A DNA stretch of 64,000 bases from Tubiluchus corallicola (Eukaryota; Priapulida; Priapulimorpha; Priapulimorphida; Tubiluchidae), in NCBI GenBank assembly GCA_030141605.1, contig JAQGDQ010000109.1, forward strand, positions 1-64,000. Direction: 5' to 3'. The translations under genes were made by a program, and so were the position numbers. Below are positions 1 through 64,000 of the stretch, piece by piece. The first letter of the stretch is position 1. Each line of letters opens with the position of its first letter. The notes under the pieces were generated by a model. That model searched no databases. It was given only the letters and a program-made list of their open reading frames with translations, and was not told where the DNA came from.

Positions 1-98
1 TACTTCCTGACATGAACGCTCTCCTGCCACTCCCTGATGCCCCTGGCAATGGAGTCTTTCGAGTCGGTGCTACCCACAGAGGAGATAGACGATCGTTG
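1..98 (-). repeat. Diverged fragment of the 2.5-3.3 kb repeat family
   Basis: Minus-strand reading GSTDSKDSIARGIREWQES matches the Ser/acidic segment at 2454-3266. It has an intact Trp codon at the position that is TGA in two of those copies. Confidence 0.7.
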
Positions 99-101
99 CA
101 A

Positions 102-267
102 TAAATGATGAGATCTTGACGGTCTGCACCACTGGTGTTATTTACCAATACCATGGGGCATTCAGGTCATAGGACTATCTAATAATTGCAGTAAATGATG
201 AGATCTTGACGGTCTGCACCACTGGTGTTATTTACCAATACCATGGGGCATTCAGGTCATAGGACTC
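102..267 (+). repeat. Tandem duplication, period about 90 bp
   Basis: TAAATGATGAGATCTTGACG and the following 55 bases occur at 102-176 and again at 192-267, nearly identical. Confidence 0.9.
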
Positions 268-484
268 ATTATTTAAATTGTTGCATTTTTTTCTGCTCTG
301 CTTCCGGCAAATGCAATTATCGCATTGCAAGCGGTCACGTGACCAGCACAAATCAATAACAATCCACAGGAAGTAATTTTGTTGTAAACTAGATGTAAAC
401 TTAAACTAGGCTTGACAGCTGACAGAATAGCAATTATTTCTGAAACGAAAGCATGTCGAACTGCCTAAAATTAAACGTCTGTAA

Positions 485-608
485 ATGGCTGTCCATGAAT
501 GGCTTCCCACCGCCATCTCTCATAATCGCTCACGTCATGTGATGTATCAAGGTCACTATCGACATACGTGTCCGACAAAATCTGCTCCCGTTCCTCCTGA
601 ACACGGCG
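485..608 (-). repeat. Second copy of the hAT relic tail
   Basis: About 120 bases match 1887-2009 with few differences (from GGCTGTCCATGAATGGCTTC on the plus strand to CCCGTTCCTCCTGAACA). The two direct copies flank the zinc-finger array. Confidence 0.85.
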
Positions 609-844
609 GACGCATCAGTTGACGCACCTCTTTAATTGACCTCAATGTACATACTCAACATTGTCATCAATCTCACCAAGTCTGTGATATTTGAGAGTCA
701 GCTGATTTTTTACTGCATTGCACATGATTCATAGAGCTGTTGAAGGAAAAAGACGAAATATGTCGTAATTGTGGCTTCCTAGACGTTTCCAACGTTGCAG
801 TGAGACACAGTAGGCAGAATATGTGAAATTTTTCAGGTTTTAGA

Positions 845-1655
845 ATGTTAATGAAACCCCACAAATGTGACTTATGTGACAAATCATTCTCTTGGCGAGG
901 TCATCTTTTCAGGCACATGAACACTCACACTGGAATGAAGCCCCACAAATGTGACTTATGTGACAAATCATTCTCTTGGCGAGGTCATCTTTTCAGGCAC
1001 ATGAACACTCACACTGGAATGAAACCCCACAAATGTGACTTATGTGACAAATCATTTTTTCAGCAAGGTCATCTTCTCAGGCACATGAACACCCATACTG
1101 GAATGAAGCCCCGCAAATGTGACTTATGTGACAAATCATTTTCTGTGCGATGTAATCTTCTGAGTCACATGAACACTCGTAGAATGAAACCCCACAAATA
1201 TGACTTATGTGACAAATCATTTGCTCAACGAGGTAGTCTTCTCAGTCACACGAACACCCATACTGGAATGAAACCTCACAAATGTGACTTATGTGACAAA
1301 TCATTTTCTCGGCGAGGTCATCTTTTCAGGCACATGAACACTCACACTGGAATGAACCCCGGCAAATGTGACTCATGTGTCAAATCATATTCTGGAATGA
1401 ACCCCCACAAATGTGACTTATGTGACAAATCATTTTCTGAGCGAGGCAGTCTTCTCAGTCACATGAACACTCATACTGGAATGAAACCCCCCAAATGTGA
1501 CTTATGTGACATCATTTGCTCAACGAGGTAGTCTTCTCAGTCATACGAACACCCATACTGGAATGAAACCTCACAAATGTGACTTATGTGACAAATCATT
1601 TGCTCGGCGAGGTCATCTTCTCAGTCACATGAACATTCATACTGCGGCATGCTGA
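845..1655 (+). pseudogene. C2H2 zinc-finger array with frameshift
   Basis: Tandem 28-residue (84-bp) fingers of form C-x2-C-x12-H-x3-H with MKPHKCDLCDKSF linkers, expected to bind DNA. Roughly ten units are readable. Unit 4 has a shortened linker, unit 5 has Tyr in place of the first Cys, and unit 7 is truncated. In unit 9 two bases are missing (GACATCATT at about 1507-1515 against GACAAATCATT elsewhere), so the open frame stops at 1531. The fingers resume in the next frame to a TGA at 1653-1655. TTTTTCAG at 829-836 could be a splice acceptor for the array. It may be a dead gene, an allele with a late truncation, or a transposon-captured array. Confidence 0.7.
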
Positions 1656-2453
1656 CATGGTGAGATGAAAATTACTGTTACACGTTTGGGTTAATGGGTA
1701 ACAAAAAAGTTTCTTGTGTGAAACTACTCCAACTAGTCAGAGGAGGAGGAAGAGGGTGACTTGTCCTGACCGCCCTTTAGGAAACACGACTGGAGCACCT
1801 CTGACATTTCATTGTCTTACTGTAGGAGATTACAATAAGTAATTGTAGAGAAATAAGACATACCGAAAACATCTTAATCTGAAAACCATGGCTGTCCATG
1901 AATGGCTTCACACCGCCATCTCTCGTAATCGCTCACGTCATGTGATGTATCAAGGTCACTATCGACATACGTGTCCAACAAAATGCGCTCCCGTTCCTCC
2001 TGAACATTTTTAACCTGTTTTAGTTTACTGAATGAGCGCTCTGCAGCGGCTACAGCAGGTATTGTGAGAAGAATATGCATCTCTAGGTAGGGCAACTGAT
2101 TCAGATCCACACGAATACTGGTCATGCCAACGTACAAAACTTAATATTTATGGGCCCGGGGACATCGTACCCCTCTTCTTGGGCATGACCCGAGAGAAGT
2201 ATTTGGATATGAAAATGACACAACTCGTTCGAGCAAAATAAGCTTAATGGTTAGCAAGGGAACCGTCAGTTCAAAAGAATAACAGTAAAATGAGTAAATC
2301 ACCAGCGATATTCTCAACCTTTTTCATAATCGTCTGGCATAATAGCTCAGGGAAACAGCAACTTTTCTTTTACACCTGTCACAGGTGCTTTTGTAATCAA
2401 GACACGTAATCAGAATATGGAAAGGGTACCTAGTTTAGGCTCCGTTGCAGACA
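1656..2453. other. Flanks of the hAT relic, no further gene
   Basis: Apart from the hAT fragment at 1874-2137 nothing coding or repetitive is recognised here. Confidence 0.5.
1874..2137 (-). pseudogene. hAT-family transposase C-terminal (dimerisation) fragment
   Basis: The 87-codon frame contains LLTIPAVAAAERSFSKLKQV, the highly conserved hATC dimerisation motif of TTF-type/hAT transposases, and ends with acidic residues and a stop. The catalytic core and zinc finger are absent, so this is a relic or last exon of a decayed element. Its 3' part is also found at 485-608. Confidence 0.72.
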
Positions 2454-3266
2454 TTAGTTGTAGGCATCCATACGGCTTCGGCAGGCGCTGTAGTTCAACT
2501 GGATAGACCCAGAGTGTTCCTCCAGAACACGCCGGACATGCTCCTGCTCCTCTTCCCCCTCATCTGAACGAGACCGCCGCCTGGGACGGCCAGGCGACGG
2601 TAACCAGGGGTATCCAGGAAGAGCAAACCCATGCTCCTTCCTGAAACGAATGCCCTCCTGTCACTCCTCGATACCCCTGGCAACGGAGTCCTCCGAGTCA
2701 CTGCTACCCACGGAGGAGGTCGACGAACAATGAAGCTCCTCAGGGTGGAATGCCTGTGGGTAGCAGCCCGCCTCACAAACATCTGGTCCAACTGGAGCTC
2801 CATGCTCCTTCCTGAAACGAATGCCCTCCTGCCACTCCTCGATACCCCTGGCAACGGAGTCCTCCGAGTCGCTGCTACCCACGGAGGAGGTCGACGAACG
2901 ATGAAGCTCCTCAGGGTGGAACGCCTGTGGGTAGCAGCTGTAGTTCGACTGGATACGAGGTCTTCATATGTGGAAGACCCAGAGTGTTCCTCCAGAACAC
3001 GCCGGACATGCTCCTGCTCCTCTTCCTCCTCATCTGAACGAGACCGCCGCCTGGGACGGCCAGGCGACGGTAACCAGGGGTGTCCAGGAAGAGCAAACCC
3101 ATGCTCCTTCCTGAAACGAATGCCCTCCTGTCACTCCACGATACCCCTGGCAACGGAGTCCTCCGAGTCACTGCTACCCACGGAGGTCGACGATCGATGA
3201 AGCTCCTCTGGGTGGAATGCCTGTGGGTAGCAGGCTGCCTCACAAACATCTGGTGCAACTGGAGCT
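2454..3266 (-). pseudogene. Degenerate, internally duplicated Ser/acidic-rich coding segment
   Basis: In one minus-strand frame three tandem copies read SSDSEDSVARGIEEWQEGIR, FRKEHG, then GRPRRRSRSDE, EEEQEHVRRVLEEHSGS and a TAA at 2456-2454. A TTCCAG acceptor near 3272-3267 could begin the oldest exon. Two copies carry TGA where the middle copy and the remnant at 1-90 have TGG (Trp). The family is not recognised. Basic RPRRRSR next to an acidic run looks nuclear or transposon-associated, and the hAT relic nearby makes a transposon accessory ORF likely. Confidence 0.5.
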
Positions 3267-4640
3267 GGAACAATGTGCTAAAAATAAAAAAGCAATAATT
3301 TAGTTTACACAAAAGTACTACACTGTATATACAAAATAGAATCTAATATCGGGTGGCACAGAAAAAATGCACCGAAGTTTTGATTACAATAATATCAAAA
3401 GCAAGTGCCCTACAAACACATGGCTGAAGTTTCTCTGTATTAGTCCTTCCATGTAAGCTTTTGCAGATTAAAAATTTAATTATCCAAACAATAATTATCC
3501 AAAGCTAATAATCAACTGAAAAAAAACAGCCAGGTTGATGTATAAAGTATGCAATGGATGGCAGCACAACATGGCATTATAATGCTTTAACTTTTGACTA
3601 TAAAAGTTTCAAGTTTTAGTTTTTTCGAATTATGGCCATAAAACTTTTGCAGATCAAACATCGAAACAATGTCAACTAGGCGCATACAAAAAACAGTTAC
3701 AGACAATGTATTAAGCCTTTAACAGGGGCAGCAAACTATTCATTTACTCATATATACGCAGCAGAATTATACCAGAGTCAACAGATCTTAAACATCTTGA
3801 CATAGAACATTTGAAACAACTTAAACGGAAAATGCAAGAAAATCGCACAGAGCCCTTTTGATGCAGAAGAGGAACAAAAAGCAGAAAGTATTGAGCTCTA
3901 GCTGGGACCAAATAGCCCTTTTTAGAACAGTCTTCAAAGAAACGCCTTCCTTTTTGATATACTTGTCGAATGTCCACACACTTGGCATTTGCCACACAAA
4001 ACACAATCTGTACTAAATGGTTCAATTAATTTGTTTATAGTATGAACTGTAAATATACAGTTTGCCAACTATACTTTTAGGCAGGCCTAATTCTGCCAAA
4101 TCCTTGTACAAATATACAGTTTGCCAACTATACTTTTAGGTAGGCCTAATTCCGCCAAACCCTTATATGTACAAATATATAGTTATCTTTCTTATTATGG
4201 TGTAATAGTTTACAAATTCTTAATAAGAACAATGGCATGAGTTTGGTAAATGTCTAATGATATCAGAAAACTTTATATCATTTTTAATAAGAAAAAATCA
4301 ACTTTTTCATTGGTCATAAATCAATTTAAAAACCTCTTCTATTCAATTTTAAATTCATCAGCACTTTTTGTTGCTAATAGATTTGAAATGATTTGTCGTC
4401 GTCATCATCGTCTTCTTCGTTGTCGTTGTCTAGGTGCTTTTACATTTCAAAACAGGGCATTTCTGTCAGGCCATTTTAAAATCTAACAATTTTCTATAGA
4501 GACGTCTTTGAAAAGAGTCAATTTCTTTCTGCTGTTTCACTGTAATACAGGTAAATCTTAAAGGTACCTAATAAAGAATCAGAATCTTGGAAAGGAGTAG
4601 GGATATGGCACTTGGACATATGGCAAAACTTGTACAAGGG
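3267..4640. other. Intergenic, includes a 59-bp tandem repeat
   Basis: AAATATACAGTTTGCCAACT and the following 39 bases occur at 4051 and 4110 (period 59), with a partial third copy near 4173. The other open frames here are short and look like chance. Confidence 0.6.
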
Positions 4641-4890
4641 GTAAGAGAGTTTAAGAGAAAACCGGACCCAATCTTAAACTGCAGGTCAGAACAATTTACT
4701 CCTTAAAATATTGAAAGAGAACATATTATTTTTTAAAGAATGACTTACGTCAAAGAATTATTACCACACAAACGCAATTTCGCATTGGCGTGGCTAGTTT
4801 TTCGCTGTGACATATTTCGCTATTCGTTAGTTAGATGATCACTAGCGCATGCACTTTGGAAACGCGTAGCATAAAAATAAGTGCTGTAGT
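4640..4890 (+). repeat. Dispersed repeat, copy 1 (copy 2 at 37.03-37.26 kb)
   Basis: Shared landmarks in the same order at both sites: AAAGAATTATTACCACACAA, TTCGCTGT, ATTTCGC.ATTCG, CACTAGCGC and GGAAACGC. Direct orientation, clearly diverged, no coding capacity. Confidence 0.8.
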
Positions 4891-5881
4891 TCTCGCTTCA
4901 GAGGTGTTCGTTTCTGACGTAGTACACACGTTCGACAGCCCATATCACAGCGGTAAATTTAAAATTTGAATTTTTACCTTAAAATTTATCAAGTTTTTAT
5001 ACATTACAGTAAATGTCATACAGTAGCACAGTACTTCAATGTTCGCTTTCGTAAACACGTTTAGCACGCTCATGGAATGTTTGTGCTATTGTCAAATTAT
5101 GTTCGTTTGTGACGTCGTCACTAGTTGGGCTCCCAGCCGTTAATTGTTTTTAACCTATTGTTTAATTATCAGAAACATCATTATAGGCGTCAAAATGTAT
5201 ACATTTTGACCGTACTTCAAAATGGGATAGGATATGAAAAGTCGTCTGGCTTTAAGTTTGAACAAGCGTCAATCTAGACCAGTTAGAACTGATTTCTCAT
5301 GAAGTAGCAGCGGTTCTAGACCCAGCCTGATACTCAGTGCGTAATCCTTAGTAATCAAATTGTACGCAACAATCCCTTAGCGGACGCTAACGACACTAAA
5401 CAAAGAAGTGCTTCTTTATGATGTGCTAATGGCAATTTAGCATACTGGTCTCACCTCTGTGAGTTTTCCCCTAGGGATGAAGAACTACTACGTATTTATC
5501 TGTGCGTAAATCAACAACGAAATTTCGCTGTCTTTGATCTTATCAGCTCTAGGCTTGACTCTAGGTGTTAAACAGGTTTCATATCACGTGAGCTGCAGTC
5601 TCATGCGGGTACACGCCTACGCTGACCGCAATTGTGGTATAAAGCCACATACCAAATACCAAAAAGAAGCAGCCAATGTGGTTTTTGTCCAATATTAGTT
5701 TCGCACTTTAACAACTGGACATTGTGTTGCAGCATTAATATAAAAAATTGAATATTTCAACTTACTTTTCAACTATTACACCATACTATAGTACACAAAA
5801 CTATTGTTAAGCTAATTCCAGCCTGTCAGAAGCTAGAATTTCTCCTAACGTTGGACAACCGAATCTCTTTTTCCACTAGAT
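4891..5881. other. Intergenic, nothing recognised
   Basis: No convincing exon, repeat array or RNA gene. Confidence 0.4.
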
Positions 5882-6895
5882 GGCTAACAAAATGGAGTGA
5901 AAAAATCAGCATATGACGCTAACAAAATGGAGTGAAGAAATCAGCGTATGAGGCTAACAAAATGGAGTGAAGAAATCAGCGTATGAGGCTAACAAAATGG
6001 AGTGAAGAAATCAGCGTATGAGGTTAATAAAATGGAGTGAAGAAATTAGCGTATGCGGCTAACAAAATGGAGTGAAGAAATTAGCGTATGCGGCTAACAA
6101 AATGGAATGAAGAAATCAGCGTATGAGGCAAACAAAATGGAGTGAAAAAATTAGCGTATGAGGCTAACAAAATGGAGTGAAAAAATTAGCGTATGAGGCT
6201 AACAAAATGGAGTGAAGAAATCAGCGTATGAGGCTAACAAAATGGAGTGAAGAAATTAGCGTATGAGGCTAACAAAATGAAGTGAAGAAATCAGCGTATG
6301 AGGCTAACAAAATGGAGTGAAGAAATTAGCGTATGAGGCTAACAAAATGGAGTGAAGAAATCAGCGTACGAGGCTAACAAAATGGAGTGAAGAAATCAGC
6401 GTATGAGGCTAACAAAATGGAGTGAAAAAATCAGCATATGACGCTAACAAAATGGAGTGAAAAAATTAGCGTATGAGGCTAACAAAATGGAGTGAAGAAA
6501 TCAGCGTATGAGGCTAACAAAATGGAGTGAAGAAATTAGCGTATGAGGCTAACAAAATGAAGTGAAGAAATCAGCGTTTGAGGCTAACAAAATGGAGTGA
6601 AAAAATCAGCGTATGAGGCAAACAAAATGGAGTGAAGAAATTAGCGTATGAGGCTAACAAAATGGAGTGAAGAAATCAGCGTACGAGGCTAACAAAATGG
6701 AGTGAAGAAATCAGCGTATGAGGCAAACAAAATGGAGTGAAGAAATTAGCGTATGAGGCTAACAAAATGGAGTGAAGAAATCAGCGTACGAGGCTAACAA
6801 AATGGAGTGAAGAAATCAGCGTATGAGGCTAACAAAATGGAGTGAAGAAATCAGCGTATGAGGCTAACAAAATGGAGTGAAGAAATCAGCCTATG
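5882..6895 (+). repeat. 35-bp minisatellite, about 29 copies
   Basis: Head-to-tail units GGCTAACAAAATGGAGTGAA plus GAAATCAGCGTATGA, period 35. Variants (TCAGC/TTAGC, GTATG/GTACG, AAAAAA/AGAAA) recur in the same order in blocks, for example around 6325-6410, 6640-6720 and 6745-6830, showing duplication of multi-unit blocks. 35 is not a multiple of three, so it is not coding. Confidence 0.97.
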
Positions 6896-8262
6896 CGTTT
6901 TCTTAAAATCTGTTGCAGGAAAATTGGAATTTATGCCCAAGAGTCAGAATAATTGCGTGCTTCTATATGATGTCTCAATATGTGACCTTGAATGTTCACT
7001 TTTACTCTTGCATATTCTTCGAATATCTACAATACCAATTAGAGCATATCTAACGTGTTCCGATTATCAGCAGAAACATATTCACGAAATAATATCCATT
7101 ATGCTCATTTTTCTCTCCCGAAAAAATCTTTTAATTTCTCGCTAAATTAAATCAACGCTTCCCACGTGGAAATTTTTCGCTTCATAGACAATTCCGTATG
7201 AAAACAGATTGTTTAATAGCAAATCAGCTCTAATCGCCCCATGGCAGCCTAGCCTACGCCACATTTACAACTCCTCGCACTATTTCAACACAAATTACGA
7301 TCATTTGGCTACATTGTGCATGCGGGAAGTCAAACATGAAATTGTGAACATCCAGGGCAACTCCATCAATATCTCCGGAAACCGCAGTAACGAATCAGGA
7401 ATAGAATTCTTCGAAAATACAGAAGTTCGTGAAAAATGTAGTAGAAAAATTCAGCAGAAACGAAACAGCTTCTACCTTTGCGTCCGTGTAAAGACATGCG
7501 TATTATTGCTTTTTTGTGTAAATGGCAACCATGACTGATAATACACAATAATATACACAATAACTTAAAAAACTTAAAAGGATATACATTTATAATTTTA
7601 GGAGAAAGTAATGTATTTTATAATTTTGTAGGAAAGCAGTGGTCAATGTTAATTTGGGAGAGAACTGCGGTTACATGTAATGATTAAAAAAATGCAATGA
7701 CTCAAAGCATGTGTATTAACCATTTGTGAACTAAAAGAAGATATTTGGAGCGTTTACTTCTATATAAGGACAGTTCTATCAGTAAAAGAGTATTTGTAAT
7801 TATTTAGTTTTGCAAATTTGTAAAAATTTTAACTAAAGAATTAAGATTAGGATTTTTAAAGCAGTTCTGTTCGCCAATCATGGACAACATAGTATGTTAA
7901 CACAATTTGAATTAATATGTAAAATGATTTTATCTTTATCCCTCTCTTGATCTACAACAGACACAATTAAATTACTAGTTTAAATTTTTTAAACTGCTTT
8001 TTAACAAAATTTATCGAGTATTGTAATACCTATATAGCTGTAAAGTGCAGCAAAATATTCAGATGGAAGACCTACGGCTTACCAGGCACTTGCCTGTGTG
8101 CAAATTTCTACCCAATAAAGTAGATATAGATAATAGTTATTAATGCAGTAATTTGAATTCAAACTGGCGCTTATCGGGGACAAAAAGGGAACTTACAAAG
8201 GTACTCAAAAAGCAATAGCTATAATGATGTTACAAATGCACTATCAATCAAGTTTTGATATG
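6896..8262. other. Intergenic; one undistinguished open frame
   Basis: 7209-7538 (+) is open for 109 codons with mixed composition and no recognisable motif or splice context. It is probably chance. Confidence 0.35.
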
Positions 8263-8335
8263 GCCTGGATTTGAACCAGGGACCTTCTGCTAACCTCGCT
8301 AATGCATATCCCAGTTGTCATTGCGGTCCACAATT
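8263..8335 (-). repeat. tRNA-related SINE head (copy 1)
   Basis: On the minus strand CCTGGTTCAAATCCAGG forms a perfect 5-7-5 T-arm with a Pol III B box, preceded by TTAGCAGAAGGTCC. Acceptor and D arms do not pair properly, so it is not a functional tRNA. Related copies lie at 30.95 and 44.80 kb. Confidence 0.6.
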
Positions 8336-9219
8336 CATACTTTATAGTTGGCCAACCAAATTCTGCGTTTCCAATGTTAGGTCGTTCACACGAGTGTGAT
8401 TCCAACTAATAATATTATTTCATTCCGACTTTTTCACGTTTCCTGTCTTTCAAATTTCGTACCAAATTTGCCATTAATATGGGTTTACACTCACTATGAA
8501 TAATAATTATCTTGACATTAAGGTTATAATAATTAACAATAGATATGATAGGTGCCCTGCGATACGCCTATTTTTGCTTCGCTCGGTAGACTATTATTCA
8601 AAATGCTGCATTGATCAAAGTCGAGTTTCAGAGAAGAATTTGGAATACCAATTGTCGTAATTTGAAAGTAATCTATCATAATGGAAACAGCAGACAAAGC
8701 AATGTCGCGACACAGACATGCAAAATGCATATGATATTATGGACGTCAACCTTGCGAGCGAAGTGCATATTGCATAAACATCAATGTTTAAGTAATGTTG
8801 CCTAATCACAATAATTATCTTTGATAATTTAACCAATTTTGACGGGACTTATCACTCAGACTAGTCTATTTGTCTAAGCAGATCAAAATTACTCTTATCC
8901 GATGATCGCATTGGTTCATAATTATTGGTGACTGCTCTAGTGATCAATAATGTTACTATTACCGGTCCAGCGACCTGCATTTTATCCCATTAGATTCGAT
9001 TACATTGGCCTGCGGGCTGTATGTACAATTTGGCTCGAGTCTTCATTATCAATTAAGTTTGTGTTACTACGCTGTACGTTAGTTGAGGGTTATCTAAGTT
9101 GCACAGTGTATGGTGTAACATTTGACTTCTCTGTTGTCTCCTGATTTATTCATTCAGTTAGTCATTCACTCACTTAATCTTTCAGTCGTTTGTTGTTTAA
9201 TTAATTTAACTGATTAATT
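8336..9219. other. Intergenic, nothing recognised
   Basis: Short overlapping open frames on both strands only, with no motif or splice support. Confidence 0.4.
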
Positions 9220-9530
9220 GTTTCGCTCACCTATTCATTCATTCATTCGCTAATTCTTGACTTAATTAATTAACTAATTCATTTATTTACTTACTCAATC
9301 GTTTATTTATTCGATCGTCCATTCGTTCGTTCATTCATTCCTTCACTCACTCATTCACTCACACACTCACCCACAATACGGACATACTCACTCACAAATA
9401 CACTCATTCATTCATTCATTCATTCATTCATTCATTCATTCATTCATTCATTCATTCATTCATTCATTCATTCATTCATTCATTCATTCAGTCATTCATT
9501 CATTCATCCATTCATTCATTCATTCCCTCC
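9220..9530 (+). repeat. (ATTC)n microsatellite with degenerate left flank
   Basis: Nearly pure ATTC tetramers from about 9402 to 9525, preceded by decayed TTCA/ACTC units. Confidence 0.95.
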
Positions 9531-9607
<77 letters not shown>

Positions 9608-9651
9608 TCGTTCTTTTTTCTTTCTTTCTTTCTTGCTTGCTTTCTCTTCTT
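9531..9651 (+). repeat. (CTTT)n microsatellite
   Basis: Pure CTTT from about 9533 to 9608, then interrupted units. It directly abuts the ATTC array. Confidence 0.95.
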
Positions 9652-10960
9652 ACCCATTCTAACTGTTCACCTGCCATTTCAAAAGATTATACGTAGGTAC
9701 ACGCATACCTTTCAGATAGGTACAACCAATCAGTGCACTTTCTATCAAGCTAACGGAACTGAATAACCTTTTCAGTTCAAGTGGCAAGTATATTGCAGTT
9801 ATTTAGTGTAATGCCTGAGATTAAACCGTTTGTCGGAACGTTTTAGACATTCAATACGAATTACTTTTTATTGTGAATTTCTTCACCGCGCTGGGTTGAA
9901 TACAGCTCGTTAATTAAAGCCTTGACGCGTCTTCAAGTGGTAATTAAAATGCTGCAAAGCTGTTCATTTGACCACAACATTACGGTTGCTTAATGTGGCA
10001 CGCAAATTGAGGCTGTCGCATCCGCTTTTAATGTTTTTTGAAATAACTGAGCGTTAGAAAGTGGATGAATGAATGGCAAGCTTCAAATAGCGTGCGTAGT
10101 CTGCGGATAACGTATGTTTACAAAATTTTCTGCATCCAAACACGAGATGTTATAGATTGCTGGCTTCCCAGACGATAAAAGCTTTGGCCTTTTAAATGGA
10201 CGATGGTCCAAGGTTCGTTTGTCAAATTAGAATCGAAAGTTTGCTTTTCTAAAGATTGTATTTGAAATAAATTACGCATTTAAATTCATACGTATTTTAA
10301 TATTTTACGTCATCTGTATTTAAATTATGGCATTGACTAAGAGAAATTCAAAACGTAATATAAAAAACAGACGTAAAGTCTCTCAGCTGAAACAGAAAAT
10401 TATTTGTTAATCCATTGGAATTTATTTTCTGAAGTCGAATATTAGATATATATATCGATATCAATCATACATGTTGCAGTGAACGAAAAGCCCTTCACTA
10501 ATTGACTCATGTTCCAAAGTCGTTTATTCTAAAGAGAAATAATAAAGAGAACATTAACAAGTAAGAAAGAGATAACCTGTTGGTCAAATGTGCTTTCATA
10601 GATTCATAAATCGAATTCACTAACTAAAATGGCCTGTTTGAATTAAATGAATTCACTTAATTTAATTATATAAATATAAACCTATATCGTTGGTTCTTCT
10701 CCTAAATATTTTCTAGCATCACCAAAGTGCTAATTTTGGCAATAACACCAGAAAGCGCTATTGTTAACAAACGAGATAACATTACTGTAAATACCGAAAT
10801 CGAAATACATCTCAACCTTTCAACTGCAACAGTGCATTAATTTTATAGTGAACGCTTAATTACAAAAAAATGGAAAATAATTGAACTTCAGAAACATTTA
10901 ATTTAAGCCTTTTTGGTCTTTTAAAGCCAGAATGACGATGATTTATCCGAAATGAAATGA
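9652..10960. other. Intergenic, nothing recognised
   Basis: AT-rich, no array, gene or element found. Confidence 0.4.
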
Positions 10961-10989
10961 ATTAATGATGATGATGACTGATGATGATG

Positions 10990-11042
<53 letters not shown>

Positions 11043-11300
11043 GATGATGATGATGATAATGATTGTCATGGTGATGATGATGATGGCGATACCGGCGGCG
11101 GTGATGGTGATGGTTCTGTTGCTATTGTGATAGTGGCGATGATGGTTGTGTTGTTGTGTTTTGGTGGTGATGATGGCGATGGTTGTGGTGGTGCTGGTGA
11201 TGATGATGGAGATGATACTGCTACTGTTTCTATTGATGATGATGATATTGGTGGTGTCGATGGTGATGGTATTGATGTTGATGATGTTACCGACAAGGAT
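10961..11300 (+). repeat. (GAT)n/(GGT) trinucleotide region
   Basis: GAT triplets with GGT/GGC interruptions. The open frames across it (Asp-rich forward, Ser/Pro-rich reverse) are products of the repeat. Confidence 0.9.
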
Positions 11301-11921
11301 AGTTTTTAATATATAAACGATTTAAGACTCGATTAAAAAACTGTCATTTATATAACGCCTTTTGTAACAGGCATTTATTCGAGAAAGTTCACTTCTTAGC
11401 TGTAATTAAATCCACCCTTGGCAACCTCCAGTCCGTGCAGTTTGCCCTTGAAATGATTTAATTAGACTCAAATAGCTGTTCAAAATTATAGGGTTATTGT
11501 GCTCAATGCTTTAGTAACCCAAAACTATTCTGTTAGATTAATGTACCATGTGCACTGGAAATGTGGAAACGTTTCTTCATTTTACAAATTATTTTATTGT
11601 AGAGATTTTACACGCTCATTTGTCTATAAAAAGGTTGCCATTCTCTCTTGAACGCTGGAACCAACTCTGGCCTCGAGACTACTAGAAGGGCAGGTGCGAA
11701 TTAGACGCAGTGCTTGGTTGGTCGCTGCAGTAACGCCACCACATTTGGTAAACCCATATGATTCTAAGTAAACGTAATTTTTTCGAGGATGTATAATATA
11801 GGGACACATTTGTCTTGTTAAACCAATAAAGTGCAGAGACGATAATCAATAAGTAACATTGTCTATGATTAAAACTACTACTGAGTCGAAACTACGCGTT
11901 TTGCCCGAGACATCATTTTTA
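11301..11921. other. Intergenic, nothing recognised
   Basis: No supported feature. Confidence 0.4.
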
Positions 11922-12172
11922 CCATAAAAAACGTAATACCCTCTACAATCTGAATGAGTGTATGAAATATATTTTTATTTCAGAAGCTGTCACTCTAGCG
12001 GGCATCGTCAGCTGAAAATTACAGATGAAATTTTAAAACAGTGTATAACTGTTTACATACTGTTTTAAAATTTCATCTGTAATTTTCAGCTGATAAGGCA
12101 CGCTAGGGTGAAAGCTTCTCAAATAAAAATATATAATCATTGAGACCATAAAGGGTATTACGTTTTTTTATG
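11922..12172. mobile_element. Long-hairpin (fold-back/MITE-like) element
   Basis: Two inverted arms of roughly 115-120 bases meet around 12050. The inner 32 bases (12011-12042 against 12059-12090) are perfectly complementary, with a 16-base loop. The outer ends CCATAAAAAACGTAATACCC and its complement near 12153-12172 also pair. No coding capacity; typical of a non-autonomous DNA element. Confidence 0.85.
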
Positions 12173-13436
12173 TTACAGTTGAGTCGATTGACATAGCACG
12201 GTTTTCTTCACTTCTTCCACATCGTCTTAAAATACTCTTAACGTGCGTGATATGCAAGGCTTTTGTAAATCTCTACGCTTAAGCTCGCAGTTATTTTATT
12301 GATTCAAAGTTACCAATTAATCGATTTACATGCCAGGTTTTTAATTTCGAACCATAAATACTTCACGCTTTTGTGAGCAGACATTGAGCAAATGCATTAA
12401 GAGCAATCCTACCCACGGACTAATGTGCAAGCCAAAAGGAAAGTCTTCTTCTCATCTGTTATAAGTCGTACGTAACGGACAAGCTGCAACACTCCCATTT
12501 TCACGGCCGCAAATTTTTCTCTGGACGTAGCTTTGCTAATATCGAAATTTATGTCAAAGTCAATTTGCCGGCAAAATCAATCAAAATAGAGGCAGAAGTT
12601 TTAGGTGCATTTACTCTAATTGCTGTTAACTTTATAGGTACTGTGTTCATTTTGTATGTTCTGTTAACAGTATGTACGATCATTTTTACATTAATTCTGC
12701 TTCAGACTTACTGTAATTCAAACGCCACGGAAACAGCCAGAAAACTGAAGCTTTGGGGCGTCCTTATGTACAAAACTTTTGCTTTTCATATTTTATTTTC
12801 TTCTAAGGTATAAGCCTTTAATAAAACAATAATTCTTTCAAACAGTATGCATACAATCGTGCGGTAATTAAACTAGTTACAGTTAAAGGCTATACGGTTA
12901 TAAACAACTCTTCTAAAATCTTTTCGAAAATTTCGAAAGAGTTCTTAAGAACTTCGCAAAAAAGTTAAAATAAAAAAACGTCAGTATTGGTAAATGTAGG
13001 TCAAATTCGTATTTTTCCTTTCCTGTAATTTCTGCTTTTAAAGTGTAAAGCTGCAGGTCTCTGAGACACATAAAATTGCTAGTGGATTTGCAATGTTCAC
13101 GAACTGTGTAAAATATGACGACTCCGTGCCAAATTGGCACAACTGAGGCAGATTTTCCACTGATCCAGTAGAGATGACCTATAAGATGACGTTGTAATAT
13201 TTGACTTACAGAGGATAGGTCTTCTAATTAAGAGCATTGTTCGCCAGTTCGCATGTACTTATTAGCGTATTGCCATCATGCAGTATTTACGAAAAATAAT
13301 TAGCCTGTAGTTGAGTGCAATGATAGGTCAGCAAAATAATATCATGTAGCCGTCACCTTTAAGTAGTTTATACATGACGAACTGCACACAGTGAGAAGTA
13401 CACCTAAACGTGCTACTCAAAACGAGCTTGTTGCTA
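12173..13436. other. Intergenic; one hydrophobic open frame
   Basis: 12565-12813 (+) reads a hydrophobic stretch (GAFTLIAVNFIGTVFILYVL) but has no partner exon or splice context. It is likely chance in AT-rich DNA. Confidence 0.3.
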
Positions 13437-13541
<105 letters not shown>

Positions 13542-13877
13542 CCTTCTATTTCAGGCAAAATGTTCCATAATAACACATATAATTAATTAATTACAGATAA
13601 AATTGACATAATAATTAATACAAATAATTGCATATTCAATAAAATGGCCCTGAAAACGTGTAAATTTTTGAAAATTTGACAATAAAAGTTCATTCCAGAA
13701 TTTGAACATATTCAATTTATATAGCACATCAGAATTCACAATATTAATAACATACTTATTAGTGATGTGAGCACATCAGTATATGCAAATGTTCTACGCA
13801 AACTAACAAACTGTGCTAATCACTCATCGCAAGCAATTTAAAAAAACAATTATTTGATTAAATAATATCTTAAAATG

Positions 13878-14166
13878 TGAGTAAGTTGAATATGAAGCCA
13901 ACAAACCCTGTCACCTAGTTTGCTATTCTGAAATTGAGTTTTTTAGTTGCGCATTTTGAGTAAGTTGAGTGCCTCACTTTACTCGCTGAAGATGACACCC
14001 ACATGCCCTGTCACTGAGTTAGGCATTCTGAAATTGAGTTTTTTAGTTGCGCATTTTTGAGTAAGGTGAGTACCTCACTTTACTTGCTCAAGATGAAACA
14101 AACATACCCCGTCACCGAGTTAGCTTTTCTGAAAATGAGTTTTTTAGTTGCATTTTGAGTAAGTTT
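13878..14166 (+). repeat. Three tandem copies of a ~100-bp unit
   Basis: CTGTCAC(C/T)..GAGTT, GAAATTGAGTTTTTTAGTTG and TTTTGAGTAAG recur at spacing 100-101 (13911, 14011, 14112). The copies are diverged. Confidence 0.9.
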
Positions 14167-14235
14167 TAAAGATGCCAAATTCATCAAAATTATTATGTTT
14201 TGGTCGTTCATTAAGAATATAACACAGGAATTCAT

Positions 14236-14760
14236 CTTTAATCTCCATGCAACGTGCGAACGATATTGCTTACGTTACAGCTAATATTGAAAAAATGCAA
14301 GACGCAAAAAACACGATCAGCCACCGTTTAGAGAAATGTAATCTTAAAGTTAACAATACAATGACGAAGCAATACCATTTTCGGAGAGGAGGTAATGATT
14401 CGTGGAAAAGATGTAAATACTTTGGTAGCTTGTGAGACACCGAAGCCAAACACGAAGAAGGAAATTCTTGCATTGTCTGCTTATTCAGATCTCACAATGG
14501 TCTTGAAAACAATAGACTTACAAGGTCCAGATCCTTTCGACTTTGGCTAGTTTGGTTATACAATGCTGAGCTATTGGCAAAAAATGTTAAACAGCAGAAG
14601 GAAAATGACGCTTTTCAAAGACGTGTCTACAGAAAACTGTTAGCCATTAATTGGCTTAACAGAATAGGCCTATCCAATAATGATGTGGCGAAGAAGAACC
14701 CTTATAATAAACAAATCCAGTAGAGGTGTCTCAGTCATATCGGGCGTGTACTTTCCCTTT
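14236..14760 (+). pseudogene. Non-LTR retrotransposon reverse-transcriptase relic 1
   Basis: One frame with only two stops (TGA 14433-14435, TAG 14721-14723) reads RANDIAYVTANIEKMQDA (a decayed ADD active site), then LKVNNTMTKQYHF, WKRCKYFGSL, LYNAELLAKN and FQRRVYRKLLAINWLNRIGL. These are hallmarks of the RT end and C-terminal region of LINE polyproteins. The 5' half is missing. Confidence 0.8.
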
Positions 14761-16165
14761 AATAAAAATAGGATGACAGGTAAAACCGCCCAAAGTAGTT
14801 TTGCCGGTGCTACAATTTACTATCTAGATTCGGTGTTGTTTAACTATTGTAACCAAGCACAACTCAGTTATTTTCCTTGTCATTTTGTAAAGATTCTCTC
14901 GGATCTATTTTGCAGCAGAAATTTTGATAATGCTACATATCTGCTCTCTACCCAAACACAATATAATAAACAGGTTTAATATCGCTAATGCAACATAGCT
15001 TTTGCTACGGTCATGTCCTTTCTGGTTGATAATAACAGCCATGATGTGTTCCATCAAATTTTATACGACGATGAATTTTAAAAATATTCTGTCCTTTCGT
15101 ATGTCCTAATCGATAATTCAATTAAAGTGAAAGATATGATAGAATAATGTAATGGAAATATAGAAATTTTGCTTAATACTTTGCTTAAATACATTTTTGC
15201 CGAGGTGTCACAATGGCAGATGTTTTCATAGCTCTAATTCATGCATTTTTATTTTCATTTTCCTGCTGTAAGGAGAACCCTGCAACATGCGGCATCAGAA
15301 TAATTGACCTGCATATATAAAGCATATTAATAAAATTCTTTCGTTCACGTTTATAGTGTTCTGCCGTCGGGCTCTCGCCGCCAGGATAGTTGTGATAACC
15401 CTTGGACGGTTTGAACCAGAGCTATCGGTGGGCGAGAGGCCTCGATTCGAAAACCACATCCTACAACGACTGAACCAAACGACTGGGAGACATTTACCAG
15501 CTTTGAAAGAGAGACATTTGAAAATCCTGACAGACTTAGTAATTTTGCTAAATTAAGATGTTAATGTATGAAAGAATCTTTGTAATCGAAATGAACATAT
15601 AGCTGGCTAAATAAAAAACATAAAAAAAAGAAAATCTACGCTTGAGGATTCACCACTCCCACACACCGGCACCGAAACAGTTGGGAGACAAGTCCTGTCT
15701 CCCAACTGTTTACAATACAATTTTTTATTGTAGACTATATTTTACTATTGGGAGGGCGGGAGCAGGTTTGTCTTGTTTGGTGATCAAACCAATACCAGCA
15801 ACCACTGAACTCAAGGAAACAGGATACGGCACTTGTATTTATAGATTTTGCATAGGTGACATAGGTAAGTATTTAAATTTTAACCAATCAGAAAGCAGGA
15901 TTTGTGAATTTCATGCAGGTAAGATTATTACATTTTGATTTACATCGGGTGTTTTACTTTAAAGTGACTTTGAAATAAAATACTGGCCGCATATCTGTAC
16001 CCTTAAGTGGGTGAAAGTTTGAACGCAAAAACAGGGCGAAACTTCACCCCTCAACCATTATAGGTAATTTTTATGCTCATAGAGCATAATTAATTGTTAG
16101 GTAAAGCTGGCTGAACAGCTTCTGGTTTTGTCAGGTCAGGAAACGTATGTAAATGTACACACTAC
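14761..16165. other. Intergenic with a perfect short hairpin
   Basis: 15675-15690 (AAACAGTTGGGAGACA) is exactly complementary to 15696-15711 with a five-base loop. Around 15360-15460 a GATTCGAAA B-box-like motif follows GGTGGGCGAGAGG, possibly a worn SINE. No gene seen. Confidence 0.6.
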
Positions 16166-16406
16166 AATAATGATAATGATAATGATAATGATAATGATAA
16201 TGATAATGATAATGATAATGATAATGATAATGATAATGATAATGATAATGATAATGATAATGATAATGATAATGATAATGATAATGATAATGATAATGAT
16301 AATGATAATGATAATGATAATGATAATGATAATGATAATGATAATGATAATGATAATGATAATGATAATGATAATGATAATGATAATGATAATGATAATG
16401 ATAATG

Positions 16407-16449
<43 letters not shown>

Positions 16450-16455
16450 TAATAA
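16166..16455 (+). repeat. (GATAAT)n hexanucleotide array, then (AAT)n
   Basis: About 44 almost perfect copies of a six-base unit to about 16432, then eight AAT. Open in several frames purely because of its composition. Confidence 0.98.
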
Positions 16456-18000
16456 ATTTTTGATGATAAGCATACAGACAAAATGTTTGCATGATGTTCA
16501 TCTTAATTTACTAAACTTATTCATCCATTCCCCATTGGAGTTTGCACCAGGAACTGAGAATGATTACAGCAGTACTGAGCCTTACAACATTTCTATAAGT
16601 TTTCGTTCCTCCTCTTATGCCCATTTTCTAAACATTTCCTGCAAATGTCGTGGCTGTCTTCAAACCATGCAAATCATGGCTGATGTCTGAAATAGTAAAC
16701 ACTCAACTCCATGGATGCTTGCTTAATTTAGTTCTTATACAATCTTAACAACAATCACAAGAGGGAACGTTAATTTAGTGTGACGTGAATGTAATAAGTT
16801 ATTTCATGTAAGAGCAAGTTCTATAGAAACACAAGATTGCCTTCAATAAACGCAGACTGCAAGCCTCAGCGAATCTAACCAAGCATCGTGTTAGCTTGGT
16901 GAGCTTTTATTGCTGCTCTGAAATGCTCAAAATTTCTGAACTGGCATACTGAATAGCGATTACGGTTTGTGCTTCACAAAGTATGAAGTTAAGCAATGCC
17001 AAACTGGTAAATGGATGGGTACCTTTCGAGAAAACTTCTGATTTCATCCGCCATGCTTCCAGTTATAAATTTCGTTTAAGCATACTTGTTGGACGGATGT
17101 ACGTGCATCCAAGTATAGTAAGACACATCAGCCAGGTCAGTGTCTCGTTTAGCCATGTTTAGCTAGCTGTTTTAGATAATAATGTAAATAACGACGTGCG
17201 CAAGTCAGTGTATAATTGTACTTAGTGCCATATTCGAAAGTCTGAAAAAAGGTTCTCTCTATCTATGTAAGTATCTGTCTGTCTATCTATTTCGACTTAG
17301 AGTTGTTCGACTGAAGCTAAATTTGAACCTAAAGCCTTTAAGCCTAACCTATTATCACTAAACCGCACAGGTTATTGTGATCAAGACAGGCCTTTATTCA
17401 ATCCTAACTGTTTGGCCTTTCATTCGTTCATTCGTCTATCAATTTTCTTTTTTCTGAATGGCGTTTAGGACAGACAGACAGACAGACAATAACATGGATT
17501 AACTGAAATTTTCGATAATTTCCGTAAATATTATCTAAAAAGGAAACACCAAAAAATAATAAAGAATTTGAAAGAGGCGTATTGTAAAAACGGCGATTTA
17601 CAAAGTTTTTAAAAAAAGATAGGCGAAGTTGTACGTGACGTGAGTCTAATAGTAACGTAAATTATGAGGTTCATTATTTCATCGTCTAGCCGTGAAATAA
17701 AAAACCCAGACAGGTAGCCTTACTAGCCTAATTAGTGTGAGAAGTGTATTGTAGAGGTGCGTGCTCAAAAGGGTGTACGTGAATTAAACGCAATCTGTTT
17801 TTAATGGAAACACTATTTTTCTGGTAATTACACCAGGTTGAAAAAATATTCGCTTTATTAATTTTTTTCAATAGCCCTTTGAAAAGCTGAAGAGTGGGTC
17901 CTAAACGAGGTGTGCGAGAGTCATGAGGAAAGATTTTTTTATTTATTGTTTCACACGGATCACTGTGACCATAAAATAAAATGCTTAAAAAATCTAAATG
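16456..18000. other. Intergenic, small GACA run
   Basis: Contains (CAGA)n near 17471-17488 and imperfect TCTA units near 17255-17295. No gene supported. Confidence 0.4.
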
Positions 18001-18545
18001 CATTTTCACAAGATTACGCTGGTAGCAGCTGTGTAAAAACGTAAAAACTAACTAGTCATGAAAACTGGCGATAACCAGTAACGTTACAGGAAAGGCTTGA
18101 AGATAAATAGCGGCTCAAACGTTTTGACTGTTCAGTGTTTTATTTTGTAGAGCCATTCTTGATAACCAGCTAGATTTCTGTCCCGCCATCTCAACCGTCA
18201 AACAGCCTTATGGCTGTTGGGTGTTGGATCCAAGCTTGTAGAGTGCTGGTCTGCGCAAAAAAAACTTAGAATCTAATGCAGCACCTCAGGTATAAGAATG
18301 CTAGCTCATTATTGAGGCTTTTTTATTATTTTTAGGAGTTATAAATATAGAAAAAGAACGCGCTACTAACAAAAATGATTTGTTTATTCTCTTAACTCTT
18401 TCTTATATTAAAATGAATTGCAAAAATATCAAGTATACATTTTCACAAGATTACTCTTGTGGCATCTGTGACAAAAGCCCAAAAACCAACTACGCATAAT
18501 TAGCGATCACCAGTAACGTTGCAAGAAAAACTTGCGCACTACTGA
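18001..18545 (+). repeat. Direct ~105-bp duplication with 330-bp spacer
   Basis: CATTTTCACAAGATTAC and, further on, ACCAGTAACGTT occur at 18001-18110 and 18438-18540 in the same order and orientation, with moderate divergence. Confidence 0.8.
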
Positions 18546-20727
18546 AAAAGTTGTACGTATTGAATTATAACTACCGATGACAAATTAAGCAATTTTAGTT
18601 GAACACATTTCAGTCAGAGTCTTCTGTCACGATGCTCATCGAAAGGTACCTTTCACTTCTTTAAATAGTTATGTGAACAATTATTTTCTCATATTTATGT
18701 TTTATGAGCAGAACGAAATGCTTTAAAAGTCTTAAATCGAGCAGTTTTTCAAAAACCTATATTACTATAACGATTTAAATGCGCCACGTTTGGTTTAAAA
18801 TGGCCAATTTTGTATGAATTAAAGGTGTATTCGTTCTCGGTCTATACGCTTAGATAATCGAGCAAACATGTAGTCCAAGCGAAACTGATCGTGAATTGAG
18901 AACTTATCGGATATGCGACCGTGGATTTTAATAGGCAAGCCGAGTTCAGGTTATCTAGCATTGCACAGCCACAGTTGTATGATTTGCAATTGTAAGCAAT
19001 CTAATATGCCACTGTCATCAGCGTCAGTGTCTGTGATTTGGATGCATTGCTGATGCTACACAGAAGAGAGAGTGACAAAGTTAGAATTCGAAAAGAATTG
19101 TTAATCCAACAGAATACACGCACACGCACGCACTTAATAAACAAATAAAAGGAAAACAGGATGATTTTTTATATCCTACTCCCTTTTGAATTACTGTAAA
19201 AGGTACATTTTAACTCATTTAATAATGCCCAAGTGTTTCTGATAATTAAATAGTAGGTTAAACACTTAATTAATGGCGAGCGAGCGCTGCCAGTGATGAC
19301 ATCACAACTGAACGTAACTTTCAACAGCACATACAATCCAAACGTATTTGCGAAAACGATGAAGTATAGTGCTACTGTACAACGTTCGGGGTAATACACA
19401 AAAACTCAGAAAATTTCAAGTCTTCCATTGTGCTCACTTATGAGCTTTCGACCATGTGTAATATGTCACAACCGAACACCTCTGAACTAAGAGGTACAGC
19501 CCTTGTTTCCGCGTTTCCGAGATGCAGGCACTCGTGGCCATCTAACTAGCAAATGGCAAAATACATGTAACAGCGAAGAACTAGTGACGCGAAGCGAAAT
19601 TATGTTTCTGTAGTAATAGCTCTTTCGCGTAAGACATTTTTGAAAAAAATAGCATGTTTCCTTTCAGTATTTTATAAATTATATTGTTTTGAACTAAAAT
19701 TTAAGATAGAGTCCGGTTTTTCTTTAACAAAGCAAAAAGAAAAATGGTCGTGCGTGGTGCGCGCGTGTCCCTCGCTTGTTCCTCGCCTGACCATTCTTCC
19801 CTCAAGACAATTATTCTTATAGTCAAAACCCAATTGCAGAAAAACAGCCAAATGTAACAATAAATTTCTTCAACTCTGAAAGAGTTTTTAAAAAGATAGC
19901 AATTAGCAACAGATTAAATTAATCCGCCTGTAACCCAGCTAGAAAACGCTGTAATTGCTTGCTATCTATATTAAGCAGGTTAAAATTTTTAGTGAGGAAT
20001 AAAACCAGAGAGCTATTTTATTCCGTCTTCAACGTTGCAGATATCAGTTTTTTTCTTAAGCACGTTTAAGACTAGCCCAATTTAATATATCGTCATTTCG
20101 TTAATGATTTTTTCAGTGACTGATTTTTAGTCGCTTATTTATTAAGGAACGAGCAGTCTGTAGAGCCATGTCCTAAGAACTTACGTTGTCTTTACTCTAT
20201 TTAGTCCATGGGATGGTCATGTCGCTAGCGTTGTCTGGGAGTAGCTCGACTAGACTTAGTTCTAGATTTGAGTCTCATAGCTTCGGAGTTCCATGCATCG
20301 CTAAGCAAAAAACCCAACAAATATTATTTTCTCCTTTGTACGTTATGTTTGTGATTATAAGTTTAATCACTAACGGCAAATAAATCTTGTTTTGACTTAG
20401 AAATTGGTGCTTTTGACAATAAAACTGCAGCAACGGGTACCATAAAACTTTTCTGTTTTCTCTGCTGTTACTTTACATGTCGTGTTAAAGCTGTGAATAG
20501 TTTTATAGCAATGAGCTTATACAGGTCTCATGACAATACCTTCTTCGTCTGTAAACTCAGTATTACGTCAGGCATCTATTTAGAGGTTCGTATGAGGGAT
20601 GTTGCCTCTGTTCTGCTGCGTTGTGCTGTTCTTACGTACTATATTGAATAAAAAACAGTGATCGTCAACTAGAAACCTACGAGTGTACAAAATGCTAGCC
20701 AAATTTTGAGCTGAGATATCTAGCAAT
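18546..20727. other. Intergenic, nothing recognised
   Basis: Short frames only, no repeat arrays. Confidence 0.4.
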
Positions 20728-21230
20728 AAAGATGTCCTTTTTTGCTTACTGATGCAAGCCGCTATTTTGTTGACTAATTTATTGCTTTGTTTTTGGATAC
20801 GTTTTTCTCACGTGTACAGACAACGTTCAGGTGAACAAAAATAAGAATCTTTTCTCAAGTTACCTCACAACTAACGATGTCATTAATTAGTTCGATTATG
20901 ACTGTGATTGCAATTTTTCAGCATCTCTTTTCTTTCTCCAGTTCATTACCTGCAATGGTTAATAATCGTTAAAAATAAACGTCAGGTCTCGGGTTCAAGT
21001 CCCGAATAGTCAAAAACTTTCAGCATCTCCTTTCTTTCTCCAACTCATTATTCGCAATGGGTAATAATTGTTAAAAATAAACCGCAATAGTTTATAAACA
21101 CTCTGGCAGTCACAGTCATAATTTAACGAATTAAAAATAAGAATTGGTTACGATATTTTATCAAGTTTTCAGTTTTCTGCCCTATGTATGAACTGGGCTT
21201 AACCTTTTAGCGTGCGCGTCACGCCAGATA
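20728..21230 (+). repeat. Host repeat interrupted by the SINE-like element
   Basis: GATGTCCTTTTTTGCTTACT..GATGCAAGC to the left and TTTTCTGCC..GGGCTTAACCTTTTAGCG to the right match 24128-24315, which is uninterrupted. Confidence 0.75.
20849..21132 (+). mobile_element. SINE-like element with terminal inverted repeats (copy 1)
   Basis: 284 bases flanked by a perfect 12-bp direct repeat AAAAATAAGAAT (20837-20848 and 21133-21144). Near its ends are inverted repeats (ATGACTGTGATTG at about 20897, GGCAGTCACAGTCATAAT at about 21105). Inside are a Pol III B box (GGTTCAAGTCC, 20992-21002) and two copies of a CAGCATCTC(C/T)TTTCTTTCTC module (20918, 21020). The A box is missing here. The surrounding repeat exists without this insert at 24.13-24.32 kb. 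Confidence 0.8.
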
Positions 21231-22935
21231 ACTGACAAATAGGTCTAAGCGAATTTATTTCTTAAAGAATTAAAAGCGATTAGGACATATTGGTGTTTTT
21301 TTCGTTTTTTTACTTGTTTGAGAACCTATAATATCAGTAATAAAAATAATTTGTTGACGTAAAATAAGTCTTATTTTATTTTGACCCAAATTGAAAAGGC
21401 TAATAACATTTAGGCACATTTAGTAGAAGCTGCACAATTAAGACAAGCAAAAGACTTTTAAATGAAGAATGACTTTACTGCAGTTAATTTAACTCTGTTA
21501 AACGCTCTAATAAAGGGCTTCAGTTTCGAGGTAAGAAAGTCGCCTTGAGATTTCATTTCATCATTAGTCATTTAGTCATTTAAAACTAACCTTGAGGCGA
21601 GACTATTTATTTTAAGCATCTGCTGCTTCGTGAAAACAGACTGTATTATTCTCTCATAGTACGAAGACACTGTCAAAAAGACTCGAAAGGTGGGATATAA
21701 ATCAGTTAAAATCTGAATTCTTTTAAAATCAGACAGATTTTTGTAGTAAAACGTTTACAGTGGTTGCTTGCTATGATTACCATTGTAACGGTCTACAAAG
21801 TACCCAATGTGACATTGACACTGCTGGAACGCCCGCGCATTTTTGATCATTGGTGGGTGCCTGACAGTCACCCATCGACATGGTACATCATAAAGTAACA
21901 TGATGATGATGATAAGTTTTTATTAGCCTCTTTTTACAGGCAAAACTTTCTGTACAAATATTATACAGTTTTACATAGACAGAGTGAATTCTAACGTATT
22001 ACGAATTCAGTAATTAAATTTTATAATGGTGCGCATAACGTTAATTACGGTGATGTTAAACAATAAGTATTAAAGTGGGTGCTAAAATCAAGGTTATAAA
22101 TGAAGCAAGTTTCCTGTCTAGTGACATAAAAATACATTCAATTAATATACTAAATTATAAAATCTCTAGTGCAATATTTAAGACCAGAAAGAGTTATAGC
22201 CAATTATCTCGAAAACTACACAAATTTAAGACCTATTTTACTAAAATTTAGCAGCAAGATCTTAACATAGAAGGGTCTTTTACAAACAAGTTTGTGTTGA
22301 TATTTTAAATTTACATTTTGGTGGCATACACAAAATTTAAGTTGTCATTTCCTAATTCGTTTAGTAATACATAAAGTAACAGCAGAAGCGTTAGATAAGA
22401 GTGTTTTTATTTCAAGCACGTCTTACTGAACAAAGAAAAATTGTCTACAATGTATTTTATTTTGATCGTTTCTCATTGTTTTCGTGGCACCATGAAGGAA
22501 AACGTAAAACAAACTATTAATCTATGCAACATTTCTGCTAGAAGCTTTGAAAAACTTTAGTGCCTTAAGAAATTTTTAAAAACACCTTTAACATGTCGTA
22601 AAATTTAGGATAACACAAAAAATTTTGCTGTTTTTTTAAAGTAAAAAATCTTTTTAACTACTTACATGCAGCCTATATACAGCTAGAGTGCATAATATTG
22701 TATGCTGTCCTCAGCTTTCCTCTGGAAGATAATTGGATACTTCATGACGTGCAGTTTAATTAGAGGGAAATTGAATGTGGTCGCAAATCAACGAAGTTGA
22801 CTCTATCACCCATAATTTTAATTATATGCTGAAGTAAATAAACACACCCAGTGCATGCTATCAGCAGGAAATTTCACTCTTTTATCCAGTAGATTTTAAT
22901 TACACGCTAAAATTTCAGACAAAGTGGCATAATTT
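21231..22935. other. Intergenic, nothing recognised
   Basis: AT-rich; a GATGATGATGAT run near 21901-21913 only. Confidence 0.4.
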
Positions 22936-23300
22936 CCTCGGTTTTCTGGATTTCCTGGAGAGCTGGGGTGACAGATCTCTTTGTCTTCAGCTGTAGTGGA
23001 CGAGTCTTCACTTTGCGTGAAGTCGCTGCTTGAGAAATTATTTGCGTTACCTACCTATCTGTCTGTTCTAAAAAAAGTTTTCCACCAGATCAGCATTTTA
23101 TCATTAAGACGCATGATTTCTTGGATTATCTGGATTTCCTGGAGTGCTATTACGACAGATCTCTTTGTCTTCAGCTGTAGTGGACGAGTCTTCGCTTTGC
23201 CAGAAGCCGTTGCTTGAGAACCTATTTGGGCTACTTACCTACCTGTCTGTTCGAAAAAAACTTTCCATCAGATTGGTATTTTATCATTAAGAACGATTAC
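22936..23300 (+). repeat. Tandem duplication, period 184 bp
   Basis: CTGGATTTCCTGGAG starts at 22946 and 23130. The following CAGATCTCTTTGTCTTCAGC..GTAGTGGACGAGTCTTC is nearly identical in both. The open frames here run across the duplication and have no family features. Confidence 0.92.
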
Positions 23301-24127
23301 AGTAACAACAAAGTCAATCAATTTTGTAGGCTTAAAACGTTAACTCGTACGAACCAAAATCCCTTCTCCTTTTCATTAACAAAATTGCGCAAGATACTTA
23401 CCACATTTCTTTTTATTCCTGCACTATGATGAACGATACACCTAAAGACAACTTAATATTAGCTGAGTAATGACTCATTGCAAAGTGTACGTTCCACTAC
23501 TTGCACTAACACCTCGCGTATCTCACTTGGATTGATACAGACTTATCTTCTGCTGCTTCTTTAATGGCCAATGAAAAAAAGACGACCTTTTGTTCACTAA
23601 TCACAATTACTTACAATTAATTGCCACTAAAATGCTTTATAACAAAACCTTATCGGAAAAAAATCCGAAAAAACACAATTTTATTGCCGACGTTTATGTA
23701 GCTGACAAAAAAACGCTCAATGATAATTATTAACCTCAAAGAAAGAAGAAGACCTCAATCTTGGCTTCTCGTATCACGCGCTTGGGACAGAGAAAATAAT
23801 AGGTTATCAAGATAACACCTGTCAGAGCCTGCCACGAATAAATGATGTGTTTATAATGGTTAATTTCACCTTCAATACTGCAAGCACAAGAGATGTCTAG
23901 AGGTTAGTCTTACATTAGTCATGAGGAACCAAGATGATACAAAATGAAATTAGTATCCTGCCAACCTAAAGAAAATAAAATTATTATCATTATTATTTCT
24001 CACAAAAAGGAATGTACAGATAACAATACGTAACAAGTAATAAGAAATTGGCGTACAAAAAAGCAACTGCTTGCAATTAAAATGCTTCGATGTGTGCAGA
24101 AAGAAAATATTGTAAGACCACAATAGA
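23301..24127. other. Intergenic, nothing recognised
   Basis: No supported feature. Confidence 0.4.
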
Positions 24128-24315
24128 GATGTCTTTTTTCTGCTTATCGATGCAAGCTGCCATTTTGCTTTCTAAGCACAGCTTTTTTGTTTGTCTTTGT
24201 TACATATGTATAAGTGACGTCTAGGTGATTATAGGAAACAAAAATAAAAATTACGAAATTCTATAATGTTTTCTATTTACTGCCGACGCTGTGAATTAGG
24301 CTTAACCTTTTAGCG
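24128..24315 (+). repeat. Uninterrupted copy of the 20.7 kb repeat (empty site)
   Basis: Direct match to the two flanks at 20.73-20.85 and 21.15-21.23 kb. The insertion point corresponds to AAAAATAAAAAT at 24240-24251, present once. Confidence 0.75.
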
Positions 24316-24369
24316 AGTTCAGCAATCAAGTTAGGGTGTGCATAGAGAAGAGTAGGGCCAGAGGGACAA

Positions 24370-24462
24370 GTGGTCCTTTGTCTGGTGATCCGTTGTCCGG
24401 TAGACCTTTGACCGGTGGTCCTTTGACCTGTGGTCCTTTGTCCGGTGGTCCTTTGACCTACA
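24370..24462 (+). repeat. 15-bp minisatellite
   Basis: About six units of GGTCCTTTG(T/A)CCGGT. In reverse it reads TTGQR repeats, an artefact. Confidence 0.9.
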
Positions 24463-24747
24463 GCCAAATGTACATTGTTAAGTGCAAATTTGCTACTAAA
24501 TCCAAAAAGACAATGAAATGTGTTATAGCTTCAGAAAATTACTTTTCCTAGTTGTGATAAAATGTATGTAGACGGTTTGGAAGTAGAACAAGGTACGTAT
24601 ACAAATTGGATGTTTATATTGATAATTGCATAAAGAAAAGTAAAGCAGAGACTTTCTGCTTATACAGAATTGAAGCTGCTATGTGTTGCATGCTATGCTA
24701 AAATTCATTGTAAGAAAAACGTGTTCTGAGTGCTATTGTATTCTTCA

Positions 24748-24924
24748 TTGAACAAACACGAATTAGTACAGCAAACAGGACAATTGCGAATGAAATAGAA
24801 TTTATTGATGTTTTGAACAAATTTTCAAGACATTGTATTATTATCAAGTGACTTGCTCAAAACATCAATAGATTTCTATTTTATCTGCAACTGGTGTGGT
24901 TTGTATTAATTTTTGTTGGTTCAA
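24748..24924. mobile_element. Short hairpin element with ~65-bp imperfect inverted arms
   Basis: Left arm TTGAACAAACACGAATTA..AAATAGAATTTATTGATG, then TTTTGAAC. The right arm is its imperfect complement, ending near 24924 (TTTTTGTTGGTTCAA). The loop is about 40 bases. Confidence 0.72.
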
Positions 24925-25956
<1,032 letters not shown>

Positions 25957-26129
25957 ATAATTCGCTTTAAGAATTGAAGACAGACAATAAAAACGTTAGT
26001 TCATAAAAACACACTAGGCGTTTACATCAAAGGCGTTTAGTAAGGTAAACTAGGCCTTCAAAGGGAATTATAAGACACTTAAAGACAAACTGTGAACATG
26101 CAGTGTACTATCATAAAACTACGTGCAAT

Positions 26130-26350
<221 letters not shown>

Positions 26351-27837
26351 CTCACTCACACGTACACCATATACGCGCACGTGCGCGTAAGTAAAAATGT
26401 AATAAAACTGCTGTATTTAGAAATAAGAACACACAGGGGGTTCGACCTGACGTGATTCTGCTACAAAACATCAAAACAGTAAACGTCTTGGTCATAGTGA
26501 AAATCATAAACTTTTGCTGCTGCAGTGCAATACGCAATGGCACTTACCAAACTGAAACAAGCGAGTTACCGGGTATACTTGTGAAAGCAGCTTACCAGCT
26601 TGTTAAGCAAACTTTTTACAAATGTTTGGTAAAAGTGGGTGCTAATCATAACCTTCACTATGTTTTACAATTAAGCAATATCTGTGTCGAGTGTGTTGCC
26701 TTTTGGCCGGCCTTGCTAGTTTGGTTGTTTTTATACTTGGTGGTTGATTAGTAGGTTATTTGGTTGATTAGTTGCTTGTTGGTAGGTTTGTTGGTTGGTT
26801 GATTGGTTGGCTGGTTGGTCGGCTGGTTGGTCGGTTGGTTGATCGGATCGCTATTTATGGCCAATTCGCTTGTTCGCCAGCTGACCTGATGTCTAATTAA
26901 TTGATTTATTAACTGGCTGTTGGTCAAGAGTTTGTCTTGCTGATAGCTTGCAAAATCGTGGTATCGACGTAACGTGCGGGTAATAATAATCGGTATCACC
27001 TTAGAAATAAGCATTTAGATACTTAAGGTGTTATCCCTGGACTATGTCTTAAAGGAAATTATTATTATTATTATAGTGGATGGAAGGATTGACCGACTAA
27101 TCAAGCAACTTTGCTACTAAGAACATGGTACATCTCAAGGAGCTACATTTGACGGGTGACAGTAGGGATACTAAAGACAGACAGGGCTCATAAGTGGCAG
27201 TAGCTCTTTTTGGTCCAGTTTATGCATTTCTTCACACTGACATTGCACGGTTACATACCTTGTATTATTACCTACTAACCTTCACAAGCACCCACGAAAA
27301 TGCAGAGAAATATGACGACGTTTATTATAGAAGTTCATCAAATATAACATTGTGGTTGTCCATTAAGGTTTCCTGCAGCTGCTAGATAGTAGCCAGTAGT
27401 TTAGGATCTTACCCGAAGATTAATAGACAGTTTCCTGGCATCATCATCATCATCATCATGCAGAAGTCAGCTTATTAGGCTTATACGATTCATGTAGCGT
27501 ATGCATGTTAATAACAATGTTAGGTTGGTTAGGTTGGAGGAGGAAGCAAGCAGGGTGTAATCTGTTGTAGTTAACGAGGACAAAGACGTACATCCATTAT
27601 TCAATATGAAGTGCGACATAAATTTAGTCAGCTTCAAGACGCTAAAAATGTTTCTGTGTCCAAGAAGCAATGTTGCTTTTATCTTTAAAACAAAAGTAAT
27701 AGGGCCTATTCATAGTAATAGGGCAAGATTCATTAAATAAGGCTTCTTCACCTCTCCATTGTCTGCCATTCCTTCCACTCCCGTCACGTCCTCTCTGATC
27801 TCCACCCCTATCCTCTCTTCTCCTGTCATCTCTTCTC
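26351..27837. other. Intergenic with a (GGTT)-rich tract
   Basis: 26735-26865 consists of GGTTGGTT/GGTTGATT/GGTCGGTT units. No gene supported in the rest. Confidence 0.5.
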
Positions 27838-28043
27838 TTCTTTTCTCCTCTCCTCTCCTCTCCTCTCCTCTTCCCTTCCCTTCCCTTCCCTTCCCTTCCC
27901 TTCCCTTCCCTTCCCTTCCCTTCCCTTCCCTTCCCTTCCCTTCCCTTCCCTTCCCTTCCCTTCCCTTCTCTTCTCTTCTCTTCTCTTCTCTTCTCTTCTC
28001 TTCTCTTCTCTTCTCTTCTCTTCTCTTCTCTTCTCTTCTCCTC
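27838..28043 (+). repeat. Pentanucleotide array (TTCCC)n then (TTCTC)n
   Basis: About 20 TTCCC units are followed without a break by about 15 TTCTC units, a one-base change of unit. One strand is pure pyrimidine for about 200 bases. Confidence 0.97.
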
Positions 28044-30317
28044 TCTCTTCTCTGTTCCGCTTCTGTCCTCTCCTTCTCTCTTTTCATATATACTTCGTAT
28101 TTAGTGCATCATATGGCAAATAATGTCAGGAATGACCAAGCTTTAGGGATACCAAATTCAGAAACAGTAAATAGCATAAATTCCGTAAACGTGCGTTGTA
28201 AAGTTTGCTTTTCACGTAACTTTCTTGTGATGTTTTCTGAGCGCATTGAAAACCGGTTTAAACCAGAATCCGAACAGCAAACAAAAACTCTTGTTATCTC
28301 GACGCATAAATTTACCAGCCGCCTCTTTCACACGCGGTCCACAAAGCCTTTGAGGCTTCAACTTAAATGATCACTAATGTAACCGATGGACGAACATCAA
28401 TTTCAGCAAGCTGTAAATTTCTTTCGACAAAGGAAAGAATGAATTTTATTTAGAAAGCCATTGCCAAACAATTGCATGTTTTATGCTTTCATTATAACGT
28501 GCTTTTTGTGCACAATGTATAGAAATAATTTACAGAAAGAATGACTCGTAGATACATAATTTATTCATCGAAATGCTAAATAATTCGAAATGAGAAAAAA
28601 CTAAAAAAGAAGATTTGTGACATGACGGAGACACAAATTCTAAGCTGCGAATTTTAGGTAGAGTTTTATCACAAGCTGAAAACTCAGTTTTAGGATTCAG
28701 TTGTTTGACATCTTAACTGTCATAGCAGTCATATAAGATTAAAACAGCGCATAGGTCCCAAACCTTTTTCAGTGTACTCTACTTTTTTCCTTTTTTTGTA
28801 AAGGCGGAAAAAGGGTCAGTTTTTTTACACTTCCAATTCTTTAAACAGTAAATAAACTTAATACAACAGGTTCAGCCTACGCAGCTTAACGCATGCGCAG
28901 ATGATTACATCTTCTTACGGAAGACGGAAGTTTAATAGAAAGAGATACACACGGTGATGACTCTCTAGAGTTTTGAAGAAATTATTGTTTAATTTTCTTA
29001 TGGGGTACTAGAAAAAGTTCAGACAACAAGCATACCTGTACAGTTATCTGTACAGGTAACAACAAAGCACTAGAAAGTAACCTGTTCAGTTAGTAAGAAC
29101 GTCTAATCACAAATCAAATAGCTGTAAATACCCGATACTTTGTAATAGTCTTAATAGTAACTACAGTTACTACAAGAGTAAATAACTAGAGAAAAACTAG
29201 ACATTTTTTATTTTTTTAAACGTTACTAATGTTTGAAGAAACCGTTTAAAAGTTTGATTTTTGCCCTAGCCAATTTCAAGCTCGTAATTCCTGTTCCCTG
29301 TTTCGTCATTAATGTAAGTAAAATTGACAGGTATATTAAACGAGTTTTCTAATCAAGATGTCAGAATGAAAATCATGATTCAAATCCACGAAGGATTCAG
29401 TTTTTATTAATTGCTTAGCCTTTATTTTTATTAAATTTTAATAAATTGTAATAATAATCACCAATTAATCCATATCATAGAAAATGTGATAACAATTTTC
29501 TAACACATCTAGTTAAATAATTCACTAAACCCAGGAACTATTAATACTGTAAATACTCAAGCGATAACAATGACGTCAGTCGTGGAGTCTCGTGTGTTTC
29601 GAAATCACGCTATTGTCATCGTTCTATTTTCCGTGCGCCACTGTAACAAAAATCTCAGCAATGACGTCATAACTTTCTATCTTTACAGTTTATTATGGCG
29701 TCATCGTTTTATTTAGGGTTGGAAAACCACAAAGGACTTAATCAAAATTGTGTTAAGAGTGATTGTTGCAGTGAATCTCCCGTTTGGCCCTGATTTCCCA
29801 CTGCTTACACCTGCAGCTGTAAAGCATTTTTATGTGGGATCTAATACGTAACCTCAGAAGACTTAATTTGCTGAGACTTGAAACGAATGATAGTCGAAAC
29901 ACACAATAGCGTATTCAGCGGCGCAGGAAGGGGGTTGGTCGCCCTGGGCAGTATTTATTCCCAACGAAAATATGAAACACTGAACAACAAGATGTTTAAC
30001 TTTCTGACTTTTCAAATTGCGAAGTCCCTTACGCTCTCTTCAACATCAAATGATTCGGTATATTTTCTTTCAATAGAAAGAATCGTTAAGTTAGTGTAAG
30101 TTAATTATAATTATCTTAGATTATCTCCAGAGACGGTGACAAAAAATTAGGAAATTTTAAAATTATAACAAATAGCAACATTATGCAGTTTTCGATTCAA
30201 TGTCAACCGTCTACATAAAGTAAATATATAAAAAGAAACCAACTATATATTTGTAAGTAAGCATAGTTAGTTATAACCTAGTAAGTTCATTTTTGCAGTA
30301 AAGTAAAGAACAATAAA
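28044..30317. other. Intergenic; possible transposon end
   Basis: CAGCGGCGCAGGAAGGGGG near 29916 resembles hAT-type terminal sequence, but no partner end is seen. Nothing else. Confidence 0.35.
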
Positions 30318-30706
30318 ATAAGCATTTCCACTGTTCCAGTGATTGTCGATGATCGCGAAAAGTCAAAAGTTAAGTGTACCAGACAACGCATTTGTGTACC
30401 CTTGACAACGCCTCGTAGCCCATTCTGTTGTAATAGTAATAGATTTAATATGTTTTAACAGCTAGCCAGAACCTTGCCTAGTTCATTTTCTTGTTCCCAA
30501 GCAAGATCCTGCTAGTAGATCACTCTATGCACAGACTAGTGCATAAGTAAAGTCCAGTTAAAACACTGAAGTTACTGAACTGATGCGGCAGACGGCTTGG
30601 CTTTACTCACACGTCAGGCTGTAGTTAAGACACGTTGCTGTGGTACACTTAACCTTTGGCCTGAAACAACTGCGCGTGCGCACAACGACACTGTGAAAAG
30701 GCTTAT
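30318..30706. mobile_element. Non-autonomous element with ~60-bp terminal inverted repeats (copy 1)
   Basis: The left end ATAAGCATTTCCACTGTTCC..AAAGTTAAGTGTACC (30318-30383) is the imperfect complement of GGTACACTTAACCTTTGG..AAAAGGCTTAT (about 30640-30706). The interior of about 250 bases has no coding capacity and is found inverted at 37.28-37.61 kb. Confidence 0.8.
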
Positions 30707-30950
30707 AATGAAAAGCTTTACAATTTGGCACAACGGTACCTGGAAGTCTTACACGTAGATTCAATAACTTATTTTTGCATTTTACAGACAGTAATGTTTG
30801 GCGAAACTAGTAAGAATGTTATAGTTATACATAGGCTAGTTGCAATAAATAAACTCTTGCCCGATGTTCACGTAATGGTATTACAAACCCATTTTGAATT
30901 AAATTTAACACTAAACTTGACAGGAAATGTGCAAAACTTATTCAGCCTGG

Positions 30951-31015
30951 ATTTGAACTAGAGACTTTCTGCTTACAAGCCAGACACCTTAGATCAGTAG
31001 GTCACCGCATCCCAA
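30951..31015 (-). repeat. tRNA-related SINE head (copy 2)
   Basis: Minus strand GGCTTGTAAGCAGAAAGTC then AGTTCAAATCC. The anticodon-loop-like CTTGTAAG and the B box suggest descent from a tRNA-Thr(TGT)-like gene. The stem bases are degenerate. Confidence 0.6.
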
Positions 31016-31119
31016 TGATCAAGACACCCCTAAGTTCATCCGTTATAGCTAGCCTACCAGAAGAACTTTGAACTGCTTTGATCACTGGGGATAAGGCGGC
31101 CTAATTTATTGTATGCAAG

Positions 31120-32110
31120 TTTGTGTCCATGTCACAAGATGTTCTACAATGTCGTTTGCATGGGATGGGAAACAGTGTCAAACGCTTTTTAAAATCTATA
31201 TGTATATATAGCATGTGCTATATTGCCATTGTCTGTAGCTAAACCAAAGTCATATAAACATTCAAGTAATTGAGTTGTAGTGGGTCGCTTAGATAAAAAG
31301 CCCTGTTGCTCGTTTGAGAATAAACCTTAACATTTTGAAAAGTGAAGCATAATATCAGCAACCCGCACTTCAATTAATTTACAGCTTACACATTTCCCTT
31401 CTTTTGAATAGGTATAGCTTCATCAAGTTTCCAAACATCAGGTAATGCGCCATCTATAAGCGACTTTTGAAAGATATAAGACAATGGAAGACATACATTA
31501 TTCATCTTTTTTTAAATATCGCTGGTATGACGTCAGGAGTATGGCTTCAGTTTACGTTTCGTTTTTTTAATTACAGCAGGCGAGAACTCATCAAATGACA
31601 AGCATTCATTATCTGGTACTTTACTTTCAATAGCAGGGCATATTCCAACAAATATGCTTGTTGTTGGAGGGATTCCAACAAAACGGGACTCAGAGCATTT
31701 ATTTAAAAAAATTAGCTTTATCATCTGTAATATCCGGCCAGTGTCATTTTTAAAGGGGATACCCTATTATCATTACATAGACCAAAAGGCTGTTGAGATC
31801 TCCTTTATTCAAAACTTTCTTTTCACGATGTTTACGCAGTTTTTTGTTACTTTTTTGAACTCTTCGTTTGCAGCGTCATGCTCAGTTTTTAGATTCTCCG
31901 AATCTTGTTTTCGGAGGGGTGATCAACTTTTTAATTGTTGCAATATGGTTTAAGAAAGCATTTGGTAGGTACGTAAGTTTCAATAGTAGTCATAACGCCG
32001 TTTATAAAAACGTTCCACATTTCATCCACATAGAACAGACCAGTTAAAACGTAATAATGCATTTGATAGAGCATTTGGTTTTGTTAATTGATTTTTTTTA
32101 AGTTTAAGAG
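31120..32110 (-). pseudogene. Non-LTR retrotransposon relic 2 (jockey/CR1-like RT)
   Basis: Minus-strand frames, broken by shifts and stops, read in order: MWNVFINGVMTTIETYVPTK; FSPAVIKKTKRKLKP; DVIPAIF; NEQQGFLSKRPTTTQLLECL followed by YDFGLAT; and KAFDTVSH. This is the order of the pre-RT and RT segments of jockey/CR1-type LINEs. The YADD region is lost. Confidence 0.78.
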
Positions 32111-32239
32111 GTAAAATTTAAGACGAGGCTTTATGCAATCAGTTTTTTGCAACGTGTTGGGCAATAAATTCTATGAATCTAAGATAATTATTATTAATTG
32201 ATGCGCTTCGACGGTTTGTGGAAAACGTGCTATTATCTG

Positions 32240-32466
32240 TTTCCATTTTCGTTTCCACTGTTGCATGTTTCCACTATTGTTTGTTTCCACCATTGTTTGC
32301 TTGCACTGTTGTTTGTTTCCACTATTGTTTGTTTCCACTATTGATTGTTTCCACTGTTGTTTGGTTCCACTATTGTATGTTTCCACTATTGTTTGTTTCT
32401 ACTATTGTCTGTTTCCACTATTGTTTGTTTCCACTGTTGTTTGTTTCCACTATTGATTGTTTCTAC
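32240..32466 (+). repeat. 16-bp minisatellite
   Basis: About 14 units of TTTCCACTATTGTTTG with A/G and T/C variants. Three units make 48 bases, so frames stay open by arithmetic only. Confidence 0.93.
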
Positions 32467-33479
32467 TTTTAGTTAGACCAAATTAAAATACAACCGATGA
32501 ACAGGCGGTGAAAGAAAGAGTATAGAACAGTGATCGTGTGTGAGCAAGAGGCTGTACTCCCTGGCTTCGTTCTCGGTTTTCACCCAGTTTGCGTAGTATT
32601 CAATACACTATTTTGTGATAAAAGATGTTTTCAATAGACTGTCAACTAGTGTTGGTTAGATCCACGTTGAATGATTTGCACATCCATCAGGACAGATATA
32701 CTTACAAGCTGAATTGACCAGATGATTGCGATCGCATCTCTATGCAGATTTTTCTTGATTTTTCAAACAAACATTTCAATACGACAATCAATCAGGAATT
32801 TTTGCATCCGCTGCGGTCATGTGACCGCATCAGGAATCGTATCACGTGATTTTCACGTGACAGTAAGAGGAGATGTTTAATCAGGTAACGCGCCGTCAAA
32901 TAAGTTCAAACTTCGAATTTCGAGTTGATTGGTGCAGTTAGCTTTTGAATATTTCACCTGTATTACTGTTATCACTGTTATTCACTACCCACAATACCTG
33001 GAACTCAAAGAGACCAACTCTTTTCGTATAAGTGAGCAGGATTTAGTTCCCCATGAATGTTTACGTTTATATAATTTTCATTGGAAGATGATGAGAAAAT
33101 AACCAAGTGGTCACGGTGTATTCTTAGCAATCGAAATTAAGCGGGTTCTGATACCACTTGGAAATTGGAAATTTGCTTTTGGCTGGTTTCAGGTCACAGC
33201 TGTATTGAATTATTAGGTACAGTGCACTGCCTGCAGTTGCAAAACCAGTAAATTTCTTTCTAAACCACCAAAATTTGTTTAAAATTTGTGATCACTTTAT
33301 CTACGCTGCATAAAAATTCTACAGATATACATACAATTTTTTGTTTCATCTGGCTGACTGACGTTAGTTGGCAATCTTTATACATTGTTTAGCAACCTAG
33401 GCAATGACGTAAATACTGACAAAGGCGACACTGACGACAATGATGAAGGTGACAACGTTGGTAACAATAACGAAAGTGG
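32467..33479. other. Intergenic, nothing recognised
   Basis: No supported feature. Confidence 0.4.
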
Positions 33480-33526
33480 TGAAATGATGATGATGATGAC
33501 GTCGGTGATGATGATGTTAGTGATGA

Positions 33527-33560
<34 letters not shown>

Positions 33561-33640
33561 GGTGGTGGTGATGATGATGGTGATGCTGATGATGATAGTG
33601 ATGAAGATGACGACGACGACGACGAAGACGGCGACGACGG
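33480..33640 (+). repeat. (GAT)/(GGT)/(GAC) trinucleotide region
   Basis: GATGAT, then GGT, then GAC triplets, interrupted. Confidence 0.9.
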
Positions 33641-34149
33641 TAGTAAATCAGTTTAGTGACGATGAACCCATATTCTGGGAGACAAAAAAATGACCCGGTA
33701 CACTACGGGGCGAAAACTGAAATAATTCGTCTACAAGTTTAGTTCTAATACCTAATTTGCGTCTATATGCTGTTTGCGCAAAAGGTGACCATGTTCTTGG
33801 TCAATTAATGCAATAAGCTATGTAGCAGAGTAGAGGGCGTAGACTGAAATAAATCCGTCCCCAATGTTAGATTTAATGTCTATTTTACAGAAATCTGCTT
33901 CAGCTTATAGGCAGGTGATAGTAGCCCATCGTGTGATTAATCATATAATAACAGTTTATTGCTTTGCCGTCCAGGTAAATCAGAAGTCAGTTAAAAGTGG
34001 AAGCAACATTTTTGCTTGGGTGAGAAGCTGTCGCGCGCATTGCACTACAAGGTAAAATAAAACGGTAAATGGTCAGTACTTGCGGAGCAATGAAGCCAAA
34101 AATTTGGATATGAGTATATTAATACGAGGTAATAATAGACCAGTTCACT

Positions 34150-34500
34150 TCTAATAATAGTGTAATCGTTAGCAGTTTTCAAGCAGAGCCAGATTCTGGT
34201 TGGGTTCGAATTCTGATTGGGTCATAATTTTTCAAAGCCTTCCTCCTTCTAAATTCATTTGTTCATTACTTTTGTATTGGGACCCGGAGCCGTTTTTTCC
34301 GCGCTAAGGACCTTAATGGAAGCTTATTAGTTAATGTTGTTTTCTTTTCCATGGATAGATGGCTCTGACTGTCTGTGTGCTAAATAGCTTGAAAATTCAG
34401 ACTGTTTTAGCAATGCATGTTGATAGTTCATGTCAACAGAGCAGGTATCACAAGGGTGGGTTCGAATCGTGGTTAACACAGTTTTTCAGATCTTTTCTCC
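34150..34500 (+). repeat. Two B-box-bearing tRNA-like segments
   Basis: GGGTTCGAATTCTG at about 34200 and GGGTTCGAATCGTGG at about 34459 are Pol III B-box-like, each followed by a T-rich tail (CATAATTTTTC, CAGTTTTTCAG). Probably decayed SINEs; no complete cloverleaf. Confidence 0.4.
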
Positions 34501-35418
34501 TTAATTTGACCACTGATTACACGGTTTTCTATTTACGCTATACAGATGTTTGTAATATTACATAAATTGTAAAATTTTAACCAATCTGTTTAAAAGTACA
34601 TTCACCCTTCTTACCACGTTCATCCACATTTCTAAGTTAATATTTTGTAAGCTAATATCTAAATCGAAGTGGTTTTGGTTTGTGGAATCGGTTTCGAGTT
34701 TCTGTCGCTATTTGTCATTAAAGGTTTCTGCATTTCATCAAATACTCGCTAGGAAAAAGCTTTGGATTAAAATGGATTGCCATCACGAGCTTAAGGAGAT
34801 TTGCCTCGTCTTTTTATGCAAATTCCGCGCATGGGATATTTGCTGGGATTCACCACGTCCTATAATTATGATGGCGCGTTTGTCTGTGTGCGAATTCGAC
34901 ATTTACAAATACAGAAATTGATTTTGGGTTGTCCTGGAAAAAAGTTTTCCCCAATTTTGTTAGTTTGTCGTCATGTATTGGATGTCACTATTGTGCTGAA
35001 AGTGTTAATAATAAAACTTCAACTAGTGTGTGCCGCACATTATGTACAATAACTTCTCCATTTGCAGGCGTGTATATTCATGTTATCAAAATTATGAATA
35101 CAAAATCAGTTAAAATCATTTTTCGTATAAAATGCTCACATAATTTAAAATACACCAAGTGCACATTTATTCAGAAATGTCTTTAAAAACTCTAACAGTT
35201 AATCTATTTCATTTTACATTAAATTTAAGTTACTTCATTTCACTTTAATCAGCTAAAATCATATTTCATATTTACATAATTTACATAATATTGCATTTGG
35301 TGCAAATGTTTCTAGCATAGTTTTTGTGATTATCTTGCCCAGGCAAAGTGTCTGTGCCTCATTAAGAGTTCTGCCTCGTTAAGGCATCCAGTTCCCGCCA
35401 AATCCACGAAAATCACCT
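34501..35418. other. Intergenic, nothing recognised
   Basis: Short overlapping open frames without motif support. Confidence 0.4.
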
Positions 35419-35611
35419 ATATTATTATATAATGTCGACATTCCCGCCTCTATTTCTAGTTTTCGCCAAAAGTAATAGAAGATGGGAGTTTCTATTTATA
35501 CCATCAGATTGCCTTTTATTATTATATAATGTCGACATTCCCGTCTCTATTTCTAGTTTTTGTCAAAAGTAATAGAAGATGGGAGCTTCTATTTATACCA
35601 TCAGATTGCCC
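35419..35611 (+). repeat. Tandem duplication, period 97 bp
   Basis: AATGTCGACATTCCCG at 35431 and 35528, followed by TAATAGAAGATGGGAG. Two nearly identical copies. Confidence 0.92.
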
Positions 35612-36008
35612 GTCACTTCATGAATCGATTGTATAACTTGTGCCACTCATATGCACTAGTTTGGTTTTAAAATCCATCAAATATTACCGACTGAAATGTA
35701 TAGACATCAATTCGCAAACCACGTGACCAACGGGAGAGTTAACATGAGGTTTTTGGCACTGGCAGACATTAATGAGTTCGATTGGAATTATGGGTCGAGG
35801 GACTCACTTAGCTTGTTATCTTTAGCGAGGTGGCGGAACCTTGCATTTTTGTAAAGTGGAGTTATCGTCGGCTTGTTGAATGCAAGTTCGCAGATCGAAA
35901 ATCTATCTTCGTGTTCGGTGCGGAATTTGTTCAAGTATAATGCAGTTTCTTGACGATCTACTGCGAATTAATGAACCATTAGGCTTTTTCAAAAGGCTAT
36001 CTCCCAAC

Positions 36009-36250
36009 AACGACAACGATAACAGCAACAAAGACAACATCGACAACGACAACGACAACCACACCCACAATCACTGAAACTGCAACATCAGCAGCAATAG
36101 CGACAGCAGTAACAGTAGCAACAACAACAACGACAACGACAACGACAGTTACATCGGAAACGACAACGACAACGACAACGGCAACGGCAACAACAGTAAC
36201 AGCAGTAGCAGCGTCAGCAACAAAAAAACAACAACAACAACAACAACACT
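36009..36250 (+). repeat. (ACGACA)/(AAC) low-complexity tract
   Basis: AACGAC hexamers, AGCAGC and AAC triplets. No gene. Confidence 0.9.
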
Positions 36251-37029
36251 CAGATGAGTAGCGATTTGGGCCGACGTTTCGACCAAAAAGATAGATTTGC
36301 GTGATACCAGTTTGGGCGTTTTTCATACTTAAGAAGAAGAACGATTTAATTCCATCGTTCGTCTATCGTTTCTGTTTGATCCAAACAAAATTTATAGGAC
36401 TAGTTCATTTGAACTAGTTTCGTTGAAGTGATAAAGATGATCATCATGTACCTAAGATGTAGAGAACGCATATGAGCAATGCTTATATTATTTTATTCCA
36501 AAGTTTGAGAACGCTTTTAGGCAAGGGGTAACTGAAAAATGACGTTATATATTCAATTATCTTTTAAAAGATAATAAAACGTTCTGCCTTGCGGTAATCG
36601 TACATCACTAAGTTCATTTAGCTTAGCATTATTATATACACTACTATAAGCATACGAAAGAGCATGTGCACATGAACAAACGTATTCACAAAGTGAATGA
36701 AGCAGTCACGTATCCCTTGTGCATAAGGTAAGTCAATACGTTAAATTTAAACCCGTAGTATTTATGCTTATTATGATTATCTTACTACATGTAATAGACC
36801 CGATTTAAGCAACGAGAACGTACTCAAACTCAAAATTAAATGACACATCATGGAGACTAAAAAAACTGGTTGTTGCTTGCTGTTAACATTAAGTTACTTT
36901 ACTGCACTAGGGATAAGAATATTCAAAAGTCTATTAGTTTTACAAAGATTTCAGTTTCTCAAAATTTGATGCAAGAGGGTGGGATGAATCATTAAGTCTA
37001 TTAAAATATTTTTACATGTTCGCCTAGCT
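36251..37029. other. Intergenic, nothing recognised
   Basis: No supported feature. Confidence 0.4.
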
Positions 37030-37260
37030 TTAAAGCAAAGCCGGACCCTATCTGAACCTGTAGCACAAAACAATCTACTCTTTAAATTATTAAGGAAAAC
37101 ATACTGTTTTTTTTTCAAAAATGACTAACGTAAAAGAATTATTACCACACAAACACAATTTCACTAGTTCTTCGCTGTTACATGCATTTCGCCATTCGCT
37201 GGTTAGACGGGCACTAGCGCCTGCATTTCGGAAACGCATTGCACAAAAACAGGTACTGTA
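37030..37260 (+). repeat. Dispersed repeat, copy 2 (copy 1 at 4.64-4.89 kb)
   Basis: Same landmarks as copy 1. It ends beside the inverted-repeat element at 37.28-37.61 kb, so elements may be nested. Confidence 0.8.
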
Positions 37261-37279
37261 CCTGTCAGTTTAGATGAGG

Positions 37280-37607
37280 AGTTTTAACTATAACCGCCAT
37301 GTGACATGTGTGTAAAGCGAAACCGTCTACCGCATCAGTTCAGTAACATCAGTGGCTTTACGTGGACTTTACTTAGTTATGCATTAGTCTGTGGGTAGAA
37401 TGATTTACTAGCAGGATTTTGCTTGGGAACAAGAAAAAATGAACTAGGCAAGATTCTAGCTAGCTGCTAAAACTGTTACTGTTACAATAGCATGTGATGC
37501 AATACCTAATCAAATGTACACAAATATGGCGTCTGGTTCACTTAACCTTTGACTTTTACACGATCATCATCAATCGCTGAAACTGTGAAAGGCTTATTGC
37601 ATTGAGC
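37280..37607. mobile_element. Inverted copy of the 30.3 kb element, one end truncated
   Basis: In opposite orientation it matches 30318-30620, including TTGCCTAGTTCATTTTCTTG..TTCCCAAGCAA, GAACTGATGCGG, and the outer end CACTTAACCTTTGACTTTT..AAAGGCTTA. The second terminal repeat is missing. Confidence 0.8.
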
Positions 37608-37710
37608 TATATTTAGTACTACTACATTACTATATTAATATATGCATTGAGGTATATTTAGTACTACTACGTTATTATATTACTATATGCATTGAGCTAT
37701 ATTCAGTATG
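37598..37710 (+). repeat. 45-bp tandem repeat, 2.5 copies
   Basis: GCATTGAG(C/G)TATATTTAGTA starts at 37599, 37644 and 37689. Confidence 0.9.
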
Positions 37711-39182
37711 AACTGAACTTCTAGCTGTTTCAACTGGATTTTGCACTCTAGTAATGTCCACAGAACGTCAAAAGCCTTGTTGATACGATTAACATCTATA
37801 GGCTAAGAACAAACAAAGCAGGACAACTACACAGCTATTTGGGCTGCCCGACTATGTACATAACGGTAATCATCACGAAACTAAACTTAGGAAGCCAATA
37901 TGCGAAACTGACGTTACCTAAAGGCAGCCATTGATACATAAGATACACAGACGCCTGAACGAGAAATGAACTGACTTTGATTTACGCAGTTATTTCTTTA
38001 TAAGTAATATTAAATCAGAGTATAGGATGCAGGGATTCAAAGAAAGCGACTCTGATTTGAATGTTAAAACTGCGTTTTCCAAAATAAACGCATTTTATAG
38101 GTAGGCCTATGTTCGCGTCGAAGAAGCCTCAAAGTTTGTGAATTAAACTGAGGTTAATATGAAAACAATGAGGTATACCGTCCAATAAAGGCTCTGTTTC
38201 ATAAACTATTGTTAAAAAAACAAAATTTGTTCTTTTGTTCTTATTGTTGACAGTTATGTTATCATAATTATGAACAATAACAACGCATTGTTAGAAACAA
38301 TGTTTTAGCTTTGTTATAGAATAGTTTCTCAGCAAAATAAAATTTAAATTCAATAAAATGAGTAACACATTTAGGCTACGAAATGATTGTTTGATTAAAA
38401 CTTTTACCTCGTAATACAATTTGATATGACATTTAGGCCTGGTTGCGAACTCAAGAAGTAGCAGTCTTTTTTTAAGTAACACGTAACAATAAAAACGAGT
38501 AGCAGATTCTTAAAATGTGTAATAGTTGGATAGTGATTTGGACTGTAAAAATATTAGTTATTTTGTATGTCAAAAATTTGTCTGGTAATCTTGAGTTTTT
38601 ATACAATGACTGCCTCCGAAGCATACCTGTATTAAACGTATTGTTTCGGAGGATCGTTTCTCATAAAATAAAATTCCTATTATTAGTGGAAAATAGGATG
38701 GAAAACAGATGGGAGACAAATTGGATTGCAAATTGCAAAGACGATTTTTTATTATGATGATGATAGCTTTACTTAAGAGCAAAGCCCTCAGTGTAACTTT
38801 GGCTTCAGTATTACCATTGCTTCTGATTTATTTTGCAATAACGTCTGTTATTCTGAATGGGCCGGTCATCAACGGAACGCCAGCAGAACATCATTTTAAA
38901 GTCGGCAGTTACGCAATTTTGAGCAAACATCAAAGCAAATTTGACGTTACGACAATGGTGGCTAAGTACGTCGCAAAATTCAATTTCTAATCAATGCGTT
39001 TTATGTCTCGTATGCATGTTCCCATTTAGAAAATATCCTCTGTACTGAAATTATCCACAAAGTAAGCAACAGGCAATAATAAGCTAAAAATTTCTGTGGC
39101 TAGAAGGCAAAATAGCGAGAGGTGAATTTGCTTTGTTTCGTATTGTTTACATTGAAAATTATACTTGAGTCAGCAAACGTGT
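37711..39182. other. Intergenic; one candidate membrane-anchor exon
   Basis: 38709-38990 (+) reads ALSVTLASVLPLLLIYFAIT after a short basic segment, then NGPVINGTPAEHHF, the shape of a type II membrane anchor and stem. No donor, acceptor or partner exon supports it. Most likely chance. Confidence 0.25.
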
Positions 39183-39197
39183 ATTGATACAGAATGT

Positions 39198-40198
39198 AGG
39201 TAAAAATGGCACAGGAAAAATGGCACGGTAAAAATGGCACAGGGAAAAATGGCACGGTAAGAGGCACAAGAAAAATGCCACGGTAAAAGGCAAAAGAAAA
39301 GATGGCACGGTAAAAGGCACAAAAAATGGCACAGGGAAAAATGGCACGTTAGTAATGTATGTGCTTCGGATATAATAAAATGGGGTGTAATTATTTTAGT
39401 TATTTTACCTCTGCCAAGGAAGTTATGCTTCAAAACATTTTGTTTGTGTGTTTGGTTGGTTGTTTTTTGTCTGTTATTACAATAAACCTATTACGCAAAA
39501 ACTGTCTAACAAATTTCCAAGAAACTTTGTGAAGAAAGGTGGGTATAGAGTGCCAAAATGGAAATCTTTTCGCCGGTTCTTTTTTTCGCAAAACTTGACC
39601 GAACACCACGTACAAAAAAGTTCGTTAAGCACTTCATACAGGTCTCAGAGTGAGTATTTATTATATCCACTAGGACAAACAACTACGAGTTACTTTGAGG
39701 TTCCGTTTCCAGAAAATCTCGCTTGTTAAACTGTGTAACGCTGTCTATATACTTTGTTTATTAATGTATATAGCCCTATAAGGTGACTTGGTACGTATAT
39801 ATTTGTCAGTCTATTACCAAAATTAATGGTGAAAAAGGTAAATAAACGCTATATGGAACATTCGTGCATTACTGATTATGAATCCATTTAATGAACAAAT
39901 ATTTTGTGAGTCTTTTGCTGGTCTATATAACACCAATTTTTTTAATCAAAATAGTCAGACCAAAAAGATTAGCATTGTTCGGCTTTGGCAGAGATCTGCT
40001 TTCTACAGAGCGCATTCCTACTGAGCTTTTTATTATAAAAATCATTTACATCAAAATAACATATAAGCCATTTTCCAGTGCCATTTTTACCTACTTTTCC
40101 ATTTGTGCCATTTTTAATGTGCCATTTTCTCCTGTGCCATTTTTACCGTGCCATTTTTTCCTGTGCCATTTTTTCCTGTGCCATTTTTACTTCGCACC
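39198..40198. mobile_element. Fold-back element with tandem-repeat termini (copy A)
   Basis: The left end (39198-39350) is built of short iterations of AAAAATGGCACAGG / AAAAATGGCACGGT. The right end (40080-40198) is the inverse, GTGCCATTTTTACC / GTGCCATTTTTTCCT. ATTGATACAGAATGT (39183-39197) and ATTGATACAGTATGT (40199-40213) flank it directly and look like a 15-bp target duplication with one mismatch. The interior lacks a recognisable protein. Confidence 0.75.
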
Positions 40199-40751
40199 AT
40201 TGATACAGTATGTGTCCGCAACAACACAAATTTGCAAGAGGTTTCTGACTAAAAGTGTGGATGGTTAATATTCGTGTATAAAATTTATGTGTTGTTGAAT
40301 TTTGTGTGAAATTACATGTGGCATATTCATTTATTTAGACTGCAAAATCGTTTTTATTTTGTGCTAGACCAACTAGATGTATTATCAACTTAATAAGGTC
40401 CTATATATATATATTGTCCGGAGAAAATTGGCTTTTCCCTAGCATTGCCTCCGGTTTTAGAAAAAGCCCGTTTATTCGCTCACTCTGTCCGTCCTTCCTC
40501 ACTTTTCCACTCCAAAATATTTTCCCATTATCCACTTCCAATCGATTAATTAGGATGTTCTTTGATTTTATCACAACGATTAACTAGGATGGCCTGGGTT
40601 CAAAACTAAAAAATTGTAGCAGTTAGTTAATTAACAAATTTCTTAACTTAAACAGACTGAATAAAAAGCAGAAGTGCATGATACCGAAATGCTTGTAAAG
40701 CCGCTTTTAATTTCAAATTGATTTAAATAACACGTTCCCACTGTCTGCCTC

Positions 40752-41132
40752 CAGAGCCAGGTTGATCTTTTGGGGCCTCTGGGCAGATGAAATTATGAGG
40801 CTCGCCTCAGACGGAGTCACCGTCTAACTCGCCCGCGCCTGTTTTGAACATTTTTTACTCGTGATATATTTAGCGACATTTACACAGCTTGCTGTAACTT
40901 ATTGGAATTTTTTTGAATAAACCAGAATAGCTATCTCTTGTTTGTCAATAAAACGATTCTTTAAGAAATACCACTATTTCACTAATTATTATAAACCAAA
41001 TTAGGACGTATTTCAACACGTCCGCAGTGAAAAAAACATATTTTTACCAAATTTTACCAAAGCTCGAAGGCACCCAAGCTTTAGGGGTCCTAGGCTGCAG
41101 TCTGTACTAGTTTGAAAGATAATCCGGCCCTG
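40752..41132. mobile_element. hAT-like non-autonomous element (copy 1)
   Basis: Ends CAGAGCCAGGTTGATCTTTT and, inverted, CAGGGCCGGATTATCTTTC. 8-bp direct flanks TCTGCCTC (40744-40751) and TCTGCCTG (41133-41140) differ by one base. An 8-bp target duplication and CAGGGCC-type ends are hAT features. No transposase inside. Confidence 0.8.
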
Positions 41133-42290
41133 TCTGCCTGATCACTTGTCTCATAACTACGCGAAAGCTCGCTATACTGCATATTGTATATAATATATCA
41201 AGTACGATCAGTTTGTGAAAGCTGGAAGTGATTTAATTCAAATTTAAAGATTCAAGATTGTTTATTTCAATCTTGTTTCAAGCGCCCCACACTTAATGCT
41301 AGAGTGACCTAGAAAATTAAACTAGAAACAAAGCTAGAACTGAATTATTTCCTGTCACTGTGAACGTCTTGAAATTGCATTTTTGACGATGAATAAGAAA
41401 GAATATACAAAAATTCTCGAAGGCATTGATGCTGGACGGGTATTATGCTTGAACGTTTTACCGAAAAAGCAAAAATCTACAGAAAAGCTGCGTTCATCAG
41501 CTGGAAGAGTAGAATTAAATCACTCTCATTAATGTTAAGCAATTTAGTTCAAATGAATGATTAAGAAGAGTAGAAGTGCATGCTACCAAAAATTTTTGTA
41601 GATCCTCATTCATTTGACGGCATTCGGGCAATTCTGGTTCGTTTTAGTTTGTGTTTATCTTTGCACACCCTGGCGGTTTTCAGATTTTAAATAATGTACT
41701 TAGATTTTTCATTATGTGTTTTGCTGCCAAAGTTTTATCTATACCAGTTTCATAGTAGCGTTTCGTTTTAGAGAGTAGATAACAAGGTTCTTCAGTTCAT
41801 GAGTATTTAAAAAGTGAAACACGTTGATAGTAAACTTGTCTTGTTCGTTGAACAAAGTCAGAGTTTTATTTTTGTCAAACAGCGCTAGAAAAATTCTTTT
41901 AGATCCCAACCCAAAATGACCTCCAGACTTGTAAAAAGTCCAGTAGCCCTTTACACCTAGTAGCTGAAACTCCGTCTCCAGCACTATTTGAAAAAATAAA
42001 ACTCCGGTTTGAAGCAACAATTTCTCTATGCCAATGTGTATAACATTTCAAATACCGCTGAACTGAGCAGATGAAGGGTTTTATCTGCTCTACGAAAACG
42101 AATAATGCTGATTACACCACTATAACGAGGCAAAAGGAAAACATTTTGATTGTTACAACATTTGACAAAAGGGCAAGCCTACAATAATTATTTAAAATCT
42201 AAATTATCCACATAATATTGTTAGCAATTGTTTTTCTTCACTAGATGTATTTTTTTTATTTTAATATCTCAAGACTGTTTATCTTTGTTT
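41133..42290. other. Upstream of the neuropeptide gene; one unassigned open frame
   Basis: 41739-42020 (-) is open for 93 codons (LETEFQLLGVKGYWTFYKSG and on) with balanced composition. CAAATAG before it could be a weak acceptor. The family is not recognised and it may be chance. Confidence 0.3.
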
Positions 42291-42301
42291 CAGTTTATAA
42301 G
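42291..42301 (+). promoter_or_regulatory. 3' splice acceptor and short 5'UTR of the neuropeptide exon
   Basis: TTATCTTTGTTTCAG ending at 42293 is a strong polypyrimidine acceptor, eight bases before the chosen ATG. It implies a non-coding first exon upstream, not identified. Confidence 0.65.
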
Positions 42302-43108
42302 ATGAGTTTAAGTTCGTCGAGACAGTCTACCACAACTCAAAGCGCCCTTGTAGTTCTTCTTTTTCTTCTACACACATCATCTTTCGTCAACACGGAAAGT
42401 GCCGCGCAGCCTAAGCGAGGGCCTAATGACTTGAACAGATTCGCGTTTGGCTTGGGCAAGCGAGCCCGTGGTCCCACAGACTTGAACGCGTTTGCATTCG
42501 GCCTTGGAAAGCGAGGAAACGATAAGTATAATTTTCCTGATTTGGAAGAACAAGAAAAGAGAGCCAGAGGAAGGGAGGATACAAATCGTTGGGCGTTCGG
42601 ACTTGGTCGCAAACGCGGACCCACCGATTACAGGGCATTCAGTTTCGGTCTCGGAAAACGGGAAGAAATCCCAACAGATCTGAATAGGTTTAGCTTTGGT
42701 CTTGGCAAACGAGAAGAGATACCAACAGATTTGAACAGATTTAGCTTTGGTCTTGGCAAACGTGAGGAGATACCAACAGATCTGAACAGGTTTAGCTTTG
42801 GTCTTGGCAAACGTGAAGAGATACCAACAGATCTGAACAGGTTTAGCTTTGGTCTTGGCAAACGTGAAGAGATACCAACAGATCTGAACAGGTTTAGCTT
42901 TGGTCTTGGCAAACGTGACGACATACCAACAGATCTGAACAGATTTAGCTTTGGTCTTGGCAAACGTGAAGAAATACCAACAGATCTGAACAGATTTAGC
43001 TTTGGTCTAGGCAAACGTGTACCTTTAGAATTTGAAGAAAAGAAGAGGCGGCAAAAGGGAGCATCAGATTTAAATAGCTTCAATTTTGGTTTGGGGAGAA
43101 GGAAGTAA
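42302..43108 (+). CDS. AstA: Allatostatin-A/buccalin-type FGL-amide neuropeptide precursor
   Basis: A 268-residue secreted prohormone on one coding exon. The start at 42302 is preferred over the in-frame ATG at 42245, because a polypyrimidine-AG acceptor (CAG 42291-42293) lies between them and the 42302 Met begins a good signal peptide (ALVVLLFLLHTSSF, cut near the SAAQ region). Twelve peptides end FGLG before dibasic or tribasic sites, predicting C-terminal FGL-amide: GPNDLNRFAFGL, GPTDLNAFAFGL (with optional AR extension), ARGREDTNRWAFGL, GPTDYRAFSFGL, six EEIPTDLNRFSFGL, one DDIPTDLNRFSFGL and a final GASDLNSFNFGL. One acidic spacer (GNDKYNFPDLEEQ) and one basic-rich spacer separate them. 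FxFGL-amide is the arthropod AstA signature. The G-x-D-L start recalls mollusc buccalins. Receptors of the family are galanin/AstA-type GPCRs. Confidence 0.93.
   Translation: MSLSSSRQSTTTQSALVVLLFLLHTSSFVNTESAAQPKRGPNDLNRFAFGLGKRARGPTDLNAFAFGLGKRGNDKYNFPDLEEQEKRARGREDTNRWAFGLGRKRGPTDYRAFSFGLGKREEIPTDLNRFSFGLGKREEIPTDLNRFSFGLGKREEIPTDLNRFSFGLGKREEIPTDLNRFSFGLGKREEIPTDLNRFSFGLGKRDDIPTDLNRFSFGLGKREEIPTDLNRFSFGLGKRVPLEFEEKKRRQKGASDLNSFNFGLGRRK
42662..43018 (+). repeat. Seven 51-bp in-frame coding repeats in the neuropeptide gene
   Basis: Seven contiguous units of 51 bases, each coding one EEIPTDLNRFSFGLGKR-type module. Units 4 and 5 are identical at DNA level and the others differ at a few, mostly synonymous, sites. 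This suggests recent unequal crossing-over or gene conversion. Confidence 0.95.
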
Positions 43109-43183
43109 ACTTTCTCAGAGTGGTAAGTCTTGCGCAACTACAATTTTCTACGGATGTTTAACTTTCCATTGTCATTTTTCCTA

Positions 43184-43189
43184 AATAAA
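43184..43189 (+). terminator. Polyadenylation signal AATAAA after the neuropeptide gene
   Basis: AATAAA 76 bases past the TAA stop, in CTAAATAAATAATT context. Plausible 3' end signal. Confidence 0.55.
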
Positions 43190-45604
<2,415 letters not shown>

Positions 45605-45609
45605 CTGGA

Positions 45610-47950
45610 GAACTACATCAGATCCCGGTGTCATACCAAGAGACCTGAAAAAATGGAGTTTGAAAAAAACAGAGAAATAATGGAATGCTTTTATAGAAGT
45701 GAACCAAAAAAGAAAGGCTACAGAAAACGAATGCAGCAGATGTGGAAAGAAAAGGATAAGAGGGACGTATATCTGAGCAAAAATTAGCAGACCAAGTAAG
45801 AGTTACCAGAAGCAAGAGATTATTCCGCGAATTAGATCAGGACTAAAGTAACAGTCCATAAAATCGATAGTCATGATGATGTGGACGCATCGAAGCAAAT
45901 GTGGGGCAAATGCCAGATGTCAATACAACAGACCACCATCTACAAAGAGTAATTCTTGACGAACAGACCAACAGTTGAAAATTAAGCTTTTAAAAAGTAT
46001 GAGTGTAGAATGATAAGATGATGAGTGAACGAGTCAACTTACCAACATTAATGTCTGTAAATTATAAACAATTAGGACAAGTTACCACAAGAATTGACAG
46101 AATCTACACTGGTAAATTGGAATACATAAGCTTGCCCATGCTGCTGCTGCTTATTATAGCTATGCAGGAGCTTGGAATAAAGCTTCTTAATACAGATAGA
46201 CAGCGCAGTATGCCGCGTTGGAAATTTCGTCTGATTAAGAAGGTTGAAATGCTAAGGTTTAAGTAAGATAGAAGAACTCAAAAGTGGGTATTTGAAGAAA
46301 TGGAAAATGCATTACTGAAGGTGTTATGGAAGAATTTAAACAGCAGATAGTAGCTACTGCGAAGAAAATTAGAAGGTATCAAGATCGAATAGACCAATAT
46401 AGACAAAATGACGGCTGTTTAATAATGATACGGCAAAGGCATTGAAATAAATCTTAAGAGATGAAATTCAGATGGAGAAACAGAGATAGTGGAAAAATTT
46501 TGGATAAATATTTGAGAACAAGAAAAGATGCACAACATAAATGCTACTTGGCTAGAACAAAATGGAGAAATTACAAATGAGCAAAAGGATATAGTTACAA
46601 AAGAGAAATTGACATTTCAGCTAAAAAACGAAAACCTGGAAAACAGCAGGACCAGATAAAATAAGAGGATACTGGGGGACTATACTGTATAGCATTCATG
46701 ATAGAGTGGTTGCACAGTTACAACATACTGTGGAACGAAGGCCCTGCTGAATGGCTTACAGAAGGTCGTACTTCCCTAATTCAAAATACAAGAATAAAGG
46801 TACAATACCATCCAATTACCGGCCCATCACTTGTTTGAGTACTTCTTACTGGAATCATTTCATCTATCCAAGGTATCTATACCAATCTTGTAAAAAGTAA
46901 TTCTTACCATACGAACAGAAAGGATGTAGAAAAGACAGCAGAGTGACAAAAGATCAATTACTGATTAATAAAATGATCATGTGTGACAGTAAATTTAGGA
47001 AGAAAAACCTTGAGACAGTGTAGATATACTATAAGAAGGCATACGATTCAGTGCCTCATAGCTACGTACTGAAAACTGCCAGTTATATAAAATTAGTGAA
47101 AACATTACACTTTTCTCAAAAGCTCAATGACATTGTGGAGAACTGCACTGGTGTGGTAATAGTAATATGGGTAGTGTCAACATCAAGCGAGGAATTTTCC
47201 AAGCAGACTCACTATTCAGCCTAACGACTCAGTCAACAATAAACCATTTACTTTATATGGATGTTCTAAAATTATTAGGCGAATCAGAACTGAAGATTAA
47301 AAGTCTCACACATACAGTGAGGATATACAAATGGAATTCGGGACTGAGAAGTGCGCTAGTTTTTCACTAAAGAGGGGTCACTTGGCTGCAAGTGAAGGGA
47401 TAGTGTTATCACATGACCAAGTCACTGTGCCGATAACAGGCAGTGAAATTTACAAATATCTTGATGTGTTAGAATGTGAGGATATCCGCCATTGTGGCAA
47501 TGAAAGACAAAACTGTGACTGAGCATAAAAGCAGATGTCGAAAGATACTTAAGTTACATTTGAATGCAAAAAAATCAGGCAGATGCTATAAATCTATGTT
47601 GTGTTGTTGTGCTGATGAGATACTTTGGGGGATCATAAATCAGAATTAGCTCCTAGAACTAGATAGGAAGACACGTAATATACGTATCCAGCACATCATC
47701 CTAAGGCAGATGTAGACAGATTGTGCCACGTAATGTAGGCGGAAGAGGTCTGATAAGTGTTTATGATGCTCTACAGATGGAGCCACTTAATCTAAATGAG
47801 TATGTCAACAACAAGAGACAGCCTTTCCTAGAATGTGTCCCTGAAGCCAAACTTACAAAAGGTAATGAAACCAGCAAGGAATGTAAAGAAAGGCACCTGA
47901 GAGAACGGATAGATGAATAGAGAGGAAGGACCTTATGGTGCTGAATACTG
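45610..47950 (+). pseudogene. Non-LTR retrotransposon relic 3 (longest)
   Basis: Shifted plus-strand frames read, in order: IMECFYRSEPKKKGYRKRMQ; AGPDKIRGYWGTILY; NYRPITCL; YYKKAYDSVPHSYVLK; IKRGIFQADSLFSL; LLYMDVLKLLG (decayed YMDD); SEIYKYLDVLECEDI; and RNVGGRGLISVYDAL. This covers the N-terminal linker, RT core and C-terminal domain of a LINE polyprotein. Many stops and frameshifts make it dead. The 3' end runs into (GAA)n(GTA)n. Confidence 0.88.
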
Positions 47951-48051
47951 AGTCATTATTGATTGCGGTGCAGAGTCAAGCATTGGCGACAAAAAACACA
48001 CAGACTAGAATGTAATTTTTCTGGGTCCATTATGTAGACTCTGTTGCCAGA

Positions 48052-48184
<133 letters not shown>

Positions 48185-49070
48185 AAATAATTGGTTATTT
48201 AGCCGAATGTACAGATTCATTCCACATATAAGAATAAGGACTATTCTAATCCTTACATCTATCTACAAATCAGCATAGTATGTAATCCATACGTTTGGAT
48301 AAACAATTCCTACAAACGGATTAGTAATCAGTACGCATGCGTGTATCTAATTTAATAGTAGTAATTTATTCAAATGCATTATTAAGTTGTCATTATATTA
48401 TTATCGCAACGTTACTTTTCGATGGATCTCGGACTATTAAGTTGTGTGTACTGACCTCCAGTCCCTATTATTAACATTTACAGTCATAAACCTATAGAAA
48501 TTTCAGCCATATTCAATTCGGTGGTTTTTGCTTCCAGAACTTATAGGGACTACCAACCTGTCATATTATATTAAAATGTGAATTATCAGAAGTGGAGATC
48601 AGACGCCTTTCTGTAATTCTTCTATCAAATCTGTCTGTCAAAGCCAAAGCAGGAGATTTTCAATTCAGAGTAGGCGAGGAAAGGAGGCACACTCAGCAAT
48701 CAATTCTTCTCGGTTCAGTGGCCTTGAAGCCTTTGAAAGCTAGTGCTCCTTTCTATTTGTATCAGTTAATGTATTAAATTAGTTATGTCTAATAAGGCTT
48801 TTAGCGTGTCTGAAATCCCGCTTGTTATGAATTTCTTTATCAAAACGGACATTAACAAACCGTTTTAAGGCAATACAACTCATTCTCAGTTGTTCGTCGA
48901 CTGAATGTCATACCCAAAGACTGAAGTTAAATGATATGAACGATCACGATGATATGCACGATCAAGTCACAGAATTTTCTTTGTGATACAAACAAGTGAG
49001 ATCTAGCACCAATGGAAAGTTTTACCGAGATCGAAGAGCCAGCAGAGTTCGGTGTCTCTCTTGAATGTGA
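48185..49070. other. Intergenic, nothing recognised
   Basis: No supported feature. Confidence 0.4.
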
Positions 49071-49628
49071 GTAAAAACTGCACGGTAACAAATGACACAA
49101 ATGGAAAAGTACAAGAAAATGAAACAGGAAAGAAATTCTAGCTTGGAAAACTGCGTAACGCTGTCTATAACCATTGCTTATTAATGTGTATAACTTTATA
49201 AACGGATTTGGCATGTGAATTCATATATTTGTCAGTTATTACCATTGCCGAAATTAATGCTTAAAGAAAGGTAGATAAACACTATGTGAAACTTTCGTGA
49301 ATTATTTTACTTTTGATTCCATTTAATGAACAAAATATTTTGTGAGTCTTTTGCTGATCTATATAATACCAATACAGGCACATTTTTGTATGTTTGCTTG
49401 TTTATCTTTGTTTTACGTTTTTTAATCAAACAACGAGTAAGTTTGAGACTGTTTGGCTTTGGCAGGGATTTGCTTCCTATTGAGCGCATTGTAGTTTTAT
49501 TCTAGAAATTAATTGCATCAAAATAACAAATGCCATTTTTTCGTACTTTTCCTTTCATGCCATTTTTCCGGTGCCATTTTACCTACTTTTCCATTTATAC
49601 CGTTTTTCCTGTGCCGTTTTTACCGCGC
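49071..49628. mobile_element. Fold-back element, internally deleted copy B
   Basis: The interior (49153-49530) matches 39731-40075 of copy A: TAACGCTGTCTATA, CCATTTAATGAACAAA, GTGAGTCTTTTGCTG, GGCTTTGGCAG. The right end has the GTGCCATTTT / CCGTTTTTCCT iterations. The left end is short and degenerate, and no target duplication is evident. Confidence 0.7.
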
Positions 49629-51293
49629 AAAGTTTCTTTTCCCTGATGTAAATATTCAATTCGAGAACCCATTAAAACATTGACATCTAAAAGACGAGGA
49701 GCTTTGTTATAAATTTTATGTAACATTTTCCTAAGTTATTGTTTCAGATTGCAAGAAGAGAAAATAACGAATGAATAGACAACTCGTTTTGTCAGCAATG
49801 GCTTTATACCATCCTTAAGCAGCAGCAACATCAGCAAACAGGAGGCGTTGATGCTGAGGCAACAACCGGAACAACAAGCGCAACAAATGTTTCCCGTTAC
49901 AGAGGGCAAACAGACTCATAATTATAATTATCATTTTGCATCATGGCGCAAGACTGCAGAGGATTCAGTGCCAATTATAAATGCGCATTATTTTAGTTAC
50001 AGTACTATTAGTTATAAGCAATGTTGGCAACTTTTTGAAATGCCTTCAATTGTTCACTAAAATATTGTTTCTTAACACGAATCACCCAAAAGAAACTGAG
50101 TTCTGAGCAAGTTTAAACTTGCTGAAACGTATCTTATGATAATAGTTAGCAATCTTACACGTTTGAACTCGCAATGTCTTTCCCAATTAATGAATGAATT
50201 TGTGTTAATCAATTATTATATCGAGGTAACAATTCTTTTCTATGTTTGCTACGATGTCCAACTGCAATAATTTCTGTGTTGTATTAAACCGGCATCTGTA
50301 GTAAGTCTATAATAAAGTTTATAGAACCTGTTGGATATTTAAGATAGTCCATTTACATCACATTGCTATGTGGTACGGTTAGAGGATCTGTTCTATAAAA
50401 CTGAATATAATTTCCAATTGCTATGTAAAGGAAAAAATATTTATTCAGATTCATAATAACGTTTAGCTAGAACGGATTTTCAAAACCACTAGTAATGGTC
50501 ATATTTTGATGAAGTAATTTTATTGCATTACTACTTTCTCGAAAAGCATTAGAAAAGACTCACAAAATGTCAGTGCATTGGTATTTATGAAGTTATGAGA
50601 TGTTTAATGTAAAAGTATTTTACATGTTTATACTTCCGTTTACTTCTCAGACTGTTATTATAATTGTCAGATTGCAGGCTAACAGTGAAATTCAGAGTAG
50701 GCTACAAGCTGCATCTTACATTATTGGCGCCACTTTGTAATACCTGTCTGCAAATGAATCCTTTGCAGCCATCTTTTCCTGCGCAAATTAACGATTCGTG
50801 AGTGACATGTGAAATACTGAATATTTTATTCATTACTTGTAATTTATACGTTAATTTATAAGTAAACTATTATATTTGGAAATGCGCGATATTTGTTTAC
50901 TGTGTCAATTATTGTTTTAAAGACGTCGGGCTAGTAAAAATGCTTCATTTATTTTTTAATCATTCTGACACAGTTTAACTGCACATTTATAATATCTAAA
51001 TGAAGGAGACAATCGTGTCAGGCGAAACTAAAAATACAAGAAATAAAATAGTTATAATTATTTTATTTATGCATGTTGTGTATTTTATATACAAATGTAT
51101 GTCATTGTTTTTTCTACTGGAGAAATGTTGAAATATCAAACAATAGATTTGTTTTGAAATAGTATTGTAACGTGGGCGAAATACCATTTATTTTCGACCC
51201 CCTGTACATTGTGATGGACTCGTCCGTTCGAAGTCATTGCATAGTGGCGTTGAATACCAGGTATAAAACCGTCACTATGGAATCGCCTTGTCG

Positions 51294-51296
<3 letters not shown>
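49629..51296. other. Intergenic, nothing recognised
   Basis: A Gln-rich frame near 49848 is compositional. No gene supported. Confidence 0.4.

Positions 51297-51383
<87 letters not shown>
51297..51383 (+). repeat. (AAT)n microsatellite
   Basis: About 29 uninterrupted AAT triplets. Confidence 0.97.
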
Positions 51384-51385
<2 letters not shown>

Positions 51386-51519
51386 CAGCAACAACAACAA
51401 TATTTATTTAATGTCGGCTTTTGGATTAACAGAAGCTCAAAGAATTTTTTCGCCGACTGTAAATATCGAATCTACACCTACATAACCGAAACTATTATTT
51501 CTCCACTTTTACCCTAAAT

Positions 51520-51640
51520 GCCACTCGCCAGGTAGGGCAGCAGCGGGTACCATTTTTTAATGTACCCGGCCGCTGTATCGAACTCACGACCAGACAGAAA
51601 GCGTACGTGTTACCACTCTGGTCTATAAGACGGTTCAGTG
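51520..51640 (-). repeat. tRNA-derived SINE (second family)
   Basis: On the minus strand an A-box-like AGAGTGGTAACAC (51619-51607) and B-box-like GTGAGTTCGATAC (51587-51575) are spaced as in a tRNA. They are followed by a small palindrome GGGTACATTAAAAAATGGTA and CCC. Typical of SINE heads; the cloverleaf is not intact. Confidence 0.6.
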
Positions 51641-53629
51641 AGTTGACGGGCAAGCGCGTATGCCACCTCAGCACCTGTTCCCGTAGGGACAACCAGAATC
51701 GAGCACAATGGCTTAGATGTCTGGCGAGTTACTTAAATTTAATACATTTATTAATGATTTATTTATTTATTAATACATTATTTATTAACACATTTATTTA
51801 TTAATGCATTAGCACCATCCGATCAACATTACCGTATAAAAAGCATCATTCATGTGAAAACTTAACTCTGGTTCACTTAGGAGAAAGTTCATTGAAGAGA
51901 AACGCGTTTTTAACTCGTTCGATACTGACTGAGGTTCAGGTTGTATCCTGAACTTTAACTAGAAATCATTGTAATGTGAACGTGATGTGTTTCCAGCCGT
52001 TTCAAACAATAACAGAGGAATGATTCTAACAGTGGAAAGATAAAATGATTTTTCCAAATTTAGGGTCGCTCTCATGTGTTAAATTGTTGACCCGGTTTTT
52101 CATTTTGAACGCCATTGCCGTTTATTTCAGAAGCTGTTTACTTATGATCCAAAATGGCTGCGTCATATTTACTTTTCTTGTACTCCATCTTCAATCGGAG
52201 AAATTTTCCGAGACGCTGAAGTGTTTAATAAAAAAACAGCCAGTTTAAATTATCAACTTCGTGGTGCAGTTTTTAGTTAGTTACGTAGGGGTTTAATTTT
52301 ATAAAAGCTAACGAGTCTATTGTTAAAGAGGTTGTTTTAAGAAGAAATACTTATAGAGTTGTTCCACAAACACTACCAGTTTCAATTATCTAGCTGAAGT
52401 CTTGAGCCCACCGTTTTTATTGCGCAACAGCAAAAGGTCAGTAAGTAGATTATTTGATGTAACCCACTTTTTACCATGTAACAGGCATCATATAATCCAT
52501 ACTGAATTCTTCTAGTTAGACAGCATGGACGAAGTTGTGAATTCGAACCCATTTAACGTTTTTTCTTTTTGTACAGCATTTGGTACTTAGATAGCCGGTA
52601 CACAAATGTGTTTTTACATTTTACACCAATCTGAGAAGCCTTTCTCGGGAGAGGGGAAGTAGAGAGTATGAAGCTTGCACAGATAAATTGTAAACTATTT
52701 AAACGCTTACTAAGATTCTGTATATAGCATGTAGCAGAATCTTATTGGAAATTAGCCGTTTACTCTTTTTTTGTCTCTCCGCTACGGCAGTGAATTGCAA
52801 CTCCAAAACGATGGTACCTAGAGTCAACAAACTCGCTATTTAGACACCTGGGGAAAGGGGTCAGGCAATGGTATAGTACAGTAACCTATAAACTCAGGTG
52901 TCAAGGGTCATTTTATTTGAATCTTGTTTCTCTAACAAAACCCGTTTTTTTATTTTTTACACATTAACCGAAATGAGTGATCAATATTCTAAATTTATCA
53001 AATAATAATGGCATAGGTCTACTAATTTTATAATAGGCTAATCCTACTTTATCATTAAATGATTACATATGCACGCATGTCTATACCAATAATTTAATAA
53101 TAGGCTGTGTTTTTTTATTATCAAGTTGAACATGTCTATCTATGACGACAAACCCTCGCGTGCAAGAGGATAAACCTTTCACGCTATCATGCGTAAATGT
53201 TTCATCGAGGCACTTTCCTGTTGAATATTGAAAAATTCGCCAGTTGCATTTTCCTTGCAATAATCTCTGTTGCTCATTCATATAGTGATGATACCCTGCA
53301 GTTTTTGTGAACATTCACGGTGTTGTTAAGCGACTGGCTTTGCTGACGTGATTGACGTCAAATATAAATCAACATTTTTTTGTGAAAGTGGTGGCGTTCA
53401 AGTTGTTTTCAATCTGTATCATGAGCAAGAATAAGTTATAAGAAATAAAAATAAGCACTCATCTCAAGTTGGCCTTACACAGAATACCACTTTAAAAAAT
53501 CTAGAAGAATTATTTCGAGATTTATTTTGTTGAATTTGATTGAGCTGAAATCAACAACTAGGAAAAGTTGAGCATTCCTCAACAAGCAATAGCCTATGGA
53601 AGAGGACAATGACTGGTAAAAAAGTTTTG
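51641..53629. other. Intergenic, nothing recognised
   Basis: Near 52540 GAATTCGAACCCA is an antisense B-box-like motif, unsupported otherwise. 53081-53314 (-) is an open frame without family features. Confidence 0.4.
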
Positions 53630-54330
53630 CAGTGTCCTGTTTTCACTCTTGTTTTCTCTCTTCGTTTGTTTTTTTGTTATTTGTTTTTACCTTTCTTTCC
53701 ATCTTTCTTTCTCTGAACTTTTCCCTCATTCTTTCTTGCTGTTTTCTTGTTTTTTATTTTCTTCACTTATCTTATTCTTTCTTTCTTTCTTACTTTCTTT
53801 TTATTTATTTCTTTTTTGCTGTTGTTTCCTTCTTTTTTCATTCCTCCTTATTACTTCCTTACTCCTTCCCTCCATCCTTCCTTCTTTGCTTGCTTCCTTC
53901 ATTCCTCACTTTTCGCTTCTTCATTCTTTTCTTCTCTTTCCTACCTTTGTTGACCTCTCGTCTTTTTTGCCTCCCTTTATCTCTTTCTTTCCTCTTTCTG
54001 CTTGTCTTTTGTCCCACTTTCTTTTACTCTCATTCTTTCTTTAAAAAAACGTTTGAAATTTTAAAAAAGAAGCCACTCGTATTTACACAAGTTTTCCATA
54101 TTAGTGTCTCTATGGCCAAATTGAGAGGCAAAAGTGTCTTCCCTCCTTTTTGTTTTTCCTATTTTCTATCTTCTGTTGCTTTCTTTCTTGCTTATTTTTT
54201 TCCTTCATTTCTTCTTGCCTTTTACTTTTCTTTTCTATGTTTACGCTACCACCTTCGCTTTTTCTTTTTCCTTCTCTGCCAGTTTTTGTGTCTGGAACTC
54301 CATCTTCCATTACTTTCTCCTTTCTCATAA
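53630..54330 (+). repeat. 700-bp pyrimidine-rich tract
   Basis: Mostly T and C with TTTC, CTTC and TTCTT units and no fixed period, interrupted around 54040-54130. Its open frames are composition artefacts. Confidence 0.85.
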
Positions 54331-54925
54331 GTGCATAGGAGCATGGCCAGATTACGACCGTTGAGGCTCATATGTCAATGAAATTGTGGGCCCCCCTCAG
54401 ATGGGGCCACCCTCTAAAGAGCCTGCGCCAAGTCATACATTTTTGCTCTTTATATAGTTTAGCGACATTTACGTAGCTTGAAGTAAACCTATTGCAAATT
54501 CTTTAAATTAACTAGAATAGGTAGCTTTTGTTTGTATATAAAAATATTCTTTAAGAAATACTGCTATTTTACTATTTATTACAAACAAAATTAGCACATA
54601 TTTCAACACAGCTATAGTGAAAAAACAGATTTTTGCCAAATGTTACCAAGGCTTCGGTCTAGCCTATATTAGCCTGTAGGATAATACAGCCCTGCGTAGG
54701 AGCATCTAAAAATGTAGAAAAACGTGGATGCACAACTTTGTTTGAAAACAATTCTGCGGTGATAGTTAACAAAATATAAGCGACCATTGAAAACACCAGC
54801 TTTTTTGCTCTCAGTGGCTGTAAATTTCGAGCGACAAACATTTAAAAAAGAAACAAACTTGCATTTACGTAAGTTTTTCATATTAGTGTCCGTGTGACCA
54901 AACTGAGCGGCAAGTGTCTTTGATG
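54058..54925 (+). repeat. Direct ~80-bp duplicates flanking the hAT copy
   Basis: AAAAAAGAA..CATATTAGTGTC..GACCAAA(T/C)TGAG.GGCAA..GTGTCTT occurs at 54062-54140 and 54844-54921, with hAT copy 2 between them. Confidence 0.75.
54342..54694. mobile_element. hAT-like non-autonomous element (copy 2)
   Basis: Same family and orientation as 40752-41132 (shared TTTAGCGACATTTAC, TTCTTTAAGAAATAC, TATTTCAACAC). Flanks CATAGGAG (54334-54341) and CGTAGGAG (54695-54702) match at 7 of 8 bases. Ends are CATGGCCAGATTACG and, inverted, CAGGGCTGTATTATCC. Confidence 0.8.
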
Positions 54926-57900
54926 TTAAAACTCAGCTCTCAAATTTGTAATTAAAGTCAGATTATGCGCACTAAACGTACAGACTTATCGAGCAAATTC
55001 CATTTTAAACATTTCCACATTACTTGCATGAATGCTTGCGGTGGATTTGAAATAAAATTGTGCAAACAACATGAGCAAGCAATAAACATTTTACGCTTGC
55101 GTAATTATTATCATAAAGACATCCAGACGCACAGAAAGAAGAAAAGATCCGACACGGAATAAAGTGACTGTTCTCTTCATCAGAAAAATTATGACAAATA
55201 AGGTTAGCGGGCCGTGAGAGATAAAAACCCGTGAAGTAAGAAAGCAAGAAGATATAATAGAATCATATCTAGGCTATTACTTTTACACACTAAACGGTAG
55301 TTATTTTAATTAAAAACTAAAACATTTTGGTATTGTATTTTAATTAAATTACAATTAGGTATTTCAAATTGTAAATATGCTTAGACGCGTGTTATTGTAC
55401 TTGCCCTTGTAAACTTTTTCCTTGTTTTTATTAGCTTTTTTGTTGAAATTTTAGTCGGTGACGATAGTTCCTGGGTGAACAAATCATTTATGTACCTCAA
55501 AATCGACCTTAAATAAATAAATTACTTATTTACTTAATAACAAACTTTACTAATTCCAAATTTCCTATTTCCTGTTCAGACAATTATTTTGTACTGAGAT
55601 ACACGGATGCTCTGTTATTTTCCTCTTGTCAAACATTCCCCACCAAAAATCTCGTGTACCTAAAGGTAATTATACCAAATTTAGATCGTTCTATCGGAAA
55701 ATACAAGGACTCTGATTAATTAAAACAGGACTTATATACGTCCTACAACTTTGCTTTGCTCTACTGGCACAAGACAACTCGACCAAGTACATTTCATTGC
55801 ATGCACATGCCCTGATAATGTGCTTTAATGACACGGCGGCAAAATAAGTCAATATCTATTTACATGTATTGAAAAACAAAGGCACAAGTAAGAAAGTCGC
55901 TAAAGGTGCGAACTGGATTATGGAGCTCCACGATGCGTCCTCTGTCTTCACAGTGTAAACAGACTAAGAGAGACTGTGAAGAAAGTTGAGAATTTAAACC
56001 TACATATGGATGAGAAGCCAAGATCCAAAACACTTTAAAACAATTCTCATAGTATCTTTTTGGTTACTGTTTTGGCAAACAAGGTTGCTGTCTATGGATA
56101 TTTCATTTGAAAAATTAAGTAATGTAAATAAATAATACTAATGTAATGGTGAACAGCGCGGAGCCTATTTGGGACATGAAAAATTCACAAAAGCACCCAA
56201 CAGAGGGCGACACTGAATAGCAGCACAGGAGACTTTCGCAATCCGTGAAAATGCTGGTAAACTGTTCTGTTCTAGTTCTTAGTGAAATAAATAGATAACA
56301 AGATATCTATGTATAGATAAATATTAATATTATTATAATAACAATGTTAATATTAATATTTATCAATATTAATGGTTGTAACCAACATCTTTGAAATCTG
56401 AAATCACATAAAATAATTACATCGATTGGTAACAGAACTCAGCAAGTAGTCAATCGATTTAATATTGCAACAGTTTACATTTTGCTATGTCTATGTGGAT
56501 ATCAAAGGCTATTAAAATTTATTTGGCAAAGTAATAGTGTTTTACCTTCAACACTGTTTTAGTAAACACAGATAGAATTGGGGAGGGGGGAGATGTTGAA
56601 GCAATCAGCATGGGATGGGTGGCATTTCAGATCATTTTACCGCTAGCAGACAATTAGAAAATTTAAGTATACATCTGTTGTTATGACTTGTATTGCTCAA
56701 CATGGAATTGAAAAGACACAAAAGAAAAACAATAGCACAAACAACAGAAAATCCGTGTTTATTTCGTTATACTAACGAACAAGTATTTATTTTATTACAA
56801 GAACAACTAATAACAAGCCGTAGATCAAAAAATTGGTTACAGGGCTGATGCAAAATTAGTTGCTAGGTGTTTTATAGCCGCTTTTGATCCATCTGTAATT
56901 TTACATAAAATATAAGAATGGTGATCAAAACAAGTTGATATGAGGGCGTACTGCACACAGTTTATTTTAAAAATAACTGAAATTGTAGGTTTTTTTAGAA
57001 CTGGTGTGCGCAATATTGCTTTTGTGGAAACTTTTATCAGTTTCTTTAAATGGCCGAATTTTTATTTCAAAACTTTCGTAGAACATAACTTCAAATGCTG
57101 TTGCGTTCTACGGTTCTACTAACATTACTCCTAGCACTGTTTACTGTGTTAACAATTACATGTAAATCGTTTAGGAGATCATCACCTTGAATTTCGAAAA
57201 TGTTGAAATCCACACCTTCCCCCATAAACATCTTAATTTGCTTTGCTTATTGATAACAGCAAGGTGCTTACTTTCCCTGTAAAAATTGCTTTTCCCAGTT
57301 CCAAATGTGTTTCAAATGTTTACTTCCAGATTAACTAGGTTAAATTTAAAATATATAGTTGCATTTACAACGGAAAAATTTGAAATTTTGTTAGAATTTA
57401 CGATTTGCAAGAACTGCAGGAAACGCATCAGTCTCCAAGGCAACTGGGACCTTGATGTGGGACTGAGATCCACTAATTGGAACTGACTGAGCTTTGCTTT
57501 CTCATGGACCATTTTGAACGCTACTACTGTTGCAACTTTTAACGACTTCGTATTCAAAGTGTAGTAATTTAATTCCAGCAACAAGAGAACAAACAGGTTT
57601 AAGATCGACTAGAACGAAAGAAAAATATTTTGAAGAAAATTGTAGAACTGATAGATATTATACGTCACCTTTACAATAGTTAATTAAATTATTGAAAAGC
57701 AAATGTCACAGAAAATCAAATAAAATGTTTCGGAAAATTTAGATTTTTTAATGGTTGCCATGCATAACTCGTGTTTTGTTTTTGGTATGTGATTGTTTTT
57801 TAAAAATGTATTTTTACATAAGATGTGTTCATTTATAAATGTGAAAAATTTATAAATTATAAAATCTAAATGTGGAAAATTTATATTGTTTAGCAAAATA

Positions 57901-57999
57901 CTATGGCCATTAAATTTTATTTATTTTCTTACCATTTGTGTAAACACAGTCATTCAGTTTTGTTAACTGTAATGTGTTTGTTTTAATAAACTTACTTAG
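54926..57999. other. Intergenic, nothing recognised
   Basis: A long AT-rich stretch with short open frames only and no arrays or elements. Confidence 0.4.
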
Positions 58000-58106
58000 T
58001 TAGTTAGTTACTTACTTACTTAGTTAGTTACTCACGTAATTACTCACTCACTCACTCACTCACTCACTCACTCACTCACTCACTCACTCACTCACTCACT
58101 CACTTA
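58000..58106 (+). repeat. (TTAG/TTAC)n then (ACTC)n array
   Basis: ACTC tetramers run from about 58043 to 58104 after degenerate TTAGT/TTACT units. Confidence 0.95.
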
Positions 58107-58667
58107 TTTACTTTGTTATTTATTTACTAATGACTTAAATGACGACTGGACACCTAAAACTGATAACAAACAATGTCTTCTCAGTACGGTTGTAATTGCT
58201 TTCAAGAAATATGGCAAAAATATGAGAAAATGCTGAGGAATTAGCAAACAATTAATTAATTGAACTGTGAGATTTTTTGTCAGTTTATTTGGCAGCCAGA
58301 CATAAAATAGCAAATTAGTTTAGTTTAGTATTTATTTCTTGAAAGTGAATTTACAATACAGACAACGTCTGATAGAAGTATTTTCATGTGCTAAGTGCAA
58401 GGTGCTAATAAAGAATAATGGGCATTACAACTAAACTACCATTTCGTTAGATCAAATAAGAGGCTCAAATATAATTTGAAGAAAATGCATTAAGCATGCA
58501 TATATGAGCAATTTACATGTTAATTCGTAAAAGCAATATTTAAATAACAAGAGTATAATAACATACCAGAAAATAGCAAATAGATAAATAACCAATTATG
58601 CCCATTAAAGAAAGAGCAGCATAACCCTCTCCTCCTACCCTCTTGTAAGATATCTAGGTAAGCATTT

Positions 58668-58810
58668 TCAAGCTCCAATTAAAGAACCACTAAAAGTGCT
58701 CTGAAGAGAGGAGTGGAAGTTTCCTTTCTGATATCTGACGTAAACTTCGTCTCCCTTTTTCAGATTAAGTACGACGGAGTTCGCCAAGTGATGATAGCGA
58801 GTGTCATATC
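58668..58810 (-). CDS. Terminal exon of C1q domain with stop
   Basis: Acceptor TTAAAG (58816-58811), then YDTRYHHLANSVVLNLKKGD and EVYVRYQKGN, ending STFSGSLIGA and TGA at 58670-58668. Asn-Ser-hydrophobic-Leu-x-Leu-Lys-Lys-Gly-Asp-Glu-Val followed by S-T-F-S-G at the extreme C-terminus is the classic end of C1q domains. Nothing follows the domain, as usual for this family. Confidence 0.87.
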
Positions 58811-60161
58811 CTTTAACACAACAAAAATATTATTTTAATAAATGTACTATGTATAGTATAAATATTTATATTTATAGTGTATATATTTATACTATAAATG
58901 TATAGTCAACCAAAAAACAAATAAACAACAAATTAAAGCAAATAAAAATAAAAACAAAATAAAATCGTTACTTATGATGGACAGTGATTCTAAAAAATAT
59001 TTTAAAAACTGAAATTATCCCGAACTCAGTTTACTGGCAAAGTGATGTCGGTTCGTTCCCATTTACCAATAAGTCTGCAAGAGAAATAAACGTATAATAC
59101 TAAGGCCTATTATGGTTTTTACTCCACCTAAATAAACCCTTTGAAAACGCTTACCCGAAACTCTCATATATACGACGCCCTTATCGTTGTGATTAATAGC
59201 AGCTGACGAATAAGAATATGTGTTGTATTCCATATATAGATGCGTTTCGAAGAAGTATGTTCCAGTTATAGGTGCTGTAAATACTCCTAAAATGCATAAA
59301 AAACTAAATTGGCGAGTGCGTACAACATTATCACTATTATAGATGCAGGCCTAAGTTCAGTCATGATATTCTTGACATCTACGTCCTGATATTAAATTAA
59401 GACTTGATTACAAGGGGCCTTTTGGAGCGGTGGTCATGGCCCCCGAAATGGGAAGCCAGACATTTCATCGTAGCTCAGTCTAATCTGATTTCTTGGTTTA
59501 ACAAGTAAAAATCTCGTGTTTGTTACATCATTTTTGGTACTGAAACGATAAGATTGTAAACAAAGAACCTTTCCTTATCCTATACAAAAATGGTTCAGTG
59601 CGTTAACAGCAACTAATGTCAGAGTTTAAGAAACCTCCAATTTAACGCAGTGGTAAAGCAACGTACCTGTATCGTTGTTATATGCATTCCCATAGTTAAA
59701 AACGATGTTTCTAAATCTGAATTTGCTGTAATCATTGTAGTAATGCCTATTAGCAGAAAAGGCCAATCCTGAAATTACGATGTTAATTCGGTTACAGAAT
59801 GAGTAAGAAGCAATAAAATTAGGCATATACTTATAAAGCATATGCTCAGTCATACTCCAGCAATGGAAATAATCATTTCTTTGTTTCAAAATTACATGGA
59901 TATATTTCAGACTTTCTCATGAAATGGGAGAACTAAATATTATAAATTTAAGTATTCTCAGCTATATGCAAGGGTACATATGATAATAGTACAATGGCCC
60001 TTCAAAAAAGTCAAAAATATGTAAAATGACAAATGGGTTATCAGAAGTGGTTACCAGACTGCTTTGTTCGGCGTTTGAAGATGCCAATGCAAAGTTGCAG
60101 GAAACATGATGATGATGACGTCGACGACGACGACGACGATGATGATAATGATGATGATGAA

Positions 60162-60242
<81 letters not shown>

Positions 60243-63200
60243 GATGATGATGATGATAATGATGATGATAATGATTCTGATGACTATGACAAAGATGATG
60301 ATAATGTGTTGGTATATGCCGTGCACAGTCATTCTAGTTTCCACATTGTTCATGAAAACGTGGAATATGATGCTATGTCTCATGTCCTGCAAGTGGACGA
60401 TGGGCTCGTAAATTCCAGCAAAGTGTCACTGCGCAAATTGCTTTTTTAACTGTAGTTGTACGACTAAAGGTAAAGATGTGCCCGGTCCGTTTTTTTAGAA
60501 AAACCAATTGCGTAAAATAAATCAGTCAACATAGACGATAGTATCAACACTTTTCTCAAATTAGCTGGCAACTAATCGATTAATTAATTAGATTGACTGT
60601 GATTGGCAGAATGTTCATAAACCATTACAGTTTTTCTAAGTATTATTACCCATTGCAGGTAATGAGTTGGAGAAAGAACGGTTGGAGGAAGAATGATAAA
60701 TTGTGGCCTAGTCGAGATCTAATTGTGTGCTATGAGGAGCAAATATCAGTTTGCAAAACACGGGAATACTGATCCCAGGTCTCAGGTTCCAATCCCGACT
60801 AGTCCGCAGTTATGCAGCGTCTCCTTTCTTTCTCCAACTCATTACTCATGTAATCGTTTATAAACATTCTGTCAAACATAGTCATAATGTAATTATTTGA
60901 CAAACGGTAGTAATTTTTGCTTTATAAAAAATCAGTAAGTGGTTTGTTACAAATCTTCTTGTCGACTGGAGCTTAATTGTAATAAAGTTTAACAGTCTAC
61001 ATTACCTACCATTAACTGAAATTTTCATTTTATTTGAGCTGTGCAAACCAAAGACATTCTCTGCTTGACATTCGTACTCTCCGCCATCTCTGTATTTTAC
61101 TTTTGATCTCGTAAGAACAGATCCAATGTCAGGCAGGACACTTCCGTCTAGTTTCCAGGTGTAAGTTACTTCTGGATTGGCATCAGATTCGCATTTTAAT
61201 TCCAACGTTGATTTCAAAATCATTTCTGAACTTCCGCTAGCAATACTCAAATCTGCATTTAGTGGCGGATCTGGAAAATTTATGATAAGTTAGTTGGGCA
61301 GGCTTTTTGTAAAACTCTGTATTAATGTCACTGTCTTGGCCAGTCGTAATATTAATGGAACAGTCAGCTTTGCAAATTACTGACGGATAATTAATATATG
61401 CAGACAAAGTACATTTTAATAGCTGTGCATTTGCTAGTGCACTATTTTATCCAGAAAAGAAAACATTGCATTTTATAGCTATTTTCTGTCCACCTTCTCC
61501 TATTTTAAACGTTTCTATAAGTGGACATTTTTAAATTCATCCAGTTTTACTTTATTTCAGACGTAACAAAGCGTCCAGTTACACGCTGTAATTGTTACGC
61601 GAGGGTTAGATTACTCATTTCCTTGGCAAAACACATTGTGATACAGGCGGTTTGTGTTTTTGTCCAACGAACATATGTTATTAGTAATAAAATTCAAGAA
61701 ATGTTATTTAAGTTCTGTATCGTGATTGGCTATGGCGCATGTTTTAGCCTCAATTAAATTAGTTAATCATAAAATAATCATAATGTAACTGAGCTTTTAA
61801 AAACCTTACTGGTGTATGTGTAGCCTTCTGTTATACTTGGGGATTTGAAAGTAAAAGCTTAAATATAAAAAGCACGTAATTAAAAAAAACTATCATTTTT
61901 GATGAATTAAAACACTAGCCATTTAACTAATTACTCTGCTGTTTTAATGATGGAATAATAAGGACGATTCAACAATGAGAAAGCCACTGAACTTGCATGT
62001 GCGCGTTTGCGAGTGCAAGAGTTTTTAGACTACTTACAAAGAACGTTCAAACGAATATTGGGAGTAGGAATTGGAAACGAGTCAACCACTACACGACAAG
62101 ATATTATCTTTGCATTGTCACCATTTTTTCCTGAACTAAACGCATGATTTAGAGTGCTCACTGATGTACTCAGTTTAGTTGAGCTGTTGATAAAATCTTC
62201 TTGCTTTGAAGAAGAGGAAATGTCTTCTTCACCTAAAAGACGCAAAAAAGCAACATAATATTACTGATATTGACATCAGATTGTCAGTTTTTTTTGTAAA
62301 CTTGAAATGAGTTCCTGACAAGGCTACTTTTAAAGTTCGGTTAAACCCTGACACTCTTGTACAAAGGTCAAAACGCCTAAGTAGAGTACAGCTGTTAGTT
62401 CTGAATTTCAATCATTGATCCATAAAAACATTTAATCTTTAAGCTTGTTATGCGTTTACGGTTTGATCTTACCTATGATTTAATTTAATCATATTTGTTT
62501 TATTTTCCATTAAAAGCTTTCAATTTTGCGGATATTAAGGTCATTATTCATGATCAGAATTTTCAAAGATTGTTGCTGTTTTTATACACAAACATCGTAA
62601 ATAATTGCAAGAATGTTGAACAACGGTATCACAAAGTACTTACTCATATACCATTTAACTTCAGCAGCTGGATGTACGTCAGCAACAATACATTTGAATG
62701 TTTCATCTAATTCGTTGGCTAAGACAGTAACATCATTTGTAAGTATTTTTTCGTCGTTTAAGAACATCTCCACTTCCTGTGGCTGCACTGTTACACAAAA
62801 AAGTAATCTACAGTAATGGCGTTGACATTCCTTTGAAATGGCTTATAAAATATGATTATAGCAAATCCAAATGCGATTAATCAAAATAAAACAAACATAA
62901 AAAACGCCGATAATGTAACTGTGGAGGCAGCCTCAAGGCTCAAACAATTCGAATGAAAATAATTGCTCAACCAAATGCGAGACAAAATAAACAGTAAAAT
63001 CAGAAAATGGATTAATCAAGGACAAATCCGGTTGGTAACTTTTCGGTTTTGGCTGCTAATTTCCTACCTTGCACCTCAAAACAGGATGCAGCCAGGTGAG
63101 TAAGTTCTAATCAAATCACCTTTTACATGAAAGAGCAAACATCTAGAAATTAAATTCATTACGTATGATTTCTTGTCTCCTTTGCCTTGTAGTTTTTCAC

Positions 63201-63545
63201 GCCACACCTTTGTGATCTCTTTGTCTTTCGTTTATAGACATTCTGGCAATCACAGTCATAATCTAATTAATTAATATATACTTCTAGTGACTCTACGAAG
63301 TGTTTAAAATTTTTGGTCTCCTGTTGCACATAAATTTGCGAAAATTTGCACATAGGCGAAAAAAATACAATTTATCAGTATTTTTTACTTTGTTTAATGT
63401 GTAACTGTATTGTATATGTCAGTCAGTCAGTCAGTCAGTCAGTCAGTCAGTCAGTCAGTCAGTCAGTCAGTCAGTCAGTCAGTCAGTCAGTCAGTCAGTC
63501 AGTCAGTCAGTCAGTCAGTCAGTCAGTCAGTCAGTCAGTCAGTCA

Positions 63546-63588
<43 letters not shown>

Positions 63589-64000
63589 AGTCAGTCAGTC
63601 AGTTTGTCTGTCCGTCCGTCTATCTCTCTGTCTGTCTGTCTGTCTGTTGTACATCTATAGGTATGTCTGTCCGCCTATAATAACATTTTACCTATTACTG
63701 TCAGTTTTGCTGGATCAGACTCCTGCTCAATATCAGGAGCTTCAAAAAGTCGACACACGTAGGTGCCGTCATCTTCCAAGACACTGACATCATCAATTCG
63801 AATGCTGTGCAGTCCATGTATTATTGGGTTGTTGTACATATAAGAAATTCTTCCTGTGATACTAAGAAGATTTCCATCTTTCAGCCACGTAACGTTATAA
63901 TTGACAATAGACACGAGTTTCATGTTGATTCTGCATTCAAGTTCTGCTGTTGATCCCTGCATGACTACAGTACTAGAAGGCTGCATGTCAAAATATTCAC
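58668..64000 (-). CDS. Ig(3)-C1q domain protein gene, 5'-partial, seven exons
   Basis: Seven exons on the minus strand can be joined: 64000(edge)-63692, 62787-62644, 62232-62038, 61270-61010, 59768-59667, 59286-59155 and 58810-58668. Every junction is phase 1 with AG acceptors and GT donors, so the frame stays open to a TGA at 58670-58668. The product has three Ig domains, each with the Cys-Trp-Cys core, then a full C1q domain at the C-terminus. C1q domains form trimeric recognition heads. Joined to Ig domains they resemble the variable Ig-plus-lectin proteins of lophotrochozoan immunity. Signal peptide and promoter lie outside the window. The Ig1-Ig3 linkers and motifs (HPAAEVKWYM, YPP, ANPEVTYTW) also recall nephrin/Kirrel-type Ig proteins. 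The alternative is two adjacent genes. Against it, no convincing signal-peptide exon is seen between 59768 and 61010. The nearest minus-strand AATAAA after the stop is at 58336-58331. Confidence 0.72.
59155..59286 (-). CDS. Exon encoding middle of C1q domain
   Basis: 132 bases between acceptor TTTTAG and donor GTAAGC (59154-59149), phase 1-1. It reads VFTAPITGTYFFETHLYM, the most conserved C1q block, then a strand ending GVVYMRVSG. With the preceding exon it satisfies the PROSITE-type C1q pattern except for its last aromatic position, where Thr is found. No stop codon in frame. Confidence 0.88.
59667..59768 (-). CDS. Exon encoding N-terminal third of C1q domain
   Basis: 102 bases between acceptor TTTCAG (59774-59769) and donor GTACGT (59666-59661), phase 1-1. 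It encodes GLAFSANRHYYNDY, then RFRNIVFNYGNAYNNDTG. These are the A-strand (AFSA) and the F-x5-N-x4-Y part of the C1q signature. The intron upstream, shared with the Ig3 exon if this is one gene, holds a (GAT)n array and an inverted-repeat SINE. Confidence 0.82.
60106..60305 (+). repeat. (GAT)n array in the Ig3-C1q intron
   Basis: About 60 GAT triplets with few interruptions. The poly-Asp frame 60033-60449 across it lies antisense in the intron of the Ig-C1q gene and is judged non-coding. Confidence 0.93.
60550..60895 (+). mobile_element. SINE-like element with terminal inverted repeats (copy 2)
   Basis: Left end CTTTTCTCAAATTAGCTGGC as in copy 1. The arms TTGACTGTGATTGGCAGAAT..AATGAGTTGGAGAAAGAA and TTTCTTTCTCCAACTCATTA..CATAGTCATAATGTAATT are inverted. 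The loop carries A-box-like TGGCCTAGTCGAG (60704-60716) and B box GGTTCCAATCC (60785-60795). A more complete copy than 20849-21132. It lies in the Ig3-C1q intron. Confidence 0.78.
61010..61270 (-). CDS. Exon encoding Ig domain 3
   Basis: 261 bases (87 codons equivalent), symmetric phase 1-1. The acceptor is TTCCAG, the donor GTAGGT (61009-61004). It reads YPPLNADLSI, the first Cys in LELKCESDANPEV, Trp in TYTWKLDG, and DGGEYECQAENVFG around the second Cys: a textbook I-set/C2 domain. It ends KISVN then G. Joined to the next minus-strand exon it gives KISVNGLAFSAN with frame kept, running straight into the C1q domain. Confidence 0.88.
62038..62232 (-). CDS. Exon encoding second half of Ig domain 2
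   Basis: 195 bases between acceptor TTTTAG (62238-62233) and donor GTAAGT (62037-62032). It opens with a Ser/Asp/Glu-rich loop (EEDISSSSKQEDF) and supplies the second Cys in AKIISCRVVV. It closes with IRLNVL, and the split codon T|AT makes the Tyr of a YPP linker to domain 3. The usual DxGxYxC is altered to GDNAKIISC. The Ser-rich loop is longer than in a standard I-set domain. Confidence 0.78.
62644..62787 (-). CDS. Exon encoding first half of Ig domain 2
   Basis: 144 bases between acceptor CAG (62790-62788) and donor GTAAGT (62643-62638). It encodes the linker QPQEVEMFL, the first domain Cys in ETFKCIVADV and the core Trp in HPAAEVKWYM. Phase 1 at both ends. The PAAEVKWY stretch is typical of the second Ig of nephrin/Kirrel-like proteins (family knowledge). 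The domain is completed by the next exon. Confidence 0.82.
63170..63275 (+). mobile_element. SINE-like element, 3' end fragment (copy 3)
   Basis: CGTTTATAGACATTCTGGCA then ATCACAGTCATAATCTAATTAATTAA matches the right arm of copies 1 and 2. 5'-truncated, in the first visible intron of the Ig-C1q gene. Confidence 0.7.
63418..63648 (+). repeat. (CAGT)n microsatellite with TCTG tail
   Basis: About 45 CAGT tetramers, almost pure, then TCCG/TCTG units. Intronic in the Ig-C1q gene; the Ser-Val-Ser-Gln frames are artefacts. Confidence 0.97.
63692..64000 (-). CDS. Exon encoding Ig domain 1
   Basis: The frame is open from the window edge to a donor at 63691 (GTAAAA). It reads a complete V/I-set-like domain: B-strand Cys in AELECRI, Trp in VTWLKDG, and the canonical EDDGTYVC before the F-strand Cys, ending ...AKLTVI then G (phase 1). 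The splice joins G to TG, giving Val, as in a typical interdomain linker (LTVIVQP). The exon may extend past the window edge; no acceptor is convincing inside it. A (CAGT)n array begins about 45 bases into the following intron. Confidence 0.85.

What the first reader, a model, noticed from the sequence alone, without database searches (positions are those of the whole stretch)
58668..64000. An Ig-Ig-Ig-C1q gene assembled from seven phase-1 exons
Seen: three canonical Ig domains and one complete C1q domain on the same strand, every intron GT-AG and phase 1, so frame is kept from the window edge to the stop. Known: lophotrochozoans carry secreted Ig-plus-lectin-domain recognition proteins (FREPs are the best known), and C1q-domain proteins are expanded in several of these phyla. 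Inference: this is an Ig-C1q pattern-recognition or complement-like protein. Three Ig domains before C1q would be an unusual layout.
Basis: partly seen in the sequence, partly recalled or inferred. Interest (0 to 1): 0.88.

Follow-up and report, generated by a model that had tools for sequence, protein, structure and literature searches.

The report
Secreted Ig-C1q multigene family
An animal whose genome looks closest to that of a priapulid worm, not a mollusc, carries a duplicated family of predicted secreted proteins that join three or more antibody-like (Ig) domains to one complement-C1q-like domain, a layout reported so far from snails.

Summary
The gene is real. On the minus strand, seven exons with GT-AG, phase-1 joins encode three Ig domains and one complete C1q domain. 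The contig continues past the window. There I found the missing signal-peptide exon (64514-64562) and two more intact genes of the same 8-exon plan (67.2-75.2 and 76.8-84.6 kb). The family is larger: 9 of the 17 contigs of which I held DNA have both Ig and C1q family exons. One copy has seven Ig3-type exons, giving nine Ig domains plus C1q in one open frame. An unnamed 512-aa relative shows the same order in one frame, with an extra 63-aa linker. The "lophotrochozoan" premise is probably wrong: the host's SoxB1 groups with Priapulus (99/95), on one marker. The layout resembles gastropod QREPs (Ig+C1q); common descent was not tested. Best reading: a secreted recognition or adhesion protein, trimerised by C1q (inferred), diversified by tandem duplication, exon-block exchange and Ig-exon multiplication. 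An immune role is likely but untested.

The parts
63692..64000 (-). Ig domain 1 (V/I-set) exon, phase 1-1; continues 9 bases beyond the window to contig 64009; preceded by a signal-peptide exon at contig 64514-64562 (outside the window)
62644..62787 (-). first half of Ig domain 2 (C2-set type), phase 1-1
62038..62232 (-). second half of Ig domain 2, phase 1-1
61010..61270 (-). Ig domain 3 exon, phase 1-1; the exon type multiplied in another family member
59667..59768 (-). C1q exon a, phase 1-1
59155..59286 (-). C1q exon b, phase 1-1
58668..58810 (-). C1q exon c with TGA stop
58331..58336 (-). AATAAA poly(A)-signal-like hexamer 332 nt after the stop
   Evidence: sequence read directly; meaning of the hexamer from general knowledge

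Best explanation
The locus is the first of three clustered genes for secreted proteins of plan signal peptide - Ig1 - Ig2 - Ig3 - C1q, members of an expanded family in a priapulid-like animal. Shown from sequence: the exon plan, intact frames, a signal-peptide-like start with no other membrane-helix-like stretch, tandem copies, mosaic similarity between copies, and a family member with seven Ig3 exons. Inferred: the C1q domain assembles trimers, as in the C1q/TNF fold, so each molecule presents three arms of three (or up to nine) Ig domains. The arms bind microbes, parasites or cells, and the clustered copies supply a changing repertoire, working like, but not shown to descend with, the snail QREP/FREP recognition proteins.
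For: Gene model and Pfam. Signal peptide and two intact paralogues of identical plan. Best 19-residue mean hydropathy outside the N-terminus only 0.79, 0.94 and 1.06 in A, B, C. P0001 (57% identity over 74% of the query) has the same order in one frame. The Ig Cys pairs and Trp are invariant in 4 of 4 sequences. C1q resembles solved cerebellin-1, adiponectin, C1q-like 3 and C1q-related factor. Family exons on several contigs. Mosaic history: in Ig1, 67 sites join A+B and 8 join A+C; in Ig2b, 7 and 28; Fisher p 9e-13. The nine-Ig member is open over 13 exons (that script chose phase-1 splice sites, so the phase there is imposed, the openness and nearby sites are not). Host placement from SoxB1.
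Against: No expression or binding data. dN/dS is 0.08-0.84 in every Ig and C1q comparison (0 or 0.59 for the signal exon), so no sign of the positive selection expected of an arms race; several dS values exceed 1 and are near saturation. The C1q part, not the Ig part, differs most between copies (39-67% aa by exon against 62-92% in the Ig exons). The Ig module's best PDB relatives are adhesion proteins: carcinoembryonic antigen, SYG-2, contactin-2. Host identity rests on one gene on another contig, and the SoxB1 tree, while tying it to Priapulus, does not group the pair with the arthropod rows.
Confidence: 0.6

Rival explanations
1. Secreted cell-adhesion or synapse-organising proteins: the C1q trimer works as in cerebellins/C1q-like proteins and the Ig arms bind cell-surface partners, with no immune role.
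For: Closest solved C1q domains include cerebellin-1 and C1q-like 3; the Ig module resembles carcinoembryonic antigen, SYG-2 and contactins; copies are under constraint.
Against: Tandem expansion with exon-block exchange and a variable number of Ig3 exons is, from general knowledge, more typical of recognition repertoires. PDB sampling is biased towards vertebrate proteins (general knowledge).
Confidence: 0.25
2. True QREPs: orthologues of the gastropod Ig+C1q family, so that the family predates the split of molluscs and ecdysozoans.
For: Same order of signal peptide, Ig, C1q; P0001 also has a linker between Ig and C1q, like the interceding region described for snail FREPs (PMC7588048 passages).
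Against: A profile search gave 7 hits in 7745 candidates and only P0001 has Ig plus C1q; no gastropod Ig-C1q protein appeared (the search needs shared 5-residue words). Snail VIgL Ig domains are reported as hard for automated tools (PMC9334734, passage), whereas Pfam finds these easily. A review reports QREPs only from two gastropod groups.
Confidence: 0.15
3. Two neighbouring genes, an Ig gene and a C1q gene, wrongly joined.
For: No RNA was available; 1241 bases (1486 in gene B, 949 in gene C) with a microsatellite lie between Ig3 and C1q, and one search lists weak open stretches there.
Against: Same arrangement in three genes with a signal peptide before Ig1, in a nine-Ig member and in the single frame of P0001; no signal-like ATG exon before C1q in the window gene.
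Confidence: 0.03

Closest known systems
QREPs (C1q-related VIgL proteins of Caenogastropoda and Heterobranchia)
   Same: N-terminal Ig domain(s), C-terminal C1q, expansion in Caenogastropoda (PMC10672478, PMC6835236, PMC8878817: passages seen).
   Different: Host looks like a priapulid; three Ig domains of V/I, C2 and I type and up to nine in one copy; no P0001-like linker exon found in the three clustered genes; Ig exons multiply within a gene.
FREPs (Ig + fibrinogen, Biomphalaria)
   Same: Secreted Ig part plus C-terminal recognition domain; Ig trees and C-terminal-domain trees agree less well with each other than the two Ig trees do (PMC7588048, passages); exon histories also disagree here.
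   Different: C1q in place of fibrinogen; interceding region not found in the window gene.
Cerebellin / C1q-like proteins
   Same: Among the closest solved C1q domains.
   Different: Those carry no Ig domains (recalled).
Bivalve SUEL/C1q proteins
   Same: A binding domain joined N-terminally to C1q (PMC6835236, passage).
   Different: Different partner domain; bivalves.

Membership tests
QREP / VIgL | signal peptide | tested here: met
   Exon 64514-64562, MSFSSRAAILILCVISV...; hydrophobic N-terminus in A, B, C; no dedicated signal-peptide predictor was run
QREP / VIgL | N-terminal Ig domain(s) and C-terminal C1q in one protein | tested here: met
   P0001; at the level of gene models, no RNA
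QREP / VIgL | interceding (coiled-coil) region between Ig and C1q (described for FREPs; whether every QREP has it was not checked) | tested here: inconclusive
   No match to P0001's 63-aa linker better than E 4.6 in A, B, C and no candidate exon with a strong donor; weak open stretches remain
QREP / VIgL | reported only from gastropods (Caenogastropoda, Heterobranchia) | tested here: not met
   SoxB1 groups with Priapulus, 99/95, one marker
QREP / VIgL | common descent of Ig and C1q domains with gastropod QREPs | not tested
   No gastropod QREP sequence was returned by the searches made
C1q/TNF superfamily (C1qDC) | complete C1q domain | tested here: met
   PF00386, positions 1-127 of 127, E 4e-19
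C1q/TNF superfamily (C1qDC) | homotrimer | not testable with these tools
Complement C1q (collagen type) | N-terminal collagen repeat | tested here: not met
   No collagen match in the Pfam scan
FREP | C-terminal fibrinogen domain | tested here: not met
   The Pfam scan shows C1q, no fibrinogen, after the Igs

The most novel reading that the evidence does not exclude
A priapulid-type animal independently evolved a snail-like Ig-lectin immune repertoire, and in the C1416 gene the array of seven similar, symmetric phase-1 Ig3 exons (78-96% DNA identity) lets splicing make many Ig-arm lengths or choices on a trimeric C1q base: a Dscam-like diversity device on a secreted complement-like scaffold.
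Probability: 0.13. Interest if true: 0.87.

Novelty: new variant of a known kind. Interest (0 to 1): 0.66.

Why it matters
Ig-plus-lectin recognition proteins are best known from snails, and the passages read here report QREPs only from gastropods. An expanded Ig-C1q family in a priapulid-like animal would mean either a much older origin or a second independent invention, and would give ecdysozoans outside the arthropods a candidate humoral repertoire. The three-gene cluster, the mosaic copies and the nine-Ig member make the route of diversification (tandem duplication, exon-block exchange, Ig-exon multiplication) directly readable.

Tried and rejected
Two-gene reading (Ig gene beside C1q gene): judged unlikely (P0001). 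Lophotrochozoan host: judged unlikely on SoxB1. Mitochondrial COX1 as a species marker: 0 matches in the assembly. A linker exon as in P0001: not found in A, B or C, though weak open stretches exist. Positive selection: not seen. Membrane anchors after the distant Ig1-2-3 sets on C1492/C1457: only hydrophobic ORFs, not interpretable. AST-A motif search of papers for the species: one paper, on the silkworm. Papers with Priapul* and C1q: 6 held, 5 listed; only PMC9835746 was opened, 12 of 17 places shown, and these do not describe a priapulid C1q protein. A phrase search for Ig-C1q wording gave 92 papers; by title none of the 25 listed is about an Ig-C1q protein, none opened. The word QREPs: 12 papers, 3 of them on C1q or lectins. 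Other searches gave nothing further that I used beyond the passages cited. I saw passages only, no whole paper. So 'not described outside gastropods' means not found in these searches. Whole-genome searches for fibrinogen (PF00147), complement C3/TEP (PF07678), PF02460 and 18S (RF01960) did not complete.

Full report
1. What is there. The window is contig C685:1-64000 of a 343.5 Mb assembly of 2344 contigs. On the minus strand, exons at 63692-64000 (to 64009), 62644-62787, 62038-62232, 61010-61270, 59667-59768, 59155-59286 and 58668-58810 join with GT-AG introns, each phase 1, into an open frame ending in TGA. Pfam finds Ig domains (I-set best at 2-99, C2-set_2 at 120-198, Ig_2 best at 235-301) and a complete C1q at 305-425. 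The contig is 615 kb long, and fetching DNA beyond the window showed the start: a 49-base exon at 64514-64562, ATG to a phase-1 donor, coding for a signal-peptide-like N-terminus. The full protein is 447 aa: signal peptide - Ig1 - Ig2 (two exons) - Ig3 - C1q (three exons). Pfam shows no collagen repeat, and no second membrane-helix-like stretch was seen.

2. It is one of a cluster. Further along the contig lie gene B (minus, 75209-67226, 451 aa) and gene C (plus, 76757-84591, 450 aa), each with the same eight exons, the same phases and no internal stop. Identity is uneven. A and B share 96% and 95% of DNA in Ig1 and Ig2a, but in Ig2b A is closer to C (91%) than to B (82%). The C1q exons differ most (39-67% aa by exon). 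Sites in Ig1 are 67 for A+B against 8 for A+C, in Ig2b 7 against 28 (Fisher p 9e-13), so the copies look like mosaics of duplication and exon-block exchange. dN/dS is 0.08-0.84 in every Ig and C1q comparison; several dS values exceed 1, so these ratios are rough.

3. The family in the genome. Searching the genome with P0001 gave 84 exon-sized matches on 22 contigs (the tool calls counts lower bounds, and some of these are probably ordinary Ig proteins). Local profiles of each exon were run over the 26 stretches held, from 17 contigs: 13 of those 22 plus 4. Nine of the 22 contigs were not fetched. Ig and C1q family exons lie on the same strand of 7 of the 17 contigs (C685, C2181, C1416, C2023, C1153, C1485, C2252). 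One search adds C1873 and C392, where the C1q end lies outside the DNA held. Four contigs (C2265, C1883, C1248, C2263) show C1q alone in about 3.3 kb held, and four (C1436, C1492, C1457, C1819) show Ig exons without C1q in the DNA held. C1873 and C392 may be two haplotypes of one place (similar spacing; not tested). On C1416 the order is Ig1 - Ig2a - Ig2b - seven Ig3 exons - C1q a, b, c. Joined, 13 exons give 950 aa with no stop; the signal exon was not sought, one donor is GC, and the script was set to pick phase-1 sites. The seven Ig3 exons are 78-96% identical. On C2023 one search shows three Ig3-type and two Ig1-type matches, followed by C1q exons a and c; the stretch between them, where exon b would lie, was not wholly held. 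On C2181 one of two genes shows no Ig2 match in the 866 bases between its Ig1 and Ig3, so it may be a two-Ig form or damaged. Ig number therefore seems to vary, with three (C685) and nine (C1416) the best supported.

4. Relatives elsewhere. The full-length query found 2 proteins among 4573 candidates, and a profile of A, B, C and P0001 found 7 among 7745. Only P0001 (512 aa, from a 2122-base contig with no source name) has both Ig and C1q. It is 57% identical over 74% of the query and carries the whole order in one frame, which suggests a transcript. Between Ig3 and C1q it has a 63-residue linker, coiled-coil-like by eye (not computed). No match to it was found in A, B or C. In the PDB the best C1q matches include a cerebellin-1 construct, adiponectin, C1q-like 3, C1q and C1q-related factor, 37 sequences in all. 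The Ig part matches carcinoembryonic antigen, SYG-2 and contactins best, 75 sequences of which 60 were shown.

5. Which animal. No COX1 was found in the assembly. I took an intronless SoxB1 gene from contig C719. Its best named relative is Priapulus caudatus (72% over 99%, 475 bits); the next named hit is a spider (64% over 82%, 336 bits); named molluscs and annelids among the 120 listed of 1673 hits lie at 56-61%, a nemertean at 62%. A tree of 38 rows (the query, 30 named and 7 unnamed rows, picked by me from the 120 listed) puts it with Priapulus and unnamed P0008 at 99/95. The same tree does not join this group to the arthropod rows, and no kinorhynch or loriciferan was named in it. So the host is probably a priapulid or a near relative, in Ecdysozoa by Priapulus's taxonomy. 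This is one gene; contamination of C685 was not excluded. The window also carries an allatostatin-A-type FGLamide precursor, which does not decide the phylum.

6. How it most likely works. Shown at the level of gene models: a secretion signal, an Ig arm, a C1q head, no membrane anchor, tandem and mosaic copies, Ig-exon multiplication. Inferred from the C1q/TNF fold: trimers with three Ig arms. Inferred from the pattern of expansion: a recognition repertoire, probably immune; a secreted adhesion or synapse-organising role is the main rival. No complement effector was tested (the PF07678 search did not complete).

7. Against the known. Ig+C1q proteins are described as QREPs: in Heterobranchia few and single-Ig, in Caenogastropoda expanded with one or several Igs (PMC10672478, passages). 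They are said to be upregulated in Littorina on Himasthla infection (PMC8878817, passage). This locus works like a QREP by layout. It does not meet the reported gastropod distribution, the linker test was inconclusive, and descent from QREPs was not tested. I file it as a new variant of a known kind.

Noticed in passing
window 42245-43105 (+): Single-ORF allatostatin-A (FGLamide) neuropeptide precursor with many Lys-Arg-delimited copies such as IPTDLNRFSFGL-G-KR (Pfam Allatostatin E 1e-12).
   Followed up: partly
window 827-1528 (+): ORF of tandem C2H2 zinc fingers.
   Followed up: no
window 2498-3342 (-): Coding-like stretch with internally repeated segments on both strands; the ORF 2498-3130 has no Pfam match.
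   Followed up: no
window 30938-31011 (-): Weak tRNA-family match (32.4 bits, cut-off 29).
   Followed up: no
window about 63420-63600 and 60108-60272: Long tetranucleotide and trinucleotide microsatellites inside two introns of the gene; similar repeats lie in the matching introns of gene B, and the trinucleotide one also in gene C.
   Followed up: no
C1492 and C1457 (L036-L041): More distant Ig1-Ig2-Ig3 sets with no C1q exon in the held DNA; similar hydrophobic ORFs follow two sets on C1492, possibly membrane-bound relatives.
   Followed up: partly
C1416:9560-9637 (L031): A second, partial copy of the last C1q exon just behind the nine-Ig gene's stop.
   Followed up: no
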